Assembly (NCBI RefSeq): GCF_019303475.1
Contig: NZ_JABLSI010000018.1
Location: forward strand, 1 to 64,000
Direction of reading: 5' to 3'
DNA: 64,000 nucleotides
Origin: Streptomyces sp. JJ38
Lineage (GTDB): Bacteria > Actinomycetota > Actinomycetes > Streptomycetales > Streptomycetaceae
Shown: positions 1-64,000 of the stretch, piece after piece
How positions within the stretch are numbered: position 1 is the first letter of the stretch
Layout of the letters: the number at the start of each line of letters is the position of its first letter
Position numbers and translations under genes: made by a program
Notes under the pieces: model-generated
Told to the model about the DNA's origin: nothing
Seen by the model: the letters and a program-made list of their open reading frames with translations, nothing else
Database searches by the model: none

Positions 1-243
1 GCGGCCGACGCGCCGTGGCGCGAGCCGAAGCCCGAGGCCGAGCCGCCCGAGCCGAAGGCCGAAACCGCGCCTGTCGCCGCGCCGAAGCCCGAGCCCGCCG
101 CGCCGAAGCCCGAGCCCGCCGCGCCCAAGGCCGAGCCCGCCGCGCCGAAGCCTGAGCCCGCCGCGCCCAAGGCCGAGCCCGAAGCCGACGCCAACACCAA
201 CACCGACGACCGGACCACCGACCGAGAGGAGGACCAGGGCTAG
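1..243 (+). CDS. nuoG: NADH-quinone oxidoreductase subunit G, C-terminal end (partial)
   Basis: The first 80 codons are open in frame 1 and end at TAG 241-243, directly against the nuoH ATG. What remains is a low-complexity tail rich in Pro, Glu, Lys and Ala, with several copies of a [14 protein letters not shown] unit, then an acidic end. No catalytic part of the protein is in the window. The name comes only from position: nuoG precedes nuoH in Gram-positive nuo operons. The repeat tail is not needed for complex I chemistry and is probably a disordered extension. Confidence 0.6.
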
Positions 244-1203
244 ATGGAATTCTTCGACGTGGCGTGGCGGCTCGCCGCCGTGCTCGTGGCGTTTCTGACA
301 CTCCCCCTCCTCGTCGGCCAGACCGAGCACAAGGTCATGGCCCACATGCAGGGCCGGGTCGGGCCGATGTACGCGGGCGGCTTCCACGGCTGGGCCCAGC
401 TCGTCGCGGACGGCGTCAAGTTCGCCCAGAAGGAGGACGTCGTCCCGGCCGAGGCGGACCGGCGGATCTTCCGCCTCGCCCCCGCGGTCGCGCTCGTCCC
501 CTACCTCCTCGTGCTCATCGCCATCCCCGTGGCGCCCGACGGAGGGGTCGGGCAGGTCATCGACGCGGGCATCTTCTTCGTGCTCGCCGTCCTCGGCGTC
601 GGCGTGCTCGGCCAGCTCATGGGCGGCTGGGCCTCGGCCAACAAGTACAGCCTGCTCGGCGGCCTGCGCACCGCCGCTCAGCTGATGGCCTACGAGCTGC
701 CGCTCCTCCTCTCCGCAGCGTCCGTGACCATGGCCGCCGGCACGCTCTCGCTGCCGGGCATCCTGGACGCCTGGGAGTGGTGGTGGCTGCCGTGGCAGCT
801 CATCGGCGCCTTCGTCTTCTTCACCGCGGGCATCGCCGAGCTCCACCGCCCGCCCTTCGACGCGCCGCTGGCCCCCGAGGAGATCATCTTCGGCCCGCTC
901 ACCGAGTACGGCGGGCTGCGCTTCGCCCTGTTCATGCTGGCCGAGTACGCGGGCATCGTCGTCGTCTCGGCGCTGACCGCCGTGCTGTTCCTCGGCGGCT
1001 GGCACGGCCCGTTCTCCGACCAGCTCGGCTGGTTGTGGATGCTGCTCAAGACCGGTGCGCTCAGCTTCCTGGTGATCTGGATGCGCGTCGCCTGGCCCCG
1101 GATGCGCGCCGACCAGATCCAGAAGTTCGCCTGGACGGTGCTGGTGCCGCTCGCCCTGTTCCAGATCGCCGTCACCGGTGTCGTGAAGGTGGTGTTCCCC
1201 TGA
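244..1203 (+). CDS. nuoH: NADH-quinone oxidoreductase subunit H
   Basis: Membrane subunit (319 aa) of the proton-pumping NADH:quinone oxidoreductase. It lies at the junction with the peripheral arm and helps form the quinone chamber. About eight hydrophobic helices are visible, together with the family signatures RVGPMYAG (about residues 38-45), [16 protein letters not shown] (about 199-214) and TEYGG. Length fits the E. coli protein (about 325 aa). The ATG follows the upstream TAG without a gap and the stop overlaps the nuoI ATG by one base, so expression is translationally coupled. Confidence 0.95.
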
Positions 1204-1781
1204 TGGGCCTCCCCGGCTCCGGCCTGGCCAAGGGCCTCGCCGTCACCCTGCGGACGATGACGCGGCGCTCGCACACCGCGCACTACCCGGACGTGCAGCC
1301 GCACCTGCCCGCGCGCAGCCGCGGCGTCATCGGGCTGTTCGAGGAGAACTGCACGGTCTGCATGCTCTGCGCACGCGAGTGCCCGGACTGGTGCATCTAC
1401 ATCGACTCCCACAAGGAGACGGTGCCCGCCGTCACCCCGGGCGGGCGCGAGCGCAGCCGCAACGTGCTGGACCGCTTCGCCATCGACTTCTCCCTGTGCA
1501 TGTACTGCGGGATCTGCATCGAGGTGTGTCCGTTCGACGCGCTGTTCTGGTCCCCCGAGTTCGAATACGCGGAGACGGACATCCGAGAGCTCACCCACGA
1601 GCGCGACAAGCTGCGCGAGTGGATGTGGACGGTGCCCGAGCCACCGCCGCTCGACCCGGCCGCCGAGGAGCCGAAGGAGATCGCCGCCGCCCGCAAGGCC
1701 GCAGACAAGGCCGCGGCCGCCGCCCAGCAGGCCGCGGCCGAGTCGGCGGCGGAGCCGGGCGAGGAGGGGGAGCGCCCGTGA
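1203..1781 (+). CDS. nuoI: NADH-quinone oxidoreductase subunit I, 2x[4Fe-4S] ferredoxin-like
   Basis: A 192-aa iron-sulfur subunit that passes electrons through clusters N6a and N6b toward the quinone site. Two classic binding motifs are visible: C50-x2-C53-x2-C56-x3-C60 and C99-x2-C102-x2-C105-x3-C109-P. An amphipathic N-terminal stretch would lie on the membrane. The last 45 or so residues are an Ala/Glu/Gln-rich tail that the E. coli protein lacks. The ATG overlaps the nuoH TGA by one base; the C-terminal end overlaps the nuoJ GTG. Confidence 0.95.
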
Positions 1782-2392
1782 ACGCTCCCGGCTTCCTCTC
1801 GCCCACCGGCGTCGAGATCGCCTTCGTCCTCACCGGACTGGTCACGCTCGGCGCCGCACTCATGGCCGTCACCACCAAGCAGCTCGTGCACGCCGCGCTG
1901 TGGCTCGTCCTCGCGCTGGGCGGCGTCGCGGTGGAGTACCTGCTGCTCACCGCCGAGTTCGTGGCCTGGGTGCAGGTGCTCATCTACGTCGGCTCCGTCG
2001 TCGTGCTGCTGCTGTTCGGGCTCATGCTGACCCGGGCGCCCATCGGCCGTTCTCCGGACGCCGACTCCGGCAACCGCTGGGTCGCCCTTGTGGTGGCCCT
2101 GGCCGCGGCGGCGACGCTCGTCACCGTCGTCGTCGACGCCTTCGCCACCGCCTGGATCGACGTGGACACCCCGCAGGGCTCCACCCAGGCCGTCGGCGAG
2201 GCGCTGTTCCGGCACTGGGTGCTGCCCTTCGAAGCGCTGTCCGTGTTGCTGCTCGCCGCCCTCGTCGGCGCCATCGTCGTCTCCCGCCGCCGGGCGGGCG
2301 AGGGGGAGCCGGGGGCCGGTTCCGTGGCCGGGCCCGGGGCCGGTCCGGGGGCCGGTTCCGGGGCGGCGACCGCACCGGAGGAGGAGCGCTGA
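1778..2392 (+). CDS. nuoJ: NADH-quinone oxidoreductase subunit J
   Basis: Membrane subunit of complex I, 204 aa, with five predicted transmembrane helices and the typical [21 protein letters not shown] segment region (about residues 64-84) that carries the pi-bulge helix. The GTG start overlaps the nuoI stop by four bases. After the fifth helix the protein ends in a Gly/Ala/Pro-rich run ([18 protein letters not shown]) of no known function, another low-complexity tail in this operon. Confidence 0.93.
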
Positions 2393-2811
2393 TGCATCTC
2401 GTCTACCCCGCCGTGCTCGCCGCGCTGCTGTTCAGCGTCGGCCTGTACGGCGTGCTCGCCCGCCGCAACGCCGTCCTCGTGCTGATCTCCGTCGAGCTGA
2501 TGCTCAACGCGGTCAACCTGAACCTCGTCGCCTTCGACGTGTGGCTGCGCGACACCCTGCGCGCCGGACAGAGCCTGACGCTCTTCACCATCGCCATCGC
2601 CGCCGCCGAGATCGGCATCGGTCTGGCCATCGTTCTGCTCGTGTACCGCAACCGGGCCGGGTCCAACGTCGACCGCCTGCGTGACCTGGCCGAGCCGCCC
2701 CCCGGGCCCGGTGACGCCGCCCGCCCCGACCACCCATCCGACGACGCCGAGGAGCACGCCGTGGACAGCGCGGACGCCGCCGGGGCCCGAGGCGCGGGGG
2801 CCGCCGCGTGA
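2392..2811 (+). CDS. nuoK: NADH-quinone oxidoreductase subunit K
   Basis: Small three-helix membrane subunit (MrpC-like) of the complex I pump; the first 100 or so of 139 residues match the family. The conserved membrane glutamates are present in [12 protein letters not shown] (about residue 36) and in [17 protein letters not shown] (about residue 72). The remaining 40 residues form an extra acidic, Pro/Ala-rich tail. The ATG overlaps the nuoJ TGA by one base and the stop overlaps the nuoL GTG by four. Confidence 0.94.
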
Positions 2812-4964
2812 GCACGACCACCCTCGCCGTCCTCGTCCCCGTCCTGCCCTTCCTCGGTGCCCTCGGCGGGCTCGGCGCCGGGCGCAAGGCGCCCGGCTTC
2901 GTCCGTCCGCTCGCCGTCCTGCCGACGCTCACCGCCGCCGTGCTCGCCGTCGTCGTCGCGGTGCGGCAGGGCGGCCGGGCCCCGCTGACCGCCGCCACGG
3001 AGCTGACCCCCACCGGCAACGCCGCCCTCCCCGTCGAGCTGGCCTTCAACATCGACGGCACCGCGGTCCTCGTCGCGGTCCTCGTCGCCGTCGTCGCGTC
3101 CTGCGTGCAGATCTACTCCACCGGATACCTGCGCGACGACCCCCGCTACGCCTCGTACTCCGCGCTCGTCTCCCTCTTCACCGCCGCGATGCTCCTCGTG
3201 GTCTACAGCGACGACCTCATCGTGCTGCTCGTCGGCTGGGAGGTCATGGGCATCTGCTCGTACTTCCTCGTCGGCCACTACTGGGAGACGGCCGCGGCCC
3301 GGGCCGCCTCGCTCAAGGCGTTCCTCGTCACCAAGCTGGGCGACGTGCCGTTCCTCATCGGCATCCTCGCCCTCGCCTCCGAGGCAGGGACGTTCCGCAT
3401 CTCCACGATCGTCACCCGCCTCACCTCCCCGCTCGCCGACTTCCAGCTCGACCACCCCACGGTCATCGCGCTGCTGCTGCTCGCGGGCGTCGCGGGCAAG
3501 TCCGCGCAGTTCCCGCTGCACACCTGGCTGCCGGACGCGATGGCGGGCCCCACCCCCGTATCCGCCCTCATCCACGCCGCGACGATGGTGGCGGCGGGCG
3601 TGTACTTCGTGGCCCGGCTGCTGCCCGTCTTCACCGCCTCCGCGGCCGCCCTCGTCGTCCTCGCGCTGCTGGCCGCCGTCACCATGGCCGGTTCCGCGCT
3701 GGCCGCGCTCGCCCAGGACGACATCAAGCGCGTGCTCGCCTACTCGACCATCGGCCAGCTCGGCTACCTCGCCGGTGCCCTGGCCGTCGCCGACCGGGGT
3801 GCCGCCGTCTTCCACCTCCTCTCCCACGGCGCCTTCAAGGCGCTGCTCTTCCTCTCCGCCGGCGTGCTCATCCACGCCGCCGGCACCGGCTCGCTCACCG
3901 CCATGGCCCGCGCCGGCGGCACCGCCCGCCGGGTGCCCGACGTCTACTGGACGCTGACGATCGGCCTGCTCGCCCTCGCCGCCATCCCGCCGTTCAGCGG
4001 CTTCTTCTCCAAGGAGGCCGTACTCGGGGCGGCCGAGCACGCAGCCCTCGACCCCGTCGACGGCATCCCCGCCGCGGCCGGGTGGATCGTGCTCGTGGCC
4101 GGGCTGCTCACGGCCGCCCTCACCGCCGCCTACGCGGCCCGCCTGTGGCTGCTGGCCTGCCGGAGCGAGGGGGCCGCCGCGTTCACCGCCGTGGCGCCCG
4201 CCGCCGTCGCCGCGTCGGGAGGGGGCGCCCACGTCGTCACCGGGGCCGGGGCCGGTGCTCCCGCCGACGGCGGCACCCCGGACGCCGAGGACGCCGCGGC
4301 GCCCGAGCCCGGCGCCACCGAGGCCCACGCCTGGGCCGTCACCGAGGAGGCCGCCGCCGCGGAGGCCGCCGGAGGGGCAGCCGCCGAGGGCGCGCCCGCC
4401 GCCGGGGCCGCCGCCGGGCAGGGCGCCGGAGTTGAGGCGAAGCAGCCGGAGCCCGGGCACACGCACCCGCCGCTCGTCATGACCGCCGTCCTGTGGGCGC
4501 TGGCCCTCCCCTCCCTCGCCTTCGGCCTCTTCTACGACTGGCTGCCGCACTGGCTCGGCGGGGGAAGCCTCGGCCCGACGCTCGTCACCTCCGTCCTGGC
4601 CACCGGCGCCGCCGCCCTCGGCGCCGCCCTCGCCTGGGGCGCGTGGCGGCACGCCGTCACCTACGGCGCCGTCGACCCCGGGCCCGTGCTCCTCGGGCCG
4701 CTCCACCGCGCCGCCGTCGACGGCTTCCACCTCGACGTGCTCTACCAGAAGGCGTTCGTCACCCCCGTCCGCGGCGCCGCCACTCTCGTGCGCTTCCTGG
4801 ACCGCGAGGTCATCGACGCCTACGTGCGCGGCGCCGGGACCACGACCAACTGGCTGGGCCGGGCCGTCCGGCTCGCCCAGACGGGCAACGTCCAGACCTA
4901 CCTGAGCGCCCTGCTCGCCGGCTCCATCGTGCTGGCCCTCGCCGTCGTCCTCGCCGGAGCGTGA
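2808..4964 (+). CDS. nuoL: NADH-quinone oxidoreductase subunit L (long form)
   Basis: Distal antiporter-like proton-pumping subunit of complex I, 718 aa. Signatures include [29 protein letters not shown] with the helix-5 Glu, [16 protein letters not shown] and [15 protein letters not shown] low-complexity Ala/Gly/Glu block of about 100 residues (roughly residues 463-555, DNA about 4194-4470) sits in a late loop, before the [19 protein letters not shown] helix. E. coli NuoL has 613 aa and the extra length is mostly this block. The C-terminal lateral helix region is present. GTG start, four-base overlap with nuoK. Confidence 0.95.
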
Positions 4965-4967
4965 GCC

Positions 4968-6554
4968 GTGATCACCCTCAACGACACCGTGCTGCAGTAC
5001 CTCCTGGCGGCCGTCGTCGTGCTGCCGCTGCTCGGCGCCGGCGCGGCCCTGCTGCCCGCCCCGCCCGGCCTGCGCGGACGCGGCCCCGAGCAGGCCGTGC
5101 TGCGCCACGGCGTCACCGTCACCGGCCTCGTCCTCGCCGCCGCCCTGGTGCTCGCCGCGGGCTTCGACTACGACCGGGCCGAGGACATCCAGGGCGGCAC
5201 GGACCTCTCCTGGATCCCCGCCCTCGGCATCCGGCTCCACCTCGGCGTCGACGGCATCTCGCTCCCCCTCCTCGTCCTGACCGCCCTGCTGACGTTCCTC
5301 TGCGCGCTCTACAGCTACCGGAACCCGCCGAAGGGACCGAGCCCCACGGCGTTCGTCGCCCTCCTCCTCGTCCTCGAAGCCGGCACGCTCGCCACCTTCG
5401 CCGTGCTCGACCTCGTGCTGTTCTTCCTCGCCTTCGAGATGGTGCTCATCCCGATGTACTTCCTGATCGCCCGCTGGGGCGGGGAAGGCCGCGCGCGGGC
5501 GGCCTGGAAGTTCATCCTCTACACGCTCGTCGGCTCCGTCGTCATGCTGCTCGGGCTGCTGCTCGTCGGCCGCAGCGCGGGCACGTTCGACATGGTGGCA
5601 CTCGCCGCCGACAACGGCTCGGGGATCAGCCACACCACCCAGATCATCGCCGTCCTCGCCCTCGGCGTCGGCTTCGCCGTGAAGACGCCGATGTGGCCCC
5701 TGCACACCTGGCTGCCCGACGCCCACACCGCCGCGCCCACCGTCGGCTCCGTGCTCCTCGCCGGCGTCCTGCTCAAGATGGGCACCTACGGCCTCGTGCG
5801 CATCGTCCTGCCCATCGCGCCCGAGGGCGCCGCGTACTTCGCGCCCTACCTGGCCGCCTTCGCCGTCGTCGGCATCCTCTACGGCTCCCTCGCCTGCCTC
5901 GCCCTCGTCCGCCAGGGCGGCGGCGGCGACCTCAAGCGGCTCATCGCCTACTCCTCCGTCGGCCACATGGGCTTCGTCCTCCTCGGCATCGCCACCCTCA
6001 CCCGAACGGGTGTCAACGGGGCGCTCTTCGCCAACATCGCCCACGGCCTCGTCACCGGACTGCTCTTCTTCCTCGTCGGCGCCCTCAAGGAGCGCACCGG
6101 CTCCACCGACCTCGACGCCCTCGCCCGCAGCGCCGAGGGCGGCCGGGGCGCCGGGCTCTACGGCCGCGCCCCCCGCTTCGGCGGGCTCCTCGCCTTCGGC
6201 GCCGTCGCCTCCCTCGGGCTGCCGGGGCTCGCCGGGTTCTGGGGCGAGATGCTCGCCCTGCTCGGCGCCTACCACCCCGCCGACGGGCTCAGCCGCCCCG
6301 CCTTCCTCGTCTTCATGGCCCTCGGCGGCCTCGGCACCCTGCTCACCGCCGCCTACCTGCTGCTCGTCGTCCGGCGCGTCTGCATGGGCGAACGGCAGCC
6401 CGAGACCGCCGCCCTCCCGGACGTCCGCGGCTACGAGTTCGCCGCCTGGACGCCGCTCGTCGTCCTCACCGTCCTCGCCGGACTGTGGCCCGCGCTCCTC
6501 CTCGGGCTCACCGACCCGGCCGTGCAGAACCTCCTGCCGGGAGTCGCCCGATGA
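4968..6554 (+). CDS. nuoM: NADH-quinone oxidoreductase subunit M
   Basis: Second antiporter-like proton-channel subunit, 528 aa, about 14 membrane helices. Family signatures are GVDGISLPLLVLTALLTFL, FEMVLIPMYFLIARWGG (helix-5 Glu), [16 protein letters not shown] and LKRLIAYSSVGHMGFV (the broken-helix Lys/His set). GTG start three bases after the nuoL stop; the end overlaps nuoN by four bases. Length is normal for the family and, unlike its neighbours, it has no low-complexity tail. Confidence 0.95.
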   Translation: MITLNDTVLQYLLAAVVVLPLLGAGAALLPAPPGLRGRGPEQAVLRHGVTVTGLVLAAALVLAAGFDYDRAEDIQGGTDLSWIPALGIRLHLGVDGISLPLLVLTALLTFLCALYSYRNPPKGPSPTAFVALLLVLEAGTLATFAVLDLVLFFLAFEMVLIPMYFLIARWGGEGRARAAWKFILYTLVGSVVMLLGLLLVGRSAGTFDMVALAADNGSGISHTTQIIAVLALGVGFAVKTPMWPLHTWLPDAHTAAPTVGSVLLAGVLLKMGTYGLVRIVLPIAPEGAAYFAPYLAAFAVVGILYGSLACLALVRQGGGGDLKRLIAYSSVGHMGFVLLGIATLTRTGVNGALFANIAHGLVTGLLFFLVGALKERTGSTDLDALARSAEGGRGAGLYGRAPRFGGLLAFGAVASLGLPGLAGFWGEMLALLGAYHPADGLSRPAFLVFMALGGLGTLLTAAYLLLVVRRVCMGERQPETAALPDVRGYEFAAWTPLVVLTVLAGLWPALLLGLTDPAVQNLLPGVAR

Positions 6555-8116
6555 CCGACCTCGCCACTCTCGCCGCCGGCGCGACCAGCGCCGCGCAGCA
6601 GGTCCAGTCCGTCGACTGGGTCGCGCTCGCCCCCGTCGTCGTCACCGCGGGCGTCGGGCTGCTGCTCCTGCTCGCGGACCTCTTCCTCGCCGAGCGGCAC
6701 AAGCACCTGCTCGGCTGGGCCGCGGTCGCCGGGCTCGGACTCGCCGCCCTCTCCCTCCTGCCGCTCCTCGGCGACGACCGCGCCACCTTCTGCCTGACCG
6801 ACGAGCCCACCGTGTGCAGCTACACGGCCGACGGCTTCGCCCTCGCCATCCAGTTCCTCGTGCTCGGCGGCGCCCTGCTCACCGCGCTGCTCTCGCTCAC
6901 CACCGTCGCCGACAGCAAGCTGCCCCCCGGCGAGTACTGGTTCCTGCTGCTCTCCTCGGCCGCCGGGGCCGCCCTGCTGCCCGCCGCCCGCGACCTGGCC
7001 ACGCTCATCGTCGCTCTCGAGGTCGCCTCGCTGCCCGTCTTCGGGCTCATCGCCCTGCGCCGCGGCGACCGGCTCGCCTCCGAGGCCGCGCTCAAGTTCT
7101 TCCTGTCCTCGGTCGCCGCCACCGCCGTCAGCCTGCTCGGCATCAGCTTCGTCTACGCCGCCACCGGCAGCCTCCACCTCAGCGCCGTCGCCGAGGGCCT
7201 GCGCGACGTCGACCCCGCCCTGGCCGTCCTGGCCCCCACCGGCGTCGTCCTCACCCTCGTGGGCTTCGCCTTCAAGACCGCCGCCGTCCCCTACCACTTC
7301 TGGGTACCCGAGACCTACGTCGGCGCCCCCGTGCCCGTCGCCGCCTACCTCTCCGTGATCGGCAAGGCCGCCGGCTTCTCCGGGCTCATCCTCGTCACCG
7401 TCTACGCCTTCCCCGCCTACGGGGACACCTGGGGCCTGGTCGTCGCCGTACTCGCCGCGCTCACCATGACCGTCGGCAACGTCGGCGCCCTCCGGCAGCG
7501 GGCCGACGTCCCGCACAGCGCCGTCCGGCTGCTCGCCTGGTCCTCCGTCGCCCAGGCCGGCTACCTGCTCGTGCCCATCGCCTCCGCCGCCTACGCCGAG
7601 GACCCCGGCCGGGCCGTCGGTGCCACCGTCACCTACGCCCTCATGTACGCCGTCGTGAACCTCGGCACCTTCGCCATCGTGCTGCGCGTCCACCGCACCG
7701 GGCGCGACGGCACGCCCCTGCCCGAGGGCAGCGCCGGCGGAGCCCGGGTCAGCGACTTCCGCGGCCTCCACGCCGCCCACCCCCTGACCGCGCTCGTCCT
7801 CGGCTTCTTCCTCCTGTGCCTGGCCGGACTGCCGCCCGGCGTCATCGGGCTGTTCGCCAAGGTCACCGTGTTCGCCGCCGCCGTCGACGCCGACCTCGGC
7901 TGGCTCGCCGTCGCCATGGCCGTCAACGTCGCCATCGGGCTCGTCTACTACCTGCGCTGGACGGCCGTCCTCTTCCGCGCCCCCGCCGGTGCGCCCGTCC
8001 GGATCGCCCGCCCGGCGCCCGTCGGCCTCGCGGTCGGCCTCACCGCCGTCACGGCCCTCGCCCTCTCCGGCGCCCCCCAGCTCATCCTCCGCTTCGCCTC
8101 CGGGGACCTGCTGTAG
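6551..8116 (+). CDS. nuoN: NADH-quinone oxidoreductase subunit N
   Basis: Third antiporter-like proton-channel subunit, 521 aa, and last gene of the nuo operon. Visible signatures are ALEVASLPVFGLIALRRGD with the helix-5 Glu, FKTAAVPYHFWVPETYVGAP and LLAWSSVAQAGYLLVP. The ATG overlaps the nuoM stop (ATGA). An N-terminal hydrophobic helix pair and about 14 helices in total are expected. No intrinsic terminator hairpin is evident just after the TAG. Confidence 0.95.
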   Translation: MTDLATLAAGATSAAQQVQSVDWVALAPVVVTAGVGLLLLLADLFLAERHKHLLGWAAVAGLGLAALSLLPLLGDDRATFCLTDEPTVCSYTADGFALAIQFLVLGGALLTALLSLTTVADSKLPPGEYWFLLLSSAAGAALLPAARDLATLIVALEVASLPVFGLIALRRGDRLASEAALKFFLSSVAATAVSLLGISFVYAATGSLHLSAVAEGLRDVDPALAVLAPTGVVLTLVGFAFKTAAVPYHFWVPETYVGAPVPVAAYLSVIGKAAGFSGLILVTVYAFPAYGDTWGLVVAVLAALTMTVGNVGALRQRADVPHSAVRLLAWSSVAQAGYLLVPIASAAYAEDPGRAVGATVTYALMYAVVNLGTFAIVLRVHRTGRDGTPLPEGSAGGARVSDFRGLHAAHPLTALVLGFFLLCLAGLPPGVIGLFAKVTVFAAAVDADLGWLAVAMAVNVAIGLVYYLRWTAVLFRAPAGAPVRIARPAPVGLAVGLTAVTALALSGAPQLILRFASGDLL

Positions 8117-8501
8117 ACCCTTCTCATCCGGGGCCGGTCCAGTCGGACGTGATGTGCTCGCTGGACTGGCCCTCCCGACCCGGCCGAACCCGTACGCGTC
8201 GGCCTGGTCGGTGGTCGACCGTCTCCCAGGTCGCCACCTGGACCGGAACCGTCTCCGAACCCGGCAGGTCGGTCGCCGCCCTGTCGTGGACGTCGCGCGG
8301 ACGCGGCGGCCGATCGCGCGGGCGCGGCGGCCGATCGCCCGGCTGCGGCGGCCGATGTAGATGTACCGCGCACCGGTTCTGCCAGCGGCGGGGAACCCGG
8401 GGTGGCCGCCTCGCGTTGTGCTCACAGGGAAGGTCCACTGGAGGGCGGTGGAGACGCCACCCGCGCAAGGATCCCCCGATGCACCACCAGGAGGGCGTAC
8501 C
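8117..8501. other. Intergenic region nuoN-htpX
   Basis: 385 bases with no convincing gene. It holds a short hairpin (CCAGGT-cgcc-ACCTGG, 8226-8241), three tandem copies of a 21-base unit at 8303-8356, and the htpX ribosome binding site AGGAGGG at 8489-8495. Confidence 0.6.
8303..8356. repeat. 21-bp tandem repeat, three copies
   Basis: The 12-mer GCGGCGGCCGAT starts at 8303, 8324 and 8345, a period of exactly 21 bases, and the spacers are alike in copies 1 and 2. Two helical turns per unit would put the copies on one face of the DNA. It lies about 150 bases upstream of htpX. Confidence 0.7.
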
Positions 8502-9362
8502 GTGCACCGCCGACACAACGGCATGAGGACAGCTGTGCTGCTCGGGGCGCTGTCCGCACTGATCATCGTCATCGGTGGCCTCTTCGGCCGCACCGGCCTG
8601 ATCGTGGCGCTGTTCGTGGCCCTCGGCACCAACGCCTACGCCTACTGGAACAGCGACAAGCTCGCGTTGCGCGCCATGCGGGCCCGTCCGGTCAGCGAGT
8701 TCCAGGCCCCGCAGCTCTACCGCGTCGTGCGGGAGCTCTCCACCGCCGCCCGGCAGCCCATGCCGCGGCTCTACGTGTCGCCGACGCAGGCGCCCAACGC
8801 CTTCGCCACCGGACGCAACCCGCGCAACGCCGCCGTCTGCTGCACCGACGGCATCCTCCGCCTCCTCGACGAGCGCGAGCTGCGCGGCGTCCTCGGGCAC
8901 GAGCTGAGCCACGTCCACAACCGCGACATCCTCATCTCCTCCGTCGCCGGGGCGCTCGCCTCCGTCATCGTCTTCCTGGCCAACTTCGCCTGGCTGCTCC
9001 CCATCGGCCGCGACGACGAGGAGGGCCCCGGGCTGGTCGGCATACTGATGCTGATGATCCTCGGGCCGCTCGCCGCCTCCCTCATCCAGCTCGCCGTCAG
9101 CCGTTCGCGCGAGTACGAGGCCGACGCCGCCGGCGCCCGGCTCACCGGCGACCCACTCGCCCTCGCCTCGGCCCTGCGGAAGCTGGAAGCCGGCACGAAA
9201 CAGCTCCCGCTTCCCCCCGAGCCGCGCCTCGAAACCGCCAGCCACATGATGATCGCCAACCCCTTCCGCCGCGGCGAGGGCATGGCCAGGCTCTTCTCGA
9301 CGCACCCGCCCATGGCGGAACGTATCGCCCGTCTCGAACGCATGGCAGGCTGGCGCCCGTGA
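8502..9362 (+). CDS. htpX: HtpX-type membrane zinc metalloprotease (M48)
   Basis: Membrane-bound M48B peptidase for quality control of membrane proteins, 286 aa from the GTG. Two N-terminal membrane helices (about residues 8-28 and 31-48) precede the protease domain. The zinc site H133-E134-L-S-H137 is intact in [11 protein letters not shown], the third ligand lies in [11 protein letters not shown], and two further hydrophobic helices sit between them. The GTG was chosen because AGGAGGG ends six bases upstream and the start [15 protein letters not shown] resembles actinobacterial HtpX; an in-frame ATG at 8523 is the alternative. The stop overlaps yccF. Confidence 0.9.
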
Positions 9363-9769
9363 AGACCATCCTCAACGTCATCTGGCTCGTCCTCAGCGGC
9401 TTCTGGCTCTTCCTCGGCTACCTCGCCGCAGGGCTGATCCTGTGCATCACGATCATCGGCATCCCGTTCGGCATCGCCTCGTTCCGGATCGGCGTCTACG
9501 CCCTGTGGCCCTTCGGCTACTCCGCCGTGGAGCGCCCTGACGCCGGAGCGCCCTCCATGATCGGCAACATCCTGTGGCTCGTCCTCGCCGGCTGGTGGCT
9601 CGCCCTGAGCCACATCGTCGCCGGGGTGGCCCTGTGCGTCACGATCATCGGCATCCCCTTCGGAATCGCCAACTTCAAGCTGATCCCCGTCTCCCTGATG
9701 CCCCTCGGGCGCGAGATCGTCCGCGACGACACACCCTTCTCCCACCCCTACGGAGGCCACACCCGATGA
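9359..9769 (+). CDS. YccF domain inner-membrane protein
   Basis: A 136-aa protein with two copies of the YccF domain (about residues 3-52 and 67-118). Each has a hydrophobic segment followed by the signature C[11 protein letters not shown] ([14 protein letters not shown] and [14 protein letters not shown]). The function of the family is unknown. Its GTG overlaps the htpX stop and its own stop overlaps the next gene, so htpX, yccF and the VOC gene form one coupled operon. Confidence 0.88.
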
Positions 9770-10119
9770 CCGTCCGCCGCGTCGTGCCCGACCTCCACAC
9801 CCACGCCATGGCCGAGCACCGCGACTTCTACGGCCTCCTCGGGCTGGAGGAGGTCATGAACCTGGACTGGGTCATGACCCTCGCCTCCCCGAGCAATCCC
9901 TCCGCCCAGCTCATCTTCATCCGTGAGGAGGAGTCCGCGCCCGTCGTGCCCGACCTCAGCATCGAGGTCGAGGACGTCGACGCCGTCCACGCCGCCGTCG
10001 TCGCCTCCGGAGCCGAGATCGTCCACCCGCTCACCGACGAGCCCTGGGGAGTCCGCCGCTTCTTCACCCGCGACCCGCACGGCCGCGTCGTCAACGTCCT
10101 CAGCCACCCCAGGGCCTGA
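9766..10119 (+). CDS. VOC (glyoxalase/bleomycin-resistance fold) family protein
   Basis: A 117-aa single-domain vicinal-oxygen-chelate protein. The beta-alpha-beta-beta-beta pattern is clear, with the HAMAEHRDFY-GLLGLEEV start and the closing strand FTRDPHGRVVNVLSH. Such proteins bind a metal and a small ligand (glyoxalase, dioxygenase or drug binding); the substrate cannot be read from the sequence. The ATG overlaps the yccF stop (ATGA), making it the last gene of the htpX operon. Confidence 0.8.
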   Translation: MTVRRVVPDLHTHAMAEHRDFYGLLGLEEVMNLDWVMTLASPSNPSAQLIFIREEESAPVVPDLSIEVEDVDAVHAAVVASGAEIVHPLTDEPWGVRRFFTRDPHGRVVNVLSHPRA

Positions 10120-10171
10120 TCAGCGGAAATTCGGGCGACCGCAGGTCCTGCCGTCGCCTACCGTCCCCGGA

Positions 10172-10675
10172 ATGGACCCACTCACCGAAAAGGACATCCG
10201 CACGAGCTTCGTCAACTGCAGCAAGGGTGAGGCCAGCCGGCTGCGGCTGCCGACGGGCTTCCCCGACACCCCCTGGGAAGACCTCGACTACCTCGGCTGG
10301 ACCGACCCGACGGCACCGCAGCGCTCCCTCATCGTCATGCCCGGCGCCGGAGGCCCCCTCGGCATCCTGCTGCGCAGCGCCACCGGCAAGCCCACCGGCG
10401 CCGTCAGGTCCAGCATGTGCCAGATCTGCCTCACCGGGCACGACCTCGCGGGCGTCCGCCTCCTCGTCGCCCCGCGCGCGGGCGCCGCCGGCCGTCAGGG
10501 CAACTCCGTCGGCCAGTACATCTGCGCCGACCTCGCCTGCTCCCTCTACCTCCGCGGCAAGCGCCAGCCCGCCCTGCGGCTCGTCCGGCACCCCGAGTCC
10601 CTCACGCTCCAGGAGCGCGTCGACCGCGCCATGGCCAACCTCACCGCCTTCGCCGCCAAGGTCACCGCCCGCTGA
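10172..10675 (+). CDS. FBP-domain protein, FusB-type elongation factor G-binding protein
   Basis: A 167-aa protein with an N-terminal helical part and a C-terminal treble-clef zinc finger: C83-x2-C86 (SMCQICLTG) and C118-x4-C123 (CADLACSLYLRGK). This is the arrangement of staphylococcal FusB/FusC, which bind EF-G and release it from the ribosome in the presence of fusidic acid. Actinobacterial FBP-domain homologues share the fold; whether this one protects against fusidic acid is not known. ATG 52 bases after the VOC gene, so it may have its own promoter. The target gene fusA is 34 kb downstream. Confidence 0.8.
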   Translation: MDPLTEKDIRTSFVNCSKGEASRLRLPTGFPDTPWEDLDYLGWTDPTAPQRSLIVMPGAGGPLGILLRSATGKPTGAVRSSMCQICLTGHDLAGVRLLVAPRAGAAGRQGNSVGQYICADLACSLYLRGKRQPALRLVRHPESLTLQERVDRAMANLTAFAAKVTAR

Positions 10676-10686
10676 GCCCGCCTGGC

Positions 10687-11331
10687 CTAACGGCGCCAGA
10701 ACAGGTGGTGCACCACCCCGCTCGGGCTGGGCACGACCTCCAGGTGGAACCGGTCGAGCAACTCCTCGGGGGACTCCCACAGGCGCACCCCGGACCCGAG
10801 CTCCACGGGCGCCACGGCCACGTGCAGCGTGTCGACGAGATCGGCGTCCACGAACTCCCGGATCGTGGTGACCCCGCCCCCGAGTCGGACGTCCCCGCCC
10901 TCCGCCGCCTCGCGCGCCCGCTTCAGGACATCGGCCGGGTCCCCGGAGACGAAGTGGAACGTGGTGTCCGAGAGCGTGAACGAGGGCCGCTCGTGGTGCG
11001 TCATGACGAACACCGGGGTGTGGAACGGCGGCTCGTCACCCCACCAGCCGCGCCACTCGTGGTCCTGCCACGGCCCGCGCTGCGGCCCGAACTTGTTGCG
11101 GCCCATGATCTCGGCGCCGATGTTGCGCGCGAAGTCCCGCGTGAAGTAGTCGTCCAGCCCACGGCTCCCGCCGGGGTCCGTCCGCCCCGGCCAGCTCGCC
11201 GTCGCCCCGGCCCACGCGAAGAGCTCACCCGGGTCGACGTGGCCGAAAGGGCGCTCCAGGCTCTGGTCTTCCCCGGCGGCGATGCCGTCCCGCGAGACGC
11301 TGAAGTTCTGCACCCGCAGAAGCTGTGTCAC
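10687..11331 (-). CDS. Dihydrofolate reductase/RibD C-terminal-like family protein
   Basis: A 214-aa cytosolic protein of the RibD_C (DHFR-fold) superfamily, probably an NADPH-dependent reductase of unknown substrate. Typical pieces are VQNFSVSRDGIAAG at the start, GAEIMGRNKF in the middle, PVFVMTHHERPSF, and the nucleotide-binding GGDVRLGGGVTTIREFVDADLVD. The GTG at 11331 was chosen because GAGGAGG lies seven bases upstream; an upstream extension would be Arg-rich and unlike the family. It is convergent with the FBP gene (11-base gap). Confidence 0.82.
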   Translation of the reverse strand: MTQLLRVQNFSVSRDGIAAGEDQSLERPFGHVDPGELFAWAGATASWPGRTDPGGSRGLDDYFTRDFARNIGAEIMGRNKFGPQRGPWQDHEWRGWWGDEPPFHTPVFVMTHHERPSFTLSDTTFHFVSGDPADVLKRAREAAEGGDVRLGGGVTTIREFVDADLVDTLHVAVAPVELGSGVRLWESPEELLDRFHLEVVPSPSGVVHHLFWRR

Positions 11332-11485
11332 GGCTTCCTCCTCTGCTGTCGATGACAGTGAGAGAGACTCCCCGCCGGGGCGAAACTCATCGCCGCCCCG
11401 CCGAGCAGCACGCGACGGGGGCCGCCGTCGGGACGCCCCCGGCGACAACGCCCCCGTTGCGCCCTGCCCGCGCGGGAGCGGTCCG

Positions 11486-11974
11486 TCAGCGGTAGTTGAC
11501 GAACTGGAGCGCGAAGTCGAAGTCCTTGCCCTTCAGCAGGGCGATGACCTCCTGCAGCGCGTCCCGGCTCTTCGAGCTCACCCGGAGCTCGTCACCCTGC
11601 ACCTGCGCCTTGACGCCCTTCGGCCCCTCGTCACGGATGACCTTGGCCACCTTCTTCGCGTTGTCCTGGGAGATGCCCTCCTGGATCGAGCTGAAGATCT
11701 TGTACTCCTTGCCCGACGCCTGCGGCTCGCCCGACTCCAGGGCCTTCAGCGAGATCCCGCGCTTGACCAGCTTGGTCTCGAAGATGTCGAGGACCGCCTT
11801 CGCGCGCTCTTCGGAGTTGGCACGGATCTCGATCTTCTCGCCCGACCAGGCGATGCTCGCTCCCACGCCCTTGAAGTCGTACCGCGTCGAGATCTCCTTG
11901 GCGGCCTGGTTGAGGGCGTTGTCGACCTCCTGCCGGTCGACCTTCGAGACGATGTCGAAACTGGAGTCGGCCAT
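11486..11974 (-). CDS. YajQ family nucleotide-binding protein
   Basis: A 162-aa protein of the UPF0234/YajQ family: two ferredoxin-like domains with the start [20 protein letters not shown] and the signature [10 protein letters not shown] (about residues 26-35). YajQ homologues bind nucleotides, and in Xanthomonas one is a cyclic-di-GMP effector; no role is established in Streptomyces. Length and start are standard. It is transcribed away from the tRNA-Tyr gene. Confidence 0.93.
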
Positions 11975-12159
11975 CGTTGGTTGGCTCCTCGTACGTAGAT
12001 CCGGTTGGGACGACGGCCCGCCCTACGGCGTCCGCGCCCGCCCAGCCTAGCCCTGTCGCCCCCTCCGGGCCGCTGATCAACCGAGTGGCGAAGCACCCCC
12101 ACCCATCAGGTATGGTTTACCCCGTCGTCGAGGAGCGCGACTCCGGACGGCGAACCCCA

Positions 12160-12241
<82 letters not shown>

Positions 12242-12250
12242 CAGGAACGC

Positions 12251-12291
12251 AAGAGGCCCCTGACCTGCATACAAGCAGGCAGGGGCCTCTT
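12251..12291 (+). terminator. Intrinsic terminator after tRNA-Tyr
   Basis: AAGAGGCCCCTG pairs with CAGGGGCCTCTT, and an inner CCTGC/GCAGG extends the stem with one bulged A; the loop is ATACAA. It starts ten bases after the tRNA. Confidence 0.85.
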
Positions 12292-12474
12292 CGTGTCGGT
12301 GCCCACGGGAGTGCCGGACTGTCTCACCCCGTCCCGTTCGATCACGTCCTCTACCAGTGGTTCTGGACGAGCCGTGGACGGGCGTCGGGTGGGTGACCTG
12401 CACCTATGGGGCATGCGTGGGGCTCAGAGGGACGGCGTCCCCCGCTCCCCCAACCGAGCGGAGATTTCAGCCGC

Positions 12475-13225
12475 GTGGTGGACCTCCACTCCAAGAGTCT
12501 CACGCTCGCCCAGCACCGCGAAGTCCTGGCGCTCTCCGACTGGCTCGCGCTCCTGGTTGGCTGCGTCGAGTACGACATGGGCAACCGCCACGGCGCCGAG
12601 TCAACGCGCCGGGCCGCGCTCTCACTCGCCACTGAGACCGGCCACGGCGACCGAGGTATTGTCGCCGCCGCGCAAGCTGGCGCCAAACGTGCCGCGAACC
12701 ACGGTGTCGCCGTGTAGCGGGCTCCGCAGGAAGCGAAGGCATGGGCCCGCGTTGGGGACCGCCGACAGGCCGAGGTGGCGCTCGACCGTGGTCGGCGCCT
12801 CTTGGAAGGCATGCTCTTTTCAGAGAACCTGGACGACCACTTCGTCGCTGCCCCGGCGAGGTTCGACTTACGCGATGGACTGCTATCGCCTCGTCGGTGA
12901 AAACCGGCTTGCCCGCAACCTCGCGGAACAAATCCTACGCGACGGCACCGACTTCGACGGTACCGAACGCTCCCCGATGCGCAACGCTGAAGCCCGCGTC
13001 ACCCTCGGAGTGACTGCAGCGCGGAGTGGAGACCTTGAGCAAGCGCTCGTGCACGGTCAGGGTGCTCTGACGGGCGCACGGCAATCCACCCTCTCTTTGG
13101 TAATGGCAAGTCGTGAATTGTCGGTGACTCTTAGATCTCATTTTGGCGATGATCCAGCAACGGTGGATTATCTCTCGCCTCTTCGTGAGCTTGGAGAGGA
13201 AATCGAAGGTTCCATGCGCGCCTGA
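12475..13225 (+). pseudogene. Decayed XRE-type regulator with TPR-like C-terminal region
   Basis: Two frames read in succession give the C-terminal part of a common Streptomyces regulator family (helix-turn-helix plus TPR-like repeats). From 12475 the frame reads VVDLHSKSLTL...LALLVGCVEYDMGNRHGAESTRRAALSL. It meets an in-frame TAG at 12715-12717 where relatives have a Gln, continues as EAKAWARVGDRRQAEVALDRGRRLLEG, then shifts frame near 12868 (the pattern FDFYAMDCYR lacks two bases) and ends as MDCYRLVGEN...RELGEEIEGSMRA at 13225. About 20 residues are also missing after ATETGHGD, and the DNA-binding N terminus is absent. Family comparison is from memory. Non-functional. Confidence 0.75.
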
Positions 13226-13239
13226 AGGCTGCTTGGGGG

Positions 13240-13788
13240 TCAATGCAAGGAGTGCCCACTGGTTCGATCGACAACCGTAATTGGTGTTGCATCGTGACCA
13301 GAAGTGCCATCATGATCGGCGACGTCGATCAAGAGGCGGAACAACCAAATCAGACGAATGGCTCGCAGTGCGCCAAGCAAAATCAAAGCCTGAACCACCC
13401 AGCCGAGCCATCCAAGCTCCCTTCCTGAGTCCGCGATCATGATAAGCAGGCAACCACCGGACACGGATACCATGGACGTCAGAATGCTGACCCAGTTTCT
13501 GCGCAGACTGGGACCGAAGCGTTGCCGTAGAAATGTCATGCGCTGCCCCGAGTTCGAGGCGTACTGACTGATCGCCGCTGCTCCAAACCCCCCAACGATA
13601 GCAGCAACCGAGGCAACGGCGGCGTAAATGTTCATCCGCTGCCCGGCCGGATGCTCGGACAGGGCATGGTGGTTCAGCCAGAGAGCGCTAAGCAAAGTGG
13701 CTAGGGCCGCAACAAATAGGTCCGTCGATGGATGTTCGCCCCAGATATCGTGTAGCCGCCGACTAGCACGCGCCGCCCATGCGCTCAT
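13240..13788 (-). CDS. Four-helix membrane protein of unknown function
   Basis: A 182-aa protein with a short basic cytosolic start (RASRRLHDIW) and four predicted membrane helices: about residues 22-42, 52-75, 99-118 and 125-150. There is no signal peptide and no recognised domain. RBS GAGGGGG precedes the ATG at 13788. It is 27 bases downstream of the 357-aa gene on the same strand and is probably cotranscribed with it. Base composition is less GC-rich than the flanking core genes. The context (next to a tRNA integration site, beside a pseudogene) suggests recent acquisition. Function not recognised. Confidence 0.7.
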   Translation of the reverse strand: MSAWAARASRRLHDIWGEHPSTDLFVAALATLLSALWLNHHALSEHPAGQRMNIYAAVASVAAIVGGFGAAAISQYASNSGQRMTFLRQRFGPSLRRNWVSILTSMVSVSGGCLLIMIADSGRELGWLGWVVQALILLGALRAIRLIWLFRLLIDVADHDGTSGHDATPITVVDRTSGHSLH

Positions 13789-13815
13789 GTCTGCCCCCTC
13801 CGACTGCTTGGCAGC

Positions 13816-14889
13816 CTAGGGCACAGCACTGACAGCCTCCCGGAGCTCGCGCTCATGCTGCGAGGCGACGTCCAAGACTGCGTGTACGGCAGCTTCGTAC
13901 CAGGGGGCGTGACCCTCGCTCCTCCTGAGCGTGACGGTCTTGCGGGAAGTGATGTGGTCCGAGACGAAGTTGATCCTGTCCTCTGCCAGGCTGCCATCTG
14001 AAGATTCGAGGGACACATGGGCAATGGCGCGATCAACCGACCCGTCTGGCCCAATTAGGCTTCCGAACTCGGACATGAAGCGCTGTACGTCTTCCCTGAG
14101 GCGGCGCTCGCCACGCGCACGCGAGGTATCGCGACCGAAGCGGCGCTGCTTTGGGACTTTGATGGTGAGTGTGATCAATGCATCGGGATTGCACCTGTGG
14201 GCATCGCGCGAGAATTGACCCAAACCGCCAGAATCTGCCGGGAACATCGTGGGGCCGGGCATGAGGCGCATCTCGAAAAGGTGGACAGCTTCGGCGTTGT
14301 TGATTTTTTCCCAAGCATTTTTTCCGACGAGCGGCCTAATTGCCAAGTCTTCGGCGATTCCTGAATCCATGCTGTTGAGCCACCTCTGAAGTGCAGTGGG
14401 TCGAGGGGCCGAGGCACTGCTTTGAATGGCTCCGATTACGTTCCCGAATGGCAGGAAGCAAACGATCGTTGTATCAACGATGTGGCGATTTCCCTCAAGT
14501 TGCAGGTCGTCGATACGTCCATGATCCCAGTCAACCTGCTGAACATCGCCGTCGCGGAGGCGGGCCAACACCAAATGGTGGGTTCCGTGCATTTCGATGG
14601 GTTCTCCGACGTATACATCCTCGCCGTCTGTGTACCGACGCTGTCGCATCCCCAAATGCGCAAGGTTCCTGAGCACCGTAGGCCATTCTAGGTGACGCAT
14701 GCGTGGGTCGCCGGCTTCCTTGGGCCGGACAACCTCGTAGAAAGCAACGGTCTTTTTGCGGCCAGCGCTACTCAACGGTAGCCACCCCCCGATGGGTTGA
14801 TGCCCGTCCATGCCTTGCGCGACAGTATGCCGCCATGCCTGCGTTACTTCCAGTGAATGAATCATCTCTGTGGGTGTCCAGTCGGTCAT
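13816..14889 (-). CDS. Unknown 357-aa soluble protein, partner of the four-helix membrane protein
   Basis: Soluble protein without signal peptide or membrane segment. The N-terminal part contains RKKTVAFYEVV (about residues 44-54), a strand-like opening reminiscent of poorly described phage-resistance-linked families (DUF4747/DUF6731 type), but this is not certain. The middle carries VHLFEMRLMPGPTMFP and a run of basic residues (KVPKQRRFGRDTSRARGERR), the C-terminal part a long acidic and then helical segment. The frame is intact over its full length with good codon bias, so it is a real gene. First gene of a probable two-gene operon with 13240-13788; lower GC than the surroundings. A defence or conflict role is only an inference from context. 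Confidence 0.65.
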   Translation of the reverse strand: MTDWTPTEMIHSLEVTQAWRHTVAQGMDGHQPIGGWLPLSSAGRKKTVAFYEVVRPKEAGDPRMRHLEWPTVLRNLAHLGMRQRRYTDGEDVYVGEPIEMHGTHHLVLARLRDGDVQQVDWDHGRIDDLQLEGNRHIVDTTIVCFLPFGNVIGAIQSSASAPRPTALQRWLNSMDSGIAEDLAIRPLVGKNAWEKINNAEAVHLFEMRLMPGPTMFPADSGGLGQFSRDAHRCNPDALITLTIKVPKQRRFGRDTSRARGERRLREDVQRFMSEFGSLIGPDGSVDRAIAHVSLESSDGSLAEDRINFVSDHITSRKTVTLRRSEGHAPWYEAAVHAVLDVASQHERELREAVSAVP

Positions 14890-15030
14890 GCTAGCCGAAA
14901 CCGTTCAAGCGTTCGATAATCTTCCCTGGGGCGGACCTGATCGCAAGGGTGGTGCTCTTGCGGCTTGACTCAGGGCAAGGTTCCAGGGCTGTTCCGCATG
15001 AACTTTTCGAGCGCGGCGTCCCGCGACTAG

Positions 15031-15327
15031 ATCCAGGAGGTCCGCCACGCGTCGGGATACGCAACAGGATTCACGGCGAGCATCAACTGGTACCGGAACC
15101 TTGACCGCAACTGGCATCTCCTGGCGGACGTGGACCCGGTCATCCGGCAGCCCGCGCTCATGGTCTATGGCGACAGGGACTTGGTCCAACGGGGTGAGAA
15201 CCTGGGGGATTTCGTGCCCAACGTGGAGGTGGTCAGCCTTGATTGCGGTCACTGGATCCAGCAGGAGAAGCCGGAGGAGACGAACCAGGCGATTCTGACG
15301 TGGCTGGAACGGCAGGACGCCGGCTGA
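15031..15327 (+). pseudogene. C-terminal remnant of an alpha/beta hydrolase (epoxide hydrolase type)
   Basis: 98 codons are open after an in-frame TAG at 15028-15030. They read GYATGFTASINWYRNLDRNW, then PALMVYGDRDLV, then VVSLDCGHWIQQEKPEETNQ. This is the end of an epoxide-hydrolase-like alpha/beta hydrolase: the cap helix, the acid-residue strand and the catalytic His (GHW). The nucleophile elbow and the whole N-terminal half are missing and no start codon is credible, so it is a gene fragment. It marks the right side of the variable stretch after tRNA-Tyr. Confidence 0.75.
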
Positions 15328-15515
15328 CCGCGACATGACGGGACGGTTCGTGGGAAGTGGCCGTCCCGCTCAACCGACAACGCGTCGCCGAGGCGGAACG
15401 GCGCGGCCCGGTGGGGGACGCCCGGGTGAGCCGCGGCGGACGCGCGCTCGTCGCCCGGCTCCACGGCATCGGCCTCGCCGGGTCCGCGGGCCGGGATGCC
15501 GGTTCCCGGTGGGGG

Positions 15516-16028
15516 TCAGGCGTTCCGGGTGTCGTCGGGCGGGGGCAGCGCCGCGGTGAGCCGGCGGAGGAGGTCCGCGAGGTGCGCCGCCTCCTCGTCG
15601 TCGAGCCCGGCGAGGAGGCGGCGCTGGTTGTCCAGGTGGACGGCGATGAGCTCGTCGGTCAGCGCCGCGCCCGCGGGGGTGAGGGTGATGAGGCGGCCGC
15701 GGGAGTCTGCCTCGTCGACGGTGCGGGCGACGAGGCCGCGGGCCACGAGCCGGTCGACCCGCTTGGTGATCGCGCCGGTCGTGACGACGGTGGTGCGGCT
15801 GAGTTCGCCGGCGGACAGGGTGTAGGGCTCGCCGGCGCGTCGAAGCGCGGCCAGCAGGTCGAAGTCGCCGCTGCCCAGCCCCGCGTCGGCGAACGGCGGC
15901 CGCAGGCGCTGGTCGAGGGTGGCGGTGAGCCGGAAGAGCCTGCCGACGACCAGCATCGGCGTCGCGTCCAGGTCGGGGCGCTCGCGCTGCCACTGGTCGA
16001 CGATCGCGGCGATGGCGTCCGGCTGCAT
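15516..16028 (-). CDS. MarR family transcriptional regulator
   Basis: A 170-aa winged-helix repressor. The central wHTH spans about residues 55-125: FDLLAALRRAGEPYTLSAGELSRTT, then GAITKRVDRLVARGLVART (recognition helix) and DSRGRLITLTPAG (wing). N- and C-terminal helices form the dimer interface. It is divergent from the MFS exporter gene, with a 20-base perfect palindrome in the shared promoter region, so it most likely represses both itself and the exporter and is released by a small ligand, possibly the exported compound. Confidence 0.9.
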   Translation of the reverse strand: MQPDAIAAIVDQWQRERPDLDATPMLVVGRLFRLTATLDQRLRPPFADAGLGSGDFDLLAALRRAGEPYTLSAGELSRTTVVTTGAITKRVDRLVARGLVARTVDEADSRGRLITLTPAGAALTDELIAVHLDNQRRLLAGLDDEEAAHLADLLRRLTAALPPPDDTRNA

Positions 16029-16057
16029 GCCTTCACTGTATCTTCCGCGGATGATAA

Positions 16058-16077
16058 ATATCTTCCATGGAAGATAT
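16058..16077. promoter_or_regulatory. Perfect 20-bp palindrome, likely MarR operator
   Basis: ATATCTTCCATGGAAGATAT reads the same on both strands and lies 30 bases from the marR start, between the divergent marR and MFS genes. A further half-site TATCTTCC occurs at 16039-16046. It is AT-rich compared with its surroundings. Confidence 0.75.
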
Positions 16078-16175
16078 GCGCGTGCTCCACGCGTCCCCGC
16101 CCGTCGTCCAAGGTTCCGACGCCGCCCGCCACCCCGCTCTCATCAGCACGTGCGCCTGTTCGAAGCGAGGGCCCG

Positions 16176-17435
16176 GTGAGCTCGACCGCACCTGAGGCGG
16201 GCGCGTCCGCGCGCCGCCGGCTCATCGCCGCGAGTCTGGTCAGTTCGATCGGCAACGGCATCTACGTGCCGTTGACCATGCTGTTCGTCCTCGCGCTCAC
16301 CGGGCTGTCCCTGACCTCGATCGGCACCGGCCTGACGGTCGCCGGGCTCTGTGCGCTGGGCTTCATGCCGGCCGCGGGCATCCTCATCGACCGGTTCGGC
16401 GGGCGGCAGGTCCTCATCGGCGTGCTCGCGCTGCGTGCGATCGGCTTCGCCGTCTACCCGTTGGCCGACTCCTATCCCGCCTTCCTGGTGATCGCCCTGC
16501 TGGTGGCGGTCGGGACGTGGGCCTCCGGGGCCAGCCAGCACGCGCTGATCGGCGACATCGCCCAAGGTGCCGAGCGGGACCGGCTCCTGGCGTGGGACCG
16601 CAGCCTGCGCAACGCCGGAATGGGGTGCGGCAGTCTGGCCACGGCCGGCATGCTGGCGTGGAACGACACCATCGGCTTCATCGTGGCGGCCGAGGCTCTG
16701 GCCGGGCTCTTCGCCCTGGCCGCGGTACTGGTCGCCCGCATCCCGAACGTCCGCGGTGACGTCGCACGCCGCCCCGAGGCGCGAGGAGGGTACCGGCGGG
16801 TCCTCGCCGACCGGCCCTACCTGCTCATCACGACGGCCAACTTCCTGATCGCCTTCGGCTACACCGCCCAGGCCATCGCCCTCCCGGTGTTCCTGACGCG
16901 TGACGTCGCCCTGCCGGACGCCCTGGCCGGGCTCGTCTTCGCGGTCAACACCGTTCTCGTCGCCGTTCTCGGCGTGCCCGTCGCCCGCCTGACCCTGCGC
17001 GGCCGGCGGACGCGCACGGCCGCGCTCGGCGCCGTCGGCTTCGCGCTCTCGTTCGCCGCGTTCGCCGCGCTGCCCCGGCTCGTCGGCGGTCCGGACGCCA
17101 TCGTCGCCGTCCTGGCCGTCGCCGTGCTCTACACCGCCGCCGAACTCGTCCACTCCGCGCCGTCGCAGGGCCTGTCCGTCCAGGCCGCGCCGGACCACCT
17201 GAAAGGACGGTACCTGTCGGCCTACCAGCTCTCCTGGTCCCTCTGTAGCACCATCGCGCCCATGCTGCTGGGGCTGCTGCTCGACGCGGGGGAATGGCAC
17301 CTGTGGGCGGTTCTCGCCGTCATGGTCCTGGCCGGCGCGGCCATCCTGCTGCGCGCCGAACGCACGCTCCCCGCCCATACGCTCACGCCCCGGGCCCCGG
17401 CCGCCACCCCGACGCCGCGGAAGGTCGCCCGATGA
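16176..17435 (+). CDS. MFS transporter, probable drug/metabolite exporter
   Basis: A 419-aa major facilitator with about 12 membrane helices. The first helix pair starts RRLIAASLVSSIGNGIYVPL, the conserved loop 2-3 motif appears as GILIDRFGGRQ (about residues 69-79), and the central cytosolic loop contains RRPEARGGYRRVLADRPY. The GTG at 16176 follows a 147-base promoter region containing the MarR palindrome. Divergent pairing with marR suggests ligand-induced export; the substrate is unknown. Confidence 0.87.
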   Translation: MSSTAPEAGASARRRLIAASLVSSIGNGIYVPLTMLFVLALTGLSLTSIGTGLTVAGLCALGFMPAAGILIDRFGGRQVLIGVLALRAIGFAVYPLADSYPAFLVIALLVAVGTWASGASQHALIGDIAQGAERDRLLAWDRSLRNAGMGCGSLATAGMLAWNDTIGFIVAAEALAGLFALAAVLVARIPNVRGDVARRPEARGGYRRVLADRPYLLITTANFLIAFGYTAQAIALPVFLTRDVALPDALAGLVFAVNTVLVAVLGVPVARLTLRGRRTRTAALGAVGFALSFAAFAALPRLVGGPDAIVAVLAVAVLYTAAELVHSAPSQGLSVQAAPDHLKGRYLSAYQLSWSLCSTIAPMLLGLLLDAGEWHLWAVLAVMVLAGAAILLRAERTLPAHTLTPRAPAATPTPRKVAR

Positions 17436-17500
17436 CGGGGCGGGGGCCGGGGAACTAGGGTGACGGGACGTCAGGCAGGGCGTGGGTGAACGGGGGCGGA

Positions 17501-17917
17501 ATGGACGCGCAGATCGTCGAGTTGGCGCGGGCCGCGGGGACGGCCGTCGTCGGGGCGCTGGCGACCGAGGCGTGGCAGTCGGCGCGGGACGGGCTGATGG
17601 GGCTGTGGCAGCGGGTGCACCCGGAGCGGGCCGAGGGCGTCGGGGCGGAGCTGGCGGCGTCCCGGGACGAGCTGCTGGCGGCCCGGGAGGCCGGGGACGA
17701 GCTGGCCGAGGAGGAGCTGCGCACCGAGTGGCAGGCCCGGGTCCGGCGGCTGCTGGTCGAGCGCCCGGAGCTGGCGGACGAGCTGCGGGTGCTGTTGGAC
17801 GAGCTGCGGCCCGCGCAGCCGGAGCAGGCGGGGACGACGGTGACGTTGAACGCCACGGCGTCCGGGCGGGCCCGGGTCTACCAGGCGGGCCGCGACCAGC
17901 GCGTCGGTGAGGGATGA
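17501..17917 (+). CDS. Small helical effector-like protein with C-terminal amyloid-type motif (NLR partner)
   Basis: A 138-aa protein from ATG 17501 (an in-frame GTG at 17486 is possible). The first 40 residues form a hydrophobic/amphipathic helix pair (ELARAAGTAVVGALATEAW), followed by charged Leu/Glu/Arg-rich helices. After a linker the C terminus ends with GRARVYQAGRDQRV (residues 122-135). A near-copy of that motif opens the protein encoded next door. This layout matches bacterial cell-death effectors of the Bell type paired with NLR proteins through short amyloid-forming motifs. A -10-like TAGGGT lies at 17456-17461. The stop overlaps the next ATG (ATGA). Function is inferred, not shown. 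Confidence 0.65.
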   Translation: MDAQIVELARAAGTAVVGALATEAWQSARDGLMGLWQRVHPERAEGVGAELAASRDELLAAREAGDELAEEELRTEWQARVRRLLVERPELADELRVLLDELRPAQPEQAGTTVTLNATASGRARVYQAGRDQRVGEG

Positions 17918-20157
17918 GCGAGGCGCTGTACGGCCGTGCCGTGGGGCAGGGCCGGGTGTACCAGGCGGCCGGGGACCAGCACATCGTCGAGCACCACCAT
18001 CACCACCCCGCCGGGCCGGGCCCGATGCCGGACTCCGTGCGGGTGCCGACGGTGGGGCGCACGCCGCCCGCCCTACGGGACCGGAACGACGTGCGGGCCG
18101 CGTTGCGGGAGGCGGTGGCGCCGGGCGGCTCGGGGGTGCACGTGCTGTTCGGTATGGGTGGGTGCGGGAAGACGAGCATCGCCCACGCGCTCTTCCGGGA
18201 GGTGGAGCGGGAGCAGGCGCGGGACTGCTTCTGGGTGGGCTGTGCGGACCGGATGACCCTGCGTTCCTCCATGCTGGCCGTGGCGGCCGAACTGGGCGTG
18301 CCCGAGGGCATGATCGCGGCAGCGGCCGAGGGGCGGCGCCCGGCGGCGGATCTGGCGTGGGCGGCTCTGGAGGGGGCTTCGCGGCCCTGGCTGCTGGTGC
18401 TGGACAACGCCGACGCCCCGGAGATCCTGGCCGAGGGCGGCTGGCTGCGGGCGGCCCGCCGGGGGACGGTGGTGGTCACGACGCGGCAGGGGACGTCGCC
18501 GGTGTGGGCCGGGGCGGTGCGCCACGCGGTGGGCGCGCTGCCGCTGCCGGACGCCGCGCAGGCGCTGTGCGACCTGGCGCCGGAGGCGGGCGGGCCGGAG
18601 GAGGCGCGGGAGATGGCGCGGCGGCTGGGCTGTCTGCCGCTCGCGCTCAACCTGGCCGGGACGTATCTGGCCCAGCAGGTGCTGGAGCGGTGGACGATGA
18701 GCGAGTACTGCAGTCGGCTGGAGCCTGACCCGACGGGGCTCCTGGACCGGGGCGCGCGGCCCGGGGCGCCGGACGGCCAACTGGCCGGCGGCACGTGGCG
18801 GCTGTCGTTGGACGCCCTGGCCGCCGAAGGCCTGCCAGGCGCGGTGACGCTGCTGCGTCTGCTGGCGTGCTGGGCGGCGGAGCCGCTGCCGTTGCCGCTG
18901 CTCGCGGCGGCGGCCGGGCATCCGGCGACCGCGGGGGTCCGGGTGGAGCCCGCGCTGCGCGGGCTGCTCGACCACTCGCTCGTCGCCCTGGCCACGGCGC
19001 CCGGGGCGGGCTCGGCCGAGCCCGCGCGCTGCGTGCTGGCCCACGGGGTGCTGCTGGACAGCGTGGCGGCGGGCACGCCGCACGGTGAGCGCGCGCGGCT
19101 GCTGACGACGGCGGCCGAGCTGCTGGACGCCGCGTTGCCGGCGGGTGCGGGCAGCGACGGGGATCGGGCGACGACGCGACTGCTGGCCCCGCACGCGGCC
19201 GCGCTCCTGAAGCGGGCCACGGTCCACGCGGAGCCGGCCGAGCCGTCGGGCGAGTCAGCGGGGGAGGCGTCCGGCCGGGCGACGGGCCGGGCGGCCGACG
19301 AGCCGGGCGTCATGGACGCCGCCGAGGTGGTACGGAAGGTCCTCGGGCCCGTGCTGCGCGTCGCCCGGCTCGCCTACCGGGCCGGTGACTGGCCTGCGGC
19401 CCTGGCGCTCGCGGACGCGGCGGCGCGGACGGCGAGACGGGTGCTGGGCGAGCGGGACGCGGTGACGCTGGAGGCGGGGCTCGCCGCCGGGCCCGTGCTG
19501 CTGCGGCTCGGCCGGTACGCCGAGGGCGCGGAACGGCTTGGCCGGGTGCGGCAGGGCTGCGTCGAGGTGTTCGGCCCGGATGATGTCCGCACGCTCGACG
19601 CGGGCTTCGAGCTGCAGCGGCTGCTGCACCGGCTCGGGCGGTGGGACGAGGCCCGCCCGCTGCTGGACGAGGTGCTCGCCGGGCGCGCCCTGCTCCTGGG
19701 TCCGGAGCACACCGACACGCTCAAGGCCCGCTGCGAGCTGCTGGAACTCCGGGCGGCGCAGGGTGATCACGCGGGGGCGGAGGCGGCGGCCGCGGAGCTG
19801 GTGGGGGAGTGCGAGCGGCACCTGGGGGCGGGGCACCTCGTCACCGTCTGGGCCCGGGACGCGTATGCGAAGGAGCTGTTGCGCCAGGGCCGAGCGGAGG
19901 CGGCGGTCGGCCTGCTGCGATCGGCGCTGGCGGGGCAGCGCGCCGGGTACGGAGAGGGACACCCGCTGGTGCTGGGGGTGTCGATCGCGCTGAGTCGGGC
20001 CCTGTACGCGTTCGGTGAGACGTCCGAAGCCGTTGCGCTGGCCCGTGAGGTGGCGGAGGGCCGCGCGGCGATCCTGGGCGAGGACCACCCGGAGACGGCG
20101 GCGGCGCTCGCCTGGCTGGACCTCGCCGCCGACGGGGGTGACGGCGCCATCGGATGA
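17914..20157 (+). CDS. NLR-type STAND ATPase: N-terminal motif, NB-ARC, TPR repeats
   Basis: A 747-aa protein. Residues 11-25 (GQGRVYQAAGDQHIV) repeat the motif at the end of the upstream protein; a run of five His follows. The NB-ARC ATPase domain spans about residues 48-330: Walker A GMGGCGKTS (80-88), Walker B WLLVLDNAD (159-167), the sensor-1 region VVVTTRQG and the GLPLA-like LGCLPLALNLAGTYL. A winged-helix-like part follows, then TPR repeats of kinesin-light-chain type (about 470-740; LGPEHTDTLKARCELLEL, LGEDHPETAAALAWLDL) for sensing. Expected action: trigger bound by the TPRs, ATP-driven oligomerisation, templating of the partner motif. A regulatory (non-immune) STAND role is the alternative. 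Confidence 0.85.
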   Translation: MSEALYGRAVGQGRVYQAAGDQHIVEHHHHHPAGPGPMPDSVRVPTVGRTPPALRDRNDVRAALREAVAPGGSGVHVLFGMGGCGKTSIAHALFREVEREQARDCFWVGCADRMTLRSSMLAVAAELGVPEGMIAAAAEGRRPAADLAWAALEGASRPWLLVLDNADAPEILAEGGWLRAARRGTVVVTTRQGTSPVWAGAVRHAVGALPLPDAAQALCDLAPEAGGPEEAREMARRLGCLPLALNLAGTYLAQQVLERWTMSEYCSRLEPDPTGLLDRGARPGAPDGQLAGGTWRLSLDALAAEGLPGAVTLLRLLACWAAEPLPLPLLAAAAGHPATAGVRVEPALRGLLDHSLVALATAPGAGSAEPARCVLAHGVLLDSVAAGTPHGERARLLTTAAELLDAALPAGAGSDGDRATTRLLAPHAAALLKRATVHAEPAEPSGESAGEASGRATGRAADEPGVMDAAEVVRKVLGPVLRVARLAYRAGDWPAALALADAAARTARRVLGERDAVTLEAGLAAGPVLLRLGRYAEGAERLGRVRQGCVEVFGPDDVRTLDAGFELQRLLHRLGRWDEARPLLDEVLAGRALLLGPEHTDTLKARCELLELRAAQGDHAGAEAAAAELVGECERHLGAGHLVTVWARDAYAKELLRQGRAEAAVGLLRSALAGQRAGYGEGHPLVLGVSIALSRALYAFGETSEAVALAREVAEGRAAILGEDHPETAAALAWLDLAADGGDGAIG

Positions 20158-20183
20158 CGGCCGTCGGCCCGGCTGTCGGGACG

Positions 20184-20480
20184 TCAGGTCACGTCCTTCT
20201 CCTCGGCGGGTTCGAGGATCCGTGTGCGGGGCGGTCCGGTGAGGGAGGAGGACCGTTCCTTGTCCGGCCAGATCTTCGTACGCATGGTGTTGAGGAAGCC
20301 CTCGGCCTGCTCGACGGTCGGGAAGTCGAGGTCGATGACGACGGCGGCCGGGTCGTCGACCGGACGCTGGACGCGGTAGTGCCGGACGCCCGCCTCGCGG
20401 CGCAGCTCGGCGTTGCGGTCGAACTGCCTCTTGAAGAGATCGAAGTCGGTGACCGGCGCCTCGATGTGGAGAGTGGTCAT
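20184..20480 (-). CDS. Small dimeric alpha/beta-barrel-like protein, unknown
   Basis: A 98-aa protein from an ATG with a good RBS (GAGGAGGGCACC-ATG). The pattern TTLHIEAPVTDFDLFKRQFD, then VRHYRVQRPVDDPAAVVIDLDF and VEQAEGFLNTMR resembles stand-alone dimeric ferredoxin-like barrels (antibiotic biosynthesis monooxygenase/EthD-like folds). No catalytic residue can be named. It is followed by a convergent gap with the NLR gene and preceded by the NAD(P)-binding protein gene on the same strand, 71 bases away. Confidence 0.65.
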   Translation of the reverse strand: MTTLHIEAPVTDFDLFKRQFDRNAELRREAGVRHYRVQRPVDDPAAVVIDLDFPTVEQAEGFLNTMRTKIWPDKERSSSLTGPPRTRILEPAEEKDVT

Positions 20481-20551
20481 GGTGCCCTCCTCGGGGAGGC
20501 TTGCACTTTCCATGCTCGTACGGCCGAGGAGGGCTGTCCAACCGCGTCGGC

Positions 20552-21214
20552 TCAGGCCGGCAGGGTGGCGGTGACGGCGGCGGGGACCGGGGTCTCGCCG
20601 CTGACGAGGCCGAGGGTGAGGCCCGCCGTGCGGGGCTCGTCGAGGAGCGCGGCGAGAACGGCGGCCACGTCCTCGCGGGGGACCTCGGAGTGGGTGACGT
20701 CGGCGCCGAGCCGGACGCGCCCGGTGCCGGGCTCGTCGGTGAGGCGGCCGGGGCGCAGGATCGTCCAGTCCAGGTCGGTGCGGGCCCGGATGGCGGCGTC
20801 GGCGGCGCCCTTGGCCCGGAGGTAGGCGGCGAAGACGGGGTCGGTGCCGGGCGGTGGTTCCTCGTCGACGCGCAGGGCGGAGACGACGATGAGGCGGCGG
20901 ACCCCGGCCCGGGCACAGGCCTCGGCGAAGAGTTCGGCGCCCGCGCGGTCCATGGTGTCCTTGCGGGCGGCGCCGCTGCCGGGGCCCGCACCGGCCGCGA
21001 AGACGGCGGCGTCGGCGCCGGCGAGATGACCCGCGACCTCCGAGGCGGTGGCCGACTCCAGGTCGCAGACGACGGGTTCGGCGTGGGCGGCCCGGACGGG
21101 GTCGGCGGCTTCGGGGCGGCGGACCAGGCCGACGGCCTCGTCCCCGCGGGCGGTGAGCAGCCGTTCCAGCTGTACCGCGATCTTTCCGTTTCCTCCTGCG
21201 ATGACTGTACGCAT
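20552..21214 (-). CDS. NAD(P)-binding Rossmann-fold epimerase-like protein
   Basis: A 220-aa atypical short-chain dehydrogenase/epimerase. The nucleotide-binding loop is GGNGKIAVQ (residues 7-15), the second strand gives CDLESATASEVAGHLAGADA, then AVFAAGAG, the Ser strand RLIVVSALRVDEEP, and YLRAKGAADAAIR in place of the usual YxxxK helix (Tyr and Lys four residues apart are kept). The C-terminal part reads DLDWTILRPGRLTDEPGTG and VPREDVAAVLAALL. This is the NmrA/YwnB-like group; substrate unknown. Confidence 0.85.
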   Translation of the reverse strand: MRTVIAGGNGKIAVQLERLLTARGDEAVGLVRRPEAADPVRAAHAEPVVCDLESATASEVAGHLAGADAAVFAAGAGPGSGAARKDTMDRAGAELFAEACARAGVRRLIVVSALRVDEEPPPGTDPVFAAYLRAKGAADAAIRARTDLDWTILRPGRLTDEPGTGRVRLGADVTHSEVPREDVAAVLAALLDEPRTAGLTLGLVSGETPVPAAVTATLPA

Positions 21215-21261
21215 GGTCCCGACCGTACGGCACCGGGATGTCGGAGGGGTCAGCGCAGGCG

Positions 21262-22551
21262 TCAACCCTGGGCCTGGCGCGGGAGATCGAGGCCGTTGGC
21301 GTCGGCGGCGTCGCAGAACTCCCGTACCGCGCTGGTGCGGGCCACCACGCGCCCCCGGTGCACGACGACGCGGCTGTACCCGAGCGACAGCACACCCGAG
21401 ACGGTCTGGCCCCGGACGGCGAGCAGCTCGGCCGGGAAACCCGCCTCGACCCGAACCGGGGGAAGCCCGAGGGTGTGCCGGGCGGCGGCGCTGACGGCGG
21501 CGTAGGCGGTGTCGGGGTCGGCCTCGGCGGCGGAGGCGAGCAGGAAGGCGGCCTCGAGGGGGTCGCCGCGGCCGACGGGGTTGGCGGTGTCGCGCAGGGC
21601 GCCGCTGCCCGCCGCGACGTGGACGCCCGCCGCGCGCAGCAGCCGCAGCGGCGCCCAGCCCGCCTTGCCGGGGCCCGGGTTGCCGGGTTGGCCGGATGGG
21701 CCGGAGCCGCCCTCGTACGCGCAGCCGCCCTGGGGCAGGGTGACGACTCCGACCCCGGAGGCGGCGAGCCGTTCGGCGAGCTGTCGGGCGACGTCCTGCG
21801 GCAGTCGGGCGAGCCCGCGGCAGGGGCCGATGGTGACGCGGGGCCGCAGCCCGCCGGCCATGGTGGCGAGCCGGGCGAGGCGGACGGGCTCGGGGGCGCC
21901 GGTGTGGAGGTCGACGGGCCGGCCGTGTTCGGCGGCGAGTTCGAGCACGGCCTCGGTGTGCCCGGCGGGGTCGGGGTCGAGGTCGGGGCAGCCTCCGACG
22001 ACGTCCACGCCCATGCGGACGGCGTCCCGCAGGAGGGCGAGCCCGTCGGCGCCGGCCATGCCGGTGAGGAGTCCGGGGACGGCGACGACGCTGAGCTCGG
22101 TCAGGCCGCGCAGGGCGCGCCGGGCGCCGAGGACGGCCTGTAGGGGCCCGAGCCCGGTGACGTCGCCGACGCGTACGTGGGTGCGGATGGCGGTGGCTCC
22201 GTGGCCGAGCTGGAGGAGGGCGGCCTGTGTGGTGCGCCGCTGGACGTCGCCGGGGTCCTGGGAGGGCGGGCCGGAGGCGTCGGCGGTGAGCGCGTTGTCG
22301 TGGTGGGCGTGAGGCTCGGCGGGGGCGGGGAGGAGGAGGTACCCGGTGAGGTCGACGCGGGTGCCCCGGTCGCGGGGGACGGTGTCGGCGAGGCTGCCCG
22401 CGGTGCCGACGGCCTGGATGTGGCCGTCGGTGATGCGGACGTCGACGGTGCGCCCGTCGGCGAGGCGGGCACCGCTGAGGAGGAGGGTGGCGCCGTCGTG
22501 GTCGGTGCCGGTGCGGCCCTCGTCGGGCCCCTGAGGCTGGCTGTCCGGCAT
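21262..22551 (-). CDS. Amidohydrolase superfamily protein with altered metal site
   Basis: A 429-aa protein of the cytosine-deaminase-like amidohydrolase group. The small beta-sandwich domain (residues about 23-70 and the C terminus) is present. The first metal motif is EPHAHHDNAL and the next His is kept in PVDLHTGAPEP. Where relatives have a Ser-His pair it reads VTIGPCRGLARLP, and where the catalytic Asp is expected (GSDxxRD) it reads GSGALRDTANPVGRGD. So two metal/catalytic positions look lost, and activity may be absent or changed. ATG at 22551. Comparison with the family is from memory. Confidence 0.75.
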   Translation of the reverse strand: MPDSQPQGPDEGRTGTDHDGATLLLSGARLADGRTVDVRITDGHIQAVGTAGSLADTVPRDRGTRVDLTGYLLLPAPAEPHAHHDNALTADASGPPSQDPGDVQRRTTQAALLQLGHGATAIRTHVRVGDVTGLGPLQAVLGARRALRGLTELSVVAVPGLLTGMAGADGLALLRDAVRMGVDVVGGCPDLDPDPAGHTEAVLELAAEHGRPVDLHTGAPEPVRLARLATMAGGLRPRVTIGPCRGLARLPQDVARQLAERLAASGVGVVTLPQGGCAYEGGSGPSGQPGNPGPGKAGWAPLRLLRAAGVHVAAGSGALRDTANPVGRGDPLEAAFLLASAAEADPDTAYAAVSAAARHTLGLPPVRVEAGFPAELLAVRGQTVSGVLSLGYSRVVVHRGRVVARTSAVREFCDAADANGLDLPRQAQG

Positions 22552-23051
22552 CGGGCTCCCACTCGGTGACGCCCCGGCGGGGTGCGGGGCGGGGCGTGTG
22601 TGGACGTGGAACGTGTGGCCCTGGCTCCCGGCGGGCCGGGGCCTGCAGACTGGAGACGTGCAAGATCCATCCGAGCGTAGGACGCGCTCGCGGACGATGC
22701 TGCCCAGTCGCGGCCTGTCGGGATAAGTCGTACCGGCGGTGGCGGGCCACCCGACGGCCGCCCGCCGGAATCGGCGGGGTCGCGCGGAGGAGCGCGGCCG
22801 GGGCCCGCCCGGCGGGCGCTGAACGGGGAGGACGCCGAACGGTGGGGCCTGAGGACGCAGAGGACGCCGACCCGGGGGGAGAGCGAACCGGGAGGACGTC
22901 GGCTGGGCGGCGCGGGGGCGTGCGCGGCGGAGCGCGGGATCGCGCGCGACGTCGCACGTCGGGCGGCGCGCCGGGCGGCGCGCGAGGGCGCCTCACGCCC
23001 GCGATACGGATTTCACCTTCGGCGGCGGACCGTGTAGTGTCTTCATCGCTC
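22552..23051. other. 500-base intergenic region before the tRNA-Thr/Met cluster
   Basis: Very GC-rich DNA with no supported gene: the long open frames here show no start site, RBS or domain. The only clear signal is the tRNA promoter at its right end (23011-23040). Confidence 0.5.
23011..23040 (+). promoter_or_regulatory. Promoter of tRNA-Thr/tRNA-Met/rpmG
   Basis: TTTCAC (23011-23016), 18-base spacer, TAGTGT (23035-23040), a SigA/HrdB-type arrangement. Transcription would start about six bases before the tRNA-Thr gene. Confidence 0.6.
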
Positions 23052-23124
23052 GCCCCAATAGCTCAGTCGGCAGAGCGTCTCCATGGTAAGGAGAAGGTCA
23101 ACGGTTCGATTCCGTTTTGGGGCT
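23052..23124 (+). tRNA. tRNA-Thr (GGT)
   Basis: 73 bases. The acceptor GCCCCAA pairs with TTGGGGC; D arm GCTC...GAGC; anticodon stem TCTCC/GGAGA with loop ATGGTAA gives GGT; the T loop is GTTCGATTC. Discriminator T; no encoded CCA. Confidence 0.95.
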
Positions 23125-23171
23125 CTGATGTGGAAGGCCGTCCGCCAGCGGTGGAGGGCCGGTCACATCGT

Positions 23172-23244
23172 GGCGGCGTAGCTCAGTCGGTAGAGCAAAC
23201 GGCTCATAATCGTTGTGTCACCGGTTCAAGTCCGGTCGCCGCTA
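23172..23244 (+). tRNA. tRNA-Met (CAT), elongator
   Basis: 73 bases. The acceptor GGCGGCG pairs with CGCCGCT (one G-U), the anticodon loop CTCATAA gives CAT, the T arm is CCGG-TTCAAGT-CCGG. A fully paired first position and the lack of three G-C pairs before the loop argue for the elongator, not the initiator. 47 bases after tRNA-Thr, 92 before rpmG. Confidence 0.93.
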
Positions 23245-23336
23245 CTAATCCCAGTAGCCGATTGTGGGGTCGGTCCTTCGATCGGCTACTCTTTCTGCGT
23301 TAAACACCTATTCGTTCGCGTCAAGGAGCACTCAAC

Positions 23337-23501
23337 GTGGCTGCCACCGACGTCCGCCCGAAGATCACGCTGGCCTGCGTGGAGTGCAAGGAGCGGAACT
23401 ACATCACCAAGAAGAACCGGCGTAACAACCCGGACCGTCTTGAGATGAAGAAGCACTGCCCGCGCTGCAACTCGCACACCGCGCACCGCGAGACGCGCTG
23501 A
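23337..23501 (+). CDS. rpmG: 50S ribosomal protein L33, zinc-ribbon (C+) form
   Basis: A 54-aa ribosomal protein, GTG start with RBS AAGGAG ten bases upstream. The sequence opens [20 protein letters not shown] and has two Cys pairs, C-V-E-C and C-P-R-C, so it is the zinc-binding paralogue used under zinc sufficiency. The match to Streptomyces L33 is close end to end. It follows two tRNA genes, as in S. coelicolor, and is closed by a strong terminator. Confidence 0.95.
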
Positions 23502-23526
23502 CCGCAGGGTTGATCAAGGTTCGTCA

Positions 23527-23560
23527 CTGAGGCCGCCCCCTTTCCCGGGGGCGGCCTCAG
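23527..23560 (+). terminator. Intrinsic terminator after rpmG
   Basis: A perfect 14-bp stem, CTGAGGCCGCCCCC / GGGGGCGGCCTCAG, with loop TTTCCC, 26 bases after the rpmG stop. Confidence 0.88.
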
Positions 23561-23658
23561 GGCGTTTCGGGGTCGGGGGAGACCAACGCCACAGCGGCGG
23601 TGCGCCCGGCCCCGTGAGGTGTACGGACAGACCAGATCCCAGCAGGAGGTAGCGGGCC

Positions 23659-24114
23659 ATGGCCCTCGACCAGTCGTTCGTCGGGCGGAGTTACCCGCCC
23701 ACCGCGCCCTACGAGGTCGGCCGCGAGAAGATCCGGGAGTTCGCGGAGGCCATCGGCGACGCGAACCCGGCGTACACGGACCAGGAGGCGGCGAAGGCCC
23801 TCGGCCACGAGGATGTGATCGCCCCGCCCACCTTCGTGTTCAGTATCACCTTCCGCGCCGCCGGGCAGGTCGTGCAGGACCCGGAGCTGGGGCTGGACTA
23901 CAGCCGCGTCGTGCACGGCGACCAGCGTTTCGTCTACACCCGCCCGGTGCGGGCCGGCGACCGGTTGACGGTGACGTCGACCGTCGAGGCCGTCAAGTCC
24001 ATGGCGGGCAACGACATCCTGGACATCCGTGGTGAGGTGCACGACGCGCTGGGCGAGCACGTCGTGACCGCCTTCACCAAGCTGGTGGCCCGCGCGGCGG
24101 AGGAGAAGAGCTGA
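23659..24114 (+). CDS. MaoC/FAS1-type dehydratase, HadA-like subunit (UPF0336)
   Basis: A 151-aa hot-dog-fold protein opening ALDQSFVGRSYPPTAPYEVG, with GDANPAYTDQEAAKALGHEDVIAPPTF as the dehydratase region (the catalytic His position is not in its usual D-x5-H form) and FVYTRPVRAGDRLTV later. In mycobacteria the HadA subunit pairs with a catalytic HadB to dehydrate 3-hydroxyacyl-ACP; here the next gene, two bases downstream, is the HadB-like partner. The Streptomyces substrate is unknown. RBS AGGAGGT precedes the ATG. Confidence 0.87.
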   Translation: MALDQSFVGRSYPPTAPYEVGREKIREFAEAIGDANPAYTDQEAAKALGHEDVIAPPTFVFSITFRAAGQVVQDPELGLDYSRVVHGDQRFVYTRPVRAGDRLTVTSTVEAVKSMAGNDILDIRGEVHDALGEHVVTAFTKLVARAAEEKS

Positions 24115-24115
24115 G

Positions 24116-24550
24116 ATGACCGCCACGATCGCCTACGCGGACGTCGAGCCCGGCACCGAGCTGCCCGCGCAGACGTTCCCCGTCACCCGCGAGACCCTGG
24201 TGCGGTATGCCGGGGCCTCGGGGGACTTCAACCCGATTCACTGGAACGAGCGCTTCGCCCGTGAGGTCGGCCTGCCCGACGTCATCGCGCACGGCATGTT
24301 CACCATGGCCTCCGCCGTCCGTGTCGTCACCGACTGGGTCGGTGACCCGAGCGCCGTCGTCGAGTACGGGGTGCGCTTCACCAAGCCCGTCGTCGTCCCG
24401 GACGACGGGAAGGGCGCCGTGATCGAGGTCTCGGCGAAGGTCGCGGCCAAGCTGGACGACGAGGCCCGCACCGTCCGGGTGGACCTCACGGCCACCAGCG
24501 CGGGGCAGAAGGTGCTGGGCATGTCCCGCGCCGTCGTCCGCCTCGCCTGA
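24116..24550 (+). CDS. MaoC family dehydratase, HadB-like catalytic subunit
   Basis: A 144-aa hot-dog protein with the complete R-hydratase motif, GDFNPIHWNERFAREVGLPD and then VIAHGMFTMA: catalytic Asp and His as D-x4-H, Ser/Gly-rich oxyanion loop. It starts one base after the stop of the HadA-like gene, so the two form a heterodimer-type operon for (3R)-hydroxyacyl-thioester dehydration. In Streptomyces the pair always precedes murB; no pathway is assigned. Confidence 0.9.
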   Translation: MTATIAYADVEPGTELPAQTFPVTRETLVRYAGASGDFNPIHWNERFAREVGLPDVIAHGMFTMASAVRVVTDWVGDPSAVVEYGVRFTKPVVVPDDGKGAVIEVSAKVAAKLDDEARTVRVDLTATSAGQKVLGMSRAVVRLA

Positions 24551-24621
24551 CGCTCGCCGGCCTCCCCCGGCCCCCGTTCCCCGGTAACCGCTCGCCCGGC
24601 GTCTCCGTCGGGCCCGCCCCT

Positions 24622-24634
24622 TACGCTGGTGCCC
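24622..24634 (+). promoter_or_regulatory. -10 element of a probable leaderless murB transcript
   Basis: TACGCT at 24622-24627 is seven bases from the GTG at 24635, and no Shine-Dalgarno sequence lies between them. This is the typical Streptomyces layout in which transcription starts at the start codon. Confidence 0.6.
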
Positions 24635-25690
<1,056 letters not shown>

Positions 25691-25769
25691 CCGGGACGCG
25701 CGCCCCCGAGGCGCCCCTCCGAGGCGCACCGAGACGCCGCGAGAGACCGTGAGACACCGCGACGTGCGG

Positions 25770-26789
25770 TCAGGCCGTCAGCCAGGCGTCGATGTCCGCC
25801 AGCAGGGCCTTGCGCACCTCCGGCGGGGCCACCGAGCCGCGCACCGACTGCCGGGCCAGCTCGGCCAGCTCCACATCCGAGAAGCCGTGGTGCTCGCGGG
25901 CCAGCTCGTACTGGGCGGCCAGCCGGGAGCCGAACAGCAGCGGATCGTCGGCGCCCAGCGCCATCGGCACCCCCGCGTCCCACAGCACCCGCAGCGGGAC
26001 GTCCGCGGGCTTGTCGTAGACGCCCAGCGCCACGTTCGAGGCGGGGCAGACCTCGCAGGTCACGCCAGCGTCGGCGAGCCGGGCCAGCAGCCCCGGGTCC
26101 TCCGCGGCCCGCACCCCGTGCCCCACGCGACGCGCGGCCAGGTCGTCCAGGCAGTCCCGCACGCTGCTGGGGCCGGTCAGTTCGCCGCCGTGCGGCGCGG
26201 CGAGCAGCCCGCCGTCGCGGGCGATGGCGAACGCCCGGTCGAAGTCGCGCGCGAAGCCGCGCCGCTCGTCGTTGGAGAGCCCGAAGCCGACGACGCCCCG
26301 GTCCCGGTAGCGCACCGCGAGCCGGGCCAGGGTGCGGGCGTCCAGCGGGTGCTTCATGCGGTTGGCGGCCACGAGGACCCGGATGGACAGGCCCGTGTGG
26401 CGCTGGGCGGCCTCGACGGCGTCCAGGATGATCTCCAGCGCGGGGATCAGCCCGCCCAGCCGCGGCGCGTAGGAGGTCGGGTCCACCTGGATCTCCAGCC
26501 ACCGCGAACCGTCCCGCAGATCCTCCTCCGCCGTCTCGCGGACCAGCCGGTGGATGTCCTCGGGCTCGCGCAGGCAGGAGCGCGCGATGTCGTAGAGCCG
26601 CTGGAAGCGGAACCAGCCGCGCTCGTCCGTGGCCCGCAGCTTGGGGGGCTCTCCGCCGCGCAGCGCGTCCGGCAGGTGGACGCCGTACTTGTCGGCCAGC
26701 TCCAGCAGTGTGCCGGGCCGCATCGAGCCGGTGAAGTGCAGGTGCAGGTGGGCCTTGGGGAGCTGCCGGACATCACGTGCGCGTTCCAT
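25770..26789 (-). CDS. add: Adenosine deaminase
   Basis: Zinc hydrolase converting adenosine to inosine in purine salvage, 339 aa. Motifs: KAHLHLHFTGS (H-x-H metal ligands, residues about 13-23), APHGGELTGP (His and catalytic Glu), RVGHGVRAAED (catalytic His), CPASNVALG and GADDPLLFGS (two Asp). All catalytic residues are kept. The variant HLHFTGS instead of HLDG is typical of one Streptomyces paralogue group, so a related substrate cannot be excluded. It is downstream of aspC, separated by a terminator. Confidence 0.9.
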   Translation of the reverse strand: MERARDVRQLPKAHLHLHFTGSMRPGTLLELADKYGVHLPDALRGGEPPKLRATDERGWFRFQRLYDIARSCLREPEDIHRLVRETAEEDLRDGSRWLEIQVDPTSYAPRLGGLIPALEIILDAVEAAQRHTGLSIRVLVAANRMKHPLDARTLARLAVRYRDRGVVGFGLSNDERRGFARDFDRAFAIARDGGLLAAPHGGELTGPSSVRDCLDDLAARRVGHGVRAAEDPGLLARLADAGVTCEVCPASNVALGVYDKPADVPLRVLWDAGVPMALGADDPLLFGSRLAAQYELAREHHGFSDVELAELARQSVRGSVAPPEVRKALLADIDAWLTA

Positions 26790-26899
26790 CCCAAGATCCT
26801 GCCGCAGACCACCGGAGTCGGGAAGCGGCTTTCCGCAATTCCGGGACCCCCGCGAACAGACGTCCACGCGCCGGCCCCGCCCACGGGGGCCCACACGCG

Positions 26900-26934
26900 C
26901 CGGACCCCCGTCCGCGGTCGGAACGGGGGTCCGG
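26900..26934 (-). terminator. Intrinsic terminator between aspC and add
   Basis: A perfect 12-bp stem CCGGACCCCCGT / ACGGGGGTCCGG with an 11-base loop, 39 bases after the aspC stop on the minus strand. Confidence 0.8.
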
Positions 26935-26973
26935 AGGAGAGCGGTCGCGGGCGGCCGCGCGCCGCCCGTGGGC

Positions 26974-28215
26974 TCAGCGCGCCTCGGCCAGCAGCTTCTG
27001 GATCCGGGAGACGCCCTCGACCAGGTCCTCGTCACCCAGAGCGTAGGACAGCCGCAGGTAGCCGGGGGTGCCGAAGGCCTCACCGGGAACGACGGCGACC
27101 TCGGCCTCCTCCAGGATCAGCGCGGCCAGCTCCACGGTGTCGGCGGGGCGCTTGCCGCGGATCTCCTTGCCCAGGAGGCCCTTGACCGACGGGTAGGCGT
27201 AGAAGGCGCCCTCGGGCTCCGGGCAGACGACGCCGTCGATCTCGTTGAGCATCCGCACGATCGTGCGGCGCCGACGGTCGAAGGCCTCCTTCATCGTGTC
27301 CACGGCCGTCAGGTCGCCGGAGACGGCGGCCAGCGCGGCGGCCTGGGCCACGTTGCTGACGTTGGAGGTGGCGTGGGACTGGAGGTTCGTCGCGGCCTTG
27401 ACGATGTCCTTCGGGCCGATGATCCAGCCGACCCGCCAGCCGGTCATGGCGTACGTCTTGGCCACGCCGTTGACGACGACGCAGCGGTCGGCCAGCTCCG
27501 GGACGACGACGGGCAGCGAGGAGAACTCGGCGTCGCCGTAGACGAGGTGCTCGTAGATCTCGTCCGTCATCACCCACAGGCCGTGCTCGGCGGCCCAGCG
27601 GCCCACGGCCTCGACCTGCTCGCGCGTGTACACGGCGCCGGTCGGGTTGGAGGGGGAGACGAAGAGCAGCACCTTGGTGCGCTCGGTGCGCGCGGCCTCG
27701 AGCTGCTCGACGCTCACCCGGTAGCCGGTCGTCTCGTCGGCGACGACGGGCACCGGAACGCCGCCGGCGAGCTTGATCGACTCCGGGTAGGTCGTCCAGT
27801 ACGGGGCCGGGACGATGACCTCGTCGCCCGGGTCCAGCATGGCGGCGAAGGCCTCGTAGATGGCCTGCTTGCCGCCGTTGGTGACGAGCACGTTGGCCGC
27901 CTCCACCCGGTAGCCCGAGTCGCGCAGCGTCTTCTCGGCGATGGCGGCCTTCAGCTCGGGCAGGCCGCCGGCCGGGGTGTAGCGGTGGAACTTGGGGTTG
28001 CGGCACGCCTCGACCGCCGCCTCGACGATGTAGTCGGGAGTCGGGAAGTCGGGCTCGCCCGCGCCGAAACCGATGACCGGCCGTCCGGCCGCCTTGAGGG
28101 CCTTCGCCTTGGCGTCGACGGCCAGGGTGGCCGACTCGGAGATCGCGCCGATGCGCGCCGACACGCGGTTCCCGGTCGGGGCGGGGGACTGGTCTGAGGG
28201 GGTTGCAGCAGTCAT
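26974..28215 (-). CDS. aspC: Aspartate aminotransferase, class I PLP enzyme
   Basis: A 413-aa fold-type I aminotransferase of subgroup I-gamma, exchanging amino groups between aspartate and 2-oxoglutarate. Signatures: [14 protein letters not shown] (residues about 51-64), [18 protein letters not shown] (Asn for the PLP ring), [11 protein letters not shown] (Asp to the pyridine N, then Tyr), [14 protein letters not shown], and the Schiff-base Lys in [18 protein letters not shown]. Arg for the substrate carboxylate is in [10 protein letters not shown]. Upstream lies the tRNA-Trp/secE region, transcribed the other way. Confidence 0.93.
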
Positions 28216-28535
28216 ACGAGCATCGTTGCAGACTCGCCGTCGGCCGGACACAACGGTTTCACTCCCCGGAGTCACCGCCCCGGGCCCGCGCCAGCCCCGG
28301 AGTCGGCGCGCGGACCCGCCCCGGAGCCCGTGCCGTGCCCCGTTCCCAGCCTCCCCCCGCAGCCGCGCGGGTGCGCCGGTTGGGCTCCGCCCGGGGGCCT
28401 GCGCACAGCCGCCGGGTGCAACCTGTTCGACGGCAGCGCGGTGAGCACGTACACTCTTCCCTCGTTGGCCTTCAGCGACCGTGGGCCGGGCACTCTACGC
28501 AGTGCCGGGAATGCGGTAGGTTGGGGGATCCGCAA
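28216..28535. other. Divergent regulatory region aspC / tRNA-Trp-secE
   Basis: 320 bases without a gene. Two -10-like boxes point toward secE: TACACT (28450-28455) and TAGGTT (28517-28522), the latter 13 bases before tRNA-Trp. An inverted repeat GGCACT-ctacgc-AGTGCC lies at 28489-28506. No -35 box is convincing. Confidence 0.45.
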
Positions 28536-28608
28536 AGGGTCGTAGCTCAATTGGTAGAGCACTGGTCTCCAAAACCAGCGGTTGGGGGTTCAAGTCCCTC
28601 CGGCCCTG
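28536..28608 (+). tRNA. tRNA-Trp (CCA)
   Basis: 73 bases. The acceptor AGGGTCG pairs with CGGCCCT (one U-G), anticodon stem CTGGT/ACCAG with loop CTCCAAA gives CCA, and the T loop is TTCAAGT. Discriminator G, no encoded CCA. It precedes secE, a conserved bacterial order. Confidence 0.96.
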
Positions 28609-28724
28609 CTCACGCATCTTCTCCACCCCATAGGATGGTGCGTGCAGGCGTACGTACTGAAATGCACCGCCGTGCGGCTGGGCCGAACGTCGCACGGCCC
28701 CGACCCCGGATCAGGTGAGGACAA

Positions 28725-29006
28725 GTGGCGGAGATCACCGATACTGCCGAGGTCCCCGAGCCCGGGCGTTCGTCGGACGACAAGAAGCCGCGGCGCGGCG
28801 GCAAGCGAGCCAAGAAGGGTCCGCTGGCTCGGCTGGCACTCTTCTACCGGCAGATCGTCGCCGAGCTCCGCAAGGTCGTCTGGCCCACGCGGCAGCAGCT
28901 CGCGACGTACACCACCGTGGTGATCATTTTTGTTCTCATCGTCATCGGTTTTGTCTTCGTGATTGACTATGGATTCAGCAAGGCCGTCGAGTTCGTCTTC
29001 GGCTGA
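28725..29006 (+). CDS. secE: Preprotein translocase subunit SecE
   Basis: Small essential SecYEG subunit, 93 aa. A charged cytosolic N-terminal tail (KKPRRGGKRAKKG) leads into the conserved amphipathic region YRQIVAELRKVVWPTRQQL (about residues 41-59) and one membrane helix (TVVIIFVLIVIGFVFVIDYG). GTG start with RBS GGTGAGGA. It is followed 77 bases later by nusG, the usual gene pair. Confidence 0.95.
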   Translation: MAEITDTAEVPEPGRSSDDKKPRRGGKRAKKGPLARLALFYRQIVAELRKVVWPTRQQLATYTTVVIIFVLIVIGFVFVIDYGFSKAVEFVFG

Positions 29007-29083
29007 GCCCCACCGCGGCGGCACCGCTTCCGTGGTGCCGATCCGTATGTTCGACCCCATAAAGCCAGGAAGAAGCAGCTACC

Positions 29084-29959
29084 GTGTCTGACCCGAACCT
29101 GAACGACGCCGTCGAGCCCGCCCAGGGCGGCGAGGCTGCGCTCGACTCCGTCGAGTCCACGGCAGCCGACAGCGTCGACCAGGCCGAGGCCGTGCAGGCC
29201 GCCGACGCGGTCGAGGAGCCCACCGTCGAAGCCGGCGCCGAGGTCGAGGCCGAGGCGGGGGCCGGTGAGGCCGCCGAGGACGACGCGGAGGCCGCCGAGG
29301 CCGCCGACACCGAGGCCGCCGAAGAGGCCGAGGAAGAGCCCGTCGACCCCGTCGCCGCGCTCCGCGAGGAGCTGCGCTTCCAGCCGGGCGAGTGGTACGT
29401 CATCCACACCTACGCCGGCTACGAGAACCGGGTGAAGACGAACCTGGAGCAGCGGGCCGTCTCGCTCAACGTCGAGGACTACATCTTCCAGGCCGAGGTG
29501 CCGCAGGAAGAGGTCGCCCAGATCAAGAACGGCGAGCGCCGCACCGTCCGGCAGAACAAGCTGCCCAGCTACGTGCTGGTCCGCATGGAACTGACGAACG
29601 AGTCCTGGGGCGTCGTCCGCAACACCCCCGGTGTCACCGGCTTCGTCGGGAACGCCTACGACCCGTACCCGCTCACGCTGGACGAGGTCGTCAAGATGCT
29701 CGCCCCCGAGGCCGAGGAGAAGGCCGCCAAGGAGGCCGCCGAGGCCGAGGGCCGTCCGGCGCCCAGCCGCAAGGTCGAGGTGCAGGTGCTGGACTTCGAG
29801 GTGGGCGACTCGGTCACCGTCACCGACGGCCCCTTCGCCACCCTCCAGGCGACCATCAACGAGATCAACGCCGACTCCAAGAAGGTCAAGGGCCTGGTGG
29901 AGATCTTCGGCCGCGAGACCCCGGTCGAGCTGAGCTTCGACCAGATCCAGAAGAACTGA
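29084..29959 (+). CDS. nusG: Transcription termination/antitermination factor NusG
   Basis: RNA polymerase-binding elongation factor of 291 aa. The first 100 residues are an acidic, Ala/Glu-rich extension typical of actinobacterial NusG. The NGN domain starts at [17 protein letters not shown], includes [29 protein letters not shown], and a KOW domain follows ([22 protein letters not shown]). E. coli NusG has 181 aa, and the extra length is the acidic tail. GTG start with RBS AGGAAG. Confidence 0.95.
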
Positions 29960-29974
29960 GGCCCACGGCCCGGT

Positions 29975-30014
29975 CGAGCCCCCGCACGGCGCCAGCGGCG
30001 CCGCCGGGGGCTCG
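29975..30014 (+). terminator. Intrinsic terminator after nusG
   Basis: The outer stem CGAGCCCCCG / CGGGGGCTCG encloses a second perfect hairpin GGCGCC-agc-GGCGCC. It starts 16 bases after the nusG stop and separates nusG from rplK. Confidence 0.8.
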
Positions 30015-30130
30015 TTCCGTGCGGCCTCACACGCACCTCGGCCGTCGGTGACGTCCGCGGCCCGGCCCGTCCGACGGCGGGCCCGGCGGTGGTCGTCACG
30101 GCCTCCGCCCCAGGCTCGGGACCTGCCGGT

Positions 30131-30160
30131 TTCGCTCTGGGGTGGGGCATTGGCTATCGT
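30131..30160 (+). promoter_or_regulatory. Possible rplK promoter
   Basis: TTCGCT (30131-30136), 18-base spacer, TATCGT (30155-30160), about 70 bases before the rplK start. The -35 is a weak match. Confidence 0.4.
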
Positions 30161-30230
30161 GGTGCGGTATGCCTCCATCCGGATGACGGATGGATTGGCG
30201 AAACACTCTCACTCAAGACCCGGAGAGAGC

Positions 30231-30665
30231 ATGCCTCCCAAGAAGAAGAAGGTCACGGGGCTGATCAAGCTCCAGATCCAGGCCGGTGCCGCGAACCCGG
30301 CTCCGCCGGTCGGCCCCGCGCTGGGCCAGCACGGCGTGAACATCATGGAGTTCTGCAAGGCCTACAACGCCGCGACCGAGTCGCAGCGCGGTTGGGTCAT
30401 CCCGGTGGAGATCACGGTCTACGAGGACCGTTCGTTCACCTTCATCACCAAGACCCCGCCGGCCGCGAAGATGATCCTCAAGGCCGCGGGCGTGGAGAAG
30501 GGCTCCGGCGAGCCGCACACCAAGAAGGTCGCCAAGATCACGCGCGACCAGGTGCGGGAGATCGCCACCACCAAGATGCCCGACCTCAACGCCAACGACC
30601 TGGACGCCGCCGAGAAGATCATCGCCGGCACCGCGCGTTCCATGGGCGTGACGGTCGAGGGCTGA
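30231..30665 (+). CDS. rplK: 50S ribosomal protein L11
   Basis: Protein of the GTPase-associated centre that binds 23S rRNA helices 43/44 and is the thiostrepton-target partner, 144 aa. It opens [19 protein letters not shown]; the N-terminal domain has the proline hinge [21 protein letters not shown], the C-terminal rRNA-binding domain ends [20 protein letters not shown]. No change is visible at the prolines implicated in thiopeptide resistance. Forms an operon with rplA, 85 bases downstream. Confidence 0.97.
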
Positions 30666-30750
30666 CCGACCCCGGTCACCAGCAGTTCCCGTGGAAGGGC
30701 CGAGCGCTTGGCCCACACCACGACTCCATACCTGAAACACAGGAGCAGAA

Positions 30751-31473
30751 GTGAAGCGCAGCAAGACTCTCCGCAGCGCGGACGCCAAGGTCGACCGCAC
30801 GCGGCTCTACGCCCCCCTCGAGGCCGTCCGCCTCGCCAAGGAGACCTCCGGGGTCAAGTTCGACCCCACCGTCGAGGTCGCGTTCCGGCTGGGTGTGGAC
30901 CCGCGCAAGGCCGACCAGATGGTCCGCGGCACCGTGAACCTGCCGCACGGCACCGGTAAGACCGCCCGGGTCCTGGTCTTCGCGACCGGTGACCGTGCAG
31001 CCGCCGCGGAAGCCGCGGGCGCCGACATCGTCGGCTCCGACGAGCTGATCGACGAGATCTCCAAGGGCAACCGCCTGAACGAGTTCGACGCCGTCGTCGC
31101 CACCCCGGACCTCATGGGCAAGGTCGGCCGCCTGGGCCGCGTGCTCGGTCCGCGTGGTCTGATGCCGAACCCCAAGACCGGCACCGTCACCCCCGACGTC
31201 GCCAAGGCCGTCACCGAGATCAAGGGCGGCAAGATCGAGTTCCGTGTCGACAAGCACGCGAACCTGCACTTCATCATCGGCAAGGCCTCGTTCAGCGACG
31301 AGCAGCTCGTCGAGAACTACGCGGCGGCGCTGGAGGAGATCAACCGGCTGAAGCCGTCCGCGGCCAAGGGCCGGTACATCAAGAAGGCCACCATCACCAC
31401 CACGATGGGCCCCGGCATCCCGGTCGACTCCAACCGCACCCGCAACCTCCTCGTCGAGGACGAGGCGGCCTGA
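30751..31473 (+). CDS. rplA: 50S ribosomal protein L1
   Basis: L1-stalk protein, 240 aa, that controls release of deacylated tRNA and in many bacteria represses its own operon by binding the mRNA. Signatures: [37 protein letters not shown], and [21 protein letters not shown] in the second domain. GTG start with RBS AGGAG. Last gene of the rplK-rplA unit, closed by a 15-bp terminator. Confidence 0.97.
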
Positions 31474-31493
31474 CGCGTCGGTCGAGCCTGACC

Positions 31494-31526
31494 CGAAGCC
31501 CCCGCTCCCTCGGAGCGGGGGCTTCG
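31494..31526 (+). terminator. Intrinsic terminator after rplA
   Basis: A perfect 15-bp stem CGAAGCCCCCGCTCC / GGAGCGGGGGCTTCG with a three-base loop, 20 bases after the rplA stop. Confidence 0.92.
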
Positions 31527-31593
31527 TCGTTGTCAGACACCTGCCGGCATGCACTACGGTTGGCACATTCACTGGCACAACTTGGGGGGACGC

Positions 31594-32562
31594 ATGCGTC
31601 CGATACGTAAGACGGCGCTGGGAGCCGCGAGCCTGGCCGTGGCCGTCGTGCTGACGGGCTGCTCCGGCGGCGGCGAGAAGAGCGACGAGGGGGGCACGTC
31701 CGCCCCGGCGAAGTCCGCCGAGCAGCGCACCGAGGAGCGCTCCGCGCTCCAGGTGATGACGGCGGCGACGAAGAAGACCACCGAGGCGAAGTCCGCCCGG
31801 GTCGAGATGACGATGACGATGCCCGAGGGCGCGGCCGGTCCGGGGGGCGAGGCCGGGTCGATGGAGATGCGCGGCGTCATGTCCTGGGACCCGGTCGCCA
31901 TGGACCTCACCCTCAGCGGCTCCGCCTTCGAGGAGGCGGCCGGTGAGCCCGGCATGCCGGACGAGATCCGCATGATCTGGCTCGACGACGTCATGTACAT
32001 GCACATGGGCGAGGCCATGGCGGCCGAGACCGACGGCAAGAGCTGGATCAAGATGGATCTGGGCGCGCTGGCGGAGCAGACCGAGGACGAGGAGATCGCC
32101 CGGCAGATGACGGGTGGCCTGCAGGACATGGGTCAGAGCCCGGCCGAGCAGATGGCCCTCCTGCTCGACTCGCCCAGCATCAAGCACGTCGGTGCGGAGA
32201 AGCTGGACGGCGAGGCCACGCAGCACTACCAGGGCACGCTGAGCATCGCCGAGCTCCTGGAGATGGAGAAGGAGCAGTCCGCCTCCGCGGACTTCATGAC
32301 CGAGGAGGAGCGCAAGGAGCTCCTGGAGGGCATGGACGAGACCGGCATCGAGAGCCTGGACCTCGACGTCTGGATCAACGGCGACGACATGCCGGTCAAG
32401 CTGACGATGACGATGGACAGCCCCATGGGCGCCATGGAGGTCACCCAGCGCATCACCGACTACGGCGTCAAGGTCGCCCCGCAGGCCCCGCCGGCGAAGG
32501 ACACTTTCGACTTCATGCAGATGCTGGAGGAGATGGGGGAGCCCGGCTCCCCCGCCGTCTGA
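31594..32562 (+). CDS. Secreted lipoprotein, LppX/LprAFG-like
   Basis: A 322-aa lipoprotein: basic start MRPIRKT, hydrophobic stretch, lipobox LTGC with Cys23, then a Gly/Ser/Glu linker. The mature part (ALQVMTAATKKTTEAKSARVEMTMTMP...) has the alternating strand pattern of LppX/LprG-like folds, which hold a lipid or glycolipid in a hydrophobic cavity. It is unusually rich in Met and acidic residues. An equivalent gene lies between rplA and rplJ in other Streptomyces (from memory). RBS GGGGGGAC precedes the ATG. Confidence 0.82.
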   Translation: MRPIRKTALGAASLAVAVVLTGCSGGGEKSDEGGTSAPAKSAEQRTEERSALQVMTAATKKTTEAKSARVEMTMTMPEGAAGPGGEAGSMEMRGVMSWDPVAMDLTLSGSAFEEAAGEPGMPDEIRMIWLDDVMYMHMGEAMAAETDGKSWIKMDLGALAEQTEDEEIARQMTGGLQDMGQSPAEQMALLLDSPSIKHVGAEKLDGEATQHYQGTLSIAELLEMEKEQSASADFMTEEERKELLEGMDETGIESLDLDVWINGDDMPVKLTMTMDSPMGAMEVTQRITDYGVKVAPQAPPAKDTFDFMQMLEEMGEPGSPAV

Positions 32563-32572
32563 GCCCCTCGCG

Positions 32573-32601
32573 TTCCCCGCGCCCTGAAGGGGCGCGGGGA
32601 A
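32573..32601. terminator. 12-bp palindrome after the lipoprotein gene; Streptomyces dispersed repeat type
   Basis: TTCCCCGCGCCC / GGGGCGCGGGGAA forms a 12-bp stem with loop TGAAG, 11 bases after the stop. The arm and the following AACTGCGCGA belong to a palindrome family that recurs after many Streptomyces genes (from memory). Confidence 0.7.
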
Positions 32602-32689
32602 CTGCGCGAGCGGCCACGACGTGCCCGCGGTCCGCGAACGCACAGGTGGGGGCTGTCCCTGCCCGGGGTGGGGTGCGGGCTGCGCTTGC

Positions 32690-32734
32690 CAGCCCTGCGC
32701 CTTCGGCGCAGACCTCCCAAGCGCGGCAGGGCTG
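32690..32734. repeat. Nested inverted repeat upstream of the rplJ promoter
   Basis: CAGCCCTG (32690-32697) pairs with CAGGGCTG (32727-32734); inside, CTGCGCC-ttc-GGCGCAG forms a second hairpin. No gene is associated; it may be part of the dispersed palindrome that begins at 32573. Confidence 0.6.
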
Positions 32735-32771
32735 CCCGGAGCCGGCCGGCGGCGGGCGGGCCGGAGGCGAT

Positions 32772-32801
32772 TTGCGCGGGTGGCGGGCGCCCCCGTACAG
32801 T
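32772..32801 (+). promoter_or_regulatory. rplJ-rplL promoter
   Basis: TTGCGC (32772-32777), 18-base spacer, TACAGT (32796-32801), a good SigA/HrdB match. It leaves a leader of about 280 bases before rplJ, as expected for an autoregulated L10 operon. Confidence 0.65.
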
Positions 32802-32807
32802 GTCGCG

Positions 32808-33085
32808 GTAGCCAAAGACCGCTGGTCGTTGCTGTGTGCCTCCGCGAGGGGGTGCTCAGTGGCCTAAGGATCCGCCCGTTGGGCGGACGGCCCGTGCAGG
32901 CACATGAGGTCCACTCCGGCATGGGCGCGAGCCCGAAGCCGTCGAGTCACGCCCCGTGCGCCTGCGCACCGGGGCGTTTCGCTTGTTAGCGGCTCCTTCC
33001 TGTAGTGCCCGATGGGGCGGTCCGGCGCGACGGGCCGGTCGTAGGACCGGCCGAGGACCAACACCCGGAAGGAGGCGCGAGGCTC
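32808..33085 (+). promoter_or_regulatory. rplJ leader with hairpin (L10 autoregulation candidate)
   Basis: The long untranslated leader contains short helices (CCGCCCGTTGGGCGGACGG at 32873-32891) and a strong stem CGCCCCGTGCG / GCACCGGGGCG at 32950-32976 with one bulge, followed by TTTCGCTTGTT. In many bacteria the L10-L12 complex binds such leaders to control rplJL. That this one is bound is an inference. Confidence 0.55.
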
Positions 33086-33640
33086 ATGGCGACGCCCGAC
33101 AAGGTCGCAGCCGTTGAGGAGATGACGGAGAAGTTCCGTAACTCCAACGCCGCTGTGGTCACCGCGTACACCGGTCTTTCCGTGGCACAGCTCAAGGAGC
33201 TGCGCCGCTCGCTCGGTGACAACGCCCAGTACCGTGTGGTGAAGAACACGCTGACCAAGATCGCGGCCAAGGAGGCCGGGATCACCACGCTCGACGAGTT
33301 CCTGGTGGGCTCGACGGCGGTCACCTTCGTGACCGGTGACCCGGTCGAGGCGGCTAAGGGTCTGCGTGACTTCGCCAAGGAGAACCCCGCGCTCGAGGTC
33401 AAGGGCGGTGTCCTTGACGGCAGGGCCCTGACCGCGGACGAGATCAAGAAGCTTGCGGACCTCGAGTCCCGCGAGGTGCTGCTCGCCAAGCTGGCCGGTG
33501 GCATGAAGGCGTCCATGGCGAAGGCCGCGGCGACCTTCCAGGCCCCGCTCACGAAGTTCGTCCGCACCGCGGACGCGCTGCGTGCCAAGGCCGAGCAGGG
33601 CGGTGCCGGTACGCCGGCTCCCGCCGAGGCCGCGGAGTAA
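33086..33640 (+). CDS. rplJ: 50S ribosomal protein L10
   Basis: Stalk-base protein of 184 aa that anchors L7/L12 dimers. It opens [31 protein letters not shown], has the rRNA-binding [17 protein letters not shown] (about residues 50-66), and ends in the helix carrying L12 sites followed by an Ala/Pro tail. ATG with RBS GGAGG 12-16 bases upstream. Cotranscribed with rplL, 108 bases downstream. Confidence 0.97.
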
Positions 33641-33748
33641 CCACTCCCCGGTCCAGCGGGCCCCGTCTACACAGCGAAGCCGCCAGGCGCACGCCCGCCG
33701 ACATGTACGACATCCGGCACCAGCCGACTTAGTGGAAGGACGCCAACC

Positions 33749-34138
33749 ATGGCGAAGCTCACCCAGGACGAGCTGCTCGCGCAGTTCGAGGAGATGACCC
33801 TCATCGAGCTCTCCGACTTCGTGAAGAAGTTCGAGGAGAAGTTCGACGTCGAGGCCGCCGCTCCGGCCGCCGTCGTCGCCGCCGCTCCGGGCCAGGGTGG
33901 TGGCGAGGCCGCCGCCGCCGAGGAGAAGGACGAGTTCGACGTCGTCCTCACCGGCGCCGGTGACAAGAAGATCCAGGTCATCAAGGTCGTGCGCGAGCTG
34001 ACCTCCCTCGGCCTGAAGGAGGCCAAGGACCTGGTCGACAACACGCCGAAGCCGGTTCTGGAGAAGGCCAACAAGGAGGCCGCGGACAAGGCCAAGGAGG
34101 CCCTCGAGGGCGCCGGCGCCTCCGTCGAGGTCAAGTGA
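33749..34138 (+). CDS. rplL: 50S ribosomal protein L7/L12
   Basis: Flexible ribosomal stalk protein, 129 aa, that recruits EF-Tu, EF-G and other GTPases. The N-terminal dimerisation domain ([32 protein letters not shown]) is joined by an Ala/Gly hinge (about residues 38-58) to the C-terminal domain with the factor-binding helices [33 protein letters not shown]. Fully standard length. Confidence 0.98.
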
Positions 34139-34189
34139 CCCGCTGAACCTCCGCGGGGCGGTGGCCGCACGCGGCTCCCGACCCGCTCG

Positions 34190-34225
34190 CCGAGGGCGAT
34201 CACCCATCCGGGTGGTCGCCCTCGG
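34190..34225 (+). terminator. Terminator/attenuator after rplL
   Basis: A 16-bp stem from CCGAGGGCGATCACCC and its near-perfect complement (one G-U) with loop ATCC, followed by GCGTTTT. It separates rplJL from rpoBC, where partial readthrough is known in other bacteria. Confidence 0.85.
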
Positions 34226-34791
34226 GCGTTTTCGGGGCCCACAGGCGGGTGAATTCCCGGGGTTACCCGCCGGTCACGCTCTCACGCGCGCGCCGCTCTC
34301 CTTGCCTTCGCGTCCGCCACGGGTAGGGTGATCACCGGTGTTCGGCGCGACCCTCCGTGACGGGGGTGTCGGGCGGGACGGGGCGGTCTCCGGCCGCCGC
34401 ACATCGCGGGTGTGACGGCCGCGGCGGAGTGCGGGGCCTTGACGTATGGCGTCCGGGCGCGCGATTCTCACAAGCGCCGTGGCGTCAGGGGGCGCACCGG
34501 TTCGGAGTTCCGCGGAACCCGAGGCATGGATCCTCGGCGATGTGGGAAGTCTTGCGGCAGGCACCGAGAGGCAGGCCGAAGGACAGCGCCGAGGCAGTAC
34601 CCGACAGACAACCGAGGATGAGCTCCCGGAGGGAGAGAGAGGCCCTGCGCCGATCTCCGATGTTCCGCTCTGGACATCAGTGGGCCTTGTGGCTACACTG
34701 ACCCTTTGCGCTGCCTTATAGCTGCTCCCTGCCCGTCACCAGGGGCACCGGTATGCGCGTAGTGAGTCCGAGCCCTCGGAAGGACCCCCTC
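34226..34791. other. rplL-rpoB intergenic and rpoB leader
   Basis: 566 bases with no gene. The left part is GC-rich with no structure I can assign; the right part has the rpoB promoter (34671-34699) and the RBS GGAAGGA (34777-34783). Confidence 0.55.
34671..34699 (+). promoter_or_regulatory. rpoB promoter
   Basis: TGGACA (34671-34676), 17-base spacer, TACACT (34694-34699). The following sequence GACCCTTTGCGCTGCC is typical of the region before actinobacterial rpoB. Confidence 0.7.
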
Positions 34792-38274
<3,483 letters not shown>

Positions 38275-38282
38275 CGGGTGGT

Positions 38283-38311
38283 CGGGGGGCCGTGCACACC
38301 ACGGCCCCCCG
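38283..38311 (+). other. Hairpin between rpoB and rpoC
   Basis: A perfect 12-bp stem CGGGGGGCCGTG / CACGGCCCCCCG with loop CACAC, eight bases after the rpoB stop, with no U-run. Too strong to be chance; it could be an RNA processing or pausing site, since rpoC must be cotranscribed. Confidence 0.6.
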
Positions 38312-38370
38312 GCACTCCCCGGACCCCGTTCAGACCACAATTGACACGACCCTGAGAGGGATTGACGAGA

Positions 38371-42270
<3,900 letters not shown>

Positions 42271-42328
42271 GGCGCCCGAGTCCCTCCGCGCGAGCCGCGC
42301 ACCGGCTCGCAGGGCTCGCAGGACCATC

Positions 42329-42364
42329 CGCAGGGCGGTACCCCGAACGGGGTGCCGCCCTGCG
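42329..42364 (+). terminator. Intrinsic terminator after rpoC
   Basis: A 16-bp stem (CGCAGGGCGGTACCCC with its complement, one G-U) and loop GAAC, followed by GCGTTTCCCC, 58 bases after the stop. Confidence 0.9.
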
Positions 42365-42523
42365 GCGTTTCCCCGCACCCGCCCGGCCGCCCGGTCCGGG
42401 GGCGGGAATCACGGCCGGACAAGCAGAAGCGCGGTCCGTGGAACTCGCGCGGCGGCCCGAACGTCGTGGATGATGAGCAGTGTTGCTCCGGGACACGCTC
42501 CGGAGGCGGGGAGGAGTCGGGCG

Positions 42524-43078
42524 ATGTCACTGAACTGGCAGGGCGGTAACCAGCCTTTCGCAGGTCAGCCCTACGGCGGGCAGCCGTTCATGCGCGCCTC
42601 CGACGCGGACCGGGAGCGTGCCGCCGACGTGCTGAAGGCCGGGTACGCCGAGGGCCGGCTGGGCAAGGACGAGTACGACGCCCGGCTGAACCGGCTGCAC
42701 CGGGCGTTGACGTACGCGGAGATCCAGCCCGTCATCGCCGATCTCCCGCAGGGCCCGGTGCCGGCGCAACCGGCGGTACGCCACCCGGAGCCGATGGTCC
42801 ACATCACGCCGCCGCGCTACATCGCGCCGATGCCCCCGCCCCCGGCGCCGCCGTACAGCGGGGTGGCCATCGCGGCCCTGGTGCTGGCCATCCTGACGCC
42901 GATGACGTACGGGGTGTGCGCGATCCCGTCCGTCATCCTGGGCCACATCGCCAAGGCGGACGTCCGCAAGACGGGCAAGCAGGGCGACGGCTTCGCCACG
43001 GCCGGGCTGGTCGTGGGGTACCTGGCGCTCGGCCTGATCGCCCTCGTCGTCCTTCTCGGGGTCACCCTGGCGGGGTAG
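42524..43078 (+). CDS. DUF1707 and DUF4190 domain membrane protein
   Basis: A 184-aa protein. DUF1707 covers about residues 22-72 (MRASDADRERAADVLKAGYAEGRLGKDEYDARLNR), a short domain common in actinobacterial membrane proteins. A Pro-rich linker follows, then DUF4190 with two membrane helices (GVAIAALVLAILTPMTYGVCAIPSVILGHIA and GLVVGYLALGLIALVVLLG). Function unknown. ATG with RBS GGGGAGGAG. Stands alone between rpoC and rpsL. Confidence 0.85.
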   Translation: MSLNWQGGNQPFAGQPYGGQPFMRASDADRERAADVLKAGYAEGRLGKDEYDARLNRLHRALTYAEIQPVIADLPQGPVPAQPAVRHPEPMVHITPPRYIAPMPPPPAPPYSGVAIAALVLAILTPMTYGVCAIPSVILGHIAKADVRKTGKQGDGFATAGLVVGYLALGLIALVVLLGVTLAG

Positions 43079-43503
43079 CCGCGCGGGGCGTGGGCCGTGG
43101 GGCCCGGGGCGCCCGGTGCCGCGCGCTGCGCTCGCCGGCCCCGTTCCACCGGCGCAGACGTCCCCGGAGCGCTTCCGCAGGCCCTCTGGTCGTCGTCGGC
43201 GACGGCGGCTACCGTGAGGGCAGCCGGGTGAGGGCGCCCGGTTTTCCGTGCCACCGCCCGCGTGCCGTTCTCTTTTGACCGGAGCGGATGCGGTAGGTAC
43301 GCTCTGACCTTGTGCCTGGGGTGTCCCCTGCGCTGCTTCGGCCGCTCGTGTGACACCAGGATCTGCACACGCTTCTCCCTCCAGAGGAGTCACCCCGTCC
43401 CCGTGGCGGGGGTCTGCAGCCTCCGACACACCCGACCGCGTGGGTCGGACAATGTGGCCCAGGTTAGCTTTACCGAGACTGGCACACAGAAACCGGAGAA
43501 ACT
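43079..43503. other. Leader region of the rpsL operon
   Basis: 425 bases without a gene. It contains the promoter at 43275-43303 and about 200 bases of leader up to the rpsL GTG. A short GC-rich palindromic stretch lies at 43100-43160. Confidence 0.5.
43275..43303 (+). promoter_or_regulatory. rpsL-rpsG-fusA-tuf promoter
   Basis: TTGACC (43275-43280), 17-base spacer, TACGCT (43298-43303). This is the best consensus SigA/HrdB promoter in the window, about 195 bases before rpsL. Confidence 0.75.
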
Positions 43504-43875
43504 GTGCCTACGATCCAGCAGTTGGTCCGCAAGGGCCGACAGGACAAGGTCGAGAAGAACAAGACGCCGGCACTGGAGGGCTCTCCCCAGCGTCGCGGCG
43601 TCTGCACGCGCGTGTTCACCACCACTCCGAAGAAGCCGAACTCGGCCCTGCGTAAGGTCGCGCGTGTGCGTCTGACCAGCGGGATCGAGGTCACGGCCTA
43701 CATTCCGGGTGAGGGTCACAACCTGCAGGAGCACTCCATCGTCCTCGTGCGCGGTGGCCGTGTGAAGGACCTGCCGGGCGTTCGCTACAAGATCATCCGT
43801 GGCTCGCTCGACACCCAGGGCGTCAAGAACCGCAAGCAGGCTCGCAGCCGCTACGGCGCCAAGAAGGAGAAGTAA
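43504..43875 (+). CDS. rpsL: 30S ribosomal protein S12
   Basis: Decoding-centre protein of 123 aa, GTG start. It opens [15 protein letters not shown]. The two streptomycin-resistance positions are wild type: Lys43 in TTTPKKPNS and Lys88 in GGRVKDLPG. The Asp that carries beta-methylthio modification ([11 protein letters not shown]) is present. First gene of the str operon. Confidence 0.98.
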
Positions 43876-43877
43876 GC

Positions 43878-44348
43878 ATGCCTCGTAAGGGCCCCGCCCC
43901 GAAGCGCCCGGTCATCGTCGACCCGGTGTACGGCACTCCTCTGGTGACCTCCCTGATCAACAAGGTGCTGCTGAACGGCAAGCGCTCCACCGCCGAGCGC
44001 ATCGTCTACGGCGCCATGGAGGGTCTGCGTGAGAAGACCGGCACCGACCCGGTCATCACGCTGAAGCGCGCTCTGGAGAACATCAAGCCGACGCTTGAGG
44101 TCAAGTCCCGCCGCGTCGGTGGTGCGACCTACCAGGTTCCGGTCGAGGTCAAGCCCGGCCGTGCCTCCACGCTCGCTCTCCGCTGGCTCGTCGGCTACTC
44201 CCGCGCCCGTCGCGAGAAGACGATGACCGAGCGTCTGATGAACGAGCTGCTCGACGCCTCCAACGGCCTCGGTGCGGCCGTGAAGAAGCGCGAGGACACC
44301 CACAAGATGGCCGAGTCCAACAAGGCCTTCGCGCACTACCGCTGGTAG
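43878..44348 (+). CDS. rpsG: 30S ribosomal protein S7
   Basis: Primary 16S rRNA-binding protein that nucleates the 30S head, 156 aa. It opens [19 protein letters not shown] and carries the conserved [25 protein letters not shown] and the C-terminal [15 protein letters not shown]. The ATG is two bases after the rpsL stop, with GGAGA within the rpsL end as RBS. Confidence 0.98.
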
Positions 44349-44387
44349 TCGCTACCCCTATCGAGACCGAGAGAAGACTGAAGCCTT

Positions 44388-46510
<2,123 letters not shown>

Positions 46511-46511
<1 letters not shown>

Positions 46512-46528
46512 CGACGGTTCGCCGTCGT
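46511..46528 (+). other. UUCG hairpin at the fusA stop
   Basis: ACGACGG-ttcg-CCGTCGT: a 7-bp stem closed by the very stable UUCG tetraloop, beginning at the last base of the fusA stop. Possible attenuator or mRNA 3' stabiliser before tuf, since no U-run follows. Confidence 0.6.
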
Positions 46529-46740
46529 AATCTCACCCCTTAGGCTGTAGCACAACGGCATTCCGGGGCATCCGGCGCAGATCGCGGCAAAGCGGTCTGG
46601 GCCGGGCCCCGGTGGCCAGCCCTTAAGAACGAACGGGTCAAGGGCGTCCCCCTCGGGGTCCTGGCTTGTTCGGTACGACCACCTGAACCCTTCCCGCAGA
46701 GTGCGGGGGGCGTACAGCACCAGTCCACAGGAGGACCCCA

Positions 46741-47934
<1,194 letters not shown>

Positions 47935-47963
47935 CCTGACGGTTCCTGGCGGAACCAGCTCCA

Positions 47964-48007
47964 CGTGAGGGGCCCGTACGACCACCCGGTCGTACGGGCC
48001 CCTCACG
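47964..48007 (+). terminator. 20-bp terminator after tuf
   Basis: CGTGAGGGGCCCGTACGACC and its exact complement form a perfect 20-bp stem with loop ACCC, starting 29 bases after the stop. A small hairpin GGTTCC-tggc-GGAACC precedes it (47941-47956). Confidence 0.93.
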
Positions 48008-48104
48008 CGTGTCCGGGGCTCCTCCCACGTGGGTCCGGGTCTCCTCCCGCGTGTTCGGGGCCCTGGGGAACGGCGGGCGCGGCCGGAGGCTCACCGTACG
48101 GCGC

Positions 48105-48124
48105 AGATACCCCCCTAGGTATCT
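48105..48124. promoter_or_regulatory. CsoR/CstR-type operator 1
   Basis: AGATACC-cccccta-GGTATCT class palindrome: AGATACC (48105-48111) and GGTATCT (48118-48124). Its C-run/G-run core is shared with the sites at 48147 and 51056. About 60 bases before the CstB-like gene. Confidence 0.7.
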
Positions 48125-48146
48125 CTGCTACGGTGGAGGCAGTAGA

Positions 48147-48160
48147 TACCCCCCGGGGTA
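48147..48160. promoter_or_regulatory. CsoR/CstR-type operator 2
   Basis: TACCCC-cc-GGGGTA, the classic dyad of CsoR-family repressors, 21 bases before the GTG of the CstB-like gene and probably overlapping its promoter. Confidence 0.75.
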
Positions 48161-48181
48161 AGCATCCGAAGGAGAGTGACC

Positions 48182-49549
48182 GTGTACTTCGTCGACACCT
48201 TCGAGACCGAGGGGCTGGGCAACCGGAGCTATCTGGCCGGCGGGCCCGGCGGTGCGGTGGCGGTCGATCCACCGCGCGACATCGAGCGGGTGCTCGCCGC
48301 GGCCGCCCGGCGGGGCGTGCGCGTCGTGTTCGTGGCGGAGACGCACGTGCACAACGACTACGTCACCGGCGGCCTGGAGCTGGCCCGGCTGACGGGGGCC
48401 CGCTACCTGGTCCCGGCCGGTGCCCACGTGTCCTTCGCCCGCACCCCCGTCGCCGACGGCGACACCGTCACGGTGGACGAGGGTCTGCGGCTGCGGGCCC
48501 TGGCGACTCCGGGGCACACCCCGCACCACACCTCCTACGTGCTGGAGGACGAGGGCCGGGCCGTGGCCGCGTTCACCGGCGGCTCGCTGCTCATCGGCTC
48601 GGTGGGCCGTCCCGACCTCGTCGAGCCCCGGCTGACCGAGCGGCTGGCCCGCGCTCAGCACGCCTCCGCCCACCGTCTCGCCGAGGCCCTGGGCGACGAG
48701 GTGCCGGTGCTGCCCACCCACGGGTTCGGCAGCTTCTGCGCCTCGGCCCAGTCCGACGGCGACGCGACGACGATCGGCGAGGAGCGCGCCGCCAACGAGG
48801 CTTTCACGCTGGACGTGGACACCTTCGTCGAGCGGATGCTGGCCGGGCTGGACGACGTCCCCGCGTACTACGCGCACATGGGCCCGATCAACGCCGCGGG
48901 GCCCGCCCCCGTCGACCTCACCCCGCCGGCGCCGGCCGACGCCGAGCGCATCGCCGAGCGGCTGGCCGCCGGTGAGTGGGTGGTGGACCTGCGCAGCCGC
49001 GTCGCCTACGCCGCGGGCCACGTGGCCGGTTCGGTCAACTTCGAGGGCGAGGGCAAGCTCGCCACCTACCTCGCCTGGCTCATGCCGTGGGGCAAGCCCG
49101 TCACCCTGCTCGCGGACACCCCGGAGCAGCTCGCCGAGGCGCAGCGCGAGCTGGCCCGCGTCGGCATCGACCGCCCGGCCGCGGCCGCCACCGGCGACCC
49201 GGCCGGCTGGGTCCGCGAGGGCGAGGCGCTCGCCTCCTTCCCGCGCGCGACGTTCGCCGAGCTCGCCGACGCCCGTGGGCGCGGTGAGGACGTGGTGGTG
49301 CTCGACGTGCGCCGCGACTCCGAGCGCGCCGGCGAACGTGTCGAGGGGTCGGTGCACATCCCGGTCCACGAGCTGCACGCCCGTCTCGGGGAGGTCCCCG
49401 CGGGCACGGTGTGGACGCACTGCGCCAGCGGGATGCGTGCGGCGATCGCCGCCTCCCTCCTCGACGCCGCCGGCCGCCGCGTCGTCGCCGTCGACGACGC
49501 GTTCGACGCCGCCGCCCGGGCCGGGCTGACGGCCGCCTCCCGCCCCTGA
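48182..49549 (+). CDS. CstB-like persulfide dioxygenase-rhodanese fusion
   Basis: Cytosolic 455-aa enzyme. Residues 1 to about 245 form a metallo-beta-lactamase fold with ETHVHNDYVTGG (H55, H57, D59) and TPGHTPHHTSYV, the iron site of persulfide dioxygenases. Then a rhodanese domain without a catalytic Cys (WVVDLRSRVAYAAGHVAGSVNF) and a second, active rhodanese with Cys414 in THCASGMRAA. This three-part order matches CstB of Staphylococcus aureus, which oxidises low-molecular-weight persulfides to thiosulfate. GTG 48182 was chosen because GAAGGAG is seven bases upstream. Expected to be induced by sulfide through the operators at 48105-48160. Confidence 0.85.
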   Translation: MYFVDTFETEGLGNRSYLAGGPGGAVAVDPPRDIERVLAAAARRGVRVVFVAETHVHNDYVTGGLELARLTGARYLVPAGAHVSFARTPVADGDTVTVDEGLRLRALATPGHTPHHTSYVLEDEGRAVAAFTGGSLLIGSVGRPDLVEPRLTERLARAQHASAHRLAEALGDEVPVLPTHGFGSFCASAQSDGDATTIGEERAANEAFTLDVDTFVERMLAGLDDVPAYYAHMGPINAAGPAPVDLTPPAPADAERIAERLAAGEWVVDLRSRVAYAAGHVAGSVNFEGEGKLATYLAWLMPWGKPVTLLADTPEQLAEAQRELARVGIDRPAAAATGDPAGWVREGEALASFPRATFAELADARGRGEDVVVLDVRRDSERAGERVEGSVHIPVHELHARLGEVPAGTVWTHCASGMRAAIAASLLDAAGRRVVAVDDAFDAAARAGLTAASRP

Positions 49550-49594
49550 GCGGCCCGCCCCCCCTGACCACCCCCGTACAGCGAAGGCAGAGCC

Positions 49595-49954
49595 ATGCCC
49601 CTCTTCCGACGCGGTCGAGACCGCCTCACCCCCGAACAGGCCCACGCCCGAACCGGCGACGGCGCCGCCGTCCTGCTGGACGTGCGGGAAGCGCCGGAGT
49701 GGGCGGCCGGGCACGCCCCCGCCGCCGTCCACCTGCCGCTGACCCGCCTCACGGCCGGGGCCGCCCTGCCCGACGAGGCGCGGGGGCGGCCGGTGGTGGC
49801 GATCTGCCGTTCCGGCAACCGCTCCCAGCGGGCCGCCGAGCTGCTCGTCGCCCGGGGCGTCGACGCCGTCGACGTCGCGGGCGGGATGGCCGCCTGGGCA
49901 CGTGCCGGACTGCCCGTCGTCGACGCGCGTGGGCGGGACGGCCGGATCGCGTGA
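49595..49954 (+). CDS. Rhodanese-like sulfurtransferase
   Basis: A 119-aa single rhodanese domain: VLLDVREAPEWAAGHAPAAVHLPL, then VVAICRSGNRSQRAAELL with catalytic Cys71, then DVAGGMAAWARAGLPV. It moves sulfane sulfur between carriers. It lies 45 bases after the CstB-like gene and its stop overlaps the TauE gene by four bases, so all three form one operon. Confidence 0.9.
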   Translation: MPLFRRGRDRLTPEQAHARTGDGAAVLLDVREAPEWAAGHAPAAVHLPLTRLTAGAALPDEARGRPVVAICRSGNRSQRAAELLVARGVDAVDVAGGMAAWARAGLPVVDARGRDGRIA

Positions 49955-50724
49955 GCGCCCTGGTCCTGGCCCTGCTGGCGGGGGCCGTGGTCGGCCTGGC
50001 ACTCGGGGCGCTCGGCGGCGGCGGGAGCGTCCTGGCCGTACCGGCGCTGATCTACCTGCTCGGCTTCAGCCCGGTGGCGGCGACGAGCGCCAGTCTCCTC
50101 ATCGTCTCCGCCACCTCGCTGACCGCCCTGTACACCCACGCCAGAGCGGGCAACGTCCGGTGGCGGGTGGGGGCGGCCTTCGCCGCGGCGGGCCTGCTGC
50201 CCGCGGCCCTCGCCGGGGCCGCGGCCGCCCGGCTGCCGCAGGTCGCCCTCACGCTGGCGTTCGCCCTCGTCGCGACCCTCGCCGCGCTGCGCATGCTGCG
50301 CCCGGCCCCGGACCCGGCCGCTGCCGGCGCCGGTGCGCCGCGGGTGCGGCCGGTGAAGGCGGCGGGAACCGGGGCGGGGCTGGGTGCGCTGACCGGTCTG
50401 CTGGGCGTGGGCGGTGGCTTCCTCGCCGTCCCGGCCCTGGTCACGGTGCTGGCCTTCGAGATGCCGGCCGCCGTGGGCACGAGCCTGCTGGTGATCTCGG
50501 CGAACTCCCTGACATCCCTGGTCACCCGCGCGGGCGTCGCCGTCCCCCTCGACTGGTCGGTCATCGCCCCGTTCACCGCGGCCGCCGTCCTGGGCGCCTG
50601 GGACGGCAGGCGGCTCGCGGCCCGGGTCTCGGTGCCCCGGTTGCAGCGACTGTTCGCGGCGGTGCTCCTGGCCGTGGCCGCCTTCATGCTCGTCGACGTC
50701 CTCCTCGTCGGCCTCCTCGGCTGA
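49951..50724 (+). CDS. TauE/SafE family anion exporter
   Basis: A 257-aa membrane protein with about eight helices and the two-fold family repeat: GALGGGGSVLAVPALIYLLG and GLLGVGGGFLAVPALVTVLA. TauE/SafE proteins move sulfonates, sulfite or related anions; in sulfide-oxidation clusters they export sulfite or thiosulfate. GTG start overlapping the rhodanese stop. A basic cytosolic loop (RVRPVKAAGTG) separates the two halves. Confidence 0.88.
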   Translation: MSALVLALLAGAVVGLALGALGGGGSVLAVPALIYLLGFSPVAATSASLLIVSATSLTALYTHARAGNVRWRVGAAFAAAGLLPAALAGAAAARLPQVALTLAFALVATLAALRMLRPAPDPAAAGAGAPRVRPVKAAGTGAGLGALTGLLGVGGGFLAVPALVTVLAFEMPAAVGTSLLVISANSLTSLVTRAGVAVPLDWSVIAPFTAAAVLGAWDGRRLAARVSVPRLQRLFAAVLLAVAAFMLVDVLLVGLLG

Positions 50725-50754
50725 GTGGGAGGGGGTGTCGTGCTCCGGGGCGGG

Positions 50755-51072
<318 letters not shown>

Positions 51073-51114
51073 CTATCCAGGGTGCCACCCGAAATGAAAA
51101 GCGGAGAAATCGCC

Positions 51115-51675
51115 ATGAGCAGCGCCATAGCCCCCGAGCAGGTCCACGGCCGACTCGCCGAGCTGACCGTCATCGACGTCCGCACCCCCGGCGAGTACGC
51201 CTCCGGCCACCTGCCGGGCGCCCACAACGTCCCCCTCGACGACCTCGACCGCGCCCTGCCCGCGCTCAAAGCCGCCGCCGGGCGCGGGGACCTGCTCGTG
51301 GTGTGCGCCTCCGGCGCCCGCTCCGCGACGGCCTGCCGGCGGCTGGCCGAGAACGGCGTCACCGCCGCCAGTCTCACCGGGGGCACCACCGCCTGGACCC
51401 AGCTCGGGCACGACATCCACCGCCCCGCCGGCGTCCGCGCCCCCTGGGCCATGGAGCGGCAGGTGCGCCTGGCCGCCGGCGGCCTCGTCCTGACCGGGCT
51501 GCTGGCCGGTCTCCGCCTGCCGCACGCCCGGTGGATCTCCGCCGGGGTCGCGGGCGGTCTGGTGTTCTCCGCCCTCACCGACACCTGCGGCATGGCCCGC
51601 GTCCTCGCCAGGCTTCCGCACAACCGGCCGCGAGGCGCCGACCTCGACGCCACCCTCGCCGCCCTCGAAGGCTGA
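51115..51675 (+). CDS. Rhodanese domain fused to a two-helix membrane tail (DUF2892-like)
   Basis: A 186-aa protein. Residues about 1-100 are a rhodanese domain with DVRTPGEYASGHLPGAHNVPL and Cys64 in VVCASGARSATACRRL. The C-terminal part has two hydrophobic segments (QVRLAAGGLVLTGLLAGL and WISAGVAGGLVFSALTDTCGMARVLARLP), the DUF2892-type tail that anchors it to the membrane. The ATG at 51115 has GGAG nine bases upstream; an in-frame ATG at 51094 is possible. Member of the CstR regulon. Confidence 0.87.
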   Translation: MSSAIAPEQVHGRLAELTVIDVRTPGEYASGHLPGAHNVPLDDLDRALPALKAAAGRGDLLVVCASGARSATACRRLAENGVTAASLTGGTTAWTQLGHDIHRPAGVRAPWAMERQVRLAAGGLVLTGLLAGLRLPHARWISAGVAGGLVFSALTDTCGMARVLARLPHNRPRGADLDATLAALEG

Positions 51676-51695
51676 CCCGGGCGCAACCGGGAGGC

Positions 51696-51761
51696 TCAGG
51701 CCGGCTCCAGGCCGCCGTCGACGGTGAGGGCCTGCCCGGTGAGCCGGCCCGCCTCCGGGCG
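51696..51761 (-). pseudogene. C-terminal remnant of a short-chain dehydrogenase
   Basis: On the minus strand the last codons before TGA (51696-51698) read PEAGRLTGQALTVDGGLEPA, the standard C-terminal end of an SDR (TGQ-x-L-x-VDGG). No further SDR sequence lies upstream, because the arsR promoter begins there. The rest of the gene has been lost, so this is a scar of a rearrangement. Confidence 0.75.
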
Positions 51762-51767
51762 TGCGCA

Positions 51768-51789
51768 ATGTTCGAAGTTCGCCGAACAT
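51768..51789. promoter_or_regulatory. ArsR operator candidate
   Basis: ATGTTCG-aagttcgc-CGAACAT, a 7-bp perfect dyad 23 bases before the arsR ATG, AT-richer than its surroundings. Likely site of autorepression. Confidence 0.65.
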
Positions 51790-51811
51790 CGAATCACGGT
51801 ACCATGGGCCT

Positions 51812-52150
51812 ATGAAGGACCCGCGGCACCCCGCCACCGACGAGATCGCCCTCACCCGGGTTCTGGCCGCCCTCAGCGACCCCGTCCGGCTCGGCGTCGT
51901 CCGCCTCCTCGCCGACGGCGGTGAGCGCGGCTGGGGTGAACTCCGGGCCCCCGTGGCCAAGTCGACGCTCAGTCACCACATGAAGGTGCTGCGGGACGCG
52001 GGCATCACCCGCACGCGCCAGGAGGGCACCCGCTGCTACGTGCGGCTGCGCCGCGCCGACCTCGACGACCGCTTCCCGGACCTGCTCCCGGCCGTCCTCG
52101 CCGCCGCCGGCGCCGACGACGTCGGCGCCGAGGTCACCGCGGCGCCTTGA
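51812..52150 (+). CDS. ArsR family winged-helix regulator
   Basis: A 112-aa repressor. The wHTH includes LTRVLAALSDPVRLGVVRLLADG, WGELRAPVAKSTLSHHMKVLRDAGITRTRQEG (recognition helix) and CYVRLRRADLDDRFPDLL. No clear metal-binding Cys pair is present, so a non-metal ligand is likely. The last 38 codons are duplicated at 55625-55739. In the undisturbed order it would face the doxX gene. Confidence 0.88.
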   Translation: MKDPRHPATDEIALTRVLAALSDPVRLGVVRLLADGGERGWGELRAPVAKSTLSHHMKVLRDAGITRTRQEGTRCYVRLRRADLDDRFPDLLPAVLAAAGADDVGAEVTAAP

Positions 52151-52151
52151 G
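52037..52151. repeat. 115-bp direct repeat, left copy (3' end of arsR)
   Basis: It matches 55625-55739 in the same orientation at 113 of 115 positions (differences in the GGC GCC / GGC TCC codon and the base before TGA). The left copy is the intact end of arsR. The pair brackets a 3.47-kb segment with a foreign-looking ABC operon. Confidence 0.93.
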
Positions 52152-52168
52152 CGGGCCCCCGCTGTGTG

Positions 52169-54271
52169 TCAGGAAGACGTCCTCGTCATGACCCGGACTC
52201 CGACGATTCCCGCACCTGCGAGCAGTGCGGCGAGGGCGCAGGTGACCAGGATGGTGCTGAGCGGGAAGGCGATGGACGGATCGAGATTGCTCCACGAGAG
52301 TGAGGCAATGATTCCGGCCACCAATCCAGTTCCGGCGACGACCGTGTACCCCAGAAGAAACTCTCGGACGTTGATGCCGCGGATTCGGTGATGTGTCAGC
52401 CCCAGGGCCGTGAGGAGCCGCGCTCCCCGGCGCCCAGTCGCTGTTCGATCGACCATTCCGACGGCGAGGCTGAGGAACGTGAGTGAACTCAGGACGGTGA
52501 TACCCCCGAAGATCCAGGAGACGAGATCGGACTCCTGGAGGGTGAGGTCGGCTGCCGAGATCACGTTGAGCGCGGCGGGGTTTCCGAGTGCCGCGGCGCG
52601 TATATCCATCTCGAACTGTGTACTGCGCGGCGCCAGGATGATCACCTGGCTTTCGGAGGTGAGTCGATCGAATTCCGGGCGGACCAGCTCGACCTCCATC
52701 GGGGAACGGACGACGCCCGCCAGGCGATCCTCAGCCGTGGCCTCCAGCGTCCCGTCAGGAGCACAGGCCCGCGTGTTCAGCAGGCGGCTGATATCCGTGC
52801 AGGTCGCGCCAAGCTCCATGACAGGGGCGTTTCCCTGGCTCGTGGACTGGCTGACAGGAGCCGCGACAGCGTCCGGAAGGTCGCGGAGCAACAGCTCGAA
52901 GTCGACGTCACCGAGCGCTCCGCGAAGGAGGACGGCTTCGGCGGAGACATCCGGCGGCGTCGGCGGGTCGAGGTCGCGTGCTGCGCTGATCCACGCCGCG
53001 ACAACCGGCGTGATCACGAGAAGGGCCGCGATGCCGTACAGCGGCCGGACCGCGGAGCGGGGATCGTACTGAAGCCGCCGCCCGGCCAGCACGTCCTCGG
53101 GGGATCGTGCCCTCGTCGCCATGCGAGCGCCCACGATGCGCCCGATCAGCGGGAGGACCAGTGGGACTCCCGCGGCGAGCAGGACCACACCGGCCAGGGT
53201 GGTGGTGGATGCCGAATCGCCCGCGCTGAACGTCGCTACGACCAGCAGGAGCACCGCGGCCGCTGCGGGTGCTGAGCGCAGGGCGGGCAGCCGCGGGCGG
53301 CCCGCCCGGGGCCGCGGGGTGGCCTGGTGGCGTTCCTCCCCGCGGCGTTCCACGACGACGGCCAGCCGGCCGAATGCGATGGTCAGAACCAGGAGCAGGA
53401 GCACCACGGCCCATAGCGGCAGCCTGAGTGCGCCCTCGGCTACCGGGCGGTTGACGACGGGGATGTGGCCCATCAACGGACGGCACACCATCCACAACAG
53501 CGTTCCGGCGGCAAGCCCTGGCAGGAATGCAGCCGCTGACTCCAGGACGATCAGCCGTCGACGGCGCTTGGTGGCGACACCCACGGCGCGCAACAGAGCC
53601 AGACGCTGGGCGCGCAGCGGAGCGGACACGGCAGTACCCGCTGCAGCGAGCACGATCAACGGTACGACGACAAAACCCGTCAGGGCGAGTGCCATGGCCG
53701 GAACATCGATCTCGGTCCCCTCACCGATGCTCGGGCCAGGGCCGCCGAACCCGGCGACGTCGACGGTGTCCACGCCCATGGTGCCGCCTGTCGGCATGTG
53801 CCGGTAGGCCAGGAGTTCGCCCGGGTTGAGAACCCCTTCGTCACCGAGGACGGAAGCGTCGGGGAACCGCATCGCCAACGCAGGGTGCTTCTCGGCAAGG
53901 TCTGCCAGCCCGGGGGAGATGGCCCAGCCTCCCGGTTCGGGCCATGTCGTCATCCCCGGCGGCATCGCGGCCGGGGAATCCAGACTTACCGGGTCGAGCC
54001 ATACGACCGGGTACTGGTCGGGCCCCCAGGTGTCCGTTCGCTGATCGACCCGGAGCACAGCGGGTTCACCGGGCGTGGCCAGAGTCAGCGTCCGTGCTTG
54101 GAAGCGTGCGCTCTCCGCGGCCAGCATGTGGACCACGCCCACGGTGAACAGCGCCGTCGCGGCGGCCACGGCGGCCACGGCGCCAAGGAGAACCAGGCGT
54201 AGTCGCTGTTGCGGGTGCTGGCCCGTCGCCAGACGGAGAGCGACTCGGAGCGTCGTTCTGCCCGCGTTCAC
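52169..54271 (-). CDS. ABC transporter permease, FtsX-like
   Basis: A 700-aa membrane protein with about ten helices arranged as two FtsX/MacB-like halves. There is an N-terminal helix (LVLLGAVAAVAAATALFTVGVV), then a large extracytoplasmic part, then helix groups including MALALTGFVVVPLIVLAAAG and TFLSLAVGMVDRTATGRRGARLLTALGLTHHRIRGINVREFLLGY. The overall plan is that of Gram-positive antimicrobial-peptide or lipoprotein exporters that couple to a separate ATPase. It overlaps the ATPase gene by four bases. Base composition is a little less GC-rich than the core. Confidence 0.85.
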   Translation of the reverse strand: MNAGRTTLRVALRLATGQHPQQRLRLVLLGAVAAVAAATALFTVGVVHMLAAESARFQARTLTLATPGEPAVLRVDQRTDTWGPDQYPVVWLDPVSLDSPAAMPPGMTTWPEPGGWAISPGLADLAEKHPALAMRFPDASVLGDEGVLNPGELLAYRHMPTGGTMGVDTVDVAGFGGPGPSIGEGTEIDVPAMALALTGFVVVPLIVLAAAGTAVSAPLRAQRLALLRAVGVATKRRRRLIVLESAAAFLPGLAAGTLLWMVCRPLMGHIPVVNRPVAEGALRLPLWAVVLLLLVLTIAFGRLAVVVERRGEERHQATPRPRAGRPRLPALRSAPAAAAVLLLVVATFSAGDSASTTTLAGVVLLAAGVPLVLPLIGRIVGARMATRARSPEDVLAGRRLQYDPRSAVRPLYGIAALLVITPVVAAWISAARDLDPPTPPDVSAEAVLLRGALGDVDFELLLRDLPDAVAAPVSQSTSQGNAPVMELGATCTDISRLLNTRACAPDGTLEATAEDRLAGVVRSPMEVELVRPEFDRLTSESQVIILAPRSTQFEMDIRAAALGNPAALNVISAADLTLQESDLVSWIFGGITVLSSLTFLSLAVGMVDRTATGRRGARLLTALGLTHHRIRGINVREFLLGYTVVAGTGLVAGIIASLSWSNLDPSIAFPLSTILVTCALAALLAGAGIVGVRVMTRTSS

Positions 54272-55014
54272 CGAAGCTCTCCGGGGGAAGCCGTGGCGGG
54301 AGCTGCCTGAAGACGGCCCGACTTGAGGATGAGCGTCCGGTCCATGGCACGTGCGACCGCCGTGTCATGGGTGGCGACGACGAGTGCGGCCCCGCCCTGG
54401 CGGCATGCGTCCAACAGGACCTCAGTCACGCGCTGGGCGTTGTTCTCGTCCAGTGCCCCGGTGGGCTCGTCGGCCAGGACCAGCCGTGGTCCACAGACCA
54501 GTGCCCGTGCGATGGCCGCACGCTGCGCTTCGCCGCCTGAGAGCTCCTCGGGTGGCCGGTGTCCGTACCCGGCCAGGCCGACCAGGCTCAGCAGTTCCTC
54601 CGCCCGGGCTCGCGCCCCGCCTCTGCCGGAGAACATGGCGGGAAGGGCTACGTTCTCCAGGATGCTCAGTTCCGGCATCAGCTCACCGAACTGGAACACC
54701 ATGCCGATGCTCGCCAGCCGAACGGCGGCGGCAGTGTCCTCCGGAACACCACTGAGCGGCTGTCCGCAGATCTCCACGACCCCTTCGGCCGGGTGGGTCA
54801 GACCGGCCAGTGCATTGATCAGCGTGGTCTTGCCGGAGCCGGAAGGACCCATGACTGCTACGGCCTCTCCTGCTCTCACCTCGATGTCGAGTCCGTCCGC
54901 GATCCTGCGTCCTGGTACCTCGATCACCAGGCCGGTCGCTCGGGCGACGGGGCGACGCCCCGGATCATCCTGGGAAGGCGAGTCTCCCGCTCTCGTACTC
55001 CCGCGCTCCACCAC
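54268..55014 (-). CDS. ABC transporter ATP-binding protein, MacB/LolD type
   Basis: A 248-aa ATPase. Walker A GPSGSGKTT (residues about 54-62), Q-loop VFQFGELMPELSILENVALP, signature LSGGEAQRAAIARAL, Walker B LVLADEPTGALD and the H-loop ATHD are all present, so it should be active. The GTG at 55014 has GGGAGA four bases upstream; GTG 55011 is equally possible. It pairs with the permease at 52169-54271, with which it overlaps by four bases. Confidence 0.92.
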   Translation of the reverse strand: MVERGSTRAGDSPSQDDPGRRPVARATGLVIEVPGRRIADGLDIEVRAGEAVAVMGPSGSGKTTLINALAGLTHPAEGVVEICGQPLSGVPEDTAAAVRLASIGMVFQFGELMPELSILENVALPAMFSGRGGARARAEELLSLVGLAGYGHRPPEELSGGEAQRAAIARALVCGPRLVLADEPTGALDENNAQRVTEVLLDACRQGGAALVVATHDTAVARAMDRTLILKSGRLQAAPATASPGELR

Positions 55015-55110
55015 TACGTCTCCCGCCCGTCCTCATGCCCCGTTGTCCACTGGAAAGGGCGTGTCCCGCCACCACTCGCGGAACGGCGGCAGGACACGTG
55101 AGCACTCCTA

Positions 55111-55449
55111 TCAGTACCGCTGCCAGTTACCGCACGAGTCAGGCCAGAAGTTGGGCGTCTCGCACGTCTTGTGACCGGTTATCTTGCCCGGAGAGCCTTC
55201 CTGGGCGCACACGCCGTTGTTTCCGTCTCCGTCCTTGACCGAGCCGGTCCCGGAGGATCCGTACTCGTAGACGGCCTTCACGCCCGTGCGGTCCGACTCC
55301 TTGTCACACGTCTTGATGTCTCTGCGCGAATTGAAGTCGTAAGAGTAGTCGCTGCCGTTGTAGCTGGTGAGAGCGCTCGCGGCGGTCGGGGCCGCAAGGA
55401 CAAGGCCGAATACGGCTGTTGCTCCGACTGCGATGCTGCGCACACGCAT
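55111..55449 (-). CDS. Small secreted four-Cys protein
   Basis: A 112-aa precursor: signal peptide MRVRSIAVGATAVFGLVLAA with a likely cut after ASA (about residue 27), leaving 85 residues with four Cys (TCDKES, GVCAQE, KTCETP, DSCGNW), so two disulfides are possible. Polar, Gly/Asn/Asp-rich, no recognised domain. RBS AAGGAGGGG is eight bases from the ATG. It is the first gene of a likely operon with the ATPase and permease, and could be the exported or sensed partner. Confidence 0.75.
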   Translation of the reverse strand: MRVRSIAVGATAVFGLVLAAPTAASALTSYNGSDYSYDFNSRRDIKTCDKESDRTGVKAVYEYGSSGTGSVKDGDGNNGVCAQEGSPGKITGHKTCETPNFWPDSCGNWQRY

Positions 55450-55624
55450 GTGGATTCCCCTCCTTCTGCTCCCGGTCGGGAGCAAGCAACCCAGAGTCCA
55501 CATGATCACCCCCCAGGGCACAACCTTCGGGATTGCGGAGCGTGACACTTCGACTCGATGTCATCGGCGTGGGCGGCTATCTGGCCGGAATGGACCGTAG
55601 GGGGCAGTTCGCTGCTTGGCCTCT

Positions 55625-55739
55625 TACGTGCGGCTGCGCCGCGCCGACCTCGACGACCGCTTCCCGGACCTGCTCCCGGCCGTCCTCGCCGCCGCCGGCG
55701 CCGACGACGTCGGCTCCGAGGTCACCGCGGCGCCCTGAG
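55625..55739 (+). pseudogene. Right copy of the 115-bp repeat: duplicated arsR 3' end
   Basis: It reads YVRLRRADLDDRFPDLLPAV and on to GSEVTAAP-stop in the arsR frame, with one changed residue (Ala to Ser). There is no start codon or promoter, so it is a non-coding fragment. It lies next to doxX, 3.6 kb from the intact arsR. Confidence 0.9.
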
Positions 55740-55750
55740 TCCCTCCCACG

Positions 55751-56170
55751 TCAGTCGATGGTGAAGAGCGGGCCGGTGAGTGTCAGGCCCAGCTCGTCGC
55801 CGGTGTAGGCGAAGAACGCGAGCAGCATCAGCGAGGCTCCGGCCAGGGCTGTGTCCTTGAGGAAGTGGAGCATCTCGCCCTGCCGTGCCTGGGCGTCCTC
55901 CTCCTTCCAGAACGCGTGCATCAGCAGCGCGGTGGGGACGAGGAAGGCGGCGAGAAGCAGGGCGCCCAGGTCGGCCCAGACGCCGAGCAGCACGCTCAGC
56001 CCGCCGGCGAGGAGCAGCAGGCCGCTGCCGATGGTGGCCGGGGTGGCGGCCGGGATGCCCCGGGAGGCCGCGTAACCGGCCATGGCCTTCGTCTGCGTGA
56101 GGTGGTTGAAGGCAGAGGCGAGGAACAGCGTCGTGAAGAGGATGCGTCCGATGAGCACCAGGACGTCCAT
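55751..56170 (-). CDS. DoxX family membrane protein
   Basis: A 139-aa protein with four predicted helices: VLVLIGRILFTTLFLASAFNHL, PATIGSGLLLLAGGLSVLLGV, ADLGALLLAAFLVPTALLMHAFW, and DTALAGASLMLLAFFAYTGDELGLTL. The E-E-D and F-L-K-D motif between helices is typical of DoxX. The family is linked to thiosulfate:quinone oxidoreductase and to redox stress, which fits the sulfur cluster before it, but no catalytic role is established. It would have been the direct neighbour of arsR before the insertion. Confidence 0.88.
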   Translation of the reverse strand: MDVLVLIGRILFTTLFLASAFNHLTQTKAMAGYAASRGIPAATPATIGSGLLLLAGGLSVLLGVWADLGALLLAAFLVPTALLMHAFWKEEDAQARQGEMLHFLKDTALAGASLMLLAFFAYTGDELGLTLTGPLFTID

Positions 56171-56620
56171 GACGGCCTCCAGGTGTGGACTTCCACTGGG
56201 TGAGAGCTCGTCTCTGCGCAGTTTATCCTGATATGCGCGAGAGGTCTCTTCCGCAGTGCTGCGCCCGCCGCCCGCCGCCCGCCGCCCGCCGCCCGTCGCG
56301 GCGCAGGCCGTGACCGTCGCCACGCCGAGGCGCGCCACGTTCCGGCGGGGCTGCCGCATCACCCGGGTGTCTGCACCACGCGGAGGAGGCGGAGGGATAC
56401 GGGTGCACAGCGTGGGAACGGCACGCGCGGACCGTTCACGGCGGCGGGAGGCGACGGAACGCTTCTCGGCGCCGGAGGACGTGCGGGCGGAGCTGGTCGG
56501 TCTCGACGGCGGCCCGAGGCCCGTGTTCCGCGGCCCGGGCCGGGTGCTCGCCACGGTGACGTTCGACGTCGACGCGGAGGACCGATGTCGGGACGCGGTG
56601 AGCCGGGTTCACCCTTTCGG
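56171..56620. other. Intergenic region with 7-bp tandem repeats
   Basis: About 450 bases. Near 56264-56298 the unit GCCGCCC is repeated about five times. An open frame on the plus strand (VRAELVGLDGGPRPVFRG...) crosses the region but has no start signal or family match, so I do not call it. Confidence 0.45.
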
Positions 56621-56653
56621 GTGGGCCGGGCCGTGTGCGGCGGCCCGGCCCAC
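56621..56653 (-). terminator. Terminator of the seven-repeat protein gene
   Basis: A perfect 13-bp stem GTGGGCCGGGCCG / CGGCCCGGCCCAC with a seven-base loop, just after the gene on the minus strand. Confidence 0.85.
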
Positions 56654-56659
56654 GGGCCC

Positions 56660-57541
56660 TCAGGAGAGGGAGAGCTCGGTGACGTCGGTGGCCTCCAGGA
56701 CCCAGTTCGCGCTGAGGCCGCCCTCCTTGACGTGGGCCTCGCCGTTGCCCTTGAGGACGCCGATGCGGTCGCCGGAGAGGGCGAGCTGGATGATGTCGGT
56801 GGCCTCCTTGACCCAGTTCGCGCTGAGGCCGCCCTCCTTGACGTAGGCGACGCCGTCGTCCTTCAGGACGCCGATCCGGTTCTTGGACAGTTCGAGCTGG
56901 ATGACGTCGGTGGCCTCCTTGACCCACGTCGCGCTGAGGCCGCCCTCCTTGACGTGGGCCACGCCCCGGCCGTCGAGGACGCCGATCCGCTTGCCCGCGA
57001 GGTCGATGTCGGTGACGTCGCGGGCCTCCAGGACCCAGTTCGCGCTGAGGTGACCCTCCTTGACGTAGGCGTCGCCGTTGCCCTTGACGATGCCGATGCG
57101 GTCACCGGAGAGCTCCAGCTCCTTGACCTTCGTGGACTCCTTGACCCACGTCGCGCTGAGGCCGCCCTCCTTGACGTAGGCGTCGCCGTTGGCCTTGACG
57201 ATGCCGATGCGGTCACCGGAGAGGGCGAGCTGCTTGACGTCGGTGGCCTCCTTGACCCAGTTCGCGCTGAGGCCGCCTTCCTTGACGTAGGCGTCGCCGT
57301 CGACCTGGAGGATGCCGATCCGGTCGCCGGCCAGCACGATCTGCTTGACGCCGAGGGCCTCCTTGACCCACGACGCGCTGAGGCCGCCCTCCTTGACGAA
57401 GGCGGTGCCGTCGGCCCGCAGCGTGCCGATGCGGTCGCCGCCGTCCCCCGACACCGTCGCGCTGGCGGTCGTGGCGGTGCCGACGCCCACCAGGCTCGCG
57501 GCGGCCAGCAGGGCGATGGCGGACGGGATCTTGCTGTGCAT
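56660..57541 (-). CDS. Secreted protein of seven 37-residue repeats (beta-propeller-like)
   Basis: A 293-aa secreted protein. Signal peptide (residues 1-28, HSKIPSAIALLAAASLVGVG then a cut after ASA). From residue 36 to the end it is seven copies of a 37-residue unit of the form DRIGxLxxxGxAYVKEGGLS followed by AxWVKEATDVxQLxLSG. Each unit would be one small blade of a propeller or a tandem-repeat lectin; seven copies would close a propeller. Repeats are alike at DNA level (period 111 bases). No catalytic domain. Carbohydrate or cell-wall binding is a guess. Closed by a 13-bp terminator. Confidence 0.85.
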   Translation of the reverse strand: MHSKIPSAIALLAAASLVGVGTATTASATVSGDGGDRIGTLRADGTAFVKEGGLSASWVKEALGVKQIVLAGDRIGILQVDGDAYVKEGGLSANWVKEATDVKQLALSGDRIGIVKANGDAYVKEGGLSATWVKESTKVKELELSGDRIGIVKGNGDAYVKEGHLSANWVLEARDVTDIDLAGKRIGVLDGRGVAHVKEGGLSATWVKEATDVIQLELSKNRIGVLKDDGVAYVKEGGLSANWVKEATDIIQLALSGDRIGVLKGNGEAHVKEGGLSANWVLEATDVTELSLS

Positions 57542-57772
57542 TCGATGCTCCGTTCTCGTTGTTCGGGCATATGCCTGAGGGTGATTCCGATCGGAGCCAA
57601 CGCCGCCTCGCCGACGGTGGTCACGCAGTGTCACCCGGATGCCCGACGCGGAGTACCGGAGTGGCGGCGTCGCCCCTCCCGGCGCCTCTCCGACGGCGGG
57701 GGGCTGGTGTCCGCTCGGGCGTACGTGCGAACATCCCGCGATGTGGACACCAAGCGGGCCGGGCGCGGCCGA

Positions 57773-58507
57773 ATGACGATCCAGCGGCTGGGCGTGCTGC
57801 TCGCCGCCGGAGCACTGCTGGCGGCCGGGTGCAGCAGCGAGGACGGCGGGAAGCCGAAGGCCGAGGGCGGCGGCTCGTCGCAGGACGGCGGCTCCGCCGC
57901 GGGCGGCGACGGGGCAGACGCTGACGGCGGCGACGGCGGCGACGGCTCCGAGGGCGGTGGCGAGGGCGCCGACGGCGGCACGGGCGACCAGGGCGACGGC
58001 GGCGGGAGCGACGGCGGCGGGAGCGGCGGCGACGGGGGCAAGGACGGCGACAGCGAGCCCGGTACCCCGGACGGCGCCCCGACGGACCCCGACTGCCCGG
58101 AGCCCGGAGTGCGCGTCATGCCCGGGCCCGTGGACGGCGACGACGGGCTGCGCCTGGTGCGGCTGATGATGATCAATTGCGGGGCCGAGGACTTCCCGGT
58201 GAGCGGCTACCCGGACGTCCGGGTCCTCGGCGAGGGCGGTGAGGAGCTGGACGTCGAGCTGCACCAGGGCGTCTCCGCCGTCTACGACGTGCGCGGCCAC
58301 ACGGGCAAGCCGCAGCGGTTCACGCTGGGGCCCGGGCAGACGGTGGAGTCCGTCGCCGTGTGGCGTCCCGTCGGCGGCTCCGGCGGCCGGGGGCTGAAGG
58401 TGGCGCCGTCCGAGGGTGACCCGTGGCAGAAGCTCAGCCCCGGTGGCATGGAGTTCGGCGGGGTGGACGAACTCGCCGTCAGTCCGTGGAAGACGCTCGG
58501 TTCGTAG
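57773..58507 (+). CDS. DUF4232 lipoprotein with Gly/Asp-rich linker
   Basis: A 244-aa lipoprotein: MTIQRLGVLLAAGALLAAGC with lipobox Cys20, then about 80 residues of Gly, Asp, Ser and Glu repeats (a flexible spacer), then a DUF4232 domain (PDCPEPGVRVMPGPVDGDDGLRLVRLMMINCGAEDFPVSGYPDVRVLG). Two Cys in the domain (DCP, INCG) can form the family's disulfide. Function unknown; common on the Streptomyces surface. Start chosen at ATG 57773. Confidence 0.85.
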   Translation: MTIQRLGVLLAAGALLAAGCSSEDGGKPKAEGGGSSQDGGSAAGGDGADADGGDGGDGSEGGGEGADGGTGDQGDGGGSDGGGSGGDGGKDGDSEPGTPDGAPTDPDCPEPGVRVMPGPVDGDDGLRLVRLMMINCGAEDFPVSGYPDVRVLGEGGEELDVELHQGVSAVYDVRGHTGKPQRFTLGPGQTVESVAVWRPVGGSGGRGLKVAPSEGDPWQKLSPGGMEFGGVDELAVSPWKTLGS

Positions 58508-58528
58508 TCGGTCACGTACCGTGCGCAC

Positions 58529-58927
58529 ATGAGTGAGCGAAGTGCGATCCTCAGCGGTTCGACGTTCGAGGAGCGGATCGGGTACGCGCGGGCCGTCGTC
58601 GAGGGGGACCGGGTGCACGTCTCCGGCACCACGGGCTTCGACTACGCGACGATGACGATCTCCGACGACGTCGTCGAGCAGGCCGAGCAGTGCCTGCGCA
58701 ACGTCGAGGACGCGCTGAAGCAGGCGGGGTGCACGTTCGACGACGTCGTGCGCGTCCGGTACCTCCTGCCCCGGCGGGAGGACTTCGAGCCCTGCTGGCC
58801 GGTGCTGCGGCGGTGCTTCGGCGAGGTGCGCCCGGCGGCGACGATGATGGTGTGCGGGCTGGCCGACCCCCGGATGAGGTTCGAGATCGAGGTCGACGCC
58901 CGCCGTCCGTCGTTCGTCGGCGACTGA
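58529..58927 (+). CDS. RidA/YjgF family protein
   Basis: A 132-aa trimeric-fold protein related to RidA, which hydrolyses enamine/imine intermediates of PLP enzymes. Visible: YARAVVEGDRVHVSGTTGFDY, AEQCLRNVEDALKQAGCTFDDVVRVRYLL and AATMMVCGLADPRMRFEIEVDA. The catalytic Arg of canonical RidA (R105, in the stretch RxAxxV) is not in its usual place: the site reads VRPAATMMV with the Arg one strand earlier, so function may be specialised. Single gene, 21 bases after the lipoprotein. Confidence 0.85.
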   Translation: MSERSAILSGSTFEERIGYARAVVEGDRVHVSGTTGFDYATMTISDDVVEQAEQCLRNVEDALKQAGCTFDDVVRVRYLLPRREDFEPCWPVLRRCFGEVRPAATMMVCGLADPRMRFEIEVDARRPSFVGD

Positions 58928-58980
58928 TCCTCGATCGTCCGGTTCGTGACCGCGGTGCCGGTGGTGCGGCGCCGCGTCGA

Positions 58981-58992
58981 TAGGCTGCCGTC
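58981..58992 (+). promoter_or_regulatory. -10 element of a probable leaderless tetR transcript
   Basis: TAGGCT (58981-58986) lies six bases from the ATG and no RBS is visible, a layout like that of murB. Confidence 0.55.
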
Positions 58993-59565
58993 ATGTCGTC
59001 CCGTCGCCTCACCGCACGCCAGACCGACCTGCTGGAACGGCTGGTGGCGCTGCTGCTGGCGGAGGGTTTCTCCGCCTTCACCCTCGACGGCCTGGCCGAG
59101 CGCCTGCGCTGTTCCAAGACGACGCTTTACCAGCTCGCGGGCAGTAAGCAGGATCTGGTCGTCGAGGCTGTCAAGCACTACTTCCGCGGGGCGACCGAGG
59201 CCGTCGAGAAGCGGGTGGCGGAGACGGTCACGCCCAGCGACCGGGTGCACGCCTACCTGAACGCCGTGGCCGAGCAGCTTCGGCCGCTGTCCCGGCGGTT
59301 CCTGGACGACATGGCCGCGTTCCCGCCCGCGCGGCAGGTGTACGAGGCCAACACCCAGCGGGCCGCCGAGCGGGTGCGGCAGCTGATCGCCGAGGGCGTG
59401 ACGGCCGGGGTCTTCCGTCCGGTGGACGCCGCCTTCGTCGGTGAGGTGGCCGCGGCGACGATGCGCCAGATCCAGCAGGGCGAGCTCGCCGCCCGTACGG
59501 GGCTGAGCGATTCCGAGGCGTACGCCCAGCTGGCGTCGCTGATCGTGCACGCCGTCTCGCCCTGA
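58993..59565 (+). CDS. TetR family regulator
   Basis: A 190-aa repressor. Helix-turn-helix at about residues 25-50: LLAEGFSAFTLDGLAERLRCSKTTLYQLAGSKQDLV. The C-terminal ligand and dimer domain is helical. It is 117 bases before an acyl-CoA dehydrogenase gene and the intergenic region carries dyads, so it probably controls that gene in response to an acyl-CoA. A 13-bp terminator follows. Confidence 0.92.
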   Translation: MSSRRLTARQTDLLERLVALLLAEGFSAFTLDGLAERLRCSKTTLYQLAGSKQDLVVEAVKHYFRGATEAVEKRVAETVTPSDRVHAYLNAVAEQLRPLSRRFLDDMAAFPPARQVYEANTQRAAERVRQLIAEGVTAGVFRPVDAAFVGEVAAATMRQIQQGELAARTGLSDSEAYAQLASLIVHAVSP

Positions 59566-59577
59566 GTCGATCTCCGC

Positions 59578-59610
59578 AGGTCCGGCGTCCTGTATGCGGA
59601 CGCCGGACCT
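59578..59610 (+). terminator. Intrinsic terminator after tetR
   Basis: A perfect 13-bp stem AGGTCCGGCGTCC / GGACGCCGGACCT with a seven-base loop, 12 bases after the stop. Confidence 0.88.
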
Positions 59611-59638
59611 CGTCTTGCGCTCCATGGGTACTATGACT

Positions 59639-59664
59639 GATACTCTCGTACTGTTACCAGTATC
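59639..59664. promoter_or_regulatory. TetR operator and promoter of the acyl-CoA dehydrogenase gene
   Basis: Two overlapping dyads: GATACT (59639-59644) with AGTATC (59659-59664), and TACTG-ttac-CAGTA (59649-59662). AT-rich, just before RBS GGAGGTG. Confidence 0.65.
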
Positions 59665-59682
59665 GTTCCGGGAGGTGCTCCG

Positions 59683-60858
59683 ATGCCCGCAACCCGCACT
59701 GTGCCCACGCAGGAAGCGGCCGACCTCATCGACCTCACGCGCACCTTCGCGGTGAAGGAACTCGCGCCCCGGGTCACGGAGGCGGAGACGAACGAGGAGT
59801 TCCCCCGCGACGTCTTCGCCCTGCTCGGCCGCAGCGGGCTCCTTGGCCTGCCCTACGACGAGGAGTACGGCGGCGGCGGTCAGCCCTACGAGGTCTACCT
59901 CCAGGTGCTGGAGGAGATCGCCTCCGTGTGGTCCAGCGTCGCCGTGGGCGTCTCCGTCCACGCCCTGTCCTGCTTCGCGCTCGCCGCCTACGGCACCGAG
60001 GAGCAGAAGCGCGAGTGGCTCCCGGACCTGCTGGGCGGCGAACTGCTCGGCGCCTACTGCCTCTCCGAGCCGCACGCCGGCTCCGACCCGGCGGCCATGC
60101 GCACCCGCGCCGTCCGGGACGGCGACGACTACGTCATCGACGGCGCCAAGGCGTGGACGACGCACGGCGGCCACGCCGACTTCTACACCGTCATGGCCCG
60201 CACCTCCGAGGACCGCGCGCACGGCGTCTCCTGCTTCCTCGTCCCCGCCGACACCCCCGGCCTCAGTGCCGACCCGCCCGAGCGCAAGATGGGCCTCACC
60301 GGCTCCGCGACGGCCACCATGCGGTTCGACGGCGTCCGCGTCCCGGCCCACCGCCGCATCGGGGCCGAGGGCGAGGGCCTGCGCATCGCCCTGGCCTCCC
60401 TGGACTGCGGCCGGCTCGGCATCGCCGCCGTCGCCACCGGCCTCGCCCAGGGCTCCTTCGACCACGCCCTGCGCTACGCCCAGGAGCGCGAGACCTTCGG
60501 CAAGCCGATCATCGAGCACCAGGGCCTGGCCTTCGTCCTCGCCGACATGGACGCCGCCATCGCCTCCGCCCGCGCCGCCACCCAGTCCGCGGCCCGGCTC
60601 AAGGACCTGGGCCTGCCCTTCACCCACGAGGCGTCCGTCGCCAAGCTCGTCGCCACGGACAACGCGATGAAGGTGACCACCGACGCCGTCCAGGTCCTCG
60701 GCGGCTACGGCTACACCCGGGACTTCCCCGTCGAGCGGCACATGCGCGAGGCCAAGGTCATGCAGATCTTCGAGGGCACCAACCAGATCCAGCGCCTGGT
60801 CATCAGCCGCGCGCTGACCCGCGAGGCCGCCGGCGCCGTCACCGTCGCCGCCCGCTAG
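59683..60858 (+). CDS. Acyl-CoA dehydrogenase
   Basis: A 391-aa FAD enzyme for the first step of acyl-CoA beta-oxidation. Signatures: CLSEPHAGSDPAAMRTRA (about residues 126-143), KAWTTHGGHADFYTVMA, GLAQGSFDHALRYAQERETFGKPIIEHQGL, VLGGYGYTRDFPVERHMREAK and the catalytic Glu region IFEGTNQIQRLVISR. All parts of the family are present. Under likely TetR control. Chain-length preference cannot be told. Confidence 0.94.
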   Translation: MPATRTVPTQEAADLIDLTRTFAVKELAPRVTEAETNEEFPRDVFALLGRSGLLGLPYDEEYGGGGQPYEVYLQVLEEIASVWSSVAVGVSVHALSCFALAAYGTEEQKREWLPDLLGGELLGAYCLSEPHAGSDPAAMRTRAVRDGDDYVIDGAKAWTTHGGHADFYTVMARTSEDRAHGVSCFLVPADTPGLSADPPERKMGLTGSATATMRFDGVRVPAHRRIGAEGEGLRIALASLDCGRLGIAAVATGLAQGSFDHALRYAQERETFGKPIIEHQGLAFVLADMDAAIASARAATQSAARLKDLGLPFTHEASVAKLVATDNAMKVTTDAVQVLGGYGYTRDFPVERHMREAKVMQIFEGTNQIQRLVISRALTREAAGAVTVAAR

Positions 60859-61070
60859 CCCCGCCCCGGGTCGCTCTCCGCGGGTGCCCGCCAGCCCGAC
60901 GGCGGGCGCTCTCCGCGGGTGCCCGCGCGCCCACCTGGCCGAACGTCGGGCGCCCGTTAGCGGGCGTTCGCGTCTCCGGCCGCCCGGCGCACGGCCCCGG
61001 ACGCCGCCCCGTGCCGATACTCGGACCCGCACCCACCCCCACCGGCACCGGGCGGAAGGAACAGCTGGTC

Positions 61071-61457
61071 ATGTTCGGGAACTCGAAGGCGTTCAGCAGC
61101 TTCGCCGTCAGAGACATCCAGCAGGCCGAGGACTTCTACGCGAACACCCTCGGCCTGCGCGTCACCTGGGACATGGAGGCCCCCGGCGGCGGCCTGCTGA
61201 CCCTGCACATCAAGGGCGGCACGCAGGTCCTCGTCTACGGCAAGCCGGACCACGTCCCGGCGGTCTTCACCGTCCTCAACTTCCTCGTGGACGACATCGA
61301 CCAGGCCGTGGACGGGCTGACCCAAAGCGGCGTCACCTTCGAGCGGTACCCCGGCTTCGACCAGGACGAGAAGGGCATCGACCGCGGCGAGGGCCCGAAC
61401 ATCGCCTGGTTCACCGACCCCTCGGGCAACATCCTCAGCGTCCTGCAGCCCGACTGA
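61071..61457 (+). CDS. VOC family protein
   Basis: A 128-aa glyoxalase-fold protein: AVRDIQQAEDFYANTLGLRV, then VLNFLVDDIDQAVDGLTQSGVTFERYPGF and IAWFTDPSGNILSVLQ with the second-half Glu replaced by Ser/Val. Two beta-alpha-beta-beta-beta modules are recognisable. Substrate unknown. RBS GGAAGGA ten bases from the ATG. Convergent with the PucR-type gene. Confidence 0.85.
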   Translation: MFGNSKAFSSFAVRDIQQAEDFYANTLGLRVTWDMEAPGGGLLTLHIKGGTQVLVYGKPDHVPAVFTVLNFLVDDIDQAVDGLTQSGVTFERYPGFDQDEKGIDRGEGPNIAWFTDPSGNILSVLQPD

Positions 61458-61488
61458 CGCTCCCGCCGCCCGCCCCGCCCGGAGCACG

Positions 61489-62733
61489 TCATCCCGCGGC
61501 GGGCCCCGCCCCACCCGCGCCCTCGGCGGGCGGCGGCAGCGCGGCGCGGGTACGCAGCGCCAACAGCGCCTCGAAGCGGAACCGCGGGTCGGCCAGCCGC
61601 TCGCCGAAGAGCGCGTCGAGCTGCCGCAGCCGCTGCCGTGCCGTCTGCGGATGGATGCCCAGAGCCCGCGCCACCTCGGGCGCCGTCCGCCCCCAGGACA
61701 TCAGCAGCGCGTCCAGCGTCTCGGCCAGCCGCGCCGCCTTGCCGCTCGGCAGTCCGGCGAAGGCGTCCAGCACCCGCCGGGCCAGCAACCTCCCGATGGG
61801 CGCGGCCCGCAGCAGGTGCAGCTCGGCCAACTCGTCCTCGGCGTACAGGAACAGCTCGCCGCCGCCCTCCGGCCCGCGGTGGTCGAGCGCGAGCCGGGCG
61901 GACTGCGCGGACAGCCACGCCTCCCGGACGTCGACGGCCGGCCCCACCACGGCGGCCCGCCCCTGGGTGGCCTTCCGAATGCGGGCCAGCAGGTCCCCGG
62001 ACTCCGGCCCGGGGACGATCAGCACCGTGTCGTTGCCCCGCTGCGTGCCGAGCAGCTCGCCGTCCACCTCCGTACCGGAGACGGGGAGCCGGATGCCGGG
62101 CCGGACGAGGACGCAGGCCAGGGTGCGGGGGAGCGGCCAGCGGGCCCGCTCCGCCAACGGCTCCAGCGCCGGGTGCCCCTCCCCGCGCGGCTGTTCCAGG
62201 AGCGCCCCCGTCAGGGCCCGGCGAGCCCGCCTGATCTCACCCTCGGAGCGCATCTGCGCGGCGAGGAACCCGGCCACGCACTCGTTGGCCAGCGTGTTGA
62301 TGTGGATCAGCACCGCCTCGTGCAGCGGCACGACCAGCTCCGGTGGCAGCGACGCCTCCTGCACGATCTCGGCGTACCGCCTGCTGCCGACGCGCGCGCC
62401 CACGCGGAACGCGGCCTGCAGGCCGTCGGTGGTGCGGCCGCCCAGGTACTCGATGCGGCCCAGTTGCCGGAAGTGCTGGATGTGGTGGTCCTGCGGCCCG
62501 TCGGGGTCCTCCACCAGCTCCGCGAACTGCCGCAGGGCCCGCCGGATCGACTCGGTGAGGTCCCGGCCGACGGCGGAGTCCAGCGGGCGCCGGTAGGCGG
62601 GCACCTCGGTGCGGATCGCCTCGATCATGTCCCGGACGATCTCCTCCATCCGGTGCCGGATCAGCGGGGCCAGCGACGGGTGCAGCTCGTGCCAGGGCTG
62701 CCGCGAGAATCGCGCGGCCGGTGACGACGTCAT
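61489..62733 (-). CDS. PucR/CdaR-type helix-turn-helix regulator
   Basis: A 414-aa regulator from ATG 62733, which has GAGGGGG eight bases upstream (an ATG at 62757 is less well placed). The N-terminal 150 residues are a helical sensor domain of RsbT-co-antagonist type (IEAIRTEVPAYRRPLDSAVG), the middle a GGDEF-like CdaR domain, and the C terminus a PucR HTH: LLMSWGRTAPEVARALGIHPQTARQRLRQLDALFG. Ligand unknown. The neighbouring lipase gene is divergent, so it may be a target. Confidence 0.85.
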   Translation of the reverse strand: MTSSPAARFSRQPWHELHPSLAPLIRHRMEEIVRDMIEAIRTEVPAYRRPLDSAVGRDLTESIRRALRQFAELVEDPDGPQDHHIQHFRQLGRIEYLGGRTTDGLQAAFRVGARVGSRRYAEIVQEASLPPELVVPLHEAVLIHINTLANECVAGFLAAQMRSEGEIRRARRALTGALLEQPRGEGHPALEPLAERARWPLPRTLACVLVRPGIRLPVSGTEVDGELLGTQRGNDTVLIVPGPESGDLLARIRKATQGRAAVVGPAVDVREAWLSAQSARLALDHRGPEGGGELFLYAEDELAELHLLRAAPIGRLLARRVLDAFAGLPSGKAARLAETLDALLMSWGRTAPEVARALGIHPQTARQRLRQLDALFGERLADPRFRFEALLALRTRAALPPPAEGAGGAGPAAG

Positions 62734-63004
62734 CCCAGAAGCCCCCTCGTCCGACATCAGGCGCACGGCCCGGCCCCGCCCGCGGGGAAATGGGCTGCAC
62801 CGGGTGAGACCGCGTCCGCAAAAGCTGTCAGGCCCGTGACACTTCTGCCGTCCGGGCGGCCCGCTCCCTGGTTCGTCCCGCGCATACGACGCCAGTGTGA
62901 GTCCGAGGTTACGTGCCGGTAGCTTCCGTGTCTCCGTTCGATGCCCCACATTTCGCGGAGCGCCGCCGGCTTCCTGTCCGAGCACGGCAAAGGAGACAAC
63001 CCCC

Positions 63005-64000
63005 ATGCGCACCTCCAGAAACCGGCGCTCCGCGCGTCTGCCCCGTATCGCCTCCGCGCTGACCGGCCTCGCCGTGGCCGTGGGGCTCGGCGTGACCGCC
63101 GTCCCGGCGGCCCAGGGCGCACCGGAGAGCGGTGACACCGCGTCGAGCACGACGGCCGCCACGGCGTCCACCCCCGAGTCCACGTCCTCGTCCACGCCCT
63201 CGTCCACGACGGACGGGCCCGTCGGCCCGCCCCAGGACGACTTCATGTCCGCCTTCGGCTACGGGCTGCTCCACCCCGACGCCGTCCCCACCGGCGCCAA
63301 CGACTGGAACTGCGAGCCCAGCGCCGCCCACCCGCGCCCCGTCGTCCTCGTCCACGGCACCTTCGAGAACCGCTACGCCAACTGGGCCGGGCTCTCGCCC
63401 CAGCTCAAGGACGCCGGGTACTGCGTCTACGCCCTCAACTACGGCGGCAGCGCCGGCAGTCTGCGGGGCCTGGCCGACATGCGCGACTCCGCTCGCGAAC
63501 TCGCCGACTTCGTCGACCGCGTCAAGACCGCCAGCGGCGCCGACAAGGTCGACCTCGTCGGCCACTCGCAGGGCGGCGTGATGCCCCGCTACTACATCAA
63601 CGAGCTCGGCGGCGCTGCCCACGTCGAGAACCTCGTCGCCACGACCCCGACCAGCCACGGCACGACGCTGTGGGGCTTCGCCGTCCTGGCCAAGCTCTTC
63701 CCCGGCGGCGAGGAACTCGTCGGCACCACCTGCGAGGCGTGCAGCCAGCAGATCATCGGCTCCGACTTCCTCAAGGAGCTCAACGCCGACGGCGGCACCC
63801 ACCCCGACGTCGACTACACGGTGATCGTCACCACCTATGACTGGGTCGTCACCCCGTACACCCTCGGCTACCTCGCCCCCGCCCCCAACGTCACCAACGA
63901 GAGTCTCCAGCGCCACTGCCTCAACAACACCGCCGAGCACCTCGGCGTCTCCTACGACGACACCGCCAACGCGCTCGTCATGGGTGCCCTCGACCCCGCG
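63005..64000 (+). CDS. Secreted lipase, class 2 (EstA/LipA family), partial
   Basis: 332 codons are present; the 3' end is beyond the window. A long signal peptide (MRTSRNRRSARLPRIASALT...VPAAQGA) is followed by a Ser/Thr-rich linker. The hydrolase domain has the oxyanion strand VVLVHGTFENRYANW, the nucleophile Ser188 in GHSQGG, and the family's Cys residues (NWNCEP, GYCVY, CEACSQQ, RHCLNN) that would form disulfides. The catalytic Asp (TTYDWVVTP) is present; the His should follow beyond the window (the ESLQRHCLN region is near). Extracellular triacylglycerol or ester hydrolysis. Confidence 0.9.
   Translation, partial: MRTSRNRRSARLPRIASALTGLAVAVGLGVTAVPAAQGAPESGDTASSTTAATASTPESTSSSTPSSTTDGPVGPPQDDFMSAFGYGLLHPDAVPTGANDWNCEPSAAHPRPVVLVHGTFENRYANWAGLSPQLKDAGYCVYALNYGGSAGSLRGLADMRDSARELADFVDRVKTASGADKVDLVGHSQGGVMPRYYINELGGAAHVENLVATTPTSHGTTLWGFAVLAKLFPGGEELVGTTCEACSQQIIGSDFLKELNADGGTHPDVDYTVIVTTYDWVVTPYTLGYLAPAPNVTNESLQRHCLNNTAEHLGVSYDDTANALVMGALDPA

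Follow-up and report, generated by a model that had tools for sequence, protein, structure and literature searches.

How did an operon of three minus-strand genes come to lie between an arsR-family regulator gene and doxX, enclosed by two nearly identical copies of the arsR 3' end? This is the question raised by the locus described here, where operon and repeats are probably located in a Streptomyces chromosome, as composition, gene content and the sizes of the genomes in the genus suggest. In the window (the whole stretch of DNA analysed, 64,000 nucleotides) the relevant features are the following:

51700-51785, minus strand: scar of a divergently oriented gene for an SDR (short-chain dehydrogenase), from frame translation and tblastn
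51768-51789, no strand: inverted repeat ATGTTCG-N8-CGAACAT before arsR, read from the sequence, a likely operator
51812-52150, plus strand: intact arsR-family regulator gene, 112 aa; HTH_20 and HTH_5 above the Pfam cut-off, HTH_metalloreg above the NCBIfam cut-off
52037-52151, plus strand: left repeat copy, candidate attL, arsR codon 76 to the stop plus one base
52108-52130, no strand: perfect 23-nt palindrome with 11-nt arms and a 1-nt centre, putative recombination core
52152-55624, no strand: segment read as inserted, 3473 bp, G+C 0.680, three intact minus-strand genes
52169-54271, minus strand: FtsX-like permease gene, 700 aa; FtsX match below the Pfam cut-off, E 0.0014
54268-55014, minus strand: ABC ATPase gene; PF00005 (ABC_tran), E 2.3e-33
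55111-55449, minus strand: gene of a small secreted protein, 112 aa, with a signal-peptide-like start and a C-terminal CE...PDSCGNW motif
55625-55739, plus strand: right repeat copy, candidate attR, a displaced or duplicated arsR 3' end
55751-56170, minus strand: intact doxX, 139 aa; PF07681 DoxX, E 3.8e-10, above the cut-off

The two copies of the repeat lie on the same strand with a start-to-start spacing of 3588 nt, and 113 of their 115 positions are identical (98%). A sequence-only reading of this DNA had already reported a 115-bp repeat of the arsR 3' end in the same orientation, and the repeat search with its shuffled controls confirmed it: the longest exact match within 50001-56500 was 90 nt, whereas none of 100 dinucleotide shuffles exceeded 16. 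One mismatch (52127/55715, G/T) places Ala in the left copy and Ser in the right, and the other (52147/55735, T/C) is synonymous. The shared sequence runs from arsR codon 76 to one base beyond the stop codon. On the left the similarity breaks off abruptly: 16% of 1000 shuffles scored as well as a gapped extension beyond this edge, and the idea that arsR homology continues in diverged form ahead of the right copy was therefore rejected. Two differences in 115 nt would be compatible with a recent event, the relatives giving no indication of which copy has changed. Matches of at least 200 nt to arsR in other genomes of the genus did not exceed 80% identity, so a repeat that is 98% identical over 115 nt should stem from this species or one very close to it. 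The palindrome at 52108-52130 is the longest perfect one of the window, the next longest having 10-nt arms, and its counterpart in the right copy (55696-55718) carries one mismatch; it may also reflect preferred codons for the residues GADDVGA.

The enclosed segment differs in composition from its surroundings. Its G+C is 0.680 versus 0.734 on the left (46741-52151) and 0.725 on the right (55625-61000), and GC3 is 0.793 in the permease gene, 0.755 in the ATPase gene and 0.796 in that of the secreted protein; for six flanking genes, of which the MBL-rhodanese gene is the first and doxX the last, the values are 0.956, 0.900, 0.979, 0.947, 0.938 and 0.936. On the grounds of this composition and of a patchy distribution, described below, we accept the insert as foreign DNA. 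The left flank is a sulfur cluster of rhodanese and TauE type that is widespread in the genus: it was matched at E 1e-120 in 197 of 359 scored genomes, our own included and 33 genus genomes being unscored, with 71-83% identity in those listed. A promoter scan found none, and a terminator scan found two, compared with 1.3 in shuffles.

The three genes proved to be those named by the sequence-only reading, a secreted protein, an ATPase and an FtsX permease. Hydropathy of the permease suggests some ten hydrophobic segments, with two long extracytoplasmic loops, and no NCBIfam family matched this protein. The ATPase carries Walker A, signature and Walker B motifs and its gene overlaps that of the permease by 4 nt; its best NCBIfam model is LolD (196 bits, under the LolD cut-off). 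The secreted protein has a single hydrophobic segment, at its N-terminus, and seven aligned members share G32, D49, D53, V57, G76, C96, E97, D104 and C106. Neither Pfam nor NCBIfam assigned a family at cut-off to this protein or to eight other members, and as judged by these searches the operon appears to belong to a gene family that is unnamed in both databases for the secreted protein. The secreted proteins of loci L074, L076, L078 and L081 lie beside such transporters and resemble it at the C-terminal end only; they were not accepted as homologues, the profile comparison giving a probability of 7.4% over 21 C-terminal columns. A single-sequence structural model of the secreted protein (pLDDT 39.5) was not used, and a PDB profile search returned nine weak matches, eight of them to WD-repeat or designed-propeller chains, for which homology was not accepted. 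A role in anti-phage defence was likewise discarded: matches were to the ATPase only (best mad3, E 7.5e-29), with none for the permease or the secreted protein.

Using the DNA of 51700-56200 as query at E 1e-15, 113 of 392 genus genomes (our own included, mostly of 5-12 Mb) matched some part of it. The sequence-only reading had named, as an outcome that would count against an insertion, an operon standing between arsR and doxX in all relatives with no second repeat. This was not seen: the permease DNA was matched in only two of the 391 other genomes, G469 and G439 (a lower bound, at most two candidates being scored per genome), and arsR was matched at neither locus (19 kb each). In G469 the operon is complete and its gene order unchanged, with 54% identity in the secreted protein, 62% in the ATPase and 52% in the permease; in G439 the match is limited to part of the permease. 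With the permease protein as query, eight places in seven of 198 other genomes were found at E 1e-20 with 27-31% identity, and in seven of the eight, as judged by eye, a small ORF resembling a signal peptide lies ahead of the ATPase. The secreted protein of G469 matched 24 of 294 other genus genomes at E 1e-3. ATPase and permease were adjacent to it in 15 of the 19 loci inspected (L155-L159, L161-L169 and L172), the permease alone in L160 and neither in L170, L171 and L173; the secreted protein, ATPase and permease thus form a recurrent operon. In agreement with the sequence-only reading, these genes bear no relation to their present neighbours. Five of the 19 loci (L157, L158, L160, L161 and L164) adjoin one same globin gene (PF01152 in the one scanned), a site that is the resident location of the operon in some relatives. 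A resident copy at the globin locus of our own genome was sought and rejected, as its 1.5-kb flanks contain no FtsX permease. At the edge of that locus an ATPase-domain end (E 1e-6) was read as belonging to another gene, and a secreted-protein match (E 0.002) fell inside another called gene. Direct repeats of at least 35 nt and more than 80% identity surrounded none of 11 related cassettes, which argues against a habit of the cassette to move by means of such repeats.

We looked for the site as it would stand without the operon. The arsR-doxX block was not found in the genus sample (search with 51700-56200, 392 genomes), which contained no close relative: flank matches reached at most 85% on the right and 83% on the left (33 genomes unscored). 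None of nine related arsR loci matched doxX and none of nine doxX loci, in which doxX identity was 67-78%, matched arsR (loci of 3.1-19.8 kb, one doxX locus being 3.1 kb), so that a prior adjacency of the two genes cannot be shown from the relatives. Through the right flank, 13 loci gave only TetR-acyl-CoA dehydrogenase blocks in other contexts, and through the left flank only the downstream DNA of the sulfur cluster, free of arsR and doxX, was reached; neither was retained as a syntenic empty site. The DNA after ygaP held neither arsR nor doxX in all 15 relatives (2.0-10.4 kb, two loci being without the ygaP end). Because no empty site was found, we infer the insertion rather than observe it. 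The sequence-only reading had suggested a search for the 115-bp sequence as an att site elsewhere. Our 5.89-Mb genome has no third full copy (of 15 listed matches, 13 are partial, with 70-93% identity, and two are full length), and a second arsR 3' end was absent from the DNA covered in all ten related arsR loci. In L119 there is one 37-nt reverse-strand match to the arsR 3' end, with 78% identity. As to possible carriers, 20 phage records match the 115 nt partially, none covering 80% of it, and one phage record matches 98 nt of the ATPase; 11 plasmid records match at 60-80%, with pieces of arsR, doxX or the ATPase, the best match to the arsR region being 74%, and by tblastn the permease and the secreted protein were unmatched in plasmids. 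Neither kind of carrier was accepted.

A second rearrangement is present on the other side of arsR, in the form of the SDR scar. Its last residues read LTGQALTVDGGLEPA-stop, with a start-like FDVRRTSN in another frame, and it matches the SDR of L114 by tblastn (E 9.7e-7) over a stretch that contains two stops. An SDR gene adjoins arsR in nine of nine related loci, divergently in eight, and also in L039.

The explanation that we prefer, tentatively and at somewhat less than even probability, is that the operon entered as cargo of an integrative element at the arsR 3' end and is now a CIME-like remnant of 3.5 kb devoid of an integrase. An integrative element carrying the three genes would have recombined into the end of arsR; attL, on the left, would be the copy brought by the element, which now completes arsR, attR, on the far side beside doxX, would be the original end that was displaced, and the integrase and transfer genes would have been lost or supplied in trans. 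Site-specific recombination, the palindrome as its core and the loss of the integrase are the parts of this scheme that we infer. The end of the identity one base past the stop codon is what would be expected if selection keeps only the coding end. The repeat brackets the operon and includes the longest perfect palindrome of the window, arsR is intact, the composition is foreign and the distribution patchy, and all of this favours a decayed element. The lack of a recombinase, of a second case at arsR and of repeats around related cassettes (0/11) speaks against it, as does a similarity between the copies that is too high for an origin in another species. The sequence-only reading had likewise proposed insertion with restoration of the gene end; the same foreign composition, patchy distribution and intact arsR, together with a Streptomyces precedent, lend weight to that proposal, but the prior arsR-doxX adjacency could not be demonstrated. 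A tandem duplication plus replacement, which that reading also put forward, is conceivable as well. Its remark that no recombinase remains agrees with our Pfam results, in which none was found among the three called insert genes (52152-55624). PF00589 (tyrosine recombinase) had nine matches in the genome and none on the arsR contig, and PF07508 had no match; by Pfam, then, the integrase gene required of an autonomous ICE or IME is absent from the insert. This silence is weak evidence, because the integrase of the PAISt island of S. turgidiscabies, from what is described in PMC4057263, itself escapes Pfam.

Three readings of the route of entry are compatible with the locus, and the probabilities that we give to our preference and to its rivals are judgements. 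One rival, possible though unlikely, is the capture of a foreign fragment at a chromosome break, by end joining or template switching, with repair copying 115 nt of the target into a long target duplication. The 98% identity of the copies fits the duplication of one sequence, the insert contains no recombinase, the SDR scar testifies to another rearrangement alongside, and five events in which break-repair sites of S. ambofaciens gained fragments between 30 bp and 18.8 kb in size are described in the relevant part of PMC5869714. The inserted fragments there were endogenous, however, uptake of foreign DNA being speculation of its authors, and in the same part of that report fill-in is mentioned and long target duplications are not; moreover, that a target duplication of 115 nt should stop no more than one base from the stop codon would be a coincidence. 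That boundary would be explained, for both copies, by recombination between alleles, since the shared sequence would end naturally at the stop. We consider this rather improbable: arsR-operon and arsR-doxX alleles would have recombined unequally, or a tandem duplication would have been followed by deletion, so that codon 76 of a second arsR allele became fused to what lies upstream of the secreted-protein gene, and the two differing sites among 115 would be allelic. The neighbours of arsR and doxX do differ between genomes, and there is a weak resemblance between the left junction and the 3' end of doxX (P 0.05 and 0.07 in shuffles). Against this, the operon must first have been inserted next to arsR and a non-homologous join must have followed, and neither allele was found in the genus sample. 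Among segments of the window, 18 of 961 in forward and 27 of 1034 in reverse orientation scored as high as the left junction, and a doxX-like relic at this point was rejected as too weak. An assembly artefact or a mixture of strains might be suspected in a draft of 118 contigs, yet it seems very improbable with a completeness of 99.96 and a contamination of 0.08, a repeat-bearing contig of 138,634 bases, and a repeat that is shorter than ordinary 150-base reads (if such reads were used) and differs between copies at two sites.

Whatever the route, the cargo matters more than the insertion: it is a recurrent combination in which genes for an ABC ATPase and an FtsX-like permease accompany that of a small secreted protein with cysteines. 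By analogy of gene order with lactococcin 972-type clusters, it probably encodes a secreted peptide or protein together with a dedicated ABC transporter that serves in self-protection or in handling the product. Because the secreted protein apparently brings a signal peptide of its own, export is the less likely task of the transporter, and protection against the protein, its removal or its sensing is more probable; signalling, or a function in binding a metal or an envelope ligand, would be possible alternatives. The operon, whose secreted protein has no Pfam or NCBIfam model, is a candidate for a new system of secreted peptide and self-protection (or signalling) in an antibiotic-producing genus. 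A much bolder proposition, to which we give little credence, is that the arsR 3' end with its 23-nt palindrome is an unrecognised Streptomyces attachment site and that the operon is a mobile secreted-toxin or peptide module with a self-protecting ABC transporter, a new family of bacteriocin-cluster architecture spread by integrase-less cassettes.

Lactococcin 972-type clusters show the same organisation, with a secreted protein, an ABC ATPase and a large permease in that order. Unlike in those systems, the ATPase here falls under the TIGR03608 cut-off (150.3 versus 254.85 bits), LolD and other models scoring higher, and the secreted protein and eight other members gave no match to the lactococcin 972 family in Pfam or NCBIfam at E 0.1. 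In the open-licence literature we found no Streptomyces operon of such composition, nor, in queries made without the target name arsR, an arsR end as target or this cargo. The type of insertion is already known, both from integrative elements in gene ends and from CIMEs. The latter, as characterized in PMC5704250, retain attL and attR without integration genes, and the locus resembles them in its flanking direct repeats of 115 nt, its restored gene end with arsR intact and its lack of integration and transfer genes. It departs from them in that neither an autonomous relative nor an integrase for the arsR site is known, its mobility being putative, and the repeat is longer than the 8-60 bp given there as usual for tyrosine-recombinase IMEs. 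If this is indeed a gene-end insertion, it would be a short example of leftover cargo from a Streptomyces integrative element, in a protein-coding target other than bacA. PAISt, according to the account in PMC4057263, integrates at the 8-bp palindrome TTCATGAA in the bacA 3' end; its attR falls within a stretch of 141 bp duplicated from this gene end, and the account also describes how integrase and att sites erode. PAISt is an island of 674 kb with intSt and virulence genes, whereas here 3.5 kb without an integrase lie in arsR, with another palindrome; yet in both cases the target is the 3' end of a protein-coding gene, this end is duplicated (141 bp in PAISt, 115 bp here) and a palindrome lies inside the duplication.

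Next to arsR, at 51700-51785, a divergent SDR gene was found reduced to a scar, which retains C-terminal residues and a start-like stretch but has lost the middle; relatives carry the SDR gene. Two further features lie beyond doxX:

56555-57520, seven direct repeats of 111 nt each, in a minus-strand protein gene
58991-60846, TetR and acyl-CoA dehydrogenase block

The 111-nt repeats encode 37-aa units (for example, GDRIGVLKGNGEAHVKEGGLSANWVLEATDVTELSLS) of a protein that is probably secreted. A Pfam search with this protein returned no family above the cut-off, and a stretch was matched at 80% identity in G075, another genome of the genus. The TetR block was conserved at about 79-85% across 13 inspected genus loci, in which it was separate from the genes that flank it in the window.

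Small secreted proteins of a separate group (motifs GAFEWKG, DGHNVYV and CRDRGSxHPDNCS) have ABC neighbours of the same kind as the window operon at loci L074, L076, L078 and L081; their homology to the window secreted protein was not supported. At L157, L158, L160, L161 and L164, among the loci matched with the G469 secreted protein, a globin gene adjoins the secreted-protein and transporter genes. This globin-side site is a resident location of the operon family, which apparently has no name.
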